Below, piece by piece: positions 1-64,000 of a stretch of DNA of 64,000 bases; positions within the stretch are counted from its first letter, which is position 1; the number at the start of each line of letters is the position of its first letter. The stretch is from Pseudoxanthomonas composti. GTDB taxonomy: Bacteria > Pseudomonadota > Gammaproteobacteria > Xanthomonadales > Xanthomonadaceae. Location of the stretch: the NCBI RefSeq assembly GCF_004122095.1, contig NZ_SAWZ01000009.1, forward strand, positions 1 to 64,000, in the 5' to 3' direction. A program made the position numbers and the translations under genes. Under the pieces are notes generated by a model. That model did not search any database, had not been told where the DNA came from, and saw only the letters and a program-made list of their open reading frames with translations.

Positions 1-225
1 TGCGGGTGAGGCTGGTGCCCCCGCGCCTACGTGATCCATGCGCCGCGACGGTGGATGAAAGAGCGTCATCCACCCTACGTAGGGTGGACAACGCGGAGCT
101 TGTCCACCGGGCCTCGCTGCGGGTGAGGCTGGTGACCCCGCGCCTACGTGATCCATGCGCCGCGACGGTGGATGAAAGAGCGTCATCCACCCTACGTGGG
201 TTGGACAACGCGGAGCTTGTCCACC
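1..225. repeat. GTAGGGTGGA-family repeat, two tandem copies
   Basis: The block beginning TGCGGGTGAGGCTGGTG at 1 recurs at 119, a period of about 118 bp. Each unit holds a GGTGGATGAA..TTCATCCACC-like core and a GTAGGGTGGACAACGC..GCTTGTCCACC inverted element. The same family is found in tandem at 59763-60176. The short open frame running through it is a by-product of the repeat and is not a credible gene. Confidence 0.8.
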
Positions 226-247
226 ACCACCTTGCGGTGCGGGGGCC

Positions 248-1462
248 TTAGCCGGCGGTCACGCTGGCGATGGTGATGCCCACCGTGGCCAGGCCGACCA
301 GGAAGAAATAAACCAGCCCCAGCACCGCGTATTTGGCCGCCGTCAGCCACCAGGCCTCGCCGTAGACCCGCCGCTGCATCATGTAGAGATACCCCGGCAT
401 CCACAGCCAGACCAGCGCGCGCAGCCCCGTGAGCGCGGTGGCCGCCCACGGCGCGCGGGCAGTCACCGCATCGCCCAGCAGCATCAGGCTAAAGATCGCC
501 AGCAAGGCCAGGCACAGGAAGGCATGGCTGTAGAGCGCCACCACCAGGTGTTCCAGATAGCCGCGCCCGCTGCCCAGGTACAGCACCTTGAGCATCAGCG
601 CGAATACCGGCACCAGGATGAACAGCGCCGTCGGAATGGTGCCGACCATGGCCTGCTTGAGCTGGTCCGGGTCCTCGCCGTAGCGCTGCATGTTCTGCTG
701 GGCCGCCTCGAGCTTGCGGTTGACCCAGCTATTGAAGAAGGCGGGCATGGTGTCGAACACCACCGGATTGGTCTGCCGATTCCAAGGCTTGCCCTGGTGA
801 TCGAAGAGGCTTCCCTGGCGCCAGGGGGATTGCATGGCGCCCAGTTCCTGGGCGGGCGGGGGCGTCACCTTCAACGACCCCGGCGCGTACTGAGGGTCCA
901 ACTGCTTCAGGCGCAGCTCGGCCTGCGCATGGCTGAGCCGCTCGGCCACGTCCAGCTCGGCGCGCAGGGGGGCGATGGCGGGCATGCTGTTGCGCGCGAT
1001 CTGCAGCTGGGTCAGCTCATCGCGCAGGTGCGCCTCCACCGCCGCGCGCGTGGTGTCGGCGGCGAAGTCGCCAGCCGAATCCACCTGCTCCAGCGCCGCC
1101 TGCGCCTGGGCCGGGGTCAGCCCACCGCTCGCCTCGCTGCTGCTGAAGTGGATCGCGAACTGGGCGATGAAGAAGGTCAGCACCGACAGGATCACGAACA
1201 GCCGCAGCGGCGGCATGTACGGTGCCCGGTGCCCGGCCAGGAACCGCGCCGCCAGCCGCCCCGGCACCAGCAGGTCGCGCAGCGTCATGAACACGCGGCC
1301 GTCCAGGTGCCAGAACGATTCGAAGATGTCCTCGATGGCATGGGTCATGCTGCGCAGCGGGTTGTGCGCGTGCTGGCCGCACTGGTGGCAGAAGGCGCCC
1401 TGCAAGGGCGTGGCGCAATTGGCGCAGGCGCCCGGATGCGCGTCGGTCACGGCGTGGCTCAT
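248..1462 (-). CDS. DUF3667 family membrane protein
   Basis: A 404-residue protein of unknown function. The N-terminus has a zinc-ribbon-like Cys pattern (CANC at about 13-16 and CHQCG at about 26-30), as in DUF3667 proteins. A conserved cytoplasmic stretch follows, then a transmembrane segment near residue 90, a long polar Gln/Ala-rich loop, and about four hydrophobic segments in the last 150 residues. I start it at the ATG just before the Cys cluster; the frame is open far upstream, but that part reads as non-coding. It is transcribed divergently from the MATE gene. Family known, function unknown. Confidence 0.85.
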   Translation of the reverse strand: MSHAVTDAHPGACANCATPLQGAFCHQCGQHAHNPLRSMTHAIEDIFESFWHLDGRVFMTLRDLLVPGRLAARFLAGHRAPYMPPLRLFVILSVLTFFIAQFAIHFSSSEASGGLTPAQAQAALEQVDSAGDFAADTTRAAVEAHLRDELTQLQIARNSMPAIAPLRAELDVAERLSHAQAELRLKQLDPQYAPGSLKVTPPPAQELGAMQSPWRQGSLFDHQGKPWNRQTNPVVFDTMPAFFNSWVNRKLEAAQQNMQRYGEDPDQLKQAMVGTIPTALFILVPVFALMLKVLYLGSGRGYLEHLVVALYSHAFLCLALLAIFSLMLLGDAVTARAPWAATALTGLRALVWLWMPGYLYMMQRRVYGEAWWLTAAKYAVLGLVYFFLVGLATVGITIASVTAG

Positions 1463-1774
1463 GGTCTGCGGCTTTCCCCAAAGGCAGAGGTCCTGGGCGT
1501 GCGGAGCGGCGGGCGGCGTCCTCTCGTTCCCAGGCCCGAAGGCAGGGCAGAGGTTAACCGGATCGACCGCTGCGTGCGCAGCGTGGGCGCGCGTCGTGAC
1601 CAGCCGCCTGATGCTCGCGCAGATGCGATCCCGGGCCCATCGGCGTCGTTCCGCCAGGGCACCGCGTCCAGGCATGTCATCCGGCCGTCGGCCAGAGGCA
1701 CTAAGATGACCCCCCCTTTCGGTCCGGTGCCAGCGCCCATTCCGCGCGCGGCCGTTGCCGCTGCAGATTCCGTC
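1463..1774. other. Divergent intergenic region
   Basis: About 310 bp separates the divergent DUF3667 and MATE genes and must hold both promoters. I see no clear sigma-70 pair and no gene here. Confidence 0.5.
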
Positions 1775-3145
1775 ATGTCCGCTTCCCTCGATCCTGCCGC
1801 GCCCGCCCACAGCGCGCGGCAGGAGCTGCGCACTACCGGGCGCCTGGCCCTGCCGCTGGTGCTGGCCCACGTCTCCACCGGCCTGGTCGGCTTCGTCGAC
1901 AACGTGATCGCCGGGCACCACGGCACGGCCACGCTGGCCGCGGTCACCATCGGCACGGCGCTGCTGTGGCTGCCGATGATGGTGCCGATCGGCACGCTGA
2001 TCTCGCTGACTGCCTCGGTATCCGAACTGGACGGTGCCAGGCGTCGCGACGAGATCGCCCCGCTGTTCCGCCAGGCGCTGTGGCTGGCCCTGGGCCTGGG
2101 CGCGGTGCTGTTCGCCTTCCTGTCGCTGGCGCCGCTGGCGTTGACGCCGATGGGCATCGCGCCGGAGATCGTCCCCGGCGGCACCGCCTTCCTGCACGGC
2201 ATCCGCTGGGGCGTGCCGGCGCTGACGCTGTACTTCTGCATGCGCTACCTGAGCGAAGGCATGCACTGGACCCTGCCGACCATGCTGATCGGCTTCGGCG
2301 GGCTGCTGGTGCTGGGCCCGCTGGGCTACGTGCTGGCCTTCGGCAAGCTGGGCCTGCCCGAGCGCGGCGCTGGCGGGCTGGGCATCGCCTCGGCCTGCAT
2401 GATGTGGCTGCAGGCGCTGACCTACGCGGTCTACCTGGCGCGTTCGCGCCGCTTCAGGCCGCTGGGGCTGTTCGCCCGCTTCGATCCGCCCCGGCGCGCG
2501 CCGATCGCCCAGCTGCTGCGCACCGGCCTGCCCATCGGGGTGACCGTGCTGATGGAGGGCAGCCTGTTCATCGTCACCGCGCTGCTGATCGCGCGGCTGG
2601 GTTCGGTGCCGGCGGCGGCGCACCAGATCGCCATCAACGTGGCCGCGCTGTGCTTCATGGTGCCGATGGGCGTGGCCGAGGCCACCACGGTGCGCGTGGG
2701 CCATGCCCTGGGCGCGCGCGACGCGCATGGGGTCGGCCGCGCGGCGCGGGCCGGCTACGTCATCGTGCTGGGCACGCAGGTGCTGTCGGCGAGCTGCCTG
2801 CTCATCGGCCATGACTGGGTGGTCTCGCTGTACACCGCCGATGCGGCCGTGGCGGCCATCGCCGGCGGCCTGCTGCTGATGGCCGCGGCCTTCCAGTTCC
2901 CCGATGGCCTGCAGGTGCTCTCCGCGGGCGCGCTGCGCGGCCTGAAGGACACGCGCGTGCCCATGTGGCTGGCCGCGGTGTCCTACTGGGGGCTGGGCAT
3001 GCCGCTGGGCGCCGGCCTGGGGCTGGGCCTGGGCTGGGGCCCCAAGGGCATGTGGCTGGGCCTGACGCTGGGGCTGACGGCCGCGGCGGTGCTGCTGGGC
3101 CTGCGTCTGCGCCGCACCCGCCTGCGCCTGCTGCGCACGCTCTAG
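1775..3145 (+). CDS. MATE family multidrug exporter (NorM-like)
   Basis: A 456-residue polytopic inner-membrane protein with about twelve hydrophobic segments, the usual size and topology of the MatE family. It is predicted to expel cationic drugs or metabolites in exchange for Na+ or H+. The first repeat contains the GFVDNVIAGHHG stretch matching the GFVDTVMAG signature of NorM proteins; the second half has the AAAHQIAINVAALCFMVP block. The ATG at 1775 puts the N-terminus about 20 residues before the first membrane segment; the long upstream open frame is a GC artefact. The specific substrate cannot be told. Confidence 0.9.
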   Translation: MSASLDPAAPAHSARQELRTTGRLALPLVLAHVSTGLVGFVDNVIAGHHGTATLAAVTIGTALLWLPMMVPIGTLISLTASVSELDGARRRDEIAPLFRQALWLALGLGAVLFAFLSLAPLALTPMGIAPEIVPGGTAFLHGIRWGVPALTLYFCMRYLSEGMHWTLPTMLIGFGGLLVLGPLGYVLAFGKLGLPERGAGGLGIASACMMWLQALTYAVYLARSRRFRPLGLFARFDPPRRAPIAQLLRTGLPIGVTVLMEGSLFIVTALLIARLGSVPAAAHQIAINVAALCFMVPMGVAEATTVRVGHALGARDAHGVGRAARAGYVIVLGTQVLSASCLLIGHDWVVSLYTADAAVAAIAGGLLLMAAAFQFPDGLQVLSAGALRGLKDTRVPMWLAAVSYWGLGMPLGAGLGLGLGWGPKGMWLGLTLGLTAAAVLLGLRLRRTRLRLLRTL

Positions 3146-3267
3146 GCGCGGCTGCAGGCGGTTCCTGCCAGCGGTCCGCGGCAATGACTTCCGGCAGGAT
3201 GACTTCAGGGGCATGAAAGCCTGCGTGGCAGGCTTTAAGCTGGCGGCACTTTCACGGAGTGCGTCCC

Positions 3268-5169
3268 ATGAGCCAGCCCCCCCGTCGCAACCTCTTCGCC
3301 GCGTTCTTCGTCGGCCTGTGGGATGTGATGAACTTCACCCGCCGCCTGATCTTCAACCTGGTGTTCTTCGGGCTGATCTTCCTGGTGGCCGTGCTGATGG
3401 TCGTGGCGATGGTCCGCGGCAACGGCATCAAGCCGCTGCAGGAGCGCACCACCCTGGTGATCGCGCCGGAAGGCCGCCTGGTGGAGCAGTTCAGCTCCGA
3501 TGCGGCCTCGCGCGCCATCGCCAAGGCCCTGGGCGACAACGGCGGGGGCGAGGTGCAGCTGCGCGACCTGGTGCGCGCGCTGCAGGCGGCCAAGGCCGAC
3601 AAGAAGATCGAGCGCGTGCTGCTGAACGTGGACAAGCTGCAGCCCTCGGGCTACGCCTCGCTGCGCGAGGTCGCCGCCGCCCTGGCCGACCTGCGCGCCT
3701 CGGGCAAGCAGATCGTGGCCTTCAGCGAGAGCATGGACCAGGGCCATTACCTGCTGGCCGCGCAGGCCAACGAGGTCTACCTGGACCCGATGGGTGGGGT
3801 GATGCTGACCGGCATCGGCCGCTATCGCCAGTACTACCGCACCGGCCTGCAGGACAAGCTGGGCGTGGACATGCAACTGTTCCGCGTTGGCGAGTACAAG
3901 TCCGCCGCCGAGCCCTACATCCTGGATGCGGCCTCGCCCGCGTCCAAGGAGGCCGACCTGTTCTGGATGAACGACATCTGGAACCGCTACCTGGGCGACG
4001 TGGCCAAGGCCCGCAAGCTCACCCCGGAGCAGCTGAGCGCGGGCATCGACACCCTGCCCGAGGGCGTGGCCGCCAACGCCGGCGACCTGGGCAAGCTGGC
4101 CCTGCAGCAGAAGCTGGTGGACGGCCTCAAGACCCGCGAGGACATCGAGAAGCTGATGACCGAGCGTGGCGTGGCCGACGAGGACGCCGACCTGGGCTTC
4201 CGCAGCATCAACCTGGATGCCTACCTGGCGCAGATTGACGCCAAGCGCAGCCCCATCGACGAGCGCCCGCAGGTGGCCGTGGTGGTGGCCGAGGGCGAGA
4301 TCACCGGTGGCGAGCAGCCGGCCGGCAGGATCGGCGGCGTGTCCACCTCGGCCCTGCTGCGCGAGGCGCGCGACGACGAGAAGGTCAAGGCGGTGGTGCT
4401 GCGGGTGAACTCGCCCGGTGGCGAGGTGTTCGCCTCCGAGCAGATCCGCCGCGAAGTGGTGGCGCTGAAGGAAGCCGGCAAGCCGGTGGTGGTGTCCATG
4501 GGCGACCTGGCTGCCTCCGGCGGCTACTGGATCAGCATGAACGCCGATCGCATCTACGCCGATCCGTCCACCATCAGCGGTTCCATCGGCATCTTCGGCC
4601 TGATCCCCAACCTGACCCGCACGCTGGACAAGATCGGCGTGCACACCGACGGCGTGGGCACCACGCGCTTTGCCGGCGCCTTCGATGTGACCAAGCCGAT
4701 GGACCCGGAAGTGGCCAACATCATCCAGGGCGTGATCAACAAGGGCTATGCCGACTTCACCGGCCGCGTCGCCGCCGCGCGCAAGAAGAGCGTGGAAGCG
4801 GTGGACCAGGTCGCGCGTGGCCGCGTGTGGAGCGGTGAGCAGGCCAAGGAGCGCGGGCTGATCGATGAGATGGGCGGCATGCAGGCGGCCGTCGCCGACG
4901 CCGCCGCGCGCGCCAAGCTGGGCGAGCAGGACAAGTACCGCGTGCGTTACGTGGAGAAGAACAGCTCGCCGTTGGCCCAGTTCATGGGTGGCCTGGCCGG
5001 CAGCCGCATCGGCGCCTACTTCATGAAGGACTCGGACCTGGCCCGCACCCTGATCGCCAAGGCCATGCCCGAGACCGACGCCCAACTGCGCTTCCTGGAA
5101 GCGGCCGCGAAGGACACCGCCGGCAAGCCGGTGAAGGCGTTGGCGTATTGCTTCTGCAATCCGATGTGA
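3268..5169 (+). CDS. sppA: Signal peptide peptidase SppA, 67K type
   Basis: A 633-residue membrane-anchored serine protease that degrades leftover signal peptides. One transmembrane segment lies at about residues 25-50, followed by two S49 peptidase domains as in the long E. coli-type enzyme. The second domain has VNSPGGEVFASE and the nucleophile region MGDLAASGGYW, followed by STISGSIGIFG; the general-base Lys is expected in the first domain. The ATG at 3268 is preceded by GGAG at a spacing of 8; a GTG nine bases earlier overlaps that site and is less likely. Downstream is a heptamer repeat array. Confidence 0.93.
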   Translation: MSQPPRRNLFAAFFVGLWDVMNFTRRLIFNLVFFGLIFLVAVLMVVAMVRGNGIKPLQERTTLVIAPEGRLVEQFSSDAASRAIAKALGDNGGGEVQLRDLVRALQAAKADKKIERVLLNVDKLQPSGYASLREVAAALADLRASGKQIVAFSESMDQGHYLLAAQANEVYLDPMGGVMLTGIGRYRQYYRTGLQDKLGVDMQLFRVGEYKSAAEPYILDAASPASKEADLFWMNDIWNRYLGDVAKARKLTPEQLSAGIDTLPEGVAANAGDLGKLALQQKLVDGLKTREDIEKLMTERGVADEDADLGFRSINLDAYLAQIDAKRSPIDERPQVAVVVAEGEITGGEQPAGRIGGVSTSALLREARDDEKVKAVVLRVNSPGGEVFASEQIRREVVALKEAGKPVVVSMGDLAASGGYWISMNADRIYADPSTISGSIGIFGLIPNLTRTLDKIGVHTDGVGTTRFAGAFDVTKPMDPEVANIIQGVINKGYADFTGRVAAARKKSVEAVDQVARGRVWSGEQAKERGLIDEMGGMQAAVADAAARAKLGEQDKYRVRYVEKNSSPLAQFMGGLAGSRIGAYFMKDSDLARTLIAKAMPETDAQLRFLEAAAKDTAGKPVKALAYCFCNPM

Positions 5170-5178
5170 TTGGGATTG

Positions 5179-5425
5179 AGGAGTGAGTGGGGAGGAGTGA
5201 GGAGTGAGCGAAAGCTGGATCCTCGCCCGCTGGTGCCGCTTCTTGCGCTTTGCGGGGCCGTGGGGCGAGGAGTGAGTGGGGAGGAGTGAGGAGTGAGCGA
5301 AAGCCGGATCCCCACCCGCTGATGCCGCTCCTTGCGCTTTGCGGGGCCGTGAGGCGAGGAGTGAGTGGGGAGGAGTGAGGAGTGAGGAGTGAGGAGTGAG
5401 GAGTGAGGAGTGAGCAAGGGCTGAT
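5179..5425. repeat. GAGGAGT heptamer array (locus A)
   Basis: Degenerate direct repeats of the heptamer GAGGAGT (CACTCCT on the other strand) fill the space after sppA, including five uninterrupted units near 5372-5410. Two longer blocks, each ending in GAGCGAAAGC, repeat with intervening GCTTTGCGGGGCCGTG segments. An inverted copy (CTCACTCCTCACTCCTC) lies at about 5616-5633, at the end of the next gene. No gene is present between 5170 and 5636. Confidence 0.85.
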
Positions 5426-5519
5426 CCTCACCCCGTGAGTCCACTGCTCGCCCTCAGACTCGAAGGTCAGTCGCGAGGGCGGAAGAGTGGGCAGGGACCT
5501 TGTCGCTGCACTGCTCTTT

Positions 5520-5587
5520 GTGGGAGCGGCTTCAGCCGCGAAGAGGCTTTACCGGGAAGGCCTCTTCGCGGCTGAAGCCGCTCCCAC
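5520..5587. repeat. REP-like palindrome, 28-bp perfect arms
   Basis: The arm starting GTGGGAGCGGCTTCAGCCGC at 5520-5547 is repeated in perfect inversion at 5560-5587 around a 12-nt loop containing TACCGGGAA. Imperfect relatives with the same ends and loop sit at 53251-53331 and 61866-61933. The position downstream of sppA fits a dispersed intergenic REP-type element; as RNA it would fold into a very stable hairpin. Confidence 0.9.
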
Positions 5588-5636
5588 GACAGCGCTCAGC
5601 GCCTCATCGCTTCGCTCACTCCTCACTCCTCTCTTC

Positions 5637-5861
5637 TCACTTCTCGCTTTCCTCCATGGCCGCCTTCTGCCTGTCCGCCGCCTGCTGCGTGGCCTGCTCG
5701 GCGGCGCGGGCGCGATCCAGCGGTTGCTGGATGGCCTGGCGTAACTCGGTGGCCTTGGGGTCGGGCTTCTGTTCGGTCGGCGCCGGGGCGGGCTTGCAGG
5801 CGGACAGGCCCGCGCACAGCAGGGCCAGCCAGCCCAGGGTCGCGATGCGGCGAAGGTTCAT
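5637..5861 (-). CDS. Small lipoprotein
   Basis: A 74-residue protein with a signal peptide (MNLRRIATLGWLALLCAG) ending in the lipobox LSAC, so it is probably lipidated at Cys22 or close by. The rest is short, charged, Ala/Gln-rich and predicted helical, with a PAPAPTEQKPDPKA spacer. A GGGAGA lies about 9 nt before the ATG. No family is recognised. The last codons overlap the C-rich heptamer array at about 5616-5645. Confidence 0.6.
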   Translation of the reverse strand: MNLRRIATLGWLALLCAGLSACKPAPAPTEQKPDPKATELRQAIQQPLDRARAAEQATQQAADRQKAAMEESEK

Positions 5862-5922
5862 GCGCCAGGTCTCCCGATGAGGTGGCGCTATCCTACGCCC
5901 GGCATTCACGGGCGGGGCAGGC

Positions 5923-6696
5923 ATGGCATCACGGTGGCGACTTGATGGGCAGCGCGCGCTGATCACCGGCGCCAGCGCGGGAATCGGCCGCGCGATCGCG
6001 CAGGAACTGGTGGCGCTGGGCGCGGACGTGCTGCTGGTAGCGCGCGATGCGGCGCTGCTGGCGGCCACGCGCGACGAGCTGCAGGACCAGTTTCCCGATG
6101 CCGAAGTCGCCGCGATGTCGGCCGACATCGCCGAGGACGAAGACCGGCGCGCGATCCTGGACTGGGTGGAGGACCAGGGCGATGGCCTGCACCTGCTGGT
6201 CAACAACGCTGGCGGCAGCCTGCCGCGCGCGGCAGTGGACTACACCGAGGACCAGTGGCGCGGCCTGTTCGAAACCAACCTGTTCGCCGCCTTCGAGCTG
6301 ACGCGTTACGCGCACCCGCTGCTGGCGCGGCATGCCAGCTCGGCCATCGTCAACATTGGCGGGGTGGCGGGCCTGACCGCCACCCGCAGCGGCGTGGCCG
6401 ACGGCATGGCCAAGGCGGCGCTGCACCAGATGACGCGCACGCTGGCGGCCGAGTGGGCCGAGGACGGCGTGCGCGTCAACGCCATCGCGCCCTGGTACGT
6501 GCGCACGCGCCGCACCTCGGCCGTGCTGGCCGATCCGGACTACTACGATGCCGTGGTCGAACGCACGCCGATGCGTCGCGTGGGCGAGCCGGAGGAGATC
6601 GCCGCGGCCGTGGCCTTCCTCTGCCTGCCGGCCGCGTCGTACGTCACCGGGCAGTGCCTGGCGGTGGATGGGGGGTTCAGCACGTTTGGCTTTTGA
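5923..6696 (+). CDS. SDR-family protein with degenerate catalytic site
   Basis: A 257-residue Rossmann-fold protein of the short-chain dehydrogenase/reductase family, closest in character to tropinone-reductase-like SDRs. The NAD(P)-binding TGASAGIG motif (about 16-23) and the structural LVNNAGG motif are intact, and the C-terminus has the usual [26 protein letters not shown] block. The catalytic region departs from the family: the expected IVNISS..YGxxK reads [23 protein letters not shown]. The active-site Ser pair is Gly-Gly and the Tyr is Asp, while the Lys remains. Redox activity is therefore doubtful. Confidence 0.85.
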
Positions 6697-6704
6697 AGCG
6701 TGAG

Positions 6705-6920
6705 AAACGAGTGCGGAGGAACGAGGAACGAGTAGGGCACAGCGAACTCCCTGCGCCCGCCGTTCCCTTTGCCGCTAAGCCAAACGCTGCTAGCGCGCGT
6801 CTGATGCGCTTGATGTTCTCTCAGAGCCCGGGGCGGCATACGGCGACATGATCAAGGGGAGGGGCGTCGGGACTTGCACGCTCTTCCACTCGTTCCTCGT
6901 TCCTCTCCACTCGTTCCTAC
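6705..6920. repeat. GAACGAG heptamer arrays (locus B)
   Basis: Two short arrays in the intergenic gap, one on each strand: GAACGAG units at about 6705-6733, and CGTTCCT units at about 6884-6918 interrupted by CTCCACT. The 190 bp between the arms hold no convincing gene. The period is 7, as at the other heptamer loci, but the unit sequence differs. Confidence 0.75.
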
Positions 6921-6923
6921 GCC

Positions 6924-7667
6924 TCACCCTTCCCCGCAAACGCTCTCCGCCAGAATCCGCTGCACGCGCTCGTACTCGGCGCGATTGCGCTCGGTGTTCT
7001 CCGGGCGGCCGAAGCGCCAGGCCACTTCCACCTCGCCCAGCCGCTTGCGCCAGCTGCGGCATAGGTCGCGGTCGGGTACGCGGGCGCAGGTGTCGCGCAG
7101 CATCTCGCAGGTGCTGCCGGCGGCCATGCGCGGGTTGCCGCCCAGGCCGACGGTGTCGCGCGTCACGCAGCGCGGCGGCGGCGTGGGGTCTTCGGAAATG
7201 TAGGTGCCGCCGTCGTAGGCGGTGCACTGAAACATCACCGGCGGCGGCAAACGGTCTCTGGCGGCCTCTGTCGTCGGGTCCGGCAGCGGCTCGCCGGCCA
7301 CGGCCGGTGGCGTGGTGTCGCGGATGATGCCGCTGGCCGGCGGCGCCGGCTTTGCGCGCACGCCCGGATCGAGGTCGATCTGCCCGCTCGGGCGGGTCGG
7401 CGGTGCCGGCGATGGCGTGCTCGCCGATGGCTCGGCCGCACGCGGGGGCGGGGCGGCGATGGTCGGCAGGGGGCGGCTCTCCACACCCTTGACGGTGCGC
7501 TTGTCCTCCTTGCTGCCGGCGGGGCAGGGATTGTTCTGAATGGTCATCGCCCCGGCCGCATCGGTGCAGCGGTAGATCGTGCTTTGCGCGCGGGTGCCGC
7601 CGGGCAGGCCGGACAGCGCCAGCGCCACGCCCAGCGCCGCCAGGCCTTTCAACTCGCAACGTCCCAT
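6924..7667 (-). CDS. DUF4124 domain secreted protein
   Basis: A 247-residue exported protein. A signal peptide (about residues 1-28) is followed by a DUF4124-type motif STIYRCTDAAGAMTIQNNPCPAGS, with the YRC..DxxG..pC pattern of this family. A Pro-rich linker and a C-terminal domain with several Cys (MFQCTAYDGGTYIS, RCVTRD, TCEMLRDTC, CRSW, SVCGEG) follow and probably form disulfides. The start codon shares its last base with the stop of the related upstream gene (TGATG), so the two are translationally coupled. Function unknown. Confidence 0.8.
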   Translation of the reverse strand: MGRCELKGLAALGVALALSGLPGGTRAQSTIYRCTDAAGAMTIQNNPCPAGSKEDKRTVKGVESRPLPTIAAPPPRAAEPSASTPSPAPPTRPSGQIDLDPGVRAKPAPPASGIIRDTTPPAVAGEPLPDPTTEAARDRLPPPVMFQCTAYDGGTYISEDPTPPPRCVTRDTVGLGGNPRMAAGSTCEMLRDTCARVPDRDLCRSWRKRLGEVEVAWRFGRPENTERNRAEYERVQRILAESVCGEG

Positions 7668-8287
7668 CAGCCGTTTCCGCAATCGTTGGCCATGCGCGCA
7701 TCGATCCCGCGCTGCTCGCGATCCAGCGCCTGGCGCTCGCTCTGCAGCGCGCTGTTGTAGCGGCGCTGGATCTCCCAGCGACGGTCGCTCAGGCGCGCGC
7801 AGACTTCCTGCTGCGGCAGGGCGTTGCAGGTATCGCGCACCCAGGTCGTGCCCAGCGGCACCACGGTGCCCACGTAGACGCCGGGACGATGCGGACCGCC
7901 CGCGCCGACCGGCCCATAGCCGCTGGCCCACAGCGGCACCTGGCGCGGATTACCCTCGCCGCTGTCGCTGGTATAGGTCTGGCCCTCGGGCGTGACGCAC
8001 TCATACATCAGCCGGGGCGGGGTGCGGTAGATCACCTGGGTCACCGTCGGCGCCGGCGCCGGGGCGGGCAGCTGCGGTGCGCCCACGCCGGCGCTGACCG
8101 CGCGCGGGGGCGGATCCTGCGGACGCTGCATCACCAGCTCGCGCTGGGACTGGCCCGCTGCGCAGGGGGTATCGCGGATGGTCTCGTGCCCGGCCTTGTC
8201 GGTGCAGCGGTACAGGGTGACCGTGTCCGCCGCGGCCGGCAGCGCGGTCAGCAGCAGGGCGATGGACAGGGCGGGGCGCAGGGACAT
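7667..8287 (-). CDS. DUF4124 domain secreted protein (paralogue)
   Basis: A 206-residue exported protein with a signal peptide (residues 1-20) and the DUF4124 motif TLYRCTDKAGHETIRDTPCAAGQ. A Pro-rich linker and a C-terminal region (MYECVTPEGQTYTSD, WVRDTCNALPQQEVCARL, ending NDCGNG) are alignable by eye with the next gene's product. The two look like a tandem duplication in one operon, with this gene first. Function unknown. Confidence 0.8.
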   Translation of the reverse strand: MSLRPALSIALLLTALPAAADTVTLYRCTDKAGHETIRDTPCAAGQSQRELVMQRPQDPPPRAVSAGVGAPQLPAPAPAPTVTQVIYRTPPRLMYECVTPEGQTYTSDSGEGNPRQVPLWASGYGPVGAGGPHRPGVYVGTVVPLGTTWVRDTCNALPQQEVCARLSDRRWEIQRRYNSALQSERQALDREQRGIDARMANDCGNG

Positions 8288-8357
8288 GGGGCTATCTTGC
8301 GCCCAAGCCGCGGCACCGGAAAGTGACGCCAGCGACAGGGCCAGCCGGCGGGTGGCG

Positions 8358-8921
8358 CTAGGTGCGCAGCACCTGTCCGGTCTGCGCCACGCGGATCACG
8401 GTGGGCGAGGCCAGGGTGCCGACCGCGCCAGGCACCCAGCCATCGATGGCCTCGCGCAGGGCGGGGTCGAACTGTTCCAGGCTGCGCGCAGGTTCAGCGC
8501 CGGCAGGATTGGCGCTGGTGGACACCAGGGCGCCATCGAAGGCCTCGCACAGGGCGATCACCTCCGGATGCGCACTGACCCGCACGGCGATGCCGCTGTG
8601 CGCACCGGTGATCCAGCGCGGCGCCCGCAGCGAGGCGGGCATGACCCAGGTATTGGGGCCGGGCCAGCTGTCCGTGACCGCCTGCAGCCGCCCCTCGTCC
8701 AGGATGGTGAGATCCAGATAGGGCTTGAGCTGGTCCAGCGAGGCGGCGATCAGGATCATCCCCTTCTCCACCGGGCGCTGCTTGATCTGCAGGATGCGGT
8801 GCACCGCGCGCTCGTCGGCCGGGTCGCAGCCCAGGCCCCACACCGCCTCGGTCGGATACGCCACCACGCCGCCGCTGCGCAGGGACGTCACGGCCGCATC
8901 GAGCGTCAGCGCGGTGCCCAT
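8358..8921 (-). CDS. tsaC: L-threonylcarbamoyladenylate synthase (YrdC/Sua5 family)
   Basis: A 187-residue single-domain YrdC-type protein, the short TsaC length. TsaC makes threonylcarbamoyl-AMP from Thr, bicarbonate and ATP for the t6A37 modification of tRNAs reading ANN codons. Visible family blocks are VVAYPTEAVWGLGCDP, QIKQRPVEKGMILIA, WPGPNTWVMPA and GALVSTSANPAGAEPA. It starts 3 nt beyond the stop of topA, so the two are co-transcribed, an arrangement common in xanthomonads. Confidence 0.9.
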   Translation of the reverse strand: MGTALTLDAAVTSLRSGGVVAYPTEAVWGLGCDPADERAVHRILQIKQRPVEKGMILIAASLDQLKPYLDLTILDEGRLQAVTDSWPGPNTWVMPASLRAPRWITGAHSGIAVRVSAHPEVIALCEAFDGALVSTSANPAGAEPARSLEQFDPALREAIDGWVPGAVGTLASPTVIRVAQTGQVLRT

Positions 8922-8923
8922 GC

Positions 8924-11395
<2,472 letters not shown>

Positions 11396-11519
11396 GGGGT
11401 TTTGGGAAAGCGTTCCGTGATGACGGCGCCAGGATCCGGATGGAAAAGGCGGCCAAGAGTGGCGTAACTGAGACAGGCGGAGAAGCCGACGCCCGGGGGA
11501 TCGGCCCCGGGCGTTCAGC

Positions 11520-11568
11520 TTTCCTCTCTATTTATAGTGGAATCACGGCACGGGCCGCGTTGTCAAGC
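11520..11568 (-). promoter_or_regulatory. Possible topA promoter elements
   Basis: On the minus strand upstream of topA there are a TTGACA (about 11562-11567) and a TATAAAT (about 11532-11538). They are 24 nt apart, too far to act as one sigma-70 promoter, so at least one must pair with a weaker partner. A GC-rich hairpin (CGCCCGGGG..CCCCGGGCG, about 11490-11510) lies between them and the gene. Confidence 0.3.
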
Positions 11569-11602
11569 GCAGCCTGCCGTGAGACGTGCCGGGGCGGCCG
11601 CG

Positions 11603-12616
11603 TCAGCGGCCCATCGAGGCAGCCATGCCGACGGCAAATACGATCAGCCCGATGCCCAGCAGCGCGAGCAGGCCGCCAATCACCAGGATCACGACCGTCA
11701 GCGTGCCGAGCTCTCGCTTCTGCCACTCGGGGTGATCGGTGTAGGCCCACTTATCCACCACCAGGGTGTCGCAGATCATGTCGTGCAGGGCCTGCTTGCG
11801 CTCGGTGAAACCGGCCATGATGAAGCCGATGCACAGCGTGATGCCGCTGATGATCAAGGCGAAGTAGCGGCCGAAGCCCCGCAGGAAGCTGATCGGCTCG
11901 CCGTTGCTGCGCACCACCTTGATGCCGATGGCCATCTTGCCCAGCGTGGCCTGGTGGTTGGAGGCATGGAACCAGCCGTAATAGCTGGCGGACAGGCAGA
12001 TCGAGACGATGTTGGTGACGGCCTGGATGGCCAGCATGCCCCCGGTGCCCAGCCCACCGTTCAACCCGAAGCCGGCGCCGATGATGCCGCCGATGATCGC
12101 GCCGATGATGCCGCCGGCCACGCCCACCACGAACGAGTCGATGATGTAGGCGGCCACCCGCTTCCAGAAACCGGCATAGACCACCTCGCCTCCCTGGACG
12201 ACGCTGGAGTGCGAGGCCACCGCCGCGGCCGGGGCCGTGTAGGGCGAGTAGCTGGCCAGGTCGGCGTCGCGCTGGGCCTGGTGGCGCGGTTCCTGCGCCT
12301 GGAAGACCGCCCTGCCCGTGGTTGGGGCCTCCTCGGGCGCCGGTGCGGCGGCCTGCACGGGGACCTCGGGGTCCTGGGTGGCGGCCAGGACCGGTTCGAC
12401 GACCGGCGGCGCGGCGGAGACCACCGGGGTTGGCGGCAGTTCGACCAGCGCCAGTTCGCCGGCGAAATCGCGCAGCGGCTGCCAGTTCGCCAGGCCGTCG
12501 CGCCAGACCAGCGTGTCCAGGGTCACGGCGTTTTCTTGGAAAAGGCGGGCCAGTTGCGCGTCGTCGATCGGCCCCTGCTGCTGCCGCAGTCGGTCGGCGT
12601 AGTACCAGTTCGTCAT
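11603..12616 (-). CDS. GYF_2 + RDD domain membrane protein
   Basis: A 337-residue protein. Residues 1-50 form a GYF_2-type domain (MTNWYYADRLRQQQGPIDDAQ..LVWRDGLANWQPL). A Pro/Ala/Glu-rich linker of about 100 residues follows, then an RDD membrane domain with the opening YAGFWKRVAAYIIDSF, a Gly/Ile-rich hydrophobic hairpin, and the TLGKMAIGIKVV and LHDMICDTLVV blocks. A final hydrophobic segment ends the protein. It is the last of three adjacent genes whose products share the same N-terminal domain. Function unknown. Confidence 0.85.
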   Translation of the reverse strand: MTNWYYADRLRQQQGPIDDAQLARLFQENAVTLDTLVWRDGLANWQPLRDFAGELALVELPPTPVVSAAPPVVEPVLAATQDPEVPVQAAAPAPEEAPTTGRAVFQAQEPRHQAQRDADLASYSPYTAPAAAVASHSSVVQGGEVVYAGFWKRVAAYIIDSFVVGVAGGIIGAIIGGIIGAGFGLNGGLGTGGMLAIQAVTNIVSICLSASYYGWFHASNHQATLGKMAIGIKVVRSNGEPISFLRGFGRYFALIISGITLCIGFIMAGFTERKQALHDMICDTLVVDKWAYTDHPEWQKRELGTLTVVILVIGGLLALLGIGLIVFAVGMAASMGR

Positions 12617-12674
12617 GGTGTCCCCTGAAGCGTTCGCGCAAACGTTAACGCAGTGTGTACCGGCCGTCCAACGC

Positions 12675-13370
12675 TCAGCCGCGGCATTGCGCTGGCAGGT
12701 AGCGGTCCTCGATCTCAGAGGAGCAGACCCATTGCCCATCGCTCCCGCGCGCCCACCACAGGCGCTTGCCGTCCAGCGGCTGCCTGCCGGTGCCGCTGAC
12801 CACCAGCTCCAGGCCACAGCTGTCATCGTCGAACTCGCCGACGAGGATGGATTGCACGTAGGTGCTGGCATAGGCGTCGGCGGGCTTGAAGCCGTCGCTG
12901 TCGTTGCTGGGGCAGTCGCCGCCCGCTTCCAGGACCGAATCGATCTGCGCGCGCAGCGGCGCGGCCTCGGCGGCCACCTGTGCAAGGCGGCTGCGGCTGA
13001 GGTACTCCTGGTAAGCCGGCAGCGCGATGGCGGCCAGGATGGCGATGACGAACAGCGCCATCAGCCCGCCCACGCCCAGGACCAGCAGCAACACTGCCCT
13101 GGAGGACATTCCTGGCGGCGGCGCGCTGGTGGGCCGTGCCACGGCGATGGGGGGCGGCATCCGCGGCGGCAGCGGCGGGGGCGCCGGTGGGGCAGGGGCC
13201 AGCCCCAGCAGGTCGCGACATTCGGACAGTGGGCGCCAGTTCGGCCAGCCTTCCTGCCAGAGCAGCGTGCCGTCGGCCACGGAGCCATTGGCGATCGCGT
13301 CCAGCAGGGCCTGGCGATCCACCGGGCCGCGGGTCTGTCGGTCCGTGCCTGCGTAATACCAGTCGCTCAT
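12675..13370 (-). CDS. GYF_2 domain fused to a pilin-like segment
   Basis: A 231-residue protein. The GYF_2-type domain at residues 1-50 (MSDWYYAGTDRQTRGPVDRQ..LLWQEGWPNWRPL) is followed by a Pro-rich linker. A hydrophobic helix then continues into a type IV pilin-like stretch (about 100-130: FVIAILAAIALPAYQEYLSRSRLAQV) and a C-terminal domain with Cys residues. There is no prepilin leader peptide at the N-terminus, so the pilin-like helix is internal and probably serves as a membrane anchor. The start codon overlaps the upstream stop (ATGA). Function unknown. Confidence 0.8.
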   Translation of the reverse strand: MSDWYYAGTDRQTRGPVDRQALLDAIANGSVADGTLLWQEGWPNWRPLSECRDLLGLAPAPPAPPPLPPRMPPPIAVARPTSAPPPGMSSRAVLLLVLGVGGLMALFVIAILAAIALPAYQEYLSRSRLAQVAAEAAPLRAQIDSVLEAGGDCPSNDSDGFKPADAYASTYVQSILVGEFDDDSCGLELVVSGTGRQPLDGKRLWWARGSDGQWVCSSEIEDRYLPAQCRG

Positions 13371-13897
13371 CGGGTCATCTCGGTGATGACGGCGAAGGCG
13401 ATGCCCACGACGACCGCGATGCCCACCGACCCGGCCGACCAGAGCGCCCACAGCCTGGCCTTGCGCGAGGCCTCCCAGGCGCCTTCGATATCGCCTTCGG
13501 CACGCCGGCTCTCGACCTTGGTGGCGTAGACGATCGCCACCACGCCGAAGGGCCAGCAGCACAGCAGCGTGGTCAGGATGCCCCAGACCAGATGGTTGGG
13601 GATTGGGCCGACCGGCGTGTGCGCCTGCGGCGTGGTGTAGGCAGGTGTGGAAGGCGCAGCGTAGGGATTGCCGGCAGTGCCTGGCACCGGCTGCACTGGC
13701 GGCGGGACGGAAGCGGTCCCCATCGCAAGGCCCAGTTCGGCGCTGACCTCGGCAAGCGCCACCCACTGCGGCATGCCCTCGCGCCAGACCAGCGTATAGG
13801 CATCGATATGGCCGGTACCGATCAGCTCCTTCAACGCCTCGGCGCTGACAGGGCCGTGCTGCTGGCGATCAGATCCGGCGTAGTACCAGTTGGACAT
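13367..13897 (-). CDS. GYF_2 + CD225/dispanin-like membrane protein
   Basis: A 176-residue protein. A GYF_2-type domain (MSNWYYAGSDRQQHGPVSAE..LVWREGMPQWVAL) is followed by a Pro/Thr-rich linker and a C-terminal two-helix membrane domain. That domain has the CD225 pattern NHLVWGILTTLLCCWPFGVVAIVYATKVESRRAEGD. It is first in the three-gene run, coupled by ATGA overlap to the pilin-like gene. Function unknown; a membrane adaptor role is inference. Confidence 0.8.
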   Translation of the reverse strand: MSNWYYAGSDRQQHGPVSAEALKELIGTGHIDAYTLVWREGMPQWVALAEVSAELGLAMGTASVPPPVQPVPGTAGNPYAAPSTPAYTTPQAHTPVGPIPNHLVWGILTTLLCCWPFGVVAIVYATKVESRRAEGDIEGAWEASRKARLWALWSAGSVGIAVVVGIAFAVITEMTR

Positions 13898-13998
13898 CCT
13901 GTTCCCCTTCATTCAGGGCGGTGAAGGTAACCGATGCCCCCAAAGCGCGAAAGCCGGCGCAGGGCCGGCTTTCGCAATCTCGCGTCTTACGGTGCGGG

Positions 13999-14472
13999 TC
14001 AGTGCACCGGTTCGGGCTCGTCGGCGAACATCTGCGTTTCCATCCAGGCATAGGCCGCCTCGGCACCGGGCTGGTTGAACAGCACCATCAGCACGACCCA
14101 CTTCAGGTCATCCAGGTCCAGCTCGTCCTGGTCCAGGGCCATGGCGCGGTCCAGCACCAGCTCGCGCTGGTCCGCGTCGAGGATGCCGTGCTGCTCCAGG
14201 AACAGCAGGAAGCCGCGGCATTCCACGTCCAGCTTCTCGAGCTCCGGCCCGGCATAGATACGGGTCGGGCCGCCCACGCGCGGCTCGGCCGCGACCGGGC
14301 GCTGTTCGGCCAGGGCGTCGAGCCAGTCGAAGGCCTTGCTGATCTCTGCGGGGCTGAAACCGGCCTGGATCAGGCCGTTCTGGAGGGAGTCGCGGTCGCG
14401 GACCGGGTCCGCATCTTCGGTGAAATAGTGTTCGAACAGGTAAAGCAGGACGTCCAGGATGCTCTCTTTCAT
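13999..14472 (-). CDS. smg: Smg protein (DUF494)
   Basis: A 157-residue acidic protein matching the Smg/DUF494 family in length and sequence ([17 protein letters not shown] at the start, [27 protein letters not shown] near the end). Smg lies near dprA and def/fmt in many gammaproteobacteria, as here. Its molecular function is not established. Confidence 0.92.
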
Positions 14473-14513
14473 TGCCCTCGGCCTGTGCCAGCGGCACTGT
14501 GGAGGTGGGAAAA

Positions 14514-15644
14514 CTACGACTTGCGTGAATAGCGACCGTGTTCGACCGCCACCTGCCCATCCAGTTCCATGACCAGCAGCATGGAGGACAGGACCGCACT
14601 CGTCAATCCGGTCCGCTGCACCAGTTCATCCATAGGGGTTGGGTCATGGCCCAGCGCATTCCACAATCGGTGGTAGTCGCCTTGAGGCAGGGGCGCTGCG
14701 GCCGCAGACCCTAGATGGGGATGTGAAGGCGTCGGCGCAAGGCGTCCGCGCAGTGCCGAGGCGAGCGTGGTGGCCACCGGCGCCAGCGCGGCGATGGCCT
14801 CGTCGGCGGTCTCCAGCAGGGCCGCGCCGTCGCGGATGAGGCGGTGGCAGCCACGCGCCAGGGGGTTGTGGATGGACCCGGGAATGGCGAAGACCTCGCG
14901 CCCGGCCTCGGCGGCCTGGCGGGCTGTGATCAGCGCGCCGGAGCGGTTGGCGGCCTCCACCACCAGGGTGCCCAGCGAGAGCCCGGCCAGGATGCGGTTG
15001 CGGCTGGGGAAGTGGCTGGCCTTGGGCGGGGTCCCGGGCGGATGCTCGCTGACCACCGCGCCCTGGGCGGCAATGCGCCGGTGCAGGGCCGCGTGGCGTG
15101 CCGGATAGGTCATGTCCAGCCCGGTGCCGACCACGGCGATGCTGCGTGCCTGCGGCAGGGACAGCGCTGCCTCGTGGGCGCAGACGTCGATCCCCGCGGC
15201 CAGTCCGCTGTTGATGCACAGACCGGCCTGCGCCAGTGCCAGGGCGAAGTGGCGGGCATTGTCGCGCCCGCCGGCACTGGCGTTGCGGCTACCGACGATG
15301 GCGATGCCCGGCTGCCACAGCACATCGGGATCGCCATCGACGAACAGCGCCAGCGGCGGGCTGCCGGTGCCTCGCAGCAGCGCCGGGTAATCCGCACTGT
15401 CCCAGCCGATCAGCTGATGCGTGGGCGAAGCCGCAAGCCAGCGCGCCGCACTCGCCATGGTGGCCGGGTCGGGCCTGCGCAGGGACGCAGCCGCCTCCGG
15501 CGCCAGCCCGGCCTCGCGCCAGGCCGCCGGACCTGCGGCCAGCGCCGCGGCGGCGCTGCCATGCCGTTCCAGCAGCTGTCTGCGTGGCGCGACCTGGCCG
15601 CCGGCCAGGACCAGGGAGAGCAGGGAGCGCTGTTCATCGTCCAT
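14514..15644 (-). CDS. dprA: DNA processing protein DprA/Smf
   Basis: A 376-residue protein that loads RecA onto incoming single-stranded DNA in natural transformation. Order: an N-terminal helical region, the Rossmann-like DprA core ([102 protein letters not shown]), and a C-terminal winged-helix DML1-like domain ([31 protein letters not shown]). All core motifs are intact. Confidence 0.95.
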
Positions 15645-15668
15645 GGCCCCACGCTAGGCCACACACGC

Positions 15669-15692
15669 AGACGGCGCCCTCGGGCGCCGTCT
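15669..15692 (-). terminator. GC-rich inverted repeat downstream of the LysM gene
   Basis: A 10-bp inverted repeat (AGACGGCGCC / GGCGCCGTCT) with a 4-nt loop lies between the end of the LysM gene and the start of dprA. There is no T-run, so intrinsic termination is uncertain. Confidence 0.4.
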
Positions 15693-15726
15693 GGTTCAAG
15701 CTCGGAAAACGCCGCGCCTGGCGCGC

Positions 15727-16887
15727 TCAGCGCGATGCGGTGGCCGTGCCTGGCGGCATGGGGGCATCCGGGCTGCGCAGGAAGTAACCCACACCGGCCG
15801 GGGCCGAGCCTTCCATGATCAGGCCGTAGCTGACCTTCTCGAAGGTGCGGAAGATCATCACGTGGGCCGCGTACTCGTCCGGCATGGCGTTGCGACCCGG
15901 GCCGGGCGCGCGGCTGTCCTTCAGGCGCGAGGTGCTGCCCCGCTTGAGCGGGTCGATCACGTAGTCGCCGGTGCGCCACACCGACAGCACCGAGCCGTTG
16001 TCCAGGCCTTCGCGGGTGCCGCCGGAGATGGCGACCACGTCGTGCGGGCCGCCGTAGGTCAGCGCGTCGGCCACGGCCAGGATGCGCAGCTTGCCGTCCT
16101 CCGGCAGCGTGGCCGGGGCGTGCGGAACAAACTGCAGGTCATAGGCCTGGGCCTCGACCGGAATCAGGCGATCGCCGGCGCGGACCTCATGGCCGTTGTC
16201 TTCCAGCAGCAGGCTGGTGCCCTGGCCGTCGGTGCCGACGCTCACCACGCTACCGAAGCTCACGCGCTGGAGTTCGTAGCCCAGGAACTCGCTGCGCTTG
16301 TTCGGCACCAGGTTGGTCTTCCACAGGTTGCCTTCGCCACTGATGTGGCCGCCGCGGGCGTCCAGGTCGGTCTGCGGCTTGGGCTCGGCGTAGATCGCGC
16401 GGGCCCGGACCACGGCGTAGCGCTGGCCCGGCTGGGCCGCGTCCAGGCCGATGGCGTAGACGTTCTGCTGGCCCGCCGCGCGCAGGCGATCGTTCTGGAT
16501 GCCGGCCACGTAGGGCAGCTCCTGGAAGCTGTCGACCACGCGCAGGTCCTTCAGGAACGGCTCGATCTCCGACAGCGGCACGGCATTGATCGGGGCCTCG
16601 TTGCGCGGGCCGGGCTTGAGCGCCACGCCGTTGACCCGGTCCAGGTAGGCCAGGCTGATGACATCGCCGGGGTAGATCAGGTGCGGGTTGGCGATCTGCG
16701 GATTGGCCTGCCAGATCTCCGGCCACAGCCAGGGCTTGCTGAGGAACTTGGCGGAAATGTCCCACAGGGTGTCGCCCTTGCGGACCACGTAGGTTTCCGG
16801 ATGCTCGCGCGCCAGTTCCGCGGCGGCAGCATAGGTGGCAAGTGTCAACAACGCAGCGGCGGTGACCGTGCGGAAATGTCTGAACAT
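15727..16887 (-). CDS. LysM peptidoglycan-binding protein
   Basis: A 386-residue exported protein with an N-terminal signal peptide (about 1-22) and one LysM domain (about 30-85: YVVRKGDTLWDISAKFL..WPEIWQANPQIANPHLIYPGDVI). A long C-terminal region of unknown fold follows. Such LysM proteins commonly sit upstream of dprA and divergent from def in xanthomonads, as here. The domain supports cell-wall binding; no catalytic domain is visible. Confidence 0.88.
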   Translation of the reverse strand: MFRHFRTVTAAALLTLATYAAAAELAREHPETYVVRKGDTLWDISAKFLSKPWLWPEIWQANPQIANPHLIYPGDVISLAYLDRVNGVALKPGPRNEAPINAVPLSEIEPFLKDLRVVDSFQELPYVAGIQNDRLRAAGQQNVYAIGLDAAQPGQRYAVVRARAIYAEPKPQTDLDARGGHISGEGNLWKTNLVPNKRSEFLGYELQRVSFGSVVSVGTDGQGTSLLLEDNGHEVRAGDRLIPVEAQAYDLQFVPHAPATLPEDGKLRILAVADALTYGGPHDVVAISGGTREGLDNGSVLSVWRTGDYVIDPLKRGSTSRLKDSRAPGPGRNAMPDEYAAHVMIFRTFEKVSYGLIMEGSAPAGVGYFLRSPDAPMPPGTATASR

Positions 16888-17018
16888 AACGTATGTACCT
16901 GATTCCCCAACAGGTGGAGCCGAACTATACGCCAGAAAAAGGGGCGTCGCGCAAGCAGTCGCGGTAGAATTCGTGAGGTATGGCCGGATTCCTCCGGCGC
17001 CCCGATCTGGTTGCCGTC

Positions 17019-17531
17019 ATGTCCCTGCTCCCCATCCTCGAATTCCCCGATCCGCGCCTGCGGACCAAGGCCGTCGAACTGGACGCTGCCGAGGTGCTGC
17101 AGCCCTCGTTCCAGACCCTGGTCGATGACATGTTCCAGACCATGTATGACGCACCGGGCATCGGCCTGGCCGCCAGCCAGGTCGACGTGCACAAGCGCTT
17201 CATGGTGATCGACGTCAGCGAGGAGAAGAACGCGCCGATGGTGTTCATCAACCCGCAGATCGTGCAGAAGGACGGCGAGCAGGTCTATCAGGAAGGCTGC
17301 CTGTCGGTGCCGGGCATCTATGCCGATGTCACCCGCGCCAACCAGATCACCGTGCGTTTCCTGGACCGCAAGGCCCAGCCGCAGGAGCTGAGCACCGATG
17401 GCCTGCTGGCCATCTGCATCCAGCATGAGATGGACCACCTGGACGGCAAGCTGTTCGTGGACTACCTGTCCCCGCTCAAGCGCGAGATGGTGCGCAAGAA
17501 GCTGGCCAAGGCGCGCAAGCATGTGGCCTGA
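17019..17531 (+). CDS. def: Peptide deformylase
   Basis: A 170-residue metallo-enzyme that removes the N-formyl group from nascent proteins. All three signatures are present: GIGLAASQ (motif I), EGCLSVPG with the metal-binding Cys (motif II), and QHEMDHLDG with the two metal-binding His and catalytic Glu (motif III). The length is typical. The ATG at 17019 gives the usual short N-terminus ([15 protein letters not shown]). It precedes fmt, the gene for the opposite step of the formyl cycle. Confidence 0.97.
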
Positions 17532-17551
17532 GGGCCGGGTTTGGGCATTCG

Positions 17552-17640
17552 GGGTGGGGGATTGGCTGGTGCGATGCGGCCTGTCCGCACGCCGGACCTG
17601 CGGTGACCCATCCCCAATCTCCACTCCCCAATCCCACCGC
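17552..17640. repeat. CAATCCC heptamer array (locus C)
   Basis: Between def and fmt a GGGGATTGG (about 17556-17564) faces an inverted CCATCCCCAATCTCCACTCCCCAATCCC-type run (17607-17635). The C-rich run reads as heptamers CAATCTC, CACTCCC, CAATCCC. Same period and layout as the other heptamer loci. Confidence 0.6.
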
Positions 17641-17642
17641 TC

Positions 17643-18566
17643 ATGAAAATCGTCTTTGCCGGCACGCCGGAGTTCGCGGTGCCGTGCCTGCGCGTGGCCG
17701 TCGAGCGCGGCGATGTGATCGCCGCCTACACCCAGCCCGACCGCCCGGCCGGGCGTGGCCGTGGGCTGACCCCGCCGCCGGTGAAACTGGAGGCCATCGC
17801 CCGCGGGATCCCGGTGCTGCAGCCGGAAAGCCTGAAAAGCGCCGAATCGCAGGAGGCCCTGCGCGCGCTGGCGCCGGATGTGATGATCGTGGTCGCCTAC
17901 GGCCTGATCCTGCCCAGGGCGGTGCTGGAAATTCCCCGCTATGGCTGCTGGAACGTGCACGCCTCGCTGCTGCCGCGCTGGCGCGGCGCCGCGCCGATCC
18001 AGCGCGCCATCGAAGCCGGTGACGCCGAGACCGGCGTGTGCCTGATGCAGATGGAGGCCGGGCTGGATACCGGCCCGGTACTGCTGCGGCAGTCCATGCC
18101 GATCGCCGAGGACGACACCGGTGGCCGCCTGCACGACCGCCTGTCCGCGCTGGGCGCGCAGGTGCTGTCCGATGGCCTGGGGCTGCTGCGTGCCGGCATC
18201 CGCCCGGTGCCACAGCCGCAGCCGGAGGCCGGCGTGACCTACGCGCGCAAGCTGGAGAAGGCCGAAGCGCGGCTGGACTGGCAGCTGCCGGCGCAGGTGC
18301 TGGCGCGCAAGGTGCGGGCGTTCGAGCCGTGGCCGGTGGCCGAGGCGACCGTGGCCGGGGAGCGCCTGCGCATCCATGGCGCAATCGCCGTCGAGCAGCA
18401 TCATTCGGCGACCCCGGGCACGTTGCTGGCCGCATCGCGCCAGGGCCTGGACGTGGCCTGCGGCGAGGGCGTCCTGCGCCTGCGCGTGGTGCAGCGCGAA
18501 GGGGGCAAGGCCATCACCGCCGCGGACTGGCTCAACGCCCGCCGCGACCTGACCCCGTCGCCGTGA
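17643..18566 (+). CDS. fmt: Methionyl-tRNA formyltransferase
   Basis: A 307-residue enzyme that formylates Met-tRNA(fMet) using 10-formyl-THF. The catalytic domain shows [15 protein letters not shown] at the start, [11 protein letters not shown], and the active-site block [22 protein letters not shown] (Asn, His of the N-H-D triad), followed by [13 protein letters not shown] carrying the Asp. The C-terminal OB-like domain ([14 protein letters not shown]) is complete. It follows def and precedes rsmB, a classic order. Confidence 0.97.
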
Positions 18567-18579
18567 CGGGTCGGTGGCG

Positions 18580-19872
18580 ATGAGCCCTTCGGGCGTGGCC
18601 CCGCGCGTGCAGGCCACGCGGGTGCTGGCGGCGGTGCTGCACCGCGGGCGTTCGCTGAAGGCCGAGCTGGCGTCGGCGTTGCCGGCCCTGGACGATCCGC
18701 GCGATCGCGCCCTGACCGAGGCGATCTGCTTCTCCGCGCTGCGGGCGCGGGCCCGGTTCGATGCCGCCTTGCGGCGCTGGATGCCCAAGCCGCCGGGCAA
18801 GCACGATGCCGAACTGCATGCCTTGCTGCTGGGCGGCCTGGCGCAGCTGCAGGCGCTGGAACTGCCGGCGCACGCGGCCCTGTCGGCCACGGTCGAGGCG
18901 GCGCGCGCGCTCGGCAAGCCGCACCAGGCCGGGCTGGTCAACGCGCTGCTGCGTCGCGCCCAGCGCGAGGGCGTGGCCGAGGTGGATGCCTCGCTGGCCT
19001 GGCCGCAGTGGCTGCGGCAGCGGGTGACCCGGGACTGGCCCGACCAGGCGCATGACATCTTCGCGGCCAGCTTGGCGCCGGCGCCGCTGTGGCTGCGGGT
19101 CAACCGTGCCCGGGTGAGCCGCGCGGACTATCTGGCCCAGCTGCAGGCCGCGGGCATCCAGGCCGAGGCGCATGCGGTGCTGGCCGAGGCCATCGGCCTG
19201 CAGGCCTCGGTGCCGGTGGCCAGCCTGCCCGGCTTCGCCCAGGGGCTGGTGTCGGTGCAGGACGGCTCTGCCCAGCAGGTCGCCGACGCCGTCGCGCCTG
19301 CCGCGCACGCACGCGTCCTGGATGCCTGCGCCGCGCCGGGCGGCAAGAGCGCGCACCTGCTGGAGCGCGACCCCAGCCTGCAACTGCTGGCGCTGGACAT
19401 CGATCCGCGTCGGCTGGCGCGGGTGCGCGAGACGCTGGCGCGCGTGGGCGCTCGGGCCCAGGTGGTCGCCGGCGATGCCGGGGAGCCGGCCGCATGGTGG
19501 GACGGTGCGCCGTTCGATGCGGTCCTGCTCGATGCGCCGTGCTCGGCCACCGGCATCGTGCGGCGACAGCCGGACGTGCTGATCCATCGGCGCGAGCAAG
19601 ACCTGAGCCAGCTCACGCTGACCCAGGCGCGGCTGCTGGACGCGGCCTGGGCGATGCTCAAGCCGGGCGGCACCTTGGTCTACACCACGTGCTCGATCCT
19701 CAAGGACGAAAATGCGCGCCAGATCGATGGCTTTCTCGCGCGACAGCCGCAGGCGCAGGTGCTGCCGCTGGACCAAGCCTACGGCCATGCAAGCGGTGCC
19801 GGGCGCCAGCGCCTGCCCGGCGAGGACGGCATGGACGGATTCTTCTACGCCCGGCTGCGCAAGGCCGGCTGA
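18580..19872 (+). CDS. rsmB: 16S rRNA m5C967 methyltransferase RsmB
   Basis: A 430-residue protein. An N-terminal NusB-like RNA-binding domain (about 1-140) is followed by the SAM-dependent methyltransferase domain with [15 protein letters not shown] (SAM site), [21 protein letters not shown] (catalytic Cys in PCS) and [13 protein letters not shown] (second catalytic Cys in TCS). A GTG two codons upstream is an alternative start. It lies 13 nt after fmt, in the same transcription unit. Confidence 0.95.
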
Positions 19873-19927
19873 CCCCGCGCCGAGGTGGCGACGTTGTTCC
19901 GACATCCGCTGGCTATGATTCGGCGCC

Positions 19928-21673
19928 ATGCCCAACTCCTCTTTTCGTGACCTGTCCCGCGGTGTGTACGGACAGGCCCATGCGCGGCAGCGCACCGGTG
20001 ATGCCTGGCTGCTGGCGCTGACTGCCCTGATGGTGCTGGGCGCGGGCCTGGGCCTGCGCGACCCATGGCCGGCGGACGAGCCACGCTTTGCGCTGGTGGC
20101 CCGGCAGATGGTGGAAAGCGGCAACTGGCTGTTCCCGCATCGCGGCGTGGAGCTGTATTCGGACAAGCCGCCGCTGCTGATGTGGCTGCAGGCCGGGCTG
20201 CTCACGCTGACCGGCAGTCTGCGCGTGAGCTTCCTGCTGCCCTCGCTGCTGGCGGCCCTGCTGACGCTTTGGTGCGTCTACGACCTGGGCAAGCGGCTGT
20301 GGACGCGCAAGGTCGGGCTGTATGCGGCCTGGGCCGTGCTGTTTACCTTCCAGTTCACCTTTCAGGCCAAGAAGGCGCAGATCGATCCGTTGGTCACCGG
20401 CCTGATCACGCTGGCCAACTATGGCCTGCTGCGTCACCTGCTGCGCGGCCCGGACTGGCGCATGTGGACGTTGGGGTGGTTCGCCGCCGGGCTGGGCGTG
20501 ATCACCAAGGGGGTGGGGGTCATCGCGCTGCTGATGGTGGTGCCGGCCGGGATCGCGGCGCTGTGTCGCTGGCCTGCGGTGCGGGTGCATGCGCGCGACC
20601 GGCGCTTCTGGCTGGGGCCTGCGGCGTTTTTCCTGGCGATCTTCCTGTGGCTGGTGCCGATGGTGACGGTGGCGCTGACCCACGCCGAGCCAGAGTACCG
20701 CGCCTACCTCCGGGACATCCTGCTGCGGCAGACGGCCAAGCGTTATTCGGCCTCCTGGGACCACCAGCAGCCGGCCTGGTACCACTTCAAGGTCATGGCC
20801 ACGATGTGGCTGCCGCCGATGCTGGCCTTGCCCTGGGCGATCCCGGCCTGGCGCCGCCGCCTGCGCCGTCGCGATGCGCGCTACCTGCTGCCGTTGGCGT
20901 GGTGGGCCCTGGTGCTGCTGTTCTTCAGCATTCCGCATGGCAAGCGCGACGTGTACATCATGCCGGCGCTGCCGATGGCGTGCCTGGCGCTGGCGCCCCT
21001 GCTGCCCGGCATCCTGCGCAAGCGCAGCAGCCAGTGGCTGGCGCTGGGACTGGCCTGCCTGCTGGCGCTGGTGACCCTGGGCGCGGGCGGTTCGATGCTG
21101 CTGGGCGATCCGCGCTTCGAGGCGCGCTTCCTGGCCGACCGCGGACTCTACGACGCCGCGCCCTTCGCCTGGCTGATGGTGGCCGTGGGCAGCTTCGCCG
21201 CCGGCAGCGTGCTGTGGTTCCGGCGCCGCCGCGCCGTGCAGGCGCTGCTGTGGTCGCTGGGCGGGGTGTGGGTGCTGTACGGCCTGGTGGGATACGGCCT
21301 GTTGAACGATTCCAGCTCGGCGCGCGGGGTCATGCGCGCGGTGGCCGCGCGCATCGGGCCCGACGCGGAGCTTGGCCTGGTCGCGTGGAAGGAACAAAAT
21401 CTGCTCATGTCCGCCTCGCGCACCACCACCTTCGGCTTCAAGATGCCGTTCCGGGAGCAGCTTGCCCACGGCCTGGCCTGGCAGGCGGCGGCGCCCGGCT
21501 CGCGCTGGCTGCTGGTGCAGGAGCCGTCCATGCCGGCCTGCGTGGACCGCGGCATCGCGCAGATGATCGGCATCTCCAACCGGCGCAGCTGGTGGCTGGT
21601 GCCGATGGCCGCGCGCGTGCACTGCCCGGCAGCGCCGCCAGTCGGCGAAGACCTGGACGATGGTGAAGACTGA
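19928..21673 (+). CDS. ArnT-like (GT83/PMT) glycosyltransferase
   Basis: A 581-residue polytopic membrane protein. The first periplasmic loop carries RDPWPADEPRFALVARQMVESGNWLFPHR, the acidic DEPR-type motif of ArnT/PMT-2 transferases. The membrane domain has about twelve hydrophobic segments and a soluble C-terminal domain follows. Such enzymes move a sugar from a polyprenyl carrier onto lipid A or another acceptor. Its frame overlaps the O-antigen ligase gene by 14 nt, so both serve envelope glycan assembly. Aminoarabinose specificity is not shown; the other arn genes are not in this window. Confidence 0.82.
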   Translation: MPNSSFRDLSRGVYGQAHARQRTGDAWLLALTALMVLGAGLGLRDPWPADEPRFALVARQMVESGNWLFPHRGVELYSDKPPLLMWLQAGLLTLTGSLRVSFLLPSLLAALLTLWCVYDLGKRLWTRKVGLYAAWAVLFTFQFTFQAKKAQIDPLVTGLITLANYGLLRHLLRGPDWRMWTLGWFAAGLGVITKGVGVIALLMVVPAGIAALCRWPAVRVHARDRRFWLGPAAFFLAIFLWLVPMVTVALTHAEPEYRAYLRDILLRQTAKRYSASWDHQQPAWYHFKVMATMWLPPMLALPWAIPAWRRRLRRRDARYLLPLAWWALVLLFFSIPHGKRDVYIMPALPMACLALAPLLPGILRKRSSQWLALGLACLLALVTLGAGGSMLLGDPRFEARFLADRGLYDAAPFAWLMVAVGSFAAGSVLWFRRRRAVQALLWSLGGVWVLYGLVGYGLLNDSSSARGVMRAVAARIGPDAELGLVAWKEQNLLMSASRTTTFGFKMPFREQLAHGLAWQAAAPGSRWLLVQEPSMPACVDRGIAQMIGISNRRSWWLVPMAARVHCPAAPPVGEDLDDGED

Positions 21674-22931
21674 CGGCTTCGGCAGCCTGGTGTTGTCCGA
21701 TGGCAGGTCGAACTTCGCCTTCGATTCGCCGCGGCTGCGGCTGGCGCGCGCGCTGTGCACGCTGGCGGTGTTCGCCTTGCCGGCCTTTGTCATCTCCACC
21801 CCCTGGGGGCTGCGTCCGGCGACCTTGCTGACCCTGCTGGCGGTCGGCCTGGCGCCGGACTGCCTGTGGCATCACCTGCGGTTGTTGCGTCGACCGTTGT
21901 TGGTGCTGACCGCCATCGCGGTCCTGGTATCGCTGGTGGTGTCGATGTCGGTGCTGGTCCACGACACCGGCTGGCGCGAGGCGGACAGCCGCGGGCGCAC
22001 GCTGGTGATGCCGATGGCGTTGCTGATCACCGTCGCCTTCCGCCCGCCGCGTGCCGCGCTGTGGGGCGGGGCGGTGGTCGGCTTGCTGGGCGCCTGCGGG
22101 GTGGCGCTGTGGCAATACGTCCACGGGGTGCCGCGCGCCGACGGCTGGACCAACGCGATCGTCTTCGGCGACATGGCGGCGGTGCTGCTGGTGGTGGTGG
22201 TGTTCTTCCGCGCCTCCGGGCGGATGCCCTGGGTGGTGCTGGGAACCCTGGCGGGAGTGACGGCCGTGGTGCTGAGCGGCAGCCGCGGGACCTGGCTGGC
22301 GCTGGGCGTGATCGCGCTGACCGGCCTGCTGGCCGGCAGGCGCGCGCGCTGGTGGGAGCTGCTCGGCGTGGCCGCGCTCGGCCTGGCCGCCGCGCTGGTG
22401 CTGAGCCCGAAGGTGGAAGAGCGCATCACCGCGCTGCAGGGCGACCTGGCGCGCTACTCGCGCGGTGACATGGACTCTTCCTCCGGTGCGCGCATCCAGC
22501 TGTTGCAGCTGGCGGGCAAGACCTTCCTGGCCCATCCCGGGACCGGGGTGGGCGTGGGCAAGTTCGACCGCGCCATCCATGCCGAGCCGCTCTGCCAGGT
22601 GCCGCGTACCGAGGGCGAGGAAGTGTGCCGGCTCAGCCACGCGCACAACGACCTGGCCGAGTGGGGCGCCACCATGGGCGCGCCGGGCGTGGTTGCGCTG
22701 GTGGTGCTGTATGGCCTGCCGCTGTGGCTGTTCGCGCGGCGCTCCTTCGCCCGGCCCTTTCCGCGGCGTTCGCGCAGTGCGGCACTGACGGGCGTGACCC
22801 TGGTGCTGGTGTTCATTATCTGTGGGCTGACCCAGTCGCTGTTCGCCCACCAGCTCACCGCGACCAGCTATGTGTTGCTGGTCGGCATGTTGCTGGGCTT
22901 CAGTCTGCGCGAGAACCCGCAGAAGGACTGA
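21660..22931 (+). CDS. O-antigen ligase family (WaaL-like) membrane protein
   Basis: A 423-residue protein with about ten hydrophobic segments. The large periplasmic loop near residues 270-340 ends in CRLSHAHNDLAEWGATMGAPG, carrying the conserved His of the Wzy_C/WaaL family. A cytoplasmic-side GSRGTWLALG motif precedes it. It is predicted to join O-polysaccharide or a related glycan to the lipid A core in the periplasm. It begins inside the end of the ArnT-like gene. Confidence 0.85.
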   Translation: MVKTDGFGSLVLSDGRSNFAFDSPRLRLARALCTLAVFALPAFVISTPWGLRPATLLTLLAVGLAPDCLWHHLRLLRRPLLVLTAIAVLVSLVVSMSVLVHDTGWREADSRGRTLVMPMALLITVAFRPPRAALWGGAVVGLLGACGVALWQYVHGVPRADGWTNAIVFGDMAAVLLVVVVFFRASGRMPWVVLGTLAGVTAVVLSGSRGTWLALGVIALTGLLAGRRARWWELLGVAALGLAAALVLSPKVEERITALQGDLARYSRGDMDSSSGARIQLLQLAGKTFLAHPGTGVGVGKFDRAIHAEPLCQVPRTEGEEVCRLSHAHNDLAEWGATMGAPGVVALVVLYGLPLWLFARRSFARPFPRRSRSAALTGVTLVLVFIICGLTQSLFAHQLTATSYVLLVGMLLGFSLRENPQKD

Positions 22932-22963
22932 AAGGAAGCTTGAGTAACACCCACAGATTGCCT

Positions 22964-23857
22964 TTAGGGGTCGATCGAGACTGACTCAAGGCGCAGATCC
23001 GGCGCTTGGATCCCGGTGTGCGCGTCGATGCCCGCCTCGCAGCGGGTGAGGCCGGCGCGCACGGTCTGCAGGAACAGGGCGTTGTTCGGCAGGGTCGCCT
23101 CGTCCACATCGGCCTGGGCGCGGCTGCGGTGCTCCAGGTGCCCGGCCAGCGCGGCCCACTTCAGCGGGTGCTTGGCGATGCCGGCGTTGCCCAGGCGCGC
23201 GACCAGCTCGCGGTCTTCGGCGCCATAGCCTTCCATGCGCTCATCGAAGCCGTTGCAGGCCAGCAGGTCTTCGCGCCACAGGCCCATGTTGCAGCTCATC
23301 ACCCGTCCGCCTGGCCTGCGCGCCTTGCGCCGGGCCAGCCAGGGCGAACGGAACGCGTAATGCCGCGGCATCGCATCGAAGGCGCGGTAGTCGGCCTGTG
23401 CCAAGGGCGAGAACACCGGCGCCTTGCCGGCCATCACGCGCTCGGACTCGGCCTGGGTCCACTTGATGCGCCCGCCCTGCATCAGCGCGCCGCGGCGGGC
23501 CAGCGCCAGATGGTCGGCAATGAAATCCGGGTGCAGCACCATGTCGCCATCGATCAGCACGATGTACGCGCTGCGCGCCACGGCGATCCCGCGGTTGCGG
23601 CAGCGCGCGGCGCGAAAGCCCAGGTCCTCCTGCCAGACATGGCGCAGGGCGCAGGGGAAGTGCGCTGCGCGGGCCCGCAGCAGGGCGCTGGTGGACTCGC
23701 TTGATCCGTCATCGGCGACGATGACCTCCTCCGGCAGCCGGCGCTGCCAGGCGATGCTGTCCAGCACGCGCGACAAGGCCTGTGGCCAGTTGTAGGTCAG
23801 CAGGACGACGGACACATCGCGTGGTCTTTCGTCAGATGCGGACGCCGCGAGGGTCAC
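22964..23857 (-). CDS. Family 2 glycosyltransferase (chondroitin-polymerase-type fold)
   Basis: A 297-residue soluble GT-A enzyme. Motifs are VSVVLLTYNWPQALSRVLDSI, VIVADDGSSEST, a DxD-type VLIDGDMVLHPDFI, and GYGAEDRELVARL in the acceptor region, resembling bacterial GT2 polymerase domains. The likely GTG start at 23857 overlaps the stop of the preceding glycosyltransferase gene (GTGA), so translation is coupled. Probable role in LPS core or O-glycan synthesis; the sugar is unknown. Confidence 0.83.
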   Translation of the reverse strand: MTLAASASDERPRDVSVVLLTYNWPQALSRVLDSIAWQRRLPEEVIVADDGSSESTSALLRARAAHFPCALRHVWQEDLGFRAARCRNRGIAVARSAYIVLIDGDMVLHPDFIADHLALARRGALMQGGRIKWTQAESERVMAGKAPVFSPLAQADYRAFDAMPRHYAFRSPWLARRKARRPGGRVMSCNMGLWREDLLACNGFDERMEGYGAEDRELVARLGNAGIAKHPLKWAALAGHLEHRSRAQADVDEATLPNNALFLQTVRAGLTRCEAGIDAHTGIQAPDLRLESVSIDP

Positions 23858-24702
23858 GCCGGCTCGCTCGGCTTCGGACCCGGCGCGCGCGCAGGGGTGA
23901 CCACCGGCTGTCCATGCTGCAGCAGCCACAGCATGATGGTCTTCTGGCGCACGTAGTTGGCGCTGACGTAGGACTCGATCAGCCCGGGCCAGCCATCGAG
24001 GAAGCCGCCGCGCAGCAGCCAGCCGCGCCAGAAGCGCCAGGCCGGCGACAGGATCAGCTTGGCCAGGCTGGCGCGCTTTCCGCGGGAGAACTCGTACTCG
24101 GCCATCATCCGCGCGTAGCGCTGCTTCTTCTCCAGCAACTGCATGAAGGAGCGATAGGGATGATGCAGCAGGTCGCCTGCCAGCGTTTCGACCTTGCCGT
24201 CGATGGATACCGCCTCGTGGATCTCGCGCTCGCCGCGCCAGCCGCCGCGGCGGCGGTCGAACAGGCGCAGCACGTGATCGGGATAGGCGGTGCCATGACG
24301 CAGGAAACGGCCGTAGTACTCGGACAGGCGGGCGAAGCGATAGCCCGGCGCGCGGGAGAAGCCGGCATGGCGCTCGGCCTGGATCGCGGCGCGCAGGGTC
24401 GGGTCCACGCGTTCGTCCGCATCCAGGCACAGCACCCAGTCGTGGCTGGCCTGGTCCACCGCGAACTGCTTCTGGCTGCGGAAGCCGTCGAACGGCCGCG
24501 ACAGCACCCGCGCACCCATGGCCTGGGCCACGGCCTGGGTGCCATCGGTCGAGCCGGAATCCACCACCACGATTTCCTCGCAGAAAGCCAGCGAAGCCAG
24601 GCAATCGCCAATGCGGTCGGCCTCGTTGAAAGCGATGATGCAGGCCGAGATCGGCAAAGCCGTGGCGTGGGCGGCCGGGGGTGGGCGGGGAGCGTCGGAC
24701 AT
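23854..24702 (-). CDS. Family 2 glycosyltransferase (WaaE/KdtX-like)
   Basis: A 282-residue enzyme. It begins with a Pro/Ala-rich stretch, then ISACIIAFNEADRIGDCLASL, EIVVVDSGSTDGT, RPFDGFRSQKQFAVDQA, LCLDADERVDP (DxD) and a C-terminal amphipathic region (KLILSPAWRFWRGWLLRGGFLDGWPG). These are the marks of the LPS core glucosyltransferase group typified by WaaE. First gene of a two-gene unit with the following glycosyltransferase. Confidence 0.87.
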   Translation of the reverse strand: MSDAPRPPPAAHATALPISACIIAFNEADRIGDCLASLAFCEEIVVVDSGSTDGTQAVAQAMGARVLSRPFDGFRSQKQFAVDQASHDWVLCLDADERVDPTLRAAIQAERHAGFSRAPGYRFARLSEYYGRFLRHGTAYPDHVLRLFDRRRGGWRGEREIHEAVSIDGKVETLAGDLLHHPYRSFMQLLEKKQRYARMMAEYEFSRGKRASLAKLILSPAWRFWRGWLLRGGFLDGWPGLIESYVSANYVRQKTIMLWLLQHGQPVVTPARAPGPKPSEPA

Positions 24703-24813
24703 GCACGCAGTCGTCGGTGGCGAGGGGATACAGCCTAGCAGCGCGCGGGCAGGACCCGGGCAGCGGGCCGATGCGATAATCCGGAGCTGTAAGCCTTGCC
24801 ACGGGAGCGCCGC

Positions 24814-25845
24814 GTGCCGCGTCACTATCTGCTTTACGGGTCAGAGCGCTACGCGCTGGCCATCCTGCGGCCGATCCAGGCGGCCATCCGCGCGCGCGGC
24901 GACGAGGCGGCCTGGTTCTTCGATGGCCCGGGCGCCGAGGACCTGGCCGCGGACGAGACCCTGCTGACGGTGGCGCAGGTGCGCGCGTGGAAGCCGTACG
25001 CGGTGATCACCTCGTCCAATGCCGTGCCGCATTTCTTTCCCGGGGTGAAGGTCGAGACCTTCCACGGTTTCGATGCCGGCAAACCGCGCCACATCTACAT
25101 CCGCGGGTTCTTCGATCTGTACTGCACCACCGGGCCAAAGGACACCGCCGCCTTCGGTGCCCTGGCGCAGGAGCTGGGACACTTCGCGGTCAAGGAGACC
25201 GGCTTTCCCAAGATCGATCCGTTCATGAGCCAGCTGGGCGATGCACCCGAGCCGGTGCGCCGCCCGCCGGTGATCCTGTACCACTCCACGTTTTCGCCTT
25301 CGTGGAGCGCAGCGCCCATCCTCTACGACGAGATCGCGCGCCTCTCGCGCACGGGCGAGTTCCGCTGGATCGTGACCTTCCACCCGAAGATGAACCCGGA
25401 GATGGTGGCCAAGTACAAGGCGCTGCAAAGCGAGCACCTGCACTTTGCCGAGAACGACAACATCCTGGACCTGTTCCCGCAGGTGGACATGATGTGCTCG
25501 GACACCTCCTCGGCGCTCAACGAGTTCCTGCTGACCTACAAGCCCGTGGTGACCTTCAAGAACCGTCGCCCGGGACCGCAGCTGATCGATATCGACGACC
25601 CGGCACAGTTCGAGCCGGCGATCCGGCGCGCGCTGTCGCGTCCGCCGCAGCTGATGGCGGCGGTCAAGGCGTTTGCCGACCAGCTGCATCCCTATCGCGA
25701 CGGGCGCTCAAGCGAGCGCGTGCTGGAGGCCATCGACCAGTTCGTGGCCGAGGGCGGACGCAGCCGCAGACCTAAGCCGATGAACCTGTGGCGCAAGCTC
25801 AAGATCCGCCGCCGCATCGGCTACTGGGGGCCGGCAGGTTATTGA
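24814..25845 (+). CDS. CDP-glycerol glycerophosphotransferase-like protein
   Basis: A 343-residue soluble protein of the GT-B type with the second-half pattern of TagF/TagB-like enzymes: VILYHSTFSPSWS, IVTFHPKMNP, NILDLFPQVDMMCSDTSSALNEFLLTYKPVVTFKN. The conserved His and the S-D-T-S-S nucleotide/phosphate-binding block are present. A GGGAG six bases before GTG 24814 favours that start over the upstream TTG. In a Gram-negative it more likely decorates a surface glycan with a polyol phosphate than builds teichoic acid. It is divergent from the glycosyltransferase pair. Confidence 0.78.
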   Translation: MPRHYLLYGSERYALAILRPIQAAIRARGDEAAWFFDGPGAEDLAADETLLTVAQVRAWKPYAVITSSNAVPHFFPGVKVETFHGFDAGKPRHIYIRGFFDLYCTTGPKDTAAFGALAQELGHFAVKETGFPKIDPFMSQLGDAPEPVRRPPVILYHSTFSPSWSAAPILYDEIARLSRTGEFRWIVTFHPKMNPEMVAKYKALQSEHLHFAENDNILDLFPQVDMMCSDTSSALNEFLLTYKPVVTFKNRRPGPQLIDIDDPAQFEPAIRRALSRPPQLMAAVKAFADQLHPYRDGRSSERVLEAIDQFVAEGGRSRRPKPMNLWRKLKIRRRIGYWGPAGY

Positions 25846-25914
25846 GTCGTCGCCGGGCCTGCGCTGCAGGTTCGCCGCAGCCTCCCGCGCCGTCGGCCTG
25901 CCTGGCGGCGTGAA

Positions 25915-27438
25915 CTACCAGCGCAGCCGTTGCCGCGCCATGGCGTGGCATAGCGCGGCGTGCAGCGCCTGCGCCTGGGCCAGTGGCAGGTAGGGGATGC
26001 GCAGCGCCGGTGCGGCGGAGGTGGCACCGGCGGTGTCCAGCAGCAGCGAGGCGGTGCCGAAGCGGCGGTCCAGCGGCGAGCGCTCCAGGCGCAGGGCCTG
26101 CAGCTTGCCGAGCTCGGCAAAGCGCCACCAGCGCGACCACCAGCCGCCGCGCACGGCGATCAGGTCCTGGTCCATCGACCAGCCCATGCGCCGCATCTCG
26201 CGGTAGGACTTCAGCGCCGACCACGGCAGCCACAGCAGCGGCAGCCAGCCCCAGTCGCCCCAGCGCCAGACCGCCGCGGCGGTAAGCATCGGAATCAGGC
26301 ACAGCGCCGGCAGGCTCAAGCGCCACCAGTGACGCGCCGGGATCGACTGCCACTGCGACGGCGGCCACTGCACGCCGGGCAGCACGTGGTGCACCAGCGC
26401 ATCGCAGGCCGCGGGGGTGGCCAGCGGCGCCAGCTCCTTGAGCGCGCGCGCGCCCTGGTCCTGGCGCTCGGCCACCGCCGTGTCCACGCGCAGGCTGCGC
26501 CGGCCGAACAGGCGATGCAGCACGCCTTCCTCCAGCGTCCAGGACTGGATACGGCGACGCGAGACGCTGGTGCGCAGGCGCGTGAGCAGACCGCGTTCCA
26601 CGGTCAGCCGGCGCTCGTGCTCGCTGAGTCGGAAGCCGTGGTACTGCAGCAGCGCCAGCAGCACCGACAGCAGTCGCAGGGCAATGAGCGCCAGGCCGGC
26701 CAGAACCACGGCGGTCAGCACGCCCGCCATCCAGCCCAGGTGCAGCGCGCTGGCGTAGCCATAGGCCTGGCGGCCATAGAACTCGATGAAGTTGGCGACC
26801 ACGCGCTCGGGGAAGAACTGGTAGGTCGCACCGAAGGCGGCCGCCACCGCCAGCATCCCGCGGTTGGAGATCAGCCCCAGGCGGACGACCTCGGCGGGCG
26901 GCAGGGCCAGCAGGGTGTCCGAGGCCGCCGCCGTTGGCGCCTCGGCGGCCTGGGGCGCGCTGCCGCGGTGGCGCACCTGCTGCTCCAGCGCCAACGCCTG
27001 GTCCAGGCGCAGCACGCGCATTTCCGCTTCCGGCTTGCTGCCGCCGGCCGACTCCAGCCGCACCTCGGCCACGCCAAAGGCGCGATGCAGGAGGCTCTGG
27101 TGAACGCCGACGTTGTGGATGCGCGCGAAGGGAATCTCGCGCACGCTGCGGTTGAGCCAGCCACTGCGCAGGGTCAGGCCATCGCGGCCGATCCGGTAGC
27201 GGAAGGTCAGGTAACGCAGGATCGAGCTGGCCACCAGCACGGCGATGACGATCAGCGAGGCCAGGTGCTGCCAGGGCTCGTCGCGTTGGGTGCGGCCGCC
27301 GAAGATCAGCAGCGCGCCCAGCGGCACGATGAACTGCTTGAGTTGCTGCAGCAGCACGAACAGCCACGACCACGGATGCAGGCGGCGTTCTGCCATGTCC
27401 TCCCGCGGCGCGGAAGGCGGATCGAGCGCCTCGCTCAC
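25915..27438 (-). CDS. Bacterial PH (bPH2) domain membrane protein, YdbT-like
   Basis: A 507-residue protein with repeated units of a hydrophobic hairpin followed by a bPH2 domain. Examples are RYRIGRDGLTLRSGWLNRSVREIPFARIHNVGVHQSLLHRAFGVAEVRLE and, later, RLTVERGLLTRLRTSVSRRRIQSWTLEEGVLHRLFGRRSLRV. It starts at a GTG that overlaps the stop of the smaller PH-domain gene upstream, the YdbS-YdbT pair layout. The function of this pair is not established; the cytoplasmic face of the inner membrane is likely. Confidence 0.85.
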   Translation of the reverse strand: MSEALDPPSAPREDMAERRLHPWSWLFVLLQQLKQFIVPLGALLIFGGRTQRDEPWQHLASLIVIAVLVASSILRYLTFRYRIGRDGLTLRSGWLNRSVREIPFARIHNVGVHQSLLHRAFGVAEVRLESAGGSKPEAEMRVLRLDQALALEQQVRHRGSAPQAAEAPTAAASDTLLALPPAEVVRLGLISNRGMLAVAAAFGATYQFFPERVVANFIEFYGRQAYGYASALHLGWMAGVLTAVVLAGLALIALRLLSVLLALLQYHGFRLSEHERRLTVERGLLTRLRTSVSRRRIQSWTLEEGVLHRLFGRRSLRVDTAVAERQDQGARALKELAPLATPAACDALVHHVLPGVQWPPSQWQSIPARHWWRLSLPALCLIPMLTAAAVWRWGDWGWLPLLWLPWSALKSYREMRRMGWSMDQDLIAVRGGWWSRWWRFAELGKLQALRLERSPLDRRFGTASLLLDTAGATSAAPALRIPYLPLAQAQALHAALCHAMARQRLRW

Positions 27439-27941
27439 AGGGCGTCGTCGTGGTGGTCGAGCTGCCGCGCCAGGCGGTCGCGCAGGCGTTCGGCATCGTG
27501 CTGGTCCAGCCCGGCCACCGCCACCGCGTTGAGCTTGGTGCCGGCGGTATGCACCACCAGGGTAGACAGGCCGACCGAGCGCTCCAGCGGACCGCGCTTG
27601 AGGTCCAGGTGCTGCACGCGCGAAAGCGGTACGCGGGTCTCGGTCTGCCACCAACGCCCGCGGCGCAGGCCCAGGCTGTCCTCATCCAGCCGCCACTGCG
27701 TGGCCCGATGCCGGCGCACGCCGATCCAGCCGCCGATCACCAGCCCGGCCACGCCCAGGCCCAGCAGGGCCAGCCACCACCCGGTGGGGTGCCACAGCAA
27801 CAGCGGCCCACAGCCGGCCACCAGCAGGGTGGTGGCCATGCCGACCGCGCCACCCAGCGCGGCCAGGCGGGCGCCCCGGGAGGGCAGCGGCTTCCAGTCT
27901 TCTTCGGTCGCGGGCGGTGCAAGGTCTTGGACGGCGGACAC
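27435..27941 (-). CDS. Bacterial PH domain protein, YdbS-like
   Basis: A 168-residue protein with two hydrophobic segments (about 25-75) followed by one bPH2 domain (WRLDEDSLGLRRGRWWQTETRVPLSRVQHLDLKRGPLERSVGLSTLVVHTAG). It is the usual small partner of the YdbT-like protein encoded next, with which it overlaps by 4 nt. Confidence 0.87.
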   Translation of the reverse strand: MSAVQDLAPPATEEDWKPLPSRGARLAALGGAVGMATTLLVAGCGPLLLWHPTGWWLALLGLGVAGLVIGGWIGVRRHRATQWRLDEDSLGLRRGRWWQTETRVPLSRVQHLDLKRGPLERSVGLSTLVVHTAGTKLNAVAVAGLDQHDAERLRDRLARQLDHHDDAL

Positions 27942-28019
27942 GCGATCGATCCTTCGAGGGGGCGCCGGGAGCCTATCACTCCCGCAGCGGCTTGCCTCGC
28001 CTGCGCCGGGGCCAGGCGC

Positions 28020-29153
28020 TCAGCGCGAGGAGTGGATCAGGGCGTCCACATCCAGCGCATGGCCGGCACGCGCGGCCTTGGTGCGCAGGTAGTGCTCGTT
28101 CTCGGCGGTCAGCAGGCCGGTGACCGGCTCGCGGCCGACCACGTCCACCCCGGCCGCGCGCAAGCGCTCGACCTTGGACGGGTTGTTGGACAACAAGGTG
28201 ATCCGGCGAATGCCGAGCAGCCCCAGCATGGCCGCGGCGGCATCGTAGCGGCGCTCATCGGCGCCAAACCCCAGCTGCGCGTCGGCATCGATCGTGTCCA
28301 GGCCGTCGTGCTGGTAGCCGTAGGCGCGCATCTTGGCGGCGATGCCGGTGCCGCGGCCTTCCTGGTCCAGGTACAGCAGCACGCCGCCGCCCAGCTCCTT
28401 GAGCCGCAGCAGGCCATGGCGCAGCTGGTCGCCGCAGTCGCACTTGAGCGAGCCGAACAGGTCGCCGGTCAGGCAGGACGAATGCACCCGCACCGGCACC
28501 ACCGCGTCGGCATCGGGATGGCCGACGATGATCGCCACCTGGTCGCGCTGGGCCACCCCGCCACGGAACACCGCGAACTGGGTCATGCCGATATCGCGCA
28601 GGGGCACCGGTGAGCGCGTCACCAGCGCGTACTCGCGGGCGGCCTGCTGCGCACCTTCGCTCAGGTCGGCCAGGGAGATCCGGTCGCAGCCATCGAAGCA
28701 GCGATCCTCGGCCGCAAGCCTCACCGCCACCAGCGCCGGCAGCAGCAGGCCCAGGCGGGCCACTTCCACCGCGGCCGCATCCAGCGCATCGCCGGGCTGC
28801 CAATCGCGGGGTGCGCTGGCATCGCGCAGGTACCCCAGCGCGGCCAGGTCGGCGTAGTCCACCTGGGCCAGGGCGAAGCGGGCACCCGTGGGCGCCTCCA
28901 GGCCGAGCACCTGCGCCCGCGGCGGCGGCACGAACAGGTACTGGCGCTGGCCCGCGGCCTGGACGAAGGCGGCGTAGCTCTGCTGGGTGCTGCCGTCCAG
29001 GGCGATGAAGGCCAGGCGCTGCTCGCCGTCTTCGATCACCACCGGCCGCCCGGAGCGCAGCTCGGACGCGGCGCGCTCGCAGCGGATCGCGGCCGGATTG
29101 CCGAACAGCGGGGCGGCAGGAGGGGCGGCAGTGGAGGTATGGGGGTGGGTCAT
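28020..29153 (-). CDS. ribA: GTP cyclohydrolase II
   Basis: A 377-residue enzyme of riboflavin synthesis that opens the GTP ring. The C-terminal half is a complete RibA domain: VPVRVHSSCLTGDLFGSLKCDCGDQL with the three zinc Cys, YLDQEGRGTGI with GTP-binding and catalytic residues, and LLSNNPSKVERL. The roughly 180-residue N-terminal part recalls the extra domain of some proteobacterial GTP cyclohydrolase II proteins; I see no complete DHBP-synthase motif there, so this is not a bifunctional RibBA. Confidence 0.92.
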   Translation of the reverse strand: MTHPHTSTAAPPAAPLFGNPAAIRCERAASELRSGRPVVIEDGEQRLAFIALDGSTQQSYAAFVQAAGQRQYLFVPPPRAQVLGLEAPTGARFALAQVDYADLAALGYLRDASAPRDWQPGDALDAAAVEVARLGLLLPALVAVRLAAEDRCFDGCDRISLADLSEGAQQAAREYALVTRSPVPLRDIGMTQFAVFRGGVAQRDQVAIIVGHPDADAVVPVRVHSSCLTGDLFGSLKCDCGDQLRHGLLRLKELGGGVLLYLDQEGRGTGIAAKMRAYGYQHDGLDTIDADAQLGFGADERRYDAAAAMLGLLGIRRITLLSNNPSKVERLRAAGVDVVGREPVTGLLTAENEHYLRTKAARAGHALDVDALIHSSR

Positions 29154-29305
29154 GACACGGGTCCGGAACCGAAAGCCGCCGGCGGGCGGTCGCTCGGGTC
29201 TTTCATGGCGTCCGCTGGGCCCAAGGGCAAGGGGCGCCGGGGAAGGGCAGGGCGCTTATTCTCGCGCAGGCCGGGCTGGCTTGCCGCGGAACGCTGCGAT
29301 CTGGA

Positions 29306-29510
29306 AGCCAGGAGTGAGCGGAGAGGAGTGAGGAGTGAGTAAAAGCCAGGAGTGAGCGCAGAGGAGTGAGGAGTGAGGAGTGAGTAAAAGCCAGGAGTGA
29401 GCGGAGAGGAGTGAGGAGTGAGTAGAAGCAAGTGCGCAGCCGGTTGATCGCGGGCCTCCTGCGCACGCCCTTGCCTTTGCTCACTCCTCACTCCTCTCCA
29501 CTCACTCCTC
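29306..29510. repeat. GAGGAGT heptamer array (locus D)
   Basis: The string AGCCAGGAGTGAGCG recurs at about 29306, 29344 and 29389, each followed by GAGGAGTGAGGAGTGAGT-type heptamers. An inverted array (CACTCCTCACTCCTCTCCACT..) lies at about 29478-29508, just before the acyltransferase stop. The two arms could pair. Layout is nearly identical to locus A. Confidence 0.85.
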
Positions 29511-29511
29511 G

Positions 29512-30429
29512 CTAATGCGGATGACGTTCCGTCGCATACGGATTGGCCTCCCCACTGCCCGGCGGCCGCAGCGTGTACCGCTTGTAGGTCCACTGGTACT
29601 GGGCGGGGTCGCGGCGGGCGACGTGCTCGATCTCGGCGTTGAGCGCGGTGGCGGCGGTGACCGGGTCGGGGTCGGCGATGGCCGGTGCGACCGGGCGCAC
29701 GTGCAGGGCGAACTCCAGGTCCGGGCCGATGCGCTCGCACCAGCACAGCAGCACGGTGGCGCCGGTGCGCTCGGCCAGGCGGTTGACCAGGGTCATGGTC
29801 AGCGCCGGCACGCCGAAGAACGGGGCGAATACGCCGTCGCCGGCCTTGGGCTGCTGGTCGGGCAGGATGCCGACCGCGCCGCCTTCCTTGAGCACCTTGA
29901 ACAGCTGGCGCACCGCTGGCCCCTCGGCGCGCACCTGGCGGATGTTCTCCGCGGCCCGGGCCTGCAGCAGGAAAGCATCGCCCACGGCCGACTCGGGCGG
30001 GCGATACACGATGGAGATCGGCCCGCGCGAGGACAGCCACTGGTTCAGCAGCTCCCAGTTGCCGAAGTGCGGGGCAGCCACGATCAGCCCTTTGCCCGAG
30101 GCCAGCGCCGCGTCGTACAGGTCCTGGCCGTAGCGCTCGCGCAGGCGCGCCAGGTTCTGCCCGGCCGGCTGGCTCCACAGGCGGAAGGTCTCCAGCGTCT
30201 GCCGCGCGCTGGTGCGCAGGACCGCGCGCTGCAGGTCCTCGCGCTGGCTGGGCAGCAGCTCGGGATAGGCCAGCTCCAGGTTGCGGCGCGCCACCCGGCT
30301 CTCGCGTGCGTCCAGCCGCAGCCACAGCCAGGCGATGCCATCGGCCAGGCGACGCAGCCAGGGCCAAGGCAGGGCGGTGAGCAGGGCGACGGCGCGATGG
30401 AGCAGGGCGGCCAAGGTGTGCGGCTTCAT
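29512..30429 (-). CDS. Lipid A biosynthesis acyltransferase (LpxL/HtrB-like)
   Basis: A 305-residue inner-membrane acyltransferase. An N-terminal hydrophobic anchor precedes the active-site HFGNWELLN (HX4E), then PISIVYRPPES, and later GGAVGILPDQQPKAGDGVFAPFFG. It is predicted to add a secondary acyl chain to Kdo-lipid A. The ATG at 30429 places the anchor directly at the N-terminus; the frame upstream is open but non-coding. The acyl length cannot be told. Confidence 0.9.
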   Translation of the reverse strand: MKPHTLAALLHRAVALLTALPWPWLRRLADGIAWLWLRLDARESRVARRNLELAYPELLPSQREDLQRAVLRTSARQTLETFRLWSQPAGQNLARLRERYGQDLYDAALASGKGLIVAAPHFGNWELLNQWLSSRGPISIVYRPPESAVGDAFLLQARAAENIRQVRAEGPAVRQLFKVLKEGGAVGILPDQQPKAGDGVFAPFFGVPALTMTLVNRLAERTGATVLLCWCERIGPDLEFALHVRPVAPAIADPDPVTAATALNAEIEHVARRDPAQYQWTYKRYTLRPPGSGEANPYATERHPH

Positions 30430-30532
30430 CCGCGCAGTGTAACGGCCCGCTTTTCTGGCGCCGGCTTGCAATCGCACCAGGCCGCCGCCATCTGGCAGTA
30501 CATCGTTCCCGCGGATGGAGTCGCAGCCCGCC

Positions 30533-30973
30533 ATGCTCTGCCTGATCCAGCGTGTCAGCCGCGCCTCGGTGGAAGTGGAAGGCCGCACCATCGGCGCGAT
30601 CGGGCCGGGGCTGCTGGCGCTGGTGGCGGTCGAGCCTGGCGACACGGACGCGCAACTGGCGCGCATGGCCGAGCGCCTGCTCGGCTACCGGGTCTTCGCC
30701 GACGAGGCAGGGCGGATGAACCGATCGGTGGCCGATACCGCCGGCGGCTTACTGCTGGTCAGCCAGTTCACCCTGGCGGCCGACACCCGCTCGGGGATGC
30801 GCCCCAGCTTCACCAGCGCCGCCCCGCCGCAGGAGGCAGAAGCGAAATTCGACCGCTTCGTGGCGATCTGCCGTGAAAAACACGCGCCAGGCGTTGAAAC
30901 CGGGCAGTTCGGCGCCCATATGGTGGTAAGCCTGGTCAACGACGGTCCCGTGACCTTTCTGCTGCGGAGCTGA
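30533..30973 (+). CDS. dtd: D-aminoacyl-tRNA deacylase
   Basis: A 146-residue enzyme that hydrolyses D-aminoacyl-tRNA, protecting translation. It shows [17 protein letters not shown] at the start, the catalytic [18 protein letters not shown] block and the C-terminal NDGPVTFLL (NxGPVT) signature. The start at 30533 gives the standard Dtd N-terminus; an in-frame ATG at 30515 adds six residues that do not fit the family. Confidence 0.95.
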
Positions 30974-31162
30974 CGTTGAGGCAGGCAGGCCGCAAGACCT
31001 GCGGCCGTGGCGCGATATTCGGCGACTGGATCGGTCGCTGCGGTTGGCGCGGTGCGAGCTGCGACACCGAGCGCGCGATGCAACCTGCGACACGACTTTG
31101 AACGTTCTTCAACGGCCTTCCTGAACGGAAGGTCAAAACCGGACGGGAAAGCCCCCGGCTGG

Positions 31163-31168
31163 TATAAT
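31163..31168 (+). promoter_or_regulatory. rpoD proximal promoter -10 box
   Basis: A perfect TATAAT lies 43 nt before the rpoD start. No good -35 is seen at 16-18 nt upstream (GGTCAA at 31131 is off-spacing), so it may be a weak or activated promoter. Confidence 0.5.
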
Positions 31169-31211
31169 GCTAGGTTCCCTTATTTCCTCTCAGACGGCGG
31201 CGCAAGCACTC

Positions 31212-33092
<1,881 letters not shown>

Positions 33093-33115
33093 TCCGCATC
33101 GCCCCTGGCGAACAC

Positions 33116-33145
33116 CGAAAGGCCCTGCATCCGCAGGGCCTTTCG
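33116..33145 (+). terminator. rpoD terminator
   Basis: A 13-bp stem CGAAAGGCCCTGC / GCAGGGCCTTTCG with loop ATCC lies 24 nt past the rpoD stop. The A- and T-containing arm ends would work in both directions; the T-run is short. Confidence 0.75.
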
Positions 33146-33354
33146 CGTGAAGGCGCCCCGGATTTTGTTGCCATAACATCGATCTCGTTACACTGCCCTG
33201 CAACAAGATCCTGTTCAGCCGTTGCGCGCGGTCCGGTTGTGCCATCGCCAGACGATCAAGGAGGATTCGTGTCCAACGCCCCGCAGTGCTGTCATCCGTC
33301 CGAGCCGCCGGCCCCGGGCACCCTCTCCTCCCGTCATAGACACCCCCGGTCCTG

Positions 33355-35319
33355 ATGGTTTCACCCAACGAAGATGCGATGGCCTACGAAGCCATGCCCC
33401 CGGAAGCGCCGCTGGCCATGCCCAAGCAGACGCTATCCAGCGGCACGCTCAAGAACCCCGGCAAGCTGCCCAGCGCGCCGCCGCACATGTTCTGGCGGCG
33501 GCTGTACATCATCGGCGGCACGCTGCTGATCACCGCCCTGGGCACCTTCCAGATGTTCCGCGTGCTGGCCGCCGATGGCCTGGTCACGATCCTGGAGCTG
33601 GTGCTGCTGTGCTTCTTCGCCGTGCTGTTCGGCTGGGTCTCGCTGTCCTTCGTCAGCTCGGTGGCCGGGTTCCTGCTGATCTACACGCGCCGCCAGCGCC
33701 GCCTGGGCATCCGCGGCGACAAGCCGCTGCCGCCGCTGACGGTCAAGACCGCGCTGCTGATGCCCACCTACAACGAGGAGCCGCAGCGGCTGATGGCCGG
33801 CCTGCAGGCGATCTACGAGTCGGTGGCCGAGACCGGCTACCTGGACCGCTTCGATTTCTTCATCCTCAGCGACACCACGCGCGGGCCGATCCGGCTGGAG
33901 GAAGTGGCCGAGTTCCACCGACTGCGTGAGCGCGTGGGCGGCGGCAGCAATCTGTACTACCGCCACCGTTCGGACAACAGCGAGCGCAAGGCCGGCAATA
34001 TCGCCGAGTGGGTGCGCCGCTTCGGTGGCCACTACCCGCAGATGCTGGTGCTGGATGCCGACAGCCTGATGACCGGCGACACCATCGTGCGCCTGGCCGG
34101 GGCGATGGAAGCCCACCCGGACGTGGGGCTGATCCAGTCGCTGCCGCTGATCGTCAACGGCAACACGCTGTTCGCGCGCATGCAGCAGTTCGCCGGGCGC
34201 GTGTACGGGCCGGTGATCGCCCACGGCGTGGCCTGGTGGCACGGCACCGAGAGCAACTACTGGGGCCATAACGCGGTCATGCGCACGCGCGCCTTCGCCG
34301 AGTGCGCCGGCCTGCCGCCGCTGAAGGGCATCGCGCCGTTCAAGGGCCATGTGCTCAGCCACGACTTCGTCGAAGCCGCGCTGATCCGCCGCGGCGGCTG
34401 GGCCTGCCACATGACGCCCGCGCTGGGCGGCAGTTTCGAGGAAGGCCCGCCGTCGCTGACCGACTTGCTGGTGCGCGACCGTCGCTGGTGCCAGGGCAAC
34501 CTGCAGCACATCGGCGTGCTGCCCACGCGCGGCCTGCACTGGGTCAGCCGCATGCATTTCCTGGTGGGCATCGGCCACTACCTGACCGCGCCGATGTGGG
34601 CCATGTTGATGCTGATCGGCTTAGGCATACCGCTGACCGGCGACACCATGTCCTTAGGGATGAAGGAGCTGTCGCTGATCTCGCCGGCCTCGTACTGGCG
34701 CAGCCTGGACCCGGCGCGCATCGTCTATGTGTTCGGTGCGACCATGTTCGCCCTGTTCGCGCCCAAGTTCATGGGCTACCTGGCGATCCTGTCGGACAAG
34801 CAGACCCGCAAGGGCTGCGGCGGCGTGTGGCGCATGCTGGTCAGCATGATCATCGAGAGCGTCCTGGCCGCGCTGATGGCACCGATCGTGATGTTCGTGC
34901 AGTCGCGCGGCGTGGCCGAGGTGCTGGCTGGCAAGGACTCGGGCTGGGACGCGCAGCGCCGCGACGACGGCAGCCTGCCGTGGTCGGCGCTGGTCAAACG
35001 CTACGGCACGGTGACCCTGTTCGGCCTGGCGCTGGGCACGGCGGCGTGGTTCATCTCCCCGGCGTTGTTCGCCTGGATGTCGCCGGTGATCGTCGGCATG
35101 GTGCTGGCCATTCCCACCGTGGCCATGACCTCCTCGGTCACCCTGGGCCGCTGGCTGCGCACGTACCGCCTGCTGAGCATCCCGGAAGAGACCAAGCCCC
35201 CGGCCATCCTGACCCGCGCCAAGCAGCTGCGCCTGCCGGCTTCCGCCGGCCCGACGCCGCCCTCGCCGCCGCCGCCGGCCAACGACACCGAGCTGCAGGT
35301 CGAACGCCGCGTCGCCTGA
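33355..35319 (+). CDS. opgH: Glucans biosynthesis glucosyltransferase OpgH/MdoH
   Basis: A 654-residue polytopic GT2 enzyme that makes osmoregulated periplasmic glucans from UDP-glucose. Two membrane segments precede the cytoplasmic catalytic domain: [34 protein letters not shown] (DxD), [14 protein letters not shown] (acceptor Asp) and [10 protein letters not shown] (QxxRW-type). Several C-terminal membrane segments and a Pro-rich cytoplasmic end follow. An in-frame ATG at 33379 is another possible start. opgG is not adjacent, as is usual in xanthomonads. Confidence 0.95.
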
Positions 35320-35353
35320 GGCGCTGAGGGCGCCTTCGTCCAGTAAACTGCAC

Positions 35354-35372
35354 GCCCGCCGCAATGGCGGGC
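35354..35372. terminator. Inverted repeat between opgH and the tRNA
   Basis: GCCCGCC / GGCGGGC with a 5-nt loop, 34 nt after opgH and 12 nt before the tRNA. It probably marks the end of the opgH transcript, though no T-run follows. Confidence 0.45.
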
Positions 35373-35383
35373 GCTGCATGTCA

Positions 35384-35459
35384 GGGCCTATAGCTCAACG
35401 GTTAGAGCAGAGGACTCATAATCCTTTGGTTCCAGGTTCGAATCCTGGTGGGCCCACCA
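35384..35459 (+). tRNA. tRNA with CAT anticodon (Ile2-like; possibly Met)
   Basis: A 76-nt cloverleaf: acceptor GGGCCTA / TGGGCCC, D-arm GCTC..GAGC, anticodon stem GAGGA / TCCTT with loop CTCATAA, T-arm CCAGG TTCGAAT CCTGG, and an encoded CCA. The anticodon is CAT. The D-loop and the anticodon/variable region are closer to E. coli Ile2 (lysidine-modified) than to elongator Met, but the two cannot be separated with certainty by eye. Its 3' end is the integration site of the island that follows. Confidence 0.95.
35445..35459 (+). repeat. attL: tRNA 3' end, 15-bp direct repeat
   Basis: CTGGTGGGCCCACCA, the last 15 nt of the tRNA, recurs exactly at 38341-38355. It marks the left end of an integrated element. 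Confidence 0.85.
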
Positions 35460-35493
35460 CGCTGAAGTCCCAGGAAATCCCATGTGGTGCCAA

Positions 35494-35518
35494 AACCCCC
35501 TGAAATCAGGGGGTTTTT
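35494..35518 (+). terminator. Rho-independent terminator after the tRNA
   Basis: Stem CCCCCTGA / TCAGGGGG around AA, preceded by AAAA and followed by TTTTT. It ends the tRNA transcript and lies inside the integrated element. Confidence 0.85.
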
Positions 35519-35561
35519 CGTTCCTGGCGTCCCAGGGCGTTCCGTTGAATCCCGGTGGGGT

Positions 35562-35625
35562 GTGAGTCAGGCTGTGAGTCGGCCGGAGTGTTCAAGACCT
35601 CCTGACTCACAAAAGGCTGACTCAC
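35562..35625. promoter_or_regulatory. Integrase arm-type repeats
   Basis: GTGAGTCAGGCTGTGAGTC at 35562-35580 faces CTGACTCACAAAAGGCTGACTCAC at 35602-35625, which ends at the integrase ATG. Related GAGTAAGACTGTGAGTAAGG occurs at 38261-38280 and TTACTCAGCC just inside attR. The placement near both ends fits arm-type binding sites and autoregulation of int. Confidence 0.55.
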
Positions 35626-36234
35626 ATGCTGACCGACACCAAATTGCGCGGGCTGAAGCCCCGTGCGAACCCTTACCGCATCGCCGATACCAACGGGCTG
35701 TGCATCGAGGTTCGCCCCACTGGCGCGAAGGTCTGGCGCTATCGCTACCGCCATGACGGCAAGCCGAGCATGATCACGATCGCCGAGTATCCGATCGTGT
35801 CGCTTGCGGAGGCGCGCGCCGAACGCGACCGGCTGCGTGCGCTGGTAAAGGGTGGCGCCAACCCGGCCCAGGTCGCCCGCACCGAGCGCGCCGCGAAGCA
35901 GGAGCAGGCCGCGACCACCTTTGCAGTTGTGGCTGCGGAATTGCTAGTCAAGCGGGCCAAGGAAGGCCTGAGCCCCGGCTCGGTCAAGCGCGAGCGCCGG
36001 ATGGTCGAGAAGGATCTTGTTGCCATCGGTGGCCTGCCCGTGGCCGAGGTGAGCGTCCCCACGCTGCGCGCGGCACTGCGCAAGATCGAGCGACGCGGTG
36101 CCGTGGAAACAGCGCATCGTGCCCGCGCACTGGCCGGGCTGGTGTTCCGCTACGCCATCGCCCCCGGTCGCGCCGACCGCAATCCGGCCAACGACCTGGT
36201 CGGTGCGCTGACGCAGCCGCAGACCCCGACGTAG
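35626..36234 (+). pseudogene. Truncated P4-type tyrosine integrase
   Basis: 202 residues covering the N-terminal DUF4102 arm-binding domain (MLTDTKLRGLKPRANPYRIADTNGLCIEVRPTGAKVWRYRY) and the core-binding SAM-like domain up to ADRNPANDLVGALTQPQTPT. Full-length members are about 400 residues; here a stop falls where the catalytic domain (R..HxxR..Y) should begin, and that domain is not found in the rest of the island. The enzyme can probably still bind DNA but cannot recombine it. High-GC codon use like the chromosome. Confidence 0.88.
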
Positions 36235-36236
36235 CG

Positions 36237-36431
36237 ATGAACGGCAACATCAAGGGCACTGTCCAGTCGGCGCTGGTGCGGGCGCTAGGGTCACACACGG
36301 ACCTGGTGACCCAGGTGTTGAAGAACGACAAGCAAGCACTCGCACCGCTTGTTGGCTTGCTCTACGAGATGGTCAAGGGGGGGGGCAGAACATTGATCGA
36401 AGGGAGTTGGGGGAATGACAGCAGCGAGATC
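36237..36431 (+). other. Small ORF with G9 tract, unrecognised
   Basis: An ATG 3 nt after the integrase stop opens a frame starting MNGNIKGTVQSALVRALGSH, about 50 residues with normal high-GC codon use, up to a run of nine G at 36377-36385. In the frame as read it continues antisense into the reverse transcriptase gene to 36800, which is unlikely to be real. Loss of one G would end it after VKGGAEH. It may be a remnant of a longer gene or a phase-variable short gene. No family recognised. Confidence 0.35.
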
Positions 36432-37700
36432 CTACTCCTCCATGAGCTTCTTGAAGCACCTCCGATGCCGCCGAAGCTGTTGGATGATCGCAGGCGATCC
36501 CGCTGCAATGGAAACTCGCTTCACGTAACTCGGGTAGCTTCTCTGAAACTCAGGCGCATGCTCTGTGTACTGCCGAAGCAGACGTTTCTGTCGCTGCACC
36601 GCCAGAGGTGTTTCCCCATCCATGGTCTTGGCCTTGGTATGCTGACGCACACCAGCCCGCATTTTCTTGTAATAGCGTGCAACCCCAGACGACCGCAAAA
36701 GGATGCGTTTCCCGTCGAACACCAGCCCAAGATACTGGAGCGGTTTGTCAGCGAGCGGCGTGAACGCACATTCCAATGTTTTGGCGGCCTGCATGGTTAA
36801 CCGAAGATTCGCCAGCTTGTCTTCTACAAATTTCTTAAAATCGGTAACGTGCTCAGCTTTAACGATAACAAGAATATCGTCACAGTAGCGCCGATAGTAG
36901 CCTCCGACATAGCGTGCAGCCTTGCTCATCTCCTTATCGAAGGCGAGCATGTAGATATTGGAGAGCAGGGCACTCATCGGCGAGCCTTGGGGGATCCCCC
37001 TACCCGAGCTGTTTACGTGGACCAAACCGGCTCCGCGAATAGCACTTCGAAACTCAGCCGCCTCACAGATTCTTTCCCTCTTCTCAAGGGCACTTCTGCT
37101 TATTCCAAGCGCCTTCCGTGCTGCAATCAGCTCAACCGAAGCATGTCTGGTAAGGGATCGATACACTGCATAGTGATCCTTAGGCAAGGTAGCTTTCCCA
37201 AGCAACTCAGCCCAAGCGCTTTTTAAGAACGCATGATCAAGAGAACCAAAGAAGTCCTTAACATCAAACCCTAGCGCCGTACACGGAGCATTGGAAGCAA
37301 CCCAATCAAACGCCTCCTTGGCAAAATTAACGTTCGATTTACCAAGTGGGCGGAATGCAATTACTTCTTCCTGGAGCCCTGCAATACTAAGCTTCTGCTC
37401 GTATAGTTCGGCCAGAACATAGTTGTAATATGCGTAGATCGCTGCATCGGCATGTGCTGCGTATCGAATGTCCCGAACCTTATTGCTCTTCTGTAGCTTA
37501 CCCGTCGCAAGTCTTTTAATGCGCGGACGCACGATATCCAGGCGTAGAAACGGAAAGAATGCATGCCTACTCACTGCAACAGGATCTGAAACTAGCTGCT
37601 CGCACTTTTTCGAGTTCAATGGCACATCAAAGTGCTTATAGCTTCGCTTCTTCTGGAGTGCTGCTTCCAGAGCAGAGCCAGGCGGACCTCTATCTCGCAT
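36432..37700 (-). CDS. Reverse transcriptase, DRT2 (UG2)-like anti-phage type
   Basis: A 422-residue stand-alone reverse transcriptase. The RT core is clear: LGFDVKDFFGSLDH (first catalytic Asp, about 146), GRGIPQGSPMSALLSNIYM (about 233-251), YYRRYCDDILVIV (catalytic Asp pair, 274-275) and LQYLGLVFDGKRI. Before the core, KKRSYKHFD (about 17-25), HAFFPFLRLD and VRDIRYAAHADAAIYAYYNYVLAE match my memory of Drt2 proteins, as do EEVIAFRPLGKSNVNFAKEAFDW and LPKDHYAVYRSLTRH. There is no maturase, HNH or fused domain, so it is neither a group II intron protein nor a diversity-generating RT. I start it at ATG 37700, with GGGGG four bases before it; a GTG at 37796 would add 32 residues read from the structured upstream region. 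The family assignment rests on recall, not a search. Confidence 0.72.
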   Translation of the reverse strand: MRDRGPPGSALEAALQKKRSYKHFDVPLNSKKCEQLVSDPVAVSRHAFFPFLRLDIVRPRIKRLATGKLQKSNKVRDIRYAAHADAAIYAYYNYVLAELYEQKLSIAGLQEEVIAFRPLGKSNVNFAKEAFDWVASNAPCTALGFDVKDFFGSLDHAFLKSAWAELLGKATLPKDHYAVYRSLTRHASVELIAARKALGISRSALEKRERICEAAEFRSAIRGAGLVHVNSSGRGIPQGSPMSALLSNIYMLAFDKEMSKAARYVGGYYRRYCDDILVIVKAEHVTDFKKFVEDKLANLRLTMQAAKTLECAFTPLADKPLQYLGLVFDGKRILLRSSGVARYYKKMRAGVRQHTKAKTMDGETPLAVQRQKRLLRQYTEHAPEFQRSYPSYVKRVSIAAGSPAIIQQLRRHRRCFKKLMEE

Positions 37701-37988
37701 TAAGCCCCCAATATCTACAGGGCGGGGCTGGCTGTGGCGACCGCATGCCCCCCCTGCTGGTACAGCACAGGCCCCATCTAAGGAGACCCTACCCACCCCA
37801 GTCGGTTACCGGGGTTTAGCCACACATATACAAGATACTTGTATAGCCTGCTCACGGAGGAACTTATGGAGACAATCGTGGTCGAACTGACCCGGATCAT
37901 CTTGATCACAGTGTTCCGCTGGTCGACGTGCGCTAGCGCACGCTGCCCTGGCGTGATAAGGACACCCCCGCCTACAAATTAGACGGGC
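37701..37988 (-). ncRNA. Candidate DRT2-type template RNA upstream of the RT
   Basis: About 285 nt between a predicted promoter and the RT start, read on the RT strand. Hairpins visible in order: CCGCC/GGCGG near 37990-37968; CGTGCG-CTAG-CGCACG at 37942-37927; GGTC/GACC near 37893-37881; an 8-bp TATACAAG-TAT-CTTGTATA at 37845-37827; ACCCC/GGGGT at 37815-37795; and TGCTG-TAC-CAGCA near 37770-37758. ACA triplets occur at 37914-37912 and 37842-37840. DRT2 RTs use a structured RNA encoded directly upstream as template. The boundaries given are the predicted start site and the RT start codon; the true 3' end is unknown. Confidence 0.5.
37778..37900 (-). CDS. Possible neo-type reading frame inside the template RNA
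   Basis: On the RT strand, a frame open from 37978 to a TAG at 37780-37778 contains an ATG at 37900, giving 40 codons starting MIRVSSTTIVSISSSVSRLY. In known DRT2 systems the protein is not read from the linear RNA but from concatemeric cDNA copied from it. The relevant fact here is that this frame has no stop for 66 codons, so any template unit inside it whose length is a multiple of three would yield an endless frame. There is no obvious ribosome site; translation from the chromosome itself is doubtful. Confidence 0.3.
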   Translation of the reverse strand: MIRVSSTTIVSISSSVSRLYKYLVYVWLNPGNRLGWVGSP

Positions 37989-37994
37989 GGCACA

Positions 37995-38023
37995 TTTTTA
38001 CCACCCTCCGCGCCCGGTAACAA
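37995..38023 (-). promoter_or_regulatory. Predicted promoter of the template RNA/RT
   Basis: TTGTTA (38023-38018) and TAAAAA (38000-37995) are spaced by exactly 17 nt on the RT strand. The start site would be near 37988, about 285 nt before the RT start codon. Match to sigma-70 consensus is moderate. Confidence 0.45.
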
Positions 38024-38340
38024 TACCCGTTTGCTTAGTACCCGGCCGTTTTGCCTAACTTCGCTTGCCCAGACCGGGGCTGCCACCCTGCAGGAACATC
38101 CTCCCTCCCCGTCCCTTGCCGTCGTCAGGACCTATCCTCATGCGCGGCAATGCGGCTTCCCTGCTTCAAAGTTCATAACACGCTCTAGAGCGGTCAGTGC
38201 CTGCTGTATTTCGTGCTGAAGAATGGGTTGATGCCGCAGGCGTGGCGGCCCGAGGAAAGCGAGTAAGACTGTGAGTAAGGCTATTTCCGGGCTTCGATAA
38301 AGTCTTTCTAATTCAGTAAATTACTCAGCCAGTGCGATTG
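38024..38340. other. Non-coding right part of the island
   Basis: No credible gene. It contains the arm-like GAGTAAGACTGTGAGTAAGG at 38261-38280 and TTACTCAGCC near 38322, just inside attR. The short open frames here have no ribosome site and no recognisable product. Confidence 0.5.
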
Positions 38341-38355
38341 CTGGTGGGCCCACCA
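38341..38355 (+). repeat. attR: 15-bp copy of the tRNA 3' end
   Basis: An exact CTGGTGGGCCCACCA matching the tRNA terminus at 35445-35459. The bases before it differ from the tRNA, which fixes the repeat length at 15 bp. Confidence 0.85.
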
Positions 38356-38391
38356 AGAAACAGCTCAGGCATGCCTGACTCAGTCCGAGGT

Positions 38392-38422
38392 TCGGAGCGT
38401 CGCGGTGGGGCGCTCCGACTTT
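38392..38422 (+). terminator. Terminator just past attR (probable original tRNA terminator)
   Basis: Stem TCGGAGCG / CGCTCCGA followed by CTTTCTCT. It lies about 35 nt beyond attR, where the tRNA's own terminator would have been before integration. Confidence 0.6.
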
Positions 38423-38916
38423 CTCTGAGCATCTCTTGACCAGCGCTGCGATGCCTGATCCATGTTCTGGAGAGTGACGTCCCCGAGCTATTTGTTTTGC
38501 CGGCTCGTAAGCTTTGCCGAGGCGCAGTGCTTCCTCATTAGCTACTTGTCTTTGGTTGGGCCGACCGACGTCCGCGGCTCTAGAATTGTCTGCTACTGCT
38601 CCTCGCGGAATTTTAGGACTAGCCCGCTTCTATCTCGATGTCGCCTGTTGACAGCTCAGCCCGGCAGTAGCAATCTCACCTGCAAGGAGCGTAGAAACTC
38701 CTCGTACAGCGGTACCCACCTCCGACAAGCCGGTGGGTTTTTTGTGCCTTGCGTTTCAGCGAGGCGCAGCCGACGTGATGCCTGCGTCGGGAGGGCGGCC
38801 AATACAACACCCGCAAGGGGAATACGCCCGCCGTCTGTACGCGGTTTCTAACCTCCCGACTTCCCGTCCGCCAATCACGGCGGACGGTCACTTCATGGTG
38901 AGCAGGAGAGGCCACG
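38423..38916. other. Long leader region before the 233-residue gene
   Basis: Nearly 500 bp without a convincing gene. It contains an intrinsic terminator at 38714-38743, then a GC-rich stretch with inverted repeats (GGCGGACGG against CCGTCCGCC near 38866-38888). A plus-strand frame through 38733-38990 overlaps the gene start and could encode a short protein, but nothing in it is recognisable with confidence. A regulatory leader RNA or a small unrecognised gene are both possible. Confidence 0.4.
38714..38743 (+). terminator. Intrinsic terminator in the leader region
   Basis: Stem ACCCACC / GGTGGGT with an 11-nt loop, followed by TTTTTT. No gene ends just before it on this strand, so it may terminate a small RNA or act as an attenuator for the downstream gene. 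Confidence 0.65.
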
Positions 38917-39618
38917 ATGGTGGAGTACACGTTCGACGATCAGCAGATGCAGGGCGACGTTCTGTCAGAGACCAGTCGGCAGCTGCTTGAGGAGATCAAG
39001 CGCTATCTTCAGGGCTCGGCGTGGCTGGTGTCGCCGGGTACGGCAGGCCATGCCGTCGGAGGGGAGGCACAGACCGACATGGCGGACTTGGCAGGCTGTC
39101 TTGAACAAGCAGCCGCGCAACTTGAGTCGCTACTGCACGATCTGTCGCGACTGCGGTTGATTGGCGTGTCACAGGCCGCGACCGATGAAGACGCAGATGC
39201 GCAGACCGATCGTGAGCGGCTAAGCCAAGCGGTTGGCGAAGCGAGTGAGACGGACGAGCCCGCGTGGAGTTTCGGCGTCACGCTGGATCAGTTCGACAGG
39301 CTGGACACTCTGGTAATGGGAATCAAGGCGTTTGGCGATGCCGTCCATGCTGATGGCTCGGCCGAGTTTTCCGCCGGCACTGTTTGCACGCTCGGCCAGA
39401 CCATCTTCGATCGCGCTGTCGAGGTGCATGACCTTCTTATGGAAATCGAGACGCAAGCGCTGCCTGCATCCGCGCATCGCCGCTGGTCTGTAGAAGAGGC
39501 CGCGCCCGCCTATGGTCTGACGCCCGCTCGCCGTGCCGGCAAGGTAATGAGAGTCGAGGAGCCGCCGTGTGTCTACCTATCGTGCATGTCGCAACCGGAT
39601 TTGCTGCGGCTGCACTGA
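38917..39618 (+). CDS. Hypothetical protein
   Basis: A 233-residue acidic, Gln/Glu/Asp-rich protein, mostly helical by composition, with no signal peptide or membrane segment. A good AGGAGAGG lies 5 nt before the ATG. The N-terminal half (TSRQLLEEIKRYLQG.., LAGCLEQAAAQLESLLHDL) looks like paired amphipathic helices. I recognise no domain. The last 30 residues (from about 204) have a different, Pro/Cys-containing character and may result from an altered 3' end. Confidence 0.7.
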   Translation: MVEYTFDDQQMQGDVLSETSRQLLEEIKRYLQGSAWLVSPGTAGHAVGGEAQTDMADLAGCLEQAAAQLESLLHDLSRLRLIGVSQAATDEDADAQTDRERLSQAVGEASETDEPAWSFGVTLDQFDRLDTLVMGIKAFGDAVHADGSAEFSAGTVCTLGQTIFDRAVEVHDLLMEIETQALPASAHRRWSVEEAAPAYGLTPARRAGKVMRVEEPPCVYLSCMSQPDLLRLH

Positions 39619-39828
39619 CAAAGGTCGGCCGGGCCGATCCGCATGATCGGTCCGGTCGGCGATGGGTTGTCAGCGTAATAGGTACGCTTCAATCGCCAGC
39701 CGAATCTGGCTGCGCAGTTACAGTGGGCTGACCCAGGGGCGAGCGGTTCTTGTAGTCGTCTCGTGCCCACGCAGTGTCCCTTGAATGTTCCAGCGACCTG
39801 CATGGCGGATCGTTGTTGAGCATCTACC

Positions 39829-40260
39829 TCATGTCGACGCATCGGCTCCCTTGATGCCCGGTTGCCGCGTACTCACCAGCCGCAGGAACGTCTCGTGCTG
39901 GTAGCGGCTCATGCGTAGCTGCTGGCCGTTGTCCATGGTAATGACGTGATGGCCGTTGAACCAGGGGTCGATGGTCTTGATGCGCTGGATGTTGACGATG
40001 GCCGAGCGGTGCACGCGGGCGAAGCGGCGTGGATCCAGGCGCGCCTGCAATGCACTCATGGTCTCGCGGAGCTCGTGGATGCGGCCGGGGACGTGGATCT
40101 ACACGCTGTTGCGGTTGGAGCGCATCCAGATGATGTCCTCGACGTCGAAGAAGACCACGCGTTCCTTCTCACGGACCGGAATGCGCGACAGGGACTCGTC
40201 GCGCTCGCGACACCCCTGCTGCACGGGGCAGCTGTCTTTGTCCCATCGAACATATGAGGT
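39829..40260 (-). pseudogene. LytTR-type response regulator, broken
   Basis: The DNA-binding LytTR domain is readable as LSRIPVREKERVVFFDVEDIIWMRSNRNSV, then an in-frame TAG at about 40099-40101, then IHVPGRIHELRETMSALQARLDPRRFARVHRSAIVNIQRI and on to the end at 39829. The stop falls in the middle of the domain, one base from a sense codon such as TAC or CAG. The N-terminal receiver or membrane half is missing upstream. Both truncation and stop point to a dead gene. Confidence 0.75.
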
Positions 40261-40419
40261 CACCACCCGAAGCGGACACCATGGGCGACGCCTCGGCGCC
40301 ATTTCGTCGGCGATCCCGGTGATTCATCGGCGGCTTCTGAGGCTTGGTCGCAAACGGGTTGCCACGCCCTCGCGCGGGCGGCACCTTGCAGCGGCGATCA
40401 CCTCGACCTGGAGCCCCGC

Positions 40420-41331
40420 ATGACCCCCGTTGCCCTGTATTCGGCCGATCCGGCCCGCGGCTGGCTGCCTTGGGCATGGCTGACGCCGATCCTGATGATC
40501 CTGTTCAACGCGGTACCGGTGATCGCGCTGGACGGGTGGATGCAGTCGCAGCATTGGTCGACGCCGCGCGGCGATCCGATCGGCCTCACTGGCTTGCATG
40601 CGCTGCTGTGGATCGGCTTCGCGCCGACGCTGGCGGCCGTGCTGGCCTGGGTACGCTTGGTCGAAGGGCGCTCGCTGGCGAGCATTGGGTTGACCGGTCC
40701 GGCGCCGCTGAAAACTTTCCTGTGCGGACTGGCCGTTGGATGCGGCACGATCGCGCTGGTCGTCGTTGCGATCTGGATGGCCGGCGGCATGCAGGCGGCG
40801 GGCTGGGGGCAGGCCTGGCGCTCGCCCGCCAGTCTGCCGCAGATCGGTCTGCTGTTGTTGAGTTTCATGTTCCAGGCGAGCGTGGAGGAAATCATCTTCC
40901 GCGGCTGGATGTTGTCGGTGGTGGCGCGCAAGACCAACGTCGCCGTGGCGGTGATGCTGGTATCGCTCGCTTTCTGCCTCCTGCATTTCAGTCCGCACCA
41001 GCCGCCCCGGGTCATGCTCGCCATCTTCCTGTTCTCGCTGTTCGCCTGCGCCTGGGCGCTGCGGGCCGGCAATCTCTGGGGCGTGATGGGCTGGCATGTG
41101 GGGTGGAACTGGTTACTCGCAACCGGCTTCGAACTGCCCGTCACCGGCATGGATGCGCACTTGCCGGCGCTGCTGGTGGCGCTGCGCCCGCAAGGCCTCG
41201 ACGCCCTGACCGGTGGCGCGGAAGGGCCGGAAGGCAGTTACCTGTGCAGCGTCTTCTTCATCGCCGCGATCGCGTGGATCCAGTGGCGAAAGACGCGCGG
41301 AGCTCAGGACTTCTCGCCGATCAGCAGGTAA
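40420..41331 (+). CDS. CPBP family intramembrane metalloprotease
   Basis: A 303-residue polytopic protein of the CAAX protease/bacteriocin-processing family. The signature EEIIFRGWM lies at about 156-164, with a later HFSPHQPP (about 193-200) and GWHVGWNW supplying further metal-binding residues. Eight or so hydrophobic segments surround it. Bacterial members are linked to bacteriocin immunity or protein processing; the substrate is unknown. Neighbours on both sides are broken genes. Confidence 0.87.
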   Translation: MTPVALYSADPARGWLPWAWLTPILMILFNAVPVIALDGWMQSQHWSTPRGDPIGLTGLHALLWIGFAPTLAAVLAWVRLVEGRSLASIGLTGPAPLKTFLCGLAVGCGTIALVVVAIWMAGGMQAAGWGQAWRSPASLPQIGLLLLSFMFQASVEEIIFRGWMLSVVARKTNVAVAVMLVSLAFCLLHFSPHQPPRVMLAIFLFSLFACAWALRAGNLWGVMGWHVGWNWLLATGFELPVTGMDAHLPALLVALRPQGLDALTGGAEGPEGSYLCSVFFIAAIAWIQWRKTRGAQDFSPISR

Positions 41332-41403
41332 CCCCACCGCCCGGGCGGCATTGTTCCGTCTGGGCCCTTGCTTATCGGCTGCTGGTCCGCGCAGTACCGA
41401 CAC

Positions 41404-41640
41404 GTCCGCGACCTTCTGCTGCAGGCGCAGGACGACTACACCGACGACGTCAACCAGTCGCTGGTCTACTACCTGGCGCTGCGAAAGGCCGGCGTCCCTG
41501 CAGAAATGCACATCTATCCCGAGGGTGGACATGCGTTCGGCCTGCGTCCCTCGATGTCAGCCATCAGCAAATGGCCTCGCCTTGCCGAAGACTGGCTGCC
41601 GGCCAGGGGCGTGATCCCGGATGGGGGGAGCCAGGCGCGT
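41404..41640 (+). pseudogene. C-terminal remnant of an alpha/beta hydrolase
   Basis: About 75 residues read LLLQAQDDYTDDVNQSLVYYLALRKAGVPAEMHIYPEGGHAFGLRPS..ISKWPRLAEDWL. This is the end of a secreted esterase/dienelactone-hydrolase-like protein, with the catalytic Asp (QDDYTDD) and His (GGHAFGL) but not the nucleophile half. No start signal precedes it and the frame runs on without a proper stop. Space on either side (41332-41772) holds nothing else. Confidence 0.75.
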
Positions 41641-41772
41641 TGGTTGAGCGGTGCTTCGCGCGCATTCATCCCAAGAATGCCACTCACCTCGCTGTGGCGT
41701 GGCGCGACGGGTGGTGGGCCGCGCCGAGGAGGCGGTCCGCTGGCCGACAGGCGCAGGAGCAGCCCATGCGTC

Positions 41773-43203
41773 TCAGGGCGCGGCGCGCGCGCTGGGCGCG
41801 ACCAACCGCCTGGCAAGCACCGCTGCCATCGCAATGGCGATGCCGATCATGAGGCAGGCGACGGCAAAGCCCGAGGTGACCTGATCGGCACGTGCGCCGT
41901 CAGGCGCCAGCGAGAAGAACACGCCGCCGATCAGCGCCACGGCCAGGGCGGCCCCGAGTTGCAGCGCCGCGCTGACCAACCCGGCCGCCAAGCCGGCCCA
42001 GCGCGGCGCAACCAGGTCCACGTTCAAGCGCACCACGGCCGGCAGCGCGATGCCCTGTCCCAGGCCGATCAACAGCAGGGGTACGGGGAGCCACGCGGGG
42101 GCGCCCAGCGCCGCCAAGCCTGCGGCCGCGAGCAGACCCGCCACTTCCAGGCCCATGCCGAAGCTGGCCACGCGCGGTCCCAGCCGGCGCACCAGCCGCA
42201 CACCGCACGCCGGCCCAAGCACCTGGCCGATCCCCAGCGGAAGCACGGCCAGCCCGGCGGCCAGGGCGCCATGGCCCAATCCGGCCTGCTGATACACCGC
42301 AAAGGTCAGGAAGAAGGCCGCCACGGCATACAGCAGGGCCGCCGCCAGCAGACCCAGGGCAAGCCCGGGCGCGGCCGAAATGGCCGAGGGCGGCACCAGC
42401 GGCGAACGGCCCAGGCGCTCGCGCCGCTGCTCCAGGCGCCAGAACACGGCAAGCAGACACGGGCTCAGCGCCAGCATGGCCAGGCTCCACCAGGGCCACC
42501 CGCGTTCGCGTCCTTCGATCAGCGGCACCACCAGCGCAAGCACGCCCAAGGCCAGCAGCAGCGTGCCCGGCACATCCACCCTGCCGTTGTCCTCGCCCCG
42601 GGTCTCGCGCACCAGGATCGCCGCGGCCGGGACCGCCAGCGCGATGACCGGGACATTGATCAGGAACACACTGCGCCAGCCCAGCCCCCACAGATCGGCC
42701 GAGACCAGCAGTCCGCCCAGCACCTGCCCGCCCACCGAGGCCAGGCCGAAGGTCGCACCGTACAAACCCAGCGCACGATGCTTCTCGTGGTCCGGGAACA
42801 AGGCGTGGATCGAGGCCAGGGACTGCGGCGCCATGATCGCCGCCGAGACGCCCTGCAGCAGCCTTCCCAGGACCAGCACGTCGGTCGACGGTGCGAACCC
42901 GCACAGCGCCGATGCCAGCCCGAAGCCGAGCATGCCGATCACGAAGACGCGTCGGCGTCCGAACAGATCGCCCAACCGACCGCCCAGGATCAGGGTGACC
43001 GCGTAGGCGATGGCGTACACCGACACCACCAGCTGCGCCACGTCGGTCGATGCACGCAGATCGGAGCGGATGCTGGGCAGGGTGACGTTGACGATGAAGA
43101 AATCCAGCGGAGGCAGCAGGGTCCCCGCCAGCAGCACGCAAAGGGCGGCCCAGCGGCGCGGGTCGACGCGCTCCATCTCCGGAGCGGGAAGGGAGGTGTT
43201 CAT
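41773..43203 (-). CDS. MFS drug exporter, DHA2 (EmrB/QacA) type
   Basis: A 476-residue transporter with about fourteen hydrophobic segments. Motif A reads GGRLGDLFGRRRVF, motif C-like GATFGLASVGGQVLGG lies in the fifth segment, and the N-terminal LDFFIVNVTLPSI is typical of DHA2 proteins. I start it at ATG 43203 (MNTSLPAPEMER). The adjacent minus-strand SDR and divergent LysR gene suggest one regulated cluster. Confidence 0.9.
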   Translation of the reverse strand: MNTSLPAPEMERVDPRRWAALCVLLAGTLLPPLDFFIVNVTLPSIRSDLRASTDVAQLVVSVYAIAYAVTLILGGRLGDLFGRRRVFVIGMLGFGLASALCGFAPSTDVLVLGRLLQGVSAAIMAPQSLASIHALFPDHEKHRALGLYGATFGLASVGGQVLGGLLVSADLWGLGWRSVFLINVPVIALAVPAAAILVRETRGEDNGRVDVPGTLLLALGVLALVVPLIEGRERGWPWWSLAMLALSPCLLAVFWRLEQRRERLGRSPLVPPSAISAAPGLALGLLAAALLYAVAAFFLTFAVYQQAGLGHGALAAGLAVLPLGIGQVLGPACGVRLVRRLGPRVASFGMGLEVAGLLAAAGLAALGAPAWLPVPLLLIGLGQGIALPAVVRLNVDLVAPRWAGLAAGLVSAALQLGAALAVALIGGVFFSLAPDGARADQVTSGFAVACLMIGIAIAMAAVLARRLVAPSARAAP

Positions 43204-43378
43204 TTGGACTCCAAAAGCTGCGAGCAAAAGGCGCCGGCCTTGGCCCGCGTTGCCGACGCCACCGTGCGTGCTCGACGCGGGCAACGGGCGCCTGGCGCTG
43301 GAACGCGCAGGACAAGCGCGAGACGTCGTGCTCGAGAGCGGTCAGCGTTGCCGTCGCGACGGTGGAGATGACGTGCAG

Positions 43379-44125
43379 TCAGCGCATGCCGCCTGACCCG
43401 ACGATGCATTCGCCCGTCACCCAGCCGGCGTCATCGCAGGCGAGGAAGGACACGATCGAGGCGATGTCCTCGACCTGACCGATCCGGCCCAGCGGCGTCT
43501 GTTGCTCGTTCCAGGCCCGGAAGTCCGAACCCATCACGCCGTTGGCGTGGGTCCCGTCGGTTTCGATCAGCCCGGGATTGACCGCATTGACGCGGATGCC
43601 GCGCGGGCCCAGCTCGCGCGAGAGCACGCCGGTGATGGCGTCGATGGCCCCCTTGGTGCCGCTGTAGATCGCGCTTTCGCTCGGCAGGATCCGGGTGACG
43701 AAGGAGCTGATGTTGATGATGCTGGCGCCTTGCTTCAGGAACGGCACGGCTGCGCCGGTGACCAGCAGCGGGGCCAGCACGTTGAGGTCGAACTGCTGGC
43801 GATACAGCGCCTCGGTACTTTCCTCGACCTTGGCGAACTGGTACCTGCCCGCATTGTTGACCAGGATGTCCAGCCTGCCGAACTCGGCGATGGCCGAGGC
43901 GATGAGCGCATCGACCTCGGCCTTGATGCGGACATCGGCGCGTGTCGCGATCGCGCGGCCTCCGGCGTCAGTGATCTCGGCGACCACGCTTTGCGCTTCG
44001 CGCGCGCTGGCGGCGTAGTTGACGACCACCTTGGCGCCATCGCGTGCCAGGCGGCGCGCGATCCCCGCGCCGATGCCTTTGGATGCGCCCGTGACCAGGG
44101 CGACCTTCTCGTTCAATCTGCTCAT
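43379..44125 (-). CDS. SDR family oxidoreductase
   Basis: A 248-residue classical SDR with all catalytic features: TGASKGIG (cofactor), LVNNAG, INISSFVTRILPSESAIYSGTKGA (Ser, Tyr, Lys) and the NAVNPGLIETDGT loop. The substrate is unknown. The ATG at 44125 is favoured because the sequence before it lacks SDR character. It is divergent from the LysR gene at 44353, whose product is the likely regulator. Confidence 0.92.
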   Translation of the reverse strand: MSRLNEKVALVTGASKGIGAGIARRLARDGAKVVVNYAASAREAQSVVAEITDAGGRAIATRADVRIKAEVDALIASAIAEFGRLDILVNNAGRYQFAKVEESTEALYRQQFDLNVLAPLLVTGAAVPFLKQGASIINISSFVTRILPSESAIYSGTKGAIDAITGVLSRELGPRGIRVNAVNPGLIETDGTHANGVMGSDFRAWNEQQTPLGRIGQVEDIASIVSFLACDDAGWVTGECIVGSGGMR

Positions 44126-44352
44126 GTGAGGTGGCTCCATGTGAAGCCGGCTGCGACCGAGGCGCTGGCCAGCGTTGCGAGGGCCTTGCAGCGAGCGCGC
44201 GTGGAGAGGACCAGGCGCAGGGCGTGGCGCAAGGCGCATGTCCTGTGCTCGCGCGCCCTCGCTGGAGGGCAGGTGCATGGTGCCCCTTGCAGGATTGTCT
44301 GGGCACTGTCATTCCTGCATATTCGGCGTGCATTTTTGAACGGGATCTCGGC

Positions 44353-45243
44353 ATGGAGTGGAGCGATATCCGGATCTTCCTGGCGGTGGTGCGCGGCAAG
44401 TCGCTGGGCGAGGCCGCACGCGCGCTGGGCGTGAGCCATCCCACCGTCGGGCGCCGGATCAGGGTGCTGGAAGCGCAGGCCGAGCAACCCTTGTTTCGCA
44501 GGACCAGGGACGGGCTGGTGCTCACCGATGCGGGCGATGCGGTGCTGTCCCTGGCCCACGCCATGGAGGAGGCGGCCCTGTCCATGGAGCGGCGCCTGGC
44601 GGGCAACCATGCCCGGCTCGAAGGCATCCTGCGGATCTCATCGGCGGACTGGTTCGCCGCCTACGTCCTGGCGCCGGTCCTGGTCGAACTCGGGCGCCTG
44701 CATCCTGCCGTGGTGCCTGAAATCATCGCCAGCTACCGGTTGCTGGACCTGTCCCGTCGCGAGGCCGACGTGGCCTTTCGCATCGTGCCCTTCAGCGAGC
44801 CGGACATCGTGCAGCGTCGCCTGATGACCATGCCTTACGGCCTGTACGGATCAGCCGAGACCGCGCATGCGGTGCGTCAGGACCCCGGATCGGTCCCCCT
44901 GATCCTCATGAACTCGGCACAGGCGCACTTTCCCGATGTCGGCTGGCTGCTGGACCGCTTCCCGCAGTCCAGGCGTGCCTTCACCAGCACCAGCCGCAGC
45001 GTCCAGGCGCAGATGTGCCGCAGGGGCCAGGGCGTTGCGGTACTGCCGCGGCCATTGGCCGAAGGCGTGGACGGGCTGCAGCGCATCGACCAGTTCGGGC
45101 AGCCGCCCAGTCGCCAGGTCTGGGTGGGCTATCACCAGGACCTTCGCCACATGGATCGGCTGCGCGCGCTGCTGGAGATCGCCGAGCGGCTGCTGCCCCA
45201 GGCCACCGCGACCGAAGACGGCGTCGGATCAGCGCGGCCCTAG
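44353..45243 (+). CDS. LysR family transcriptional regulator
   Basis: A 296-residue regulator. The N-terminal helix-turn-helix (IRIFLAVVRGKSLGEAARALGVSHPTVGRRIRVLEAQAEQPLFRRTRDGLVLTDAG) is followed by an effector-binding domain of the shorter, divergent kind. The ATG at 44353 gives the normal spacing to the HTH. The 227-bp gap to the divergent SDR gene should contain its T-N11-A operator; a clear one was not fixed by eye. Confidence 0.92.
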   Translation: MEWSDIRIFLAVVRGKSLGEAARALGVSHPTVGRRIRVLEAQAEQPLFRRTRDGLVLTDAGDAVLSLAHAMEEAALSMERRLAGNHARLEGILRISSADWFAAYVLAPVLVELGRLHPAVVPEIIASYRLLDLSRREADVAFRIVPFSEPDIVQRRLMTMPYGLYGSAETAHAVRQDPGSVPLILMNSAQAHFPDVGWLLDRFPQSRRAFTSTSRSVQAQMCRRGQGVAVLPRPLAEGVDGLQRIDQFGQPPSRQVWVGYHQDLRHMDRLRALLEIAERLLPQATATEDGVGSARP

Positions 45244-45306
45244 CAAGGCCGCAGCGTCGTTGCGCCCAGCACGGACACCTCACCAGTTCCCCATGGACGC
45301 AACCCC

Positions 45307-45337
45307 GTAGGGTGGAAGACGCCTCACCCTTCCACCA
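45307..45337. repeat. Degenerate single copy of the GTAGGGTGGA repeat
   Basis: GTAGGGTGGAAGACGCCTCACCCTTCCACC resembles the GTAGGGTGGACAACGC..TTGTCCACC element at 1-225 and 59763-60176, with the central part altered. The surrounding 225-bp gap has no gene. Confidence 0.5.
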
Positions 45338-45468
45338 CGGACCCACCGAACAAGCCGATCCACAGCCTCGCCAACTCGATCAACAGTTCACCAATCCAAC
45401 CCCGCGCGCGACATCGCGTCCCGCCGCCGCAGTGCCGCGGACCCAGGGATGCCTTCCGCGTCGCGCGC

Positions 45469-46470
45469 TCAATGCGCGAGCGCCAGGCGGGCGGGCCGGT
45501 GCACTTCCACCGTCACGTGCACCAGTTCCTCGTGGACCTGCAACGCCCGGCGGAAGTAGTCGGCATCCAGGTCGGCGGGCGTGACCAGGCTGATCACGCA
45601 GGCGTAGCGCTCGGCGCCCACGCGCCAGACATGCAGGTCGCTGATGGCCACCTCGTGCGGATCCTGTGCGATGACCTCGCGGATCTCCTCGACCACCGGC
45701 GCATCCATTTCCGCATCCAGCAGCACACGCGCAGTGCTGCGCAACAGGCCCCAGGCCCACACGGTGACCAGCACTGCGCCGACGATGCCCATCAGCGGGT
45801 CCATCCAGGTCAGGCCCCACAGCATGCCGACCACCAGGGCCAGGATGGCCAGCACGGAAGTGGCGGCATCGGCCACCACGTGCAGATAGGCCGCGCGCAG
45901 GTTGAGATCCTGATGCGCATGGCCGGCATGATCGTGCCCGTGCCCGTGCCCGTGCCCATGTCCATGTCCATGTCCATGCCCATGCGAGTGCGAGTGCGAG
46001 TGCGAGTGCGAGTGGCTGTCGCGCAGCCACCAGGCGCAGACCAGGTTGACCAGCAGGCCGATGCCGGCGATGACGATGGCTTCCTGGTAGTGGATCGGCT
46101 TGGGCGCGACGAAGCGCTCGATGGACTGCACCGCCATCAGCACCGCCACGCACAGCAGCAGGATCGCGCTGGAGTAACCGCCCAGCACTTCCACTTTCCA
46201 GGTCCCGAAGGCGAAGCGGGCGTTGTCGGCGTGACGTCGGGCGAAGGCATAGGCGAACAAGGCCAGCCCCAGCGCCAGCGCATGCGAGCTCATGTGCCAG
46301 CCATCGGCCAGCAGCGCCATGGAGTTCAGCACCCAGCCGCCGACGATCTCCACCACCATCATGATCGCCGTCAGCGCCACTGCGCGGCGGGTGTTGGCTT
46401 CGGCCAGGGGATTGCCACTGCCGAAGGCGTGGGAGTGGCGGCGGCTGGCGGCGATGGCGTGCGTGGACAT
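45469..46470 (-). CDS. dmeF: CDF cation efflux protein, DmeF-like (Co/Ni/Zn)
   Basis: A 333-residue inner-membrane metal/proton antiporter with six membrane segments. Metal-site motifs are LLADGWHMSSH (second segment) and HVVADAATS (fifth). Between segments four and five lies a long His-rich loop (about residues 153-186) of Ser-His then Gly-His repeats. The C-terminal cytoplasmic CDF domain is complete. The divergent CsoR/RcnR-type gene and the tandem operator between them are the DmeRF arrangement. Metal preference is inferred. Confidence 0.87.
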   Translation of the reverse strand: MSTHAIAASRRHSHAFGSGNPLAEANTRRAVALTAIMMVVEIVGGWVLNSMALLADGWHMSSHALALGLALFAYAFARRHADNARFAFGTWKVEVLGGYSSAILLLCVAVLMAVQSIERFVAPKPIHYQEAIVIAGIGLLVNLVCAWWLRDSHSHSHSHSHSHGHGHGHGHGHGHGHGHDHAGHAHQDLNLRAAYLHVVADAATSVLAILALVVGMLWGLTWMDPLMGIVGAVLVTVWAWGLLRSTARVLLDAEMDAPVVEEIREVIAQDPHEVAISDLHVWRVGAERYACVISLVTPADLDADYFRRALQVHEELVHVTVEVHRPARLALAH

Positions 46471-46493
46471 GGCAGGACGGGCGCTCGCGTAAG

Positions 46494-46532
46494 ATACCCC
46501 CATAGGGTACATCGGATACCCCCGGGAGGTAC
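46494..46532. promoter_or_regulatory. Tandem CsoR/RcnR-type operators
   Basis: Two copies of ATACCCCC-N3-5-GGGTAC/GAGGTAC: ATACCCCCATAGGGTAC at 46494-46510 and ATACCCCCGGGAGGTAC at 46516-46532, starts 22 bp apart (two helical turns). This C-tract flanked by TA-inverted arms matches RcnR/DmeR-type sites. The second site covers the GGGAGG ribosome site of the regulator gene, implying autoregulation. Confidence 0.75.
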
Positions 46533-46535
46533 CGC

Positions 46536-46820
46536 ATGGCACATCTGAATCATGACCGCGCCCGCCTGCTGGCCCGCATCAGGCGAATGAAGGGGCAGGT
46601 CGAAGCGCTGGAAAAAGCGCTGTCCGCGCACGCACCCGACGAACTGGACTGCACCGCGCTGCTGACCCAGGTCGCCGCAGTGCGCGGCGCTTCCCATGGG
46701 TTGATGGTGGAACTGCTGAGCGAGCACCTGCGCCACCACGTCGCCGGCCCGGACGATGCCGCCAGCCGCGAATCGGCGGTGGAGGACATCGCCGGCATCC
46801 TCAAGAGCTATCTGAAGTAG
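46536..46820 (+). CDS. dmeR: CsoR/RcnR/FrmR family metal-sensing repressor (DmeR-like)
   Basis: A 94-residue all-helical DUF156 protein: MAHLNHDRARLLARIRRMKGQVEALEKAL, then CTALLTQVAAVRGASHGLMVELLSEHLRHHV. The His near the N-terminus, Cys of helix 2 and His of the SHGL segment fit the Ni/Co-sensing RcnR/DmeR group; FrmR-type formaldehyde sensing is less likely next to a cation exporter. Its ribosome site overlaps the second operator. Confidence 0.88.
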   Translation: MAHLNHDRARLLARIRRMKGQVEALEKALSAHAPDELDCTALLTQVAAVRGASHGLMVELLSEHLRHHVAGPDDAASRESAVEDIAGILKSYLK

Positions 46821-46940
46821 GTCAGTTGAACTTCAGCGGTGGACTGCGGCAAACGCCAGCGGCACCGCCCGTGGGTTCACCGCATGGGTGTCCCATGGGA
46901 GGGCTCCTTCCAGGCATCGGGGCTGCCCAGGTGCGCCGGA

Positions 46941-47756
46941 TCAGAACATCTCGTCCAGCATGAGATGGAACTGCAGCTTGCGCTCATTGACGACGGCGCT
47001 GCCGTAGCGTTCGAGGAATCGCGTCTGCAGGGACGCGTCGAACTCGCCGAGACAGTTCCACAGGATCGCCAGGTCTTGGTAGCGGTCGGCGACACCCACC
47101 CTGCCGGCGTCGATGCAGCCGGTGACCTGGCCATCGATCATCAGGATGTTGTCCAGCGAGTAATCGCCATGGGTGACCACAGGATCGGGCGGCAACGGCA
47201 GCAGCTTCTGCATTGCCTCCCAGACCTGCGCGGCAGTCCAGCCTTCGCGCTCGGTGTCGAAGTCGTCTTCATCGACAAGACCCGCGTCGATGCGCTCGCG
47301 CGCCCGTGCCAGGCGATAGGCGTGATCGCTGGTGAAAGGACAATCGCCGACCGGGATCGCATGGAGACGCTGCAGGAATCCGGCGAGCGCATCGACGATC
47401 TCTGCGCGGGCCTCAGGGTGCGCTTCCAGAAGCTGGTAGGCGGTCTGTCCAGGAACGGCGGTCATCAGTAGCCACGCCTCGTCCTGGGTGGCGAGGAAGG
47501 CTTGGACCTCGGGGACCGGAACGTGTCCTGCCAGCCAGCGCAGCCGGACCATTTCGTCTGTGATGTCGCCCGCGACAGCGCCGCGACCATGCTTGAGGAA
47601 AAGATCAGGTGCACCGCGCTTGCCGTGCAGTCGGTGAACCGCACCACCAGACTCCCCGACCTTGTCGCGCGCCCATGCATAACCTTCCACCAGCGTGGCC
47701 AGGGTCGCCGGCAGCGGGATCGCGTTACAGGCCTCTTCCCGATCCTCATCCGTCAT
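46941..47756 (-). CDS. Aminoglycoside 3'-phosphotransferase, APH(3')-II-like
   Basis: A 271-residue kinase of the aminoglycoside phosphotransferase family. It has the nucleotide-binding N-lobe (GAVHRLHGKRGAPDLFLKHGRG), the catalytic loop VVTHGDYSLDNILM (HGDxxxxN), the metal-binding Asp region GCIDAGRVGVADRYQDLAI, and a C-terminal LDEMF as in APH(3') enzymes. Chromosomal APH(3')-II variants are known in Stenotrophomonas. An AGGAGAGG sits 4 nt before the ATG at 47756. Kanamycin/neomycin modification is predicted, not shown. Confidence 0.88.
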   Translation of the reverse strand: MTDEDREEACNAIPLPATLATLVEGYAWARDKVGESGGAVHRLHGKRGAPDLFLKHGRGAVAGDITDEMVRLRWLAGHVPVPEVQAFLATQDEAWLLMTAVPGQTAYQLLEAHPEARAEIVDALAGFLQRLHAIPVGDCPFTSDHAYRLARARERIDAGLVDEDDFDTEREGWTAAQVWEAMQKLLPLPPDPVVTHGDYSLDNILMIDGQVTGCIDAGRVGVADRYQDLAILWNCLGEFDASLQTRFLERYGSAVVNERKLQFHLMLDEMF

Positions 47757-47893
47757 ACAGCCTCTCCTGTGCCCCTGTTCTGGATCTCTAGCGACTGCCG
47801 TCCTCCATCGGCTTGCAGTGGGAGACTGTCCGCAGGGGCCACAGGGTGCCGCGCGCAGTGCAGCGCGGGCAAGCTTGCGCGTGTCCCCTCCGC

Positions 47894-48664
47894 TCAGGGC
47901 TGCACGGTAAAACCGCGCTGGATGAAGATTGGCCTGGCGGCCGGCGAGATCAGCCAGCGCACGAAAGCCTCCGCGCCGGGCTGCGCACCTTTCAGCGCCG
48001 CGACCGGATAGACGATGGGCGGATGGCTGTCGGCGGGGAAGGTGGCGACCACGCGCACCTTGGGATCGGCCTTGGCGTCGGAGCCATAGACGATGCCCAG
48101 CGGCGCCTCGCCGCGCGAGACCAACAGCAGGGCCGCACGCACGCTGTCCGATTCGGCCAGCTGCGTCGAGACGCCGTCCCACAGCTGCAGCGATTCCAGC
48201 GCGGCCTTGCCGTACTTGCCGGCCGGCACGCTGCTCACCTGGCCCATGGCCAGGCGGCCGCTGCCGAGCGCGGTCTTCAGGGAGCCGGCCTTGCGCAGGT
48301 CCACCGAGGTCTTGCTGGACTTGGGCGCGACCACGACCAGGGTGTTGCCCAGCAGGTTGTGGCGGCTGGCAGTGTCGACCCTGCCGCGCTGGGCCAGGTA
48401 GTCCATCCACTCCAGGTCGGCGGAGAAGAACACGTCGGCCGGCGCGCCTTGCTCGATCTGCCGCGCCAGCGCGGAGCTGGCGGCGTAGGACACACGCACC
48501 GGCGTGCCGGTGCGCTGCTCGTACTGCGTGGCGGCCGCATCCATCGATTCCTTCAGGCTGGCCGCGGCGAAGACGGTGATGGGCTCGGCGGCATTCGCCG
48601 AGGTGGTGGCCAGTGCGAGCAGGAAGGCGCAGCCTCGAAGCATCAGGCCAGTCAGGCTTTTCAT
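47894..48664 (-). CDS. modA: Molybdate ABC transporter binding protein ModA
   Basis: A 256-residue periplasmic protein: signal peptide about 1-25, then [60 protein letters not shown] and NTLVVVAPK, the anion-contact segments of ModA. modB and modC are not adjacent within this window, so it depends on a transporter elsewhere. The molybdopterin enzyme PaoABC encoded at 55941-59732 is a consumer of its cargo. Confidence 0.9.
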
Positions 48665-48760
48665 CGAAGGGACTCTCGGATCGAAGGGTTGGCGCACCGC
48701 GTTGGGTGTCAGGATCAGCCTAGCGCGCTGCCCGCCTGCAAGGTGTCGTGGGCAAGCGCC

Positions 48761-49492
48761 TCAGCTTTCGCCCGGCTCGGTGTCGGCGGCCTTGCGCCTG
48801 CTGCGCGTGGCCTTGCGCGCGGGCTTCTTCGCCGGCGCGGCGCCCGCGCTGCCGGTGGCGGTCGTGGCCAGCACGCCGCCCAGCTGCATCTGCTCCAGCC
48901 AGGACAACGTGTCCACGTGGGCCAGGAAGTGCTGCAGATAGCCCGGCGAGCAGGCCTGCATCAAGGTGATGGCCCGATGCGCGAGCGCGGTGGAGTTAAG
49001 CGGGCCGGCGCCGACCGGCGCCTGCTCCAGTGTCCTGCGCACCTGCCGCTCGCTGCGCACGCTGTTCCAGATGCCGCGGAACGCTTCCAGCGCCGGCATC
49101 TCGGCGGGGGCCGGGGGAGCCTCCACGGCCGCGGACGATGCGGCGACGACCGGCGCCTGCAGTCCCTGCGCCTGGCGGCCGAGCTGCTCGACCAGCGCCA
49201 GCAGCGGGCGTTGCGCCGGTTGCCGGGGCACACGCTTGCCGGCCTTTGGCGCCTTGGCGCTGGCCTCGGACAGCAGGGCCGCGTATTCCTCCAGCAGCGC
49301 CGTCAGCCTGGTCTCCAGCGTCTTGCGCGCGTTGCCGGTCAACCGGCCCGTGCGCGCGGTCAGCGCCGACAGGAAGGCAAAGCGGGTGGGCGCATGGCGA
49401 TCCGCCCCGGCCTGGCGCCAGGCGTCCAGCTGGGTCTGCGCCTGCGCAAGCACATCGATCTGCTGCGCGGTGCGGGCGCGATCAGCGGCCAT
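48761..49492 (-). CDS. DUF2894 protein
   Basis: A 243-residue cytoplasmic, Ala/Arg-rich helical protein ending in a Lys/Arg-rich tail (KKPARKATRSRRKAADTEPGES). It matches the DUF2894 family, whose genes follow OmpA-like and DUF802 genes in xanthomonads and burkholderias, as here. The start overlaps the OmpA gene by 11 nt. Function unknown; last gene of the four-gene operon. Confidence 0.75.
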   Translation of the reverse strand: MAADRARTAQQIDVLAQAQTQLDAWRQAGADRHAPTRFAFLSALTARTGRLTGNARKTLETRLTALLEEYAALLSEASAKAPKAGKRVPRQPAQRPLLALVEQLGRQAQGLQAPVVAASSAAVEAPPAPAEMPALEAFRGIWNSVRSERQVRRTLEQAPVGAGPLNSTALAHRAITLMQACSPGYLQHFLAHVDTLSWLEQMQLGGVLATTATGSAGAAPAKKPARKATRSRRKAADTEPGES

Positions 49493-50129
49493 CGCCGGCC
49501 GCGCGCTGCTTGGGCCGGGGGATCGGCGCGATCTCCACGCGACGGTTTTTGGCGCGGCCTTCCTCGTCGGTGTTGGCCGCCACCGGCTGCTGCGCGCCGA
49601 AGGCGGCGGCGAACACCGACTGCGCCGGCACACCTTCGGCCATCAGCGCGCGCGTGACCGTCAGGGCGCGTTCGGAGGATAGCTGCCAGTTGTCGGTGAA
49701 CTGGCGGTTGCTGCCGCTGACCTGGCGGTCGTCGGTGAAGCCGCTGACCATCAGGATCTCGTTGCGGGCCTTGAGGTATTCCACCAGCGGCCCGGCCAGG
49801 GTCTTGAGCACCTCGCGACCTTCCGGCTGCAGCTGCGCGGAGTTCAGCGCGAACAGCAGGTTGCCGCGGATGCCGATGCGGCCATCGACCAGGGTGACGC
49901 GCCCGGCGGCCAGGGGGCCGGCCAGGGCCTGCTCCAGGGTCTTGCGCTGCTGCTGCTCGGCCTGGCGCTGCCGCACCGCTTCGTCCAGCTGCTGGGACAG
50001 CTGCAGCTGCACGGCGATCACCCCGACCAGGATCAGCACGAAGGCGCCCAGCAGCACCGACATCAGGTCGCCGAACACCGCCCACACCGGCGCGGAGGTG
50101 CCGGCCTCGTCGTCCAGCTCGACACTCAT
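49482..50129 (-). CDS. OmpA-like (MotB/ZorB-like) peptidoglycan-binding membrane protein
   Basis: A 215-residue protein with one N-terminal membrane segment (about 19-42: VFGDLMSVLLGAFVLILVGVIAV) that carries an Asp at its start, like the proton-binding Asp of MotB. A short coiled coil follows, then an OmpA domain (GNLLFALNSAQLQPEGREVLKTLA, VSGFTDDRQ, SSERALTVTRALMAEG, GAQQPVAANTDEEGRAKNRRVEI). It overlaps the DUF802 gene by 4 nt (ATGA). The pair resembles a stator with a cell-wall anchor. Confidence 0.87.
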   Translation of the reverse strand: MSVELDDEAGTSAPVWAVFGDLMSVLLGAFVLILVGVIAVQLQLSQQLDEAVRQRQAEQQQRKTLEQALAGPLAAGRVTLVDGRIGIRGNLLFALNSAQLQPEGREVLKTLAGPLVEYLKARNEILMVSGFTDDRQVSGSNRQFTDNWQLSSERALTVTRALMAEGVPAQSVFAAAFGAQQPVAANTDEEGRAKNRRVEIAPIPRPKQRAAGDGR

Positions 50130-52408
50130 GCCGGCTGCGCCCCGGCCTTGTCCTGGCGCGCGCCGACCTGCTGCAGGTCCTCGATGATCTGGCGCTGCGC
50201 CAGCATGCTCAGGTCGATGACTTCCTTGGCCTGCGCCACGTAGTAGGCCAGTTGCTCATCGCTGCGCGTCAGCGACTTGTCCAGCACGTTTTCCACGCTC
50301 TCCAGGCGGGTCAGCAGGGCCTGGCTGGTTTCGCCGAACTGCTGCACGGCCGCGCCCAGGGCATCGCCCAGGCTGGCCACTTCCACCGCGCCCACGGTGA
50401 CCTGCTCGGCCACCTCTCCCAGCTTGCCGGTCTGCGCCTGCACGTGGTCGGTGAAGCGGCCGCCGACGCGTTCGAGCAGCTCGGCCGAGGTGGACACCAG
50501 CGCATCGATGGCGCCGCGCTGCTCGGTGGAGGCGTGATTGACCGCGCCCAGCAGGGTCTCCAGGGTGCCCAGCAGCTGCGTGCGTTCTTCCAGCAGCGCG
50601 GTGTCGCGCACCATGCTGTCGGACAGCTTCTGCCGCAGCTCGGCGATCACCTCGGCCGCCGCGCGTGGCGCCTCGGAGGCGGCCTGCACCAGGCGCGAGA
50701 TCTCGGCGATGGTCTGGCCGGCGTGGGCCTGGCCCTGCGCGGCGATATCGCGCGCGGTGTGCTCCAGCGCATCGCAGATCTGCTGCTGGCGCGTGGCGGT
50801 GTCCTCACCGCTGCGCTCCCATTGCTGCACCAGGCGCTGGCCGGTGCTGTCCAGGGTCTCGGCCCAGGCCGACAGGCGCTGCGCATCCTGCGCGGCCAGC
50901 GTGGCCTGCAGCTCGGCATGCGACTGGTCCACCGCGCGGACCAGGCCGGCGGCATGCTGCTGGACCGTGGCGGCGGCCTGCTCCAACGCCTGGGCGTTGC
51001 GGGCGGCCAGCGCCTCGTGCGCGGCCGCCTGCTGCGCCAGCGCGCTGTCCCAGGCGGCGGCGACCTTGTCGGTGCTCTGGTCCATGCGTGCCAGGCTCTG
51101 CTCCAGCAGCTCGGTGGCGCGCTGCTCGAAGCGATCGCTGAACTGCGCCAGGGTCTGGCCCAGGTCCTGGGCGGTGCGCTGGTTGTGCGCCTGCTGCTCG
51201 GTGGTGGCCTGGCGCCAGGCCTCGGCGATGGCCGCGGTGGCGCCGGTGAGCTGGCCGGTGGCCGCCTGCAGCTGCGCGGCATTGGTATCCAGCAGCTGGG
51301 TGGTGCGCTGCTCGAAGGCCTGGGTGACCTGAGACAGTGCGCCATCGAAGCGCTCGAGCATGACCTGATGGTCCTGGCGCTGGATCTCGGCCGCGGCCTG
51401 CCAGGCCTGGGCGGCCTGCCGGGCCGCGCCCTCCAGCTGGTCCGCGCTGGCCTGCAGGTGCTGCCTGACGCCCTGGCCCAGGGTGTCCTGCAGGGCGCGG
51501 GCGTGCTCGGCCAGCCCGGACAGAGTGCTGGCGACCACCGGCTGCAGGGCGGCGTTGACCGCCTGTGCGCTTTCGCCGACGCCGGCCTTGAGCGCGCGTT
51601 CCAGCGACCCGCCCAGCTGCGCATAGGCCGCCTCGCTGCGCTGGTGGAACGCGTCCTGGCGTGACAGCAGCGCCTCGTTGTTGGCCAGGTGCTGGCGTTC
51701 CAGCGCGGCGGTCATGGCCTGCAGCTGTTCGACCAGGGCCGGCATCACCTCGGTCTGCCGCTTGATCAGGGCGAAGGCTTCCTCGCGCTGGTGCGCCTGC
51801 GAATAGCGGCGCAGGCTGCCGGCGGCCTCGGCATCCAGGCGCTGCACGACCTGGGCACGTTCGCGGCGGCACAGCGAGGCCAGCAGGCCGAGCATGGCCG
51901 AGCAGGCCACGCCGACGATCGAGGTGCCGAACGCAAAGGCCAGGCCCTTGACCGGCGCGGCCAGCGCGCCGCGCATGGCCGACAGGTCCGCCGCGCTTTC
52001 CAGCGCCAGCCCGGTGCCGCGCAGGGTGGCCATCATGCCCAGCAGGGTGCCCAGCATGCCCAGCAGCACCAGCAGGCCAACCAGATAGGGGGTCAGCGCC
52101 GGCGCGGGCAAGGCCACGCGCTCGCCTTCCACGCGCAGGCGCACAGCCTGGCGCAGGCTTGGATGCAGGCGCGCCAGCCAGGGCTGCAGGTCGCCTTGCG
52201 CCGCAGGCGCATCCGGCAAGGCCAGGTCCAGCGTGGCGGTGGCCTGGCGATAGCGGTACAGCTCGAGGCAACCGGCGATGTAGCTGGCGCCGATCACCAG
52301 GACGACGGCCGCACCCAGCGGGTTGCTGCCGAGGTAGCCGATGCCGACCCAGCACACGGCCAGCAGGCCGACGAGGAAGATGGCGGTATGGAGCAGTTTG
52401 TTGGACAT
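50126..52408 (-). CDS. DUF802 MotA/TolQ-like membrane protein with a long coiled-coil tail
   Basis: A 760-residue protein. Four hydrophobic segments lie in the first about 185 residues (near 5-27, 30-52, 107-135 and 157-184), the last two with the Gly/Ala/Thr-rich character of MotA/TolQ proteins (LLGMLGTLLGMMATLRGTG; FAFGTSIVGVACSAMLGLLASL). The remaining about 570 residues are an uninterrupted Ala/Gln/Glu-rich helical tail without domains. The overlap with the OmpA gene implies a complex. The layout resembles ZorA of Zorya defence systems, but no ZorC/D-type effector is adjacent. Confidence 0.83.
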   Translation of the reverse strand: MSNKLLHTAIFLVGLLAVCWVGIGYLGSNPLGAAVVLVIGASYIAGCLELYRYRQATATLDLALPDAPAAQGDLQPWLARLHPSLRQAVRLRVEGERVALPAPALTPYLVGLLVLLGMLGTLLGMMATLRGTGLALESAADLSAMRGALAAPVKGLAFAFGTSIVGVACSAMLGLLASLCRRERAQVVQRLDAEAAGSLRRYSQAHQREEAFALIKRQTEVMPALVEQLQAMTAALERQHLANNEALLSRQDAFHQRSEAAYAQLGGSLERALKAGVGESAQAVNAALQPVVASTLSGLAEHARALQDTLGQGVRQHLQASADQLEGAARQAAQAWQAAAEIQRQDHQVMLERFDGALSQVTQAFEQRTTQLLDTNAAQLQAATGQLTGATAAIAEAWRQATTEQQAHNQRTAQDLGQTLAQFSDRFEQRATELLEQSLARMDQSTDKVAAAWDSALAQQAAAHEALAARNAQALEQAAATVQQHAAGLVRAVDQSHAELQATLAAQDAQRLSAWAETLDSTGQRLVQQWERSGEDTATRQQQICDALEHTARDIAAQGQAHAGQTIAEISRLVQAASEAPRAAAEVIAELRQKLSDSMVRDTALLEERTQLLGTLETLLGAVNHASTEQRGAIDALVSTSAELLERVGGRFTDHVQAQTGKLGEVAEQVTVGAVEVASLGDALGAAVQQFGETSQALLTRLESVENVLDKSLTRSDEQLAYYVAQAKEVIDLSMLAQRQIIEDLQQVGARQDKAGAQPA

Positions 52409-52415
52409 GGATCGC

Positions 52416-53135
52416 TTAGGACGTGCGCAGCGCTGCAAGCAGCGCGTCGATGGGGTGGAAACGGACTTCGAGCTCGCCCAGCAGGGTCTGGCGCATGTCC
52501 GCATGGAAGGTGAGGAGCCAGGCCTGGCTGGCCGGCTCGGCGCCGGTCTCTGGCGGGCCGTCGGGATCGCGCGTTTCGGCCACCGCCGGGCGCAGGCGCT
52601 GGAAATGCTCGCCCAGCAGGTCGGGCACGCGCGCCAGCAGCGCTTGCTCGCGCGGGCTGAGCGTCATCTCCATCACCGCGTCCACTTCGGCCAGCCGGGC
52701 CTTGTCCTGCGATTGCTGGGCCAGCATGTCGCGCAGGCGGCCGCGCAGGCGGCCGGTGCTGCTGAGCATCGCGCGCTGCAGGCTCTGGTAGCGCTGGCGG
52801 AACGGGGCGTAGTCCGGGGGGCTGGATGCCTCCTGCTCGCGCGGCTTGGGCTGGGCCGGCAGCGGGTCCTGCACGATGCTCTCCACCAGGGCTGCGCGCA
52901 CACGCGCGCACTCCTGCTCGGCCGCCTCATCGAAAGGCGGTGCGCTGGTGTCGGGCGGCGGCAGGGCGCCGTCCAGCGCCTTGGACAGCACCAGGGCACG
53001 GTTCCAGTCGACCCACTGGCCCAGGCGATCGGACAGCGCCGCGGTGGGCTGCGGGATCTGCGCGTCGGTCAGGCGGGCGAGCTGGCGGATGAACGCGGGC
53101 CCGGGAACGGGGCCGCGCTGGGAGGCACGGGCCAT
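52416..53135 (-). CDS. DUF3348 protein
   Basis: A 239-residue soluble helical protein matching DUF3348 (PGPAFIRQLARLTDAQIPQPTAALSDRLGQWVDWNRALVLSKALD at the start). It is first in the four-gene run, 7 nt before the DUF802 gene. An in-frame TTG four codons earlier is another possible start. Function unknown; strict association with the MotA/OmpA-like pair suggests a cytoplasmic partner. Confidence 0.78.
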   Translation of the reverse strand: MARASQRGPVPGPAFIRQLARLTDAQIPQPTAALSDRLGQWVDWNRALVLSKALDGALPPPDTSAPPFDEAAEQECARVRAALVESIVQDPLPAQPKPREQEASSPPDYAPFRQRYQSLQRAMLSSTGRLRGRLRDMLAQQSQDKARLAEVDAVMEMTLSPREQALLARVPDLLGEHFQRLRPAVAETRDPDGPPETGAEPASQAWLLTFHADMRQTLLGELEVRFHPIDALLAALRTS

Positions 53136-53519
53136 CAAGGTGGTCAAAAGACCGTCATTTTACACGCGGGGCGAACCGGGGCGGCTGGTGCCCGGAGGGC
53201 ACCTCCGAAGAACCAGGCATGCGGCACATGCGGGCCACTTTCACATGCCCGTGGGAGCGGCTAGGTGGCCTCAGGCCATCAGCCGCGGAGGGCTTTATCG
53301 GGAAAGCTTCTTTGCGGCTAAAGCCTCCCACAAGAAGGCAAAGCCGCTCCGGCAGAGGCTTCCGGGGCGCTCATCCGCGGCGCCTGGAATCCGCGCGTCA
53401 GTGTGACCAGCGGTCGGCTTGGCAGGGCTCAGCGGTGCATGGAAGCCTCCGGACGCCCGATGAACCCTGCTCATTCAGATCGCCCGTTCAGCGAAACCAC
53501 GACGCCACGGCAGAAAGCA
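53136..53519. repeat. Intergenic region with REP-like palindrome
   Basis: An imperfect member of the palindrome family lies at 53251-53331: GTGGGAGCGGCT at the left, loop TTTATCGGGAAAGC, and GCGGCTAAAGCCTCCCAC at the right, with an insertion in the left arm. The rest of this 380-bp gap holds no gene that I can support. Confidence 0.7.
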
Positions 53520-53545
53520 GAACGCCTCCCGCGAGGGAGGCGTTC
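53520..53545 (-). terminator. mqo terminator
   Basis: An 11-bp stem GAACGCCTCCC / GGGAGGCGTTC with a 4-nt loop, 32 nt past the mqo stop and followed on the minus strand by TGCTTTCTG. Confidence 0.65.
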
Positions 53546-53576
53546 GCCGATCCAGCAGCTTGGCGTCAGGCGTGGA

Positions 53577-55325
53577 TTACAGCGCCTGCATCTCGTTGTT
53601 GGCGTTGGGGGACTCCAGCTTGGACTTGGCTTCGGACTCCACCGGGGCCACCGGCACGGCCGGGGCGACCGGCGATTCCGGGCTGATCTCCACGTCCTGG
53701 GCCGCGTTGGGGTCCAGGTCGGCCGGCACTTCCAGGTACGGCAGCTGCAGGGCCTGGCTGGTCTGGCGACGGATCTTGTTGGTCATGGCCGGGCTGGCGT
53801 TGATGTCCTGGCCATAGGAGGGAATGATCTCCTTCAGGCGCGTTTCCCAGCCGGCGGCCATCTGCTTGGGGAAGGCCTTGGCCAGCACCTTGAGCATGAT
53901 CGGCGGCGAGGTCGAGGCGCCCGGCGAGGCGCCCAGCAGCGCGGCGATGGTGCCATCGGCGTCGCTGACGATCTCCGTGCCGAACTGCAGGGTGGTCTCG
54001 CCGGTCTTGGGGTCGCGCTTGATGACCTGCACGCGCTGGCCGGCGGTGACCAGCTTCCAGTCCTCGCGCTTGGCGGTGGGGAAGTACTTGACCAGCTCGG
54101 CCTGTCGGTCGGCATCGGTCAGCTGCGCCTGCTGCACCAGGTACTTGACCAGGTCCAGGTTCTCCGCGCCCACGCCCATCATGCCGGCGACGTTGTTGTG
54201 GTTGACCGAGGAGAACAGGTCCCAGGCCGAGCCTTCCTTGAGGAACTTGGTGCTCTGCAGGGCGAACGGCCCGAACAGCACCACCGGCTTGCCGTCCAGC
54301 TTGCGCGCGTCCAGGTGCGGCACGGACATCGGCGGCGAGCCGGCCTCGGCCTTGCCGTAGGCCTTGACCACGTGCGCGTTGGCGATGTCCGCGCCCTCGA
54401 AGGCCAGGAACTGGCCACCGACCGGGAAGCCAGCGTAGTTCTTCGACTCGGGAATGCCCGACATCTGCAGCAGCTTCAGCGCCGCGCCACCGGCGCCGAT
54501 GAACACGAAGCGGGTCTTGACCGTGCTGTCCTTGCCGGACTTCAGGTCGTGCACGGTGACGTTCCAGGTCTTGTCCGGGTTCTGGTTCAGGCCGCGCACT
54601 TCATGGCTGAGCTGCAGCTGGAAGTGGGGGTTGCGCTGCAGCGAGGCGGTCAGCTGGTTGGTGATGACCCCGAAGTTCACGTCCGTGCCCAGCGGCATGT
54701 AGGTGGCGGCCACCTTCTGGTTCGGATCGCGGCCCTTCATCATCAACGGCGCCCACTTGGCGATCTGCGCGTTGTCGGTGGAGAACTGCATGCCGTAGAA
54801 CATCGGGTTCTTGATCATCGCCGCGTGGCGCTTGCGCAGGTACTCGATGTTTTCATCGCCCCACACGAAGCTCATGTGCGGGGTGGGGTTGATGAACTCC
54901 TTGGGCTGGCCCAGGCGGCCGGCGGCCACTTCATGGGCCCAGAACTGGCGCGAGATCTCGAACTGCTCGACGATGCCGACCGCGCGTTTGGTCTCCACCG
55001 TGCCGTCGGGCAGCTCCGGGGTGTAGTTCAGTTCGGCATAGCCGGAATGGCCCGTACCGGCGTTGTTCCAGCCGTTGGAGCTTTCCAGCGCCACCCCGTC
55101 CATGCGCTCGTACAGGCGCATGTTCCAGTTCGGCTCCAGCTCCTGCAGGTAGGTGGCGAGGGTGACGCTCATGATGCCGCCGCCGATGAACACCGCGTCG
55201 ACCGGTTCGTCGTTCTCGGGGGCGGGCGAGTCGGCGTTGGACACGGGCCAGAACAGGAACGCGACCGCCGCGATGGCGAACACGACCACAAGGCCGCCCA
55301 GTCCTTTCAGGAGTTTCTTTTTCAT
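53577..55325 (-). CDS. mqo: Malate:quinone oxidoreductase
   Basis: A 582-residue membrane-associated FAD enzyme oxidising malate to oxaloacetate with quinone reduction. An N-terminal hydrophobic anchor (about 5-30) precedes the FAD motif [23 protein letters not shown]. Family blocks [36 protein letters not shown] and [10 protein letters not shown] are all present. The C-terminus extends about 50 residues beyond the usual end as a Pro/Val/Ala-rich tail. Start at ATG 55325 (MKKKLLKG). Confidence 0.95.
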
Positions 55326-55940
55326 GGGATCCGGATGCGTTGGAGGCATGGGCTGCACGCATCACGCCCGGGGCGGACACCGCCAGGGTTCAGCACGCAG
55401 GTCGAAGAAGAGGGCATCCGGCCGCTGACATGCGCCGCCATCGCCGCGGGGCGGCCATGGCCGGGAGCAGCCGATCGCACGGCCATGTGTTGCCAACGCC
55501 CGGCAGCCAACCGGCGGGCCGGCGCACTTGCGGGGTGTGACACCCGGGACAGCACGCCATGCCGGCTCTTCCAGCGCCGTCCAGTGTAGGTGGGCGGACT
55601 TCGGGCCTAGCCCGTTGGTATTAGCTGTGATTTTTCATGGAGCCTATGCCGGATATCGCATCCCGCCTGCCTGCACAGCGCCGGGCACCGCGCGCGACTC
55701 GGCGTACGGTGGGAAGTCCGCGTGAAAACTGACGCTTCCGTCATGCGGCGCGCGCTTACATAGATGCCCGTCACGCACGCGCTGAGCGCCTCTGCATCGG
55801 TTGTGCACAGCCAGGGCCATTACCCTTGGCGCACGCCCATCGTCATGCGGAACGAAGCTCCCGTGTGGCCAGATGCACCGGCTCATCGCGGCGCCAACCG
55901 CCGCGCACACCGCACAGCCAGCATTGGAGAGATGCCCGCC
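55326..55940. other. Divergent intergenic region between mqo and paoA
   Basis: 615 bp without a supported gene. It must carry the promoters of both divergent units. The frame of paoA is open upstream to an ATG at 55764, but those 59 residues precede the twin-arginine signal and have no family counterpart. Confidence 0.5.
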
Positions 55941-56579
55941 ATGCAAGACCTCAAGCTCACCCGCCGCAACCTGCTGATCACCGGCGCGGCCTCGGCCGCC
56001 ACCGTGGCCAGCCCGCAGGCGGTCAAGGCCGCCGCCCAATCCCGCGCCACCGGCGAGCCGGCGGGCAGCACCAGCAGCGTGACCATGGAGGTCAACGGCA
56101 AGCCGGTGACCTTGCAGCTGGACAACCGCACGACCCTGCTGGATGCCCTGCGCGAGCACCTCAAGCTCACCGGCACCAAGAAGGGCTGCGACCATGGCCA
56201 GTGCGGCGCCTGCACGGCGATCGTCGACGGTCGCCGCATCAATACCTGCCTGTCGCTGGCGGTGATGCACCAGGGCGCCAAGGTCACCACCATCGAGGGC
56301 CTGGGCACGCCGGACAAGCTGCACCCCATGCAGGCGGCCTTCGTCAAGCACGACGGCTACCAGTGCGGTTACTGCACCCCCGGGCAGATCTGCTCGGCCG
56401 TGGCGGTGCTGGAGGAGATCAAGCAGGGCATCCCCAGTCATGTCACCGCCGACCTGGACAAGGCCGACAGGTTTTCCGCCGACGAGGTGCGCGAGCGCAT
56501 GAGCGGCAATATCTGTCGCTGCGGCGCCTACTCCAACATCGTCGAGGCCATCACCGAAGTGGCGGGGGAGCGCGCATGA
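55941..56579 (+). CDS. paoA: Aldehyde dehydrogenase iron-sulfur subunit PaoA
   Basis: A 212-residue 2x[2Fe-2S] subunit of a xanthine-oxidase-family enzyme. A twin-arginine signal ([19 protein letters not shown]) directs the folded complex to the periplasm. The ferredoxin-like cluster motif is [22 protein letters not shown], and the second cluster uses CGYCTPGQ and CRCGAY. The second ATG of the MPAMQDLK start region is chosen because GGAGAG is at a usable distance. Stop overlaps the paoB start (ATGA). Confidence 0.93.
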
Positions 56580-57526
56580 AAGCCTTCACCTACGAGCGCG
56601 CCAGCTCGCCCACGGCCGCGGCCGCGATCATCGCCCGCAACCCCAACGCCAAGCTCATCGCCGGTGGCACCAACCTGCTGGACCTGATGAAGCTGCAGAT
56701 CGAGACGCCCACCCACTTGGTCGACGTCAACGGGCTGGAGCTGGACAGGATCGAGAAAACGGACGAGGGCGGGCTGCGCATCGGGGCGCTGGTGCGCAAC
56801 ACCGACCTGGCCGCCGACAAGGCCGTGCGCAAGGACTACCCGCTGCTCTCGCGCGCGCTGCTGGCGGGCGCCTCGGGCCAGCTGCGCAACAAGGCCACCA
56901 CCGCCGGCAACCTGCTGCAGCGCACGCGCTGCCCGTACTTCTACGACACCAACCAGGCCTGCAACAAACGCCTGCCGGGCAGCGGCTGCGCAGCCTTGCA
57001 CGGCTTCAGCAAGCAACTGGCCGTGGTCGGTGCCAGCGAATCGTGCATCGCCACCCACCCCAGCGACATGGCCGTGGCCATGCGCGCACTGGATGCGACG
57101 GTGGACACCGTCAAGGCCGATGGCCGTACCCGCAGCATCCCGCTGGAACTGCTGTACAAGGCCCCGGGCACCACGCCGCACGTGGAAACCACCCTGGAGC
57201 GCGGCGAGGTCATCACCTCGGTGACCCTGCCCAAGCCCATCGGCGGCACGCAGGTCTACCGCAAGGTCCGCGACCGCGCCTCCTATGCCTTTGCCCTGGT
57301 CTCGGTGGCGGCGGTGGTGCAGCGCGACGGCAGCGGGCGCGTGGCCCTGGGCGGGGTGGCGTACAAGCCCTGGCGCGAGGCCAAGGCCGAGGCCCAGCTG
57401 GGCAGCGGCGCCAAGGCGGTCATCGGCACCTTGCTGGCCGATGCCAAGCCGACCGAACACAACGCCTTCAAGGTGACCCTGGCCGAGCGCGCGCTGGCCA
57501 GCATCCTGGCCGAAGCGAGGAGCTGA
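56576..57526 (+). CDS. paoB: Aldehyde dehydrogenase FAD subunit PaoB
   Basis: A 316-residue CO-dehydrogenase-flavoprotein-like subunit. FAD contacts are [13 protein letters not shown] and [23 protein letters not shown]. The Cys set after it ([24 protein letters not shown]) matches the extra [4Fe-4S] cluster of E. coli PaoB/YagS. It overlaps paoA by 4 nt and is followed 1 nt later by paoC. Confidence 0.93.
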
Positions 57527-57527
57527 C

Positions 57528-59732
57528 ATGAAATTCGACACCCCCGCCACGACCAATCCCATCGACCAGCTCAAGGTCGTGGGCAAGCCGCACGACCGCA
57601 TCGATGGCCCGCTCAAGACTTCGGGCCGGGCGCCCTATGCCTACGAACATCACGAGGTGGCGCCAGGCCAGGTCTATGGCTACGTCATCGGCGCAGGCAT
57701 CGCCAAGGGCCGCATCCGCTCGATGGATCTGGCCGCGGCCAAGTCCGCGCCCGGCGTGCTGGGCATCGTCACCGCGCAGAACGCCGGCAAGCTGGGCAAG
57801 GGCAAGATGAACACTGCCCACCTGCTGGCCGGTCCGCAGATCGAGCACTACCACCAGGCCATCGCCGTGGTGGTGGCCGAGACCTTCGAGCAGGCACGCG
57901 CCGCCGCGCAACTGGTCAAGGTGGACTACGCGCGCGAGCAGGGCGCCTATGAGCTGTCCAGCGCGAAGGCGGGCGCCAAGATGCCCGAGGGCAAGGACAA
58001 CGCCGACCAGTCCGTGGGCGATTTCGCCGGCGCCTTCGCCGCCGCGCCGGTGCAGCTGGATGCCACCTACACCACCCCGGACCACGCCCACGCGATGATG
58101 GAGCCGCATGCATCCATCGCGCAGTGGGAAGGCGACAAGCTCACCGTGTGGACCTCCAACCAGATGATTGCCTGGGGCGTGGGCGATGTTGCCGCCACCC
58201 TGCAGATCCCGAAGGAGAATGTGCGACTGGTCTCGCCGTACATCGGCGGCGGCTTCGGCGGCAAGCTCTTCGTGCGCACCGACGCCATCATGGCCGCGTT
58301 GGCTGCGCGCGAGGTCAAGCGCCCGGTCAAGGTGACGCTGACGCGTCCACTGATGTTCAACAACACCACCCATCGCCCCGCCACCATCCAGCGCGTGCGC
58401 ATCGGCGCGACCGCCGAGGGCAAGATCACCGCGATCGGCCATGAGAGCTGGTCTGGCGACCTGCCTGGCGGCAGCCCTGAAACGGCGGTGGCGCAGACCC
58501 AGCTGCTGTACGCCGGCGCCAACCGCATGACCGCCATGCGCCTGGCCGTGCTCGATCTGCCTGAGGGCAACGCCATGCGTGCGCCCGGCGAGGCGCCGGG
58601 GCTGATGGTGCTGGAAATCGCCATGGATGAGCTGGCCGAGAAGCTCAAGATGGATCCGGTCAAGCTGCGCGTGCTCAACGATACGCAGGTCGATCCGGCC
58701 AAGCCCGAGCGGCCGTTCTCGCAGCGCCAGCTGATCAAGTGCCTGGAAGAAGGCGCGGCCAGGTTCGGCTGGGACAAGCGCCCGGCCAAGCCGGCCAGCC
58801 GTCGCGACGGTCGCTGGCTGGTGGGCATGGGCATGGCCGCGGCCTATCGCGGCAATCTCAACATGAAGTCCGGCGCGCGCGTGCGCCTGGAGACAGATGG
58901 CCGCGTCACCGTGGAAACGGACATGACCGACATCGGCACCGGCAGCTACACGATCATCGCGCAGACCGCCGCCGAGATGATGGGGGTGACGCTGGACAAG
59001 GTCGAGGTGCGGTTGGGCGATTCGGCCTTTCCGGTCTCGGCCGGCTCGGGCGGCCAGTGGGGCGCCAACAGCGCCACTGCCGGGGTGTACGCGGCCTGCG
59101 TGAAGCTGCGCGAGGCGGTGGCGGCCAAGCTGGGGCTGGATCCGGCGACGGCCGCCTTCGCCGATGGCCAGGTGAGCGTGGGCAAGCAGCGCAAGGCCTT
59201 GGCCAGCGCGGCCAGCGATGGCGCCATCACCGCCGAGGACACGATGGAGTACGGCGACCTGGCCAAGCGCCAGCAGCAGTCCACCTTCGGTGCGCATTTC
59301 GTCGAGGTCGCGGTGGATGCCGCCACCGCCGAGGTCCGCATCCGCCGCATGCTGGCCGTGTGCGCGGCCGGGCGCATCCTCAACCCCAAGTCCGCGCGCA
59401 GCCAGGTAATCGGCGCGATGGCCATGGGCGCGGGCGCGGCGCTGATGGAAGAGCTGGTGGTGGACAAGCGCCTGGGCTTCTTCGTCAACCACGACCTGGC
59501 GGGCTACGAGGTGCCGGTGCACGCGGATATCCCGCACCAGGAGGTGATCTTCCTGGACGAGGCCGATGCGGCGGTGTCGCCGATGAAGGCCAAGGGCGTG
59601 GGCGAGCTGGGCATCTGCGGCGTCGGCGCCGCGGTGGCCAACGCGATCTACAACGCCACCGGCGTGCGCGTGCGCGATTACCCCATCACCCTGGACAAGC
59701 TGCTGCCGAAGATGCCCGATCCGTTCGTTTGA
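57528..59732 (+). CDS. paoC: Aldehyde dehydrogenase molybdenum subunit PaoC
   Basis: A 734-residue molybdopterin-cytosine-dinucleotide subunit. The a/b hammerhead domain at the N-terminus (KVVGKPHDRIDGPLKTSGRAPYAYE) is followed by GGGFGGKLFVRTD, RAPGEAPGLMVLEIAMDELAEKL, and the C-terminal KGVGELGICGVGAAVANAI with the catalytic Glu. It completes a PaoABC heterotrimer that oxidises aromatic aldehydes in the periplasm in E. coli. The chaperone gene paoD is not found next to it. Confidence 0.94.
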   Translation: MKFDTPATTNPIDQLKVVGKPHDRIDGPLKTSGRAPYAYEHHEVAPGQVYGYVIGAGIAKGRIRSMDLAAAKSAPGVLGIVTAQNAGKLGKGKMNTAHLLAGPQIEHYHQAIAVVVAETFEQARAAAQLVKVDYAREQGAYELSSAKAGAKMPEGKDNADQSVGDFAGAFAAAPVQLDATYTTPDHAHAMMEPHASIAQWEGDKLTVWTSNQMIAWGVGDVAATLQIPKENVRLVSPYIGGGFGGKLFVRTDAIMAALAAREVKRPVKVTLTRPLMFNNTTHRPATIQRVRIGATAEGKITAIGHESWSGDLPGGSPETAVAQTQLLYAGANRMTAMRLAVLDLPEGNAMRAPGEAPGLMVLEIAMDELAEKLKMDPVKLRVLNDTQVDPAKPERPFSQRQLIKCLEEGAARFGWDKRPAKPASRRDGRWLVGMGMAAAYRGNLNMKSGARVRLETDGRVTVETDMTDIGTGSYTIIAQTAAEMMGVTLDKVEVRLGDSAFPVSAGSGGQWGANSATAGVYAACVKLREAVAAKLGLDPATAAFADGQVSVGKQRKALASAASDGAITAEDTMEYGDLAKRQQQSTFGAHFVEVAVDAATAEVRIRRMLAVCAAGRILNPKSARSQVIGAMAMGAGAALMEELVVDKRLGFFVNHDLAGYEVPVHADIPHQEVIFLDEADAAVSPMKAKGVGELGICGVGAAVANAIYNATGVRVRDYPITLDKLLPKMPDPFV

Positions 59733-59762
59733 AGGGGCGGGCCTCGCAGCGGGATACCGAAG

Positions 59763-60176
59763 CGTCATCCATCCTGCGAGTACCCGTAGGGTGGACAACG
59801 CGAAGCTTGTCCACCAAGGCGTCCGTTGCGGCGAAGGTCGCCATGGCGCGATGCCATGGGGTCCGCAGTGCCGCGGTGCTGGATGGAAAGGCGCCATCCA
59901 CCGCACGGCGTCGAGCGCGTAGGGTGGACAACGCGAAGCTTGTCCACCAAGGCATCCGCTGTGGCGACGGTCGCCATGCCGCTATATCCATGGGGTCCGC
60001 ATTGCCGCGATGGTGGATGGGAAAGCGCCATCCACCCTACGGCGTCGAGCGCGTAGGGTGGACAACGTGAAGCTTGTCCGCCAAGGCATCCGTTGTGGCG
60101 AAGGTCGCCATGCCGCGATGTCCATGGGGTCCGCATTGCCGCGATGTTGGATGGAGAAGCGCCATCCACCCTACGT
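59763..60176. repeat. GTAGGGTGGA repeat, three tandem units of about 134 bp
   Basis: GTAGGGTGGACAACG recurs at 59786, 59919 and 60053, steps of 133 and 134 bp. Each unit contains CTTGTCC(A/G)CCAAGGC, GGTCGCCATG, CATGGGGTCCGCA and (G/T)GATGG..GCGCCATCCACC. It fills the gap between paoC and the esterase gene; both genes converge on it. Same family as 1-225. Confidence 0.9.
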
Positions 60177-60182
60177 TTGTTG

Positions 60183-61589
60183 TTATGGCGCCCAGGGGTC
60201 GCGGGCGGCCTTGGCCTTGGCTTGCGCGTCCAGGTCCAGCATCTGCATGGTGTCCGAGGCATAGCGCGGCCAGCGCGTCAGCCCCTGGCCATTGGGGTCG
60301 CCGTGCTTGACGAAGTTCACCAGGTAGGCGCTGGCCAGCTTTCCGGCCTGCACGTCCTGCGGCGTGGCCGCATCGGCGTACTTCTCGCGCACCGTATCGA
60401 AGAAGAACGGGATCTCCGAGGCGTGCCCGGCGCCCTTGGTCTCGGGCGTGCGCGTCGAGGCGGCGACATAGGAGAAGCGGTAATACCAGGTCGGCACCCC
60501 CGCATCGGCGAAGATGCTGGCGGCCATGCGCGCGCCGGCCACCATGAAGCCATCGCGGCCGCCGATGTCATCGCTGGTGGCGCCGACCATCACCGGCACT
60601 TGCTGGAATTTGCCGCTGGCATAGGCCGCGCCGCCCACCGCGACCTTGCCGTCGATCACCGGCCCGCTGTAGGTCTTCGGCCCCGGCGTGGGCGCGAACA
60701 TCGAGCTGAGGTTGAGACCATCCACCACCTGCTCCGCCGGCAAGGCACGAAGCTGCGCGATGGCCTGCGGTGAGGCGCTGTCGATGCCCTTGCCTTGCGC
60801 GAAGGCCACACCGACCTGTTCGGCGGCCGCGACATGCTCGGTAGGGGCATTGCCATCGCCGCCGGACTGGATCACCGCGCGCTGGAACAGGCCCTGGCTC
60901 ATCGGCGAGGTCAGCAGGTTGTGCACCGACATGCCCCCGGCGCTCTCGCCGATGATGGTCACCTGCCTGGCATCGCCGCCGAAGGCGCCGACATTGCGCT
61001 GCACCCAGCGCAGCGCCGCGATCTGGTCCATCAAGCCGTAGTTGGCCAGCAGCCCGTCGTCCTCGTTGCGCGCGCTCAGCTGCGGGTGGGCGAAGAAGCC
61101 GAAGCGCCCGAGGCGGTAGTTGAAGCTCACCACCACGATGCCGGCCTTGGCCAACGCGGCGCCGGCATAGGTCGGCGGCGAGGCACCACCGTTGACGAAG
61201 CCGCCGCCATAGATCCACACCATCACCGGCAACGGCTTGGCCGAGGCCTTGGCCGGCGTCCACACATTGGCGTAGAGGCAGTCCTCGGCCGGGGTGGTGC
61301 CCAGCGGCGCGGCATCGCTGGGGAAGGGCTTCTGCATGCAGTCGTTGGCGTAGGCGGTGGCCTGGCGCACGCCGGTCCAGGCGGCAGCCGGCTGCGGCGC
61401 GCGCCAGCGCAGTTCACCGACTGGCGGGGCGGCGAAGGGAATGCCCTTGAAGGCGTTGACGCCCTGCGCGCTGCTGCCCTGCAGCTGACCGGTCTCGACC
61501 TTGGCCATAGGAGCCGAGGCCGCCCATCCCGCCAGGGGGCACAGCGCGAAGGTGGCCGCGATCAAGGAGCGAAGCGGGGAGAATGACAT
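60183..61589 (-). CDS. Secreted type B carboxylesterase
   Basis: A 468-residue exported esterase. A signal peptide of about 23 residues ends at GWAAS. Family marks are AFKGIPFAAPPVGELRWRAP, EDCLYANVWTP, the oxyanion hole YGGGFVNGG, the nucleophile motif IIGESAGGMS, and the C-terminal HASEIPFFF with the catalytic His. The acidic member should lie between the last two. An ATG three codons upstream (61598) is equally possible. Substrate unknown. Confidence 0.9.
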   Translation of the reverse strand: MSFSPLRSLIAATFALCPLAGWAASAPMAKVETGQLQGSSAQGVNAFKGIPFAAPPVGELRWRAPQPAAAWTGVRQATAYANDCMQKPFPSDAAPLGTTPAEDCLYANVWTPAKASAKPLPVMVWIYGGGFVNGGASPPTYAGAALAKAGIVVVSFNYRLGRFGFFAHPQLSARNEDDGLLANYGLMDQIAALRWVQRNVGAFGGDARQVTIIGESAGGMSVHNLLTSPMSQGLFQRAVIQSGGDGNAPTEHVAAAEQVGVAFAQGKGIDSASPQAIAQLRALPAEQVVDGLNLSSMFAPTPGPKTYSGPVIDGKVAVGGAAYASGKFQQVPVMVGATSDDIGGRDGFMVAGARMAASIFADAGVPTWYYRFSYVAASTRTPETKGAGHASEIPFFFDTVREKYADAATPQDVQAGKLASAYLVNFVKHGDPNGQGLTRWPRYASDTMQMLDLDAQAKAKAARDPWAP

Positions 61590-61756
61590 GTCGGGCATCT
61601 CACGGAGGGGCGCAAGCCGGGGTCGCATGGTGGCGGCCGGCCGCGCCCAGGCGCAACCTCGGCCACTCATGCTTTGGTCGTGCATCCAGGCGCCGATGCC
61701 GCGAACCGTGATGGCGGCTGGAGCTAGCCTCGCGAGCCTCGAGCCGCTTGCGCCAC

Positions 61757-61851
61757 AAACCACAAACCACAAACCACAAACCACAAACCACAAACCACCA
61801 ATCCCCAATCCCCAATCCCCAATCCCCAATCCCCAATCCCCAATCCCTGCA
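61757..61851. repeat. CCACAAA and CCCCAAT heptamer arrays (locus E)
   Basis: About five uninterrupted CCACAAA units are followed directly by about six CCCCAAT units, all with period 7. It is the cleanest heptamer array in the window, and two unit types stand side by side. The gap from 61599 to 62147 contains no supported gene. Confidence 0.92.
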
Positions 61852-61865
61852 GAGCTTGAGCCTCC

Positions 61866-61933
61866 TGCGGGAGCGGCTTCGGCCGCGAAGGGCTCTACCG
61901 GGAAAGCTTATTCGCTGCTGACGCCGCTCCCAC
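61866..61933. repeat. REP-like palindrome, imperfect
   Basis: GCGGGAGCGGCTTCGGCCGCGAAG at the left, loop CTCTACCGGGAAAGC, and GCTGACGCCGCTCCCAC at the right. It shares ends and loop with the perfect copy at 5520-5587 but the right arm has diverged. Confidence 0.75.
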
Positions 61934-62115
61934 AGGTCTGTGCACTTTCCTCCCCACTGCCGCGATGGCGCGTTATCCGTGATGCCGCTCAGTCCGCCGG
62001 TCCACACGCCTCGAAAGCATCCGATGCCTGCCTCCACGACCCGGGGCCGCGTCCAAGCACCGCACAGTCCGCGTGTCCGCTACCACCAATGTTGCATTGC
62101 TAGATGCGGCAGGTG

Positions 62116-62147
62116 CGGGGATATGATTCCATCATAATTATGGCGTA
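62116..62147 (+). promoter_or_regulatory. AT-rich dyad before mdcA
   Basis: In an otherwise GC-rich region, GATATGATTCCATCATAATTATGGCG holds the palindrome CATAATTATG (about 62132-62141) 7 nt before the mdcA start. It is a likely promoter or regulator site; mdc operons are often controlled by a LysR or GntR protein, but no regulator gene is in the window. Confidence 0.4.
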
Positions 62148-63803
62148 ATGAATGGGTGGCCCGTGACCGAGTGGACCCGATTGAACGAGGAGCGGCAGCG
62201 GCGCCTGCAGGCGGCCGGCAGCCTGGCCAGGGGCCGGCTGGTGGCGTCCAAGGACGTGGTGGCGCTGCTGGAGCGTGTCATCGCGCCCGGAGATCGGGTC
62301 TGCCTGGAAGGCAACAACCAGAAGCAGGCCGATTTCCTGGCCCAGTGCCTGACCCAGGTCGATCCGGCCAAGGTCCACGACCTGCACATGGTGCAATCGG
62401 TGCTGTCGCTGCCCTCGCATCTTGATGTGTTCGAGAACGGCATCGCCAAGCGCCTGGACTTCTCCTTTTCCGGCCCGCAGGGCGCGCGGCTGGCGCAGTT
62501 GGTGGCCGACAAGCGCATCGAGATCGGCGCCATCCACACCTACCTGGAGCTGTTCGGCCGCTACTTCATCGATCTGACGCCGCGCGTGGCGCTGGTGGCA
62601 GCGCACGCGGCCGACCGCCAGGGCAACCTCTACACCGGACCGAACACCGAGGACACCCCGGCCATCGTGGAGGCCACCGCGTTCAAGGGCGGCATCGTCA
62701 TCGCTCAGGTCAACGAAATCGTGGACCGCCTGCCGCGCGTCGACATCCCTGCCGACTGGGTCAACTTCGTCACCCACGCGCCCAAGCCCAATTACATCGA
62801 GCCGCTGTTCACCCGCGACCCGGCGCAGATCTCCGAGGTGCAGGTGCTGATGGCGATGATGGCCATCAAGGGCATCTACGCCGAATACGGGGTGGAGCGC
62901 CTCAACCATGGCATCGGCTTCGACACCGCGGCGATCGAGCTGTTGCTGCCGACCTACGCCGAGTCCCTGGGACTGAAGGGCAAGATCTGCCGGCACTGGG
63001 CCTTGAACCCGCATCCGGCGCTGATCCCGGCGATCGAATCGGGCTTCGTCGAGTCCGTGCATTCCTTCGGCTCGGAGCTGGGCATGGAGGACTACATCGC
63101 CGCGCGCGCCGATGTGTTCTTCACCGGTGCCGACGGTTCGATGCGCTCCAACCGCGCCTTCTCGCAGACCGCCGGCCTGTATGCCTGCGACATGTTTATC
63201 GGCTCCACCCTGCAGATCGACCTGGCCGGCAACAGCTCCACGGCCACCCGCGACCGCATCGCCGGCTTCGGCGGGGCGCCCAACATGGGCTCGGACGCGC
63301 GCGGCCGACGCCACGCCAGTCCGGCCTGGCTCAAGGCCGGCCGTGAGGCGGCGCGCCCGGGCCAGATGCCGCGCGGACGCAAGCTGGTGGTGCAGATGGT
63401 GGAGACCTTCCGCGAACACATGGCGCCGGCCTTCGTGGACCGGCTCGATGCCTGGGACTTGGCCGAGCGCGCCGACATGCCGCTGCCGCCGGTGATGATC
63501 TACGGCGATGACGTCAGCCACGTGCTGACCGAGGAAGGCATCGCCAACCTGCTGCTGTGCCACAGCGCCGAGGAGCGCGAGCAGGCCATCCGTGGCGTGG
63601 CCGGCTACACGGCCGTCGGGCTTGGCCGGGACAAGGCCATGGTGGAGAACCTGCGCGACCGCGGCGTGATCAAGCGCCCGGAAGACCTGGGCATCAAGCG
63701 CCGCGAGGCCACGCGCGACCTGCTGGCCGCGCGCACGGTCAAGGACCTGGTGCGCTGGTCGGGCGGTCTGTACGACCCGCCCAAGCGCTTCCGCAATTGG
63801 TAA
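62148..63803 (+). CDS. mdcA: Malonate decarboxylase alpha subunit (acyl-carrier transferase)
   Basis: A 551-residue CoA/ACP-transferase-like enzyme that moves the malonyl group onto the MdcC carrier in exchange for acetate. The full-length match to MdcA includes DRVCLEGNNQKQADFLA, HLDVFENGIAKRLDFSFSGPQG, FTGADGSMRSNRAFSQTAGLYACD and GFGGAPNMGSDARGRRHASPAWL. An in-frame GTG at 62163 is an alternative start. The next gene, 10 nt on, is the carrier subunit. Confidence 0.95.
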   Translation: MNGWPVTEWTRLNEERQRRLQAAGSLARGRLVASKDVVALLERVIAPGDRVCLEGNNQKQADFLAQCLTQVDPAKVHDLHMVQSVLSLPSHLDVFENGIAKRLDFSFSGPQGARLAQLVADKRIEIGAIHTYLELFGRYFIDLTPRVALVAAHAADRQGNLYTGPNTEDTPAIVEATAFKGGIVIAQVNEIVDRLPRVDIPADWVNFVTHAPKPNYIEPLFTRDPAQISEVQVLMAMMAIKGIYAEYGVERLNHGIGFDTAAIELLLPTYAESLGLKGKICRHWALNPHPALIPAIESGFVESVHSFGSELGMEDYIAARADVFFTGADGSMRSNRAFSQTAGLYACDMFIGSTLQIDLAGNSSTATRDRIAGFGGAPNMGSDARGRRHASPAWLKAGREAARPGQMPRGRKLVVQMVETFREHMAPAFVDRLDAWDLAERADMPLPPVMIYGDDVSHVLTEEGIANLLLCHSAEEREQAIRGVAGYTAVGLGRDKAMVENLRDRGVIKRPEDLGIKRREATRDLLAARTVKDLVRWSGGLYDPPKRFRNW

Positions 63804-63813
63804 GGGGATAACG

Positions 63814-64000
63814 ATGGAAACCCTCAAGTATCGCTTCGACGGCCGCACCGCCCCCAAGGGGACGCTCGACCATGTGCTGGTCGGCGTGGTCGCCTCTGGC
63901 AACCTGGAAGTGCTGATCGAGCCGGCCGCGCTGGACGGGGCGATGGAGATCGAAATCGTCACCGCCGCGCGCGGCTTCGGCGCGATCTGGCAGGCGGTGC
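63814..64000 (+). CDS. mdcC: Malonate decarboxylase acyl carrier subunit (partial)
   Basis: The first 62 residues (METLKYRFDGRTAPKGTLDHVL, VGVVASGNLEVLIEPA) match the MdcC delta subunit, which carries the phosphoribosyl-dephospho-CoA group on a Ser. The gene runs off the window end, so roughly the last third is missing. It follows mdcA in the standard mdc operon. Confidence 0.9.
   Translation, partial: METLKYRFDGRTAPKGTLDHVLVGVVASGNLEVLIEPAALDGAMEIEIVTAARGFGAIWQAV

What the first reader, a model, noticed from the sequence alone, without database searches (positions are those of the whole stretch)
37701..37988. Region upstream of the RT has the properties of a neo-encoding template RNA
Seen: a TTGTTA-17-TAAAAA promoter about 285 nt before the RT; a run of hairpins; and, on the RT strand, the first seven stop triplets (37974 to 37816) all in a single frame, so the other two frames stay open across the region. 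One of them is open for 66 codons and has an ATG at 37900. Known: DRT2 copies its RNA by rolling-circle reverse transcription into concatemers that encode an almost endless protein. Inferred: this region is such a template. Two ACA triplets in the region are 72 nt (24 codons) apart; whether they bound the template is a guess.
Basis: partly seen in the sequence, partly recalled or inferred. Interest (0 to 1): 0.85.

Follow-up and report, generated by a model that had tools for sequence, protein, structure and literature searches.

The report
DRT2 template RNA with antisense neo

Summary
The RT (36435-37700, minus) is a DRT2: NCBIfam Drt2 equivalog 456 bits, cut-off 390; best fold match is the Klebsiella DRT2 RT. 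The 290 nt upstream look like a DRT2 template RNA: promoter, 5' hairpin, variable template, pseudoknot pair, tower hairpin, shared with Luteimonas sp. RC10 (L001, RT 79% identical).

On the plus strand lies GGAGGA-ACTT-ATG (37856-37868) in a frame open over 37782-37979 and in L001. A profile of eight Klebsiella-type Neo repeats ranks these two frames first and second of 3012 (two other profiles did worse).

The 72-nt ACA pair is not conserved. Template ends are not settled: best guess 37833-37964 (132 nt, TGT/TGT), alternative 126 nt. A split sigma70-like promoter, beyond shuffles in 20 of 27 relatives, is unrecognisable in the window and L001. A DRT2 whose jump motif and promoter depart from the Klebsiella type; no expression data.

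The parts
36435..37700 (-). DRT2 reverse transcriptase, 422 aa, YCDD active site
   Evidence: NF041746 456 bits, cut-off 390; PADLOC Drt2 5.6e-137; PDB 9c0i 2.2e-90; fold search rank 1 is 9c0i. pN 0.127, pS 0.81 against L001
37995..38023 (-). promoter of the ncRNA-RT transcript: TTGTTA (38023-38018), 17 nt, TAAAAA (38000-37995)
   Evidence: sequence, same spacing in L001
37716..37988 (-). DRT2 ncRNA; ends approximate
   Evidence: position by analogy with the 280-nt Klebsiella ncRNA (PMC12039810); conserved in L001
37967..37987 (-). 5' hairpin (SL1, 5' handle): CCCGUCUA-AUUUG-UAGGCGGG
   Evidence: folds in both sequences, invariant in 2 of 2
37833..37964 (-). best-guess reverse-transcription template, 132 nt = 44 codons; rival ends give 126, 138 or 147 nt
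   Evidence: TGT at both ends, in-frame and open antisense in window and L001; boundaries inferred, not shown
37962..37964 (-). candidate jump motif 1 (TGT), in the place of Klebsiella ACA-1
   Evidence: inference
37830..37832 (-). candidate jump motif 2 (TGT), in the place of Klebsiella ACA-2
   Evidence: pseudoknot strand begins 8 nt after its start, as 9, 7 and 8 nt in sister loci L131, L132, L135 (L133's best pair was another one); inference
37782..37979 (+). open antisense frame (66 codons) that holds the neo proto-gene
   Evidence: stops at 37779 and 37980; open over 37818-37979 in L001 too
37856..37868 (+). Shine-Dalgarno GGAGGA, 4 nt, ATG (37866-37868); a second pair GGAGACAATC-GTG has its start at 37878
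   Evidence: identical in L001; an open frame with such a start site in 53 of 5000 shuffles
37866..37964 (+). neo core METIVVELTRIILITVFRWSTCASARCPGVIRT (before the repeat junction)
   Evidence: conserved in L001; Neo profile match
37829..37843 (-). [quoted passage not shown]
   Evidence: invariant in 2 of 2; 37825-37843 wholly identical in L001 but for one change next to it at 37824
37819..37824 (-). pseudoknot strand 1, UGUGGC
   Evidence: pairs with 37733-37738
37733..37738 (-). pseudoknot strand 2, GCCACA, in the tower loop
   Evidence: aligned with GCCGCA of Klebsiella-type loci; a second alignment puts it two columns off
37795..37815 (-). buttress-like hairpin ACCCC...GGGGU
   Evidence: one compensatory change C-G to U-A against L001
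37718..37756 (-). tower-like hairpin CAGGGGGGGC...GCCCCGCCCUG

Best explanation
This is a DRT2 anti-phage system. The region 37716-37988 is transcribed, with the RT gene, as a structured ncRNA. The RT copies a template inside it over and over by jumping from its 5' to its 3' end, so that the cDNA is a tandem repeat. Second-strand synthesis makes it double-stranded, and the strand antisense to the ncRNA (the plus strand here) is a repeating, stop-free neo gene with the core METIVVELTRIILITVFRWSTCASARCPGVI-...-RYLYSLLTEEL, whose product arrests the infected cell. Shown here: the RT family, the RNA anatomy shared with L001, the antisense frame with its ribosome-binding site in both, and its weak similarity to Klebsiella-type Neo repeats. 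Inferred from Klebsiella DRT2: copying, jumping, second strand, transcription, translation, growth arrest. Most likely repeat 132 nt with TGT as jump motif instead of ACA. How the repeat is transcribed is open: the usual split -35/-10 pair is not recognisable; by comparison with relatives the places where it should be hold GTGATA (37953-37958) and TATAGC or TAGCCT (37842-37849).
For: RT: NF041746 equivalog over its cut-off, PADLOC Drt2, PDB 9c0i by sequence and fold. RNA: 5' hairpin, template-end hairpin, buttress-like and tower-like hairpins and a pseudoknot pair in window and L001; identity to L001 is 74% in the template middle (37880-37949) against 92-95% at the 5' border, 93% at the start site and 100% in the template-end hairpin, the Klebsiella pattern, while RT synonymous sites are saturated (pS 0.81). 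Antisense frame: open with SD and start in both. A profile of 8 Klebsiella-type Neo repeats ranks L001_antisense0 (14.3 bits) and window_antisense0 (10.3 bits) 1st and 2nd of 3012 frames, 3000 of them from shuffled DNA. Context: of 29 DRT2 upstreams scanned without any frame criterion, the best split-promoter unit is divisible by three with an open antisense frame in 21; of the 20 that beat their shuffles, 16. Window and L001 are sister (97/92) to L131-L133, whose 129-nt units have motifs at both ends that differ between loci but agree within each (ATTGCA, TTGCGA, ATTAC).
Against: No split sigma70 promoter: all 60 shuffles of the window score at least as high as the window, and 21 of 60 as high as L001. 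The 6 nt at the -10 place, 37844-37849, are only 50% identical to L001. The jump motif is a guess: several short in-frame pairs fit, and different landmarks favour 126, 132 or 138 nt. The Neo match depends on the profile: with all 12 Neos the window falls to rank 9, and a sister-only profile (4 Neos) finds neither antisense frame. Substitutions do not single out the antisense frame: 12 of 22 differences in 37866-37965 lie at its first codon position; pS 0.24 and pN 0.18 in the antisense ORF, 0.14 and 0.17 in the open sense frame. The pair counts have no power with two sequences (251 of 500 shuffles as good) and the pseudoknot alone is not beyond chance (67 of 500 shuffles). Only two sequences of this clade were found.
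Confidence: 0.75

Rival explanations
1. DRT2 system with a concatemeric cDNA that is not translated: the repeat DNA itself, or a product of another kind, is the effector, and the antisense frame is a relic.
For: No recognisable split promoter in window (60 of 60 shuffles as high) and L001 (21 of 60); the -10 place is the least conserved stretch I measured (3 of 6 nt changed in 37844-37849). DRT9 and DRT10, other Class 2 DRTs, make repeat DNA without a Neo (PMC12632851, passages).
Against: SD-ATG and the antisense frame are kept intact while the template middle changes; one Neo profile picks this frame; the sister clade keeps the neo architecture.
Confidence: 0.13
2. One reading: neo is read on the RT strand, in the 66-codon sense frame with the ATG at 37900.
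For: The frame is open in the window and, over 37818-37978, in L001. With the profile of all 12 Neos the best real sense frame, window_sense2, ranks 21st of 3012, not far below the window's antisense frame at 9th.
Against: The known neo is antisense (PMC12039810); I see no Shine-Dalgarno sequence just before the ATG at 37900 (read); open sense frames are common by chance (852 of 5000); with the Klebsiella-type Neo profile the best real sense frame ranks 12th (L001_sense1) and the window's best 846th; in 9 of 13 in-frame units of relatives no sense frame is open.
Confidence: 0.03
3. A DRT2 ncRNA that has decayed: template and promoter are drifting and the system no longer works.
For: Promoter hexamers are poor, and the -10 place is worse in L001 (TACACC for TATAGC).
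Against: RT pN 0.127 against pS 0.81 and intact YCDD; RNA borders mostly 92-100% identical while synonymous sites are saturated.
Confidence: 0.07

Closest known systems
Klebsiella pneumoniae DRT2 (UG2; PDB 9c0i; PMC12039810, PMC11100668)
   Same: RT family and fold; ncRNA directly upstream with 5' hairpin, variable template, pseudoknot and tower; antisense stop-free frame with SD and start; start region like that of Klebsiella-type relatives (METIM in L045 and L001)
   Different: No ACA/ACA pair; split promoter not recognisable; probable unit 132 (or 126) nt instead of 120; RT 37% identical in the fold alignment
   Same: RT sister group, 97/92 support for window+L001 with L131-L133 (L135 found later and not in the tree); similar offset to the pseudoknot strand; antisense Neo with SD-start
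   Different: End motifs ATTGCA, TTGCGA, ATTAC (3 nt, TTG, in L135), TTGACA kept, unit 129 nt by hand anchoring; the unbiased scan gives 129 in L131-L133 but 127 in L135
DRT9 and DRT10 (PMC12632851, abstract start and passages)
   Same: Class 2 RTs that copy an ncRNA repeatedly
   Different: Homopolymer or short-repeat DNA, protein-primed, no Neo

Membership tests
DRT2 (RT protein family) | Scores over the curated cut-off of NCBIfam NF041746 | tested here: met
   456 bits, cut-off 390
DRT2 (RT protein family) | Fold of the DRT2 RT | tested here: met
   Foldseek rank 1 is 9c0i, E 1e-36, TM 0.80; model pLDDT 74.8
DRT2 neo system, Klebsiella type | ncRNA directly upstream with 5' hairpin, tower, buttress and pseudoknot | tested here: inconclusive
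   All five helices present in window and L001, one compensatory change, no power against shuffles with two sequences; pseudoknot alone within chance
DRT2 neo system, Klebsiella type | Template bounded by two ACA motifs | tested here: not met
   Minus-strand ACA only at 37914, 37842, 37735; 37914 absent in L001; TGT/TGT or CTT/CTT are candidates instead
DRT2 neo system, Klebsiella type | Template length divisible by three, one antisense frame open across the junction | tested here: inconclusive
   Antisense frame open in both; units of 126, 132, 138, 147 nt all fit, ends not known
DRT2 neo system, Klebsiella type | sigma70 promoter rebuilt across the repeat junction (TTGACA, 17, TATAAT) | tested here: not met
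   60 of 60 shuffles as high as the window, 21 of 60 as high as L001
DRT2 neo system, Klebsiella type | SD and start codon in the antisense frame | tested here: met
   GGAGGA-ACTT-ATG in window and L001; 53 of 5000 shuffles
DRT2 neo system, Klebsiella type | Phage-induced concatemeric cDNA, Neo protein, growth arrest | not testable with these tools
   needs experiment

The most novel reading that the evidence does not exclude
In this Luteimonas-type DRT2 clade the repeat junction rebuilds no host sigma70 promoter: neo is transcribed by something else, such as an alternative sigma factor or a phage RNA polymerase, so that the gene is both assembled and switched on by the infection. Wilkinson et al. 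(PMC12039810) predicted that some DRT2 systems may rebuild phage-specific promoters; this would be a candidate.
Probability: 0.2. Interest if true: 0.8.

Novelty: new variant of a known kind. Interest (0 to 1): 0.5.

Why it matters
Tang et al. (PMC11100668) reported that Neo annotation in divergent DRT2 clades was harder and might mean other mechanisms. Here the antisense neo signature is found, beyond shuffles, in DRT2 loci down to about 30% RT identity (L082, L051), with end motifs other than ACA that agree at both template ends. The window's clade is the informative exception: it keeps the antisense frame and start site but not the recognisable promoter, so it names a clear test of how neo can be switched on. 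I did not see the final journal version of Tang et al., which may already cover part of this.

Tried and rejected
ACA/ACA, 72 nt: rejected, 37914 not conserved. TTGTA/TTGTA, 144 nt, the longest exact pair: set aside because its 5' copy lies in the 5' hairpin. CGG/TGG, 148 nt, not divisible by three. GG/GG, 147 nt: only 2 nt pair. TG, 138 nt: third base differs in L001.

The choice between 126, 132 and 138 nt is by eye: distance from the 5' hairpin favours 126; offset to the pseudoknot strand and unit length of the sister clade favour 132; the shorter offset of Klebsiella-type loci favours 138. Alignment of the clade by MAFFT was ambiguous at both promoter places. Under the 132-nt unit CTGCCC and GATACT, identical in window and L001, come to 17 bp, but match the consensus poorly (4.3); not claimed.

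Codon-substitution tests did not tell antisense from sense. An RT codon comparison used a wrong start and was redone. A unit scan used a wrong offset and was redone. Of three Neo profiles (all 12, Klebsiella-type 8, sister 4) only the second puts both antisense frames on top; its shuffles keep base composition only. In one search, on dimers of the candidate units, rows of some L001 units were lost or replaced by another open frame; I draw nothing from that call.

Searches for more members of the clade: genome contigs gave L001 alone; window RT patterns in viral contigs gave none, two clade profiles only relatives of 24-37% identity; a 16-nt ncRNA pattern hit 6 viral contigs, none with a tblastn match to the RT; ncRNA DNA in plasmids gave 2 records with a 38-nt match in Streptomyces and in phages none. 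The genome search with the RT: 1 of 38 genus and 1 of 395 family genomes, the window's own; 3 of 398 phylum, 5 of 398 order, 2 of 16, 1 of 6 and 4 of 177 in later draws. With the Drt2 family: 1 of 199 relatives over the cut-off, its own, and G148 below it; 3 of 369 class genomes at 1e-60.

Choice of relatives: of 31 plasmid records with a match I fetched 7; the 3 phage records were not fetched; of 184 viral-contig relatives the tool kept 80, of which I used 10 (L049, cut off, was dropped, the rest score far lower). Of the 29 upstreams scanned 9 do not beat their shuffles at 1 of 60: window, L001, L034, L037, L038, L039, L041, L046, L050. Of the 21 in-frame units five are of that kind (L034, L039, L041, L046, L050). 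Four that beat shuffles are not in frame: L003 116, L036 145, L124 121, L135 127 nt. One search used 21 relatives anchored by hand, with motifs picked because they match; L037, L038, L039, L124 and L003 were left out because no in-frame unit was clear, and L036 (144) and L135 (129) differ there from the scan's choice. L037 by hand gives 121 nt. L134 duplicates L003.

Full report
What the RT is. The minus-strand ORF 36435-37700 is a DRT2 reverse transcriptase: NCBIfam NF041746 at 456 bits with a cut-off of 390, PADLOC Drt2 at 5.6e-137, phmmer 2.2e-90 to the solved Klebsiella DRT2 RT 9c0i. An AlphaFold2 model (pLDDT 74.8) matches 9c0i first, TM 0.80; ranks 2 to 10 are DRT9 and group II intron RTs at 0.44-0.55. 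The start codon shared with L001 is the ATG at 37700. The closest relative found is L001, Luteimonas sp. RC10, 79% identical.

What the literature says. I read PMC12039810 (abstract, main text, discussion, bioinformatics section, legends) and PMC11100668 (abstract, results parts 1 and 2, conservation section, discussion, legends part 1); of PMC12596737 and PMC12632851 only passages and the start of the abstract. In Klebsiella a 280-nt ncRNA lies upstream of the RT; a 120-nt template bounded by two ACA motifs is copied into tandem repeats; the junction joins a -35 and a -10 at 17 bp; [quoted passage not shown] In divergent clades Tang et al. found Neo annotation more challenging.

The observation. 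The stop pattern is rare in shuffles (5 of 5000). But every one of the seven sense stops lies at phase 1 of the plus-strand frame that holds ATG 37866. Plus-strand codons ending in TC, TT or CT followed by A give exactly this, so the pattern fits coding on the other strand.

The antisense frame. On the plus strand GGAGGA-ACTT-ATG stands at 37856-37868 in a frame open from 37782 to 37979. L001 has the same start site and an open frame, METIMVILTRIILATLLRWMVCACAHCPRVIRT against METIVVELTRIILITVFRWSTCASARCPGVIRT. An open frame with such a start site turns up in 53 of 5000 shuffles of 37818-37979. A profile of eight Neo repeats from Klebsiella-type loci (those that group in the tree with L043 and L033, whose RTs score 548 and 496 bits to 9c0i), built without window or L001, ranks L001_antisense0 first (14.3 bits) and window_antisense0 second (10.3 bits) of 3012 frames (12 real, 3000 shuffled); the best shuffled frame has 6.0 bits. 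With all 12 Neos L001 stays first and the window falls to ninth; with the four sister Neos neither antisense frame stands out.

The RNA. Window and L001 share the 5' hairpin, the hairpin at the template's 3' end, buttress-like and tower-like hairpins and a pseudoknot pair; 98.6% of 70 cells pair, 38.6-55.7% when the structure is slid, with one compensatory change; the shuffle control has no power with two sequences (251 of 500). The pseudoknot is UGUGGC:GCCACA here where relatives such as L131 have GCGGC:GCCGC, a paired change, though on its own it is within chance (67 of 500 shuffles), and a second alignment places its 3' strand two columns off. Identity to L001 is 74% in 37880-37949, against 92-95% at the 5' border, 93% at the start site, 100% in the template-end hairpin, 50% in the 6 nt 37844-37849 and 82-86% in the 3' scaffold, while RT synonymous sites are saturated (pS 0.81, pN 0.127).

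Relatives. I scanned 29 DRT2 upstreams (window and L001 included) for two matching motifs that would bring a -35 and a -10 to 15-18 bp, without asking for a frame (27, L135 and L136). The best unit is divisible by three, with an open antisense frame, in 21 of 29. In 20 loci at most 1 of 60 shuffles scores as high; 16 of these 20 are divisible by three (not L003, L036, L124, L135). The loci are partly related, so these are not independent. The end motif is ACA in the Klebsiella-type loci, exact or with a wobble; elsewhere, as anchored by hand, ATTGCA, TTGCGA, ATTAC, GTT, TATTA, GTATTA, TTGA, TAT/TGT. Of 21 hand-anchored relatives 20 have an SD and start codon in the single open antisense frame.

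The window's clade as exception. In a tree of 26 RTs window and L001 are sister to L131-L133 with 97/92 support, and those three have clear neo units of 129 nt. Yet all 60 shuffles score at least as high as the window's best split promoter, and 21 of 60 reach L001's. By comparison with the Neo repeats of relatives, by eye, the -35 place holds GTGATA and the -10 place TATAGC or TAGCCT (L001 TACACC or CACCTT); automatic alignment is ambiguous there.

The template ends. Requiring the same pair in window and L001, an in-frame distance and an open antisense frame leaves several candidates. TGT at 37964-37962 and 37832-37830 gives 132 nt; CTT at 37960-37958 and 37834-37832 gives 126 nt, with flanking wobble pairs. 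I prefer 132 because the pseudoknot strand begins 8 nt after the start of the second TGT, as 9, 7 and 8 nt in L131, L132 and L135, and the unit length is near the sister's 129; but the pairs are short and chance would give one or two. The four candidates read (126, 132, 138, 147 nt) encode the same core, differing by a few residues at the junction.

Verdict. A DRT2 system, very probably with an antisense neo, whose jump motif is not ACA and whose promoter cannot be recognised.

Noticed in passing
35384-36234: A tRNA-Met gene is followed by a 202-aa integrase with arm-binding and central domains but no catalytic domain match: it looks like the remnant of a mobile element beside the DRT2 locus.
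   Followed up: no
38786-38868: Rfam sRNA-Xcc1 (RF02221), 77.7 bits, on the plus strand.
   Followed up: no
38917-39618: ORF of 233 aa with an XAC0095-family domain, 34.4 bits against a cut-off of 34.
   Followed up: no
L040, L048, L051, L082, L123, L136 (upstream of the RT): DRT2 loci with RTs only about 30-37% identical to the window's show in-frame antisense units with end motifs other than ACA, each reached by at most 1 of 60 shuffles.
   Followed up: partly
L037, L003, L124, L038, L039: DRT2-like loci without a clear in-frame unit: best units L037 121 nt, L124 121 nt and L003 116 nt are not divisible by three; the two Calothrix loci L038 and L039 do not beat shuffles.
   Followed up: partly
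window 37781-37978, minus strand: One sense frame is also open in both window and L001; probably a side effect, not explained further.
   Followed up: partly
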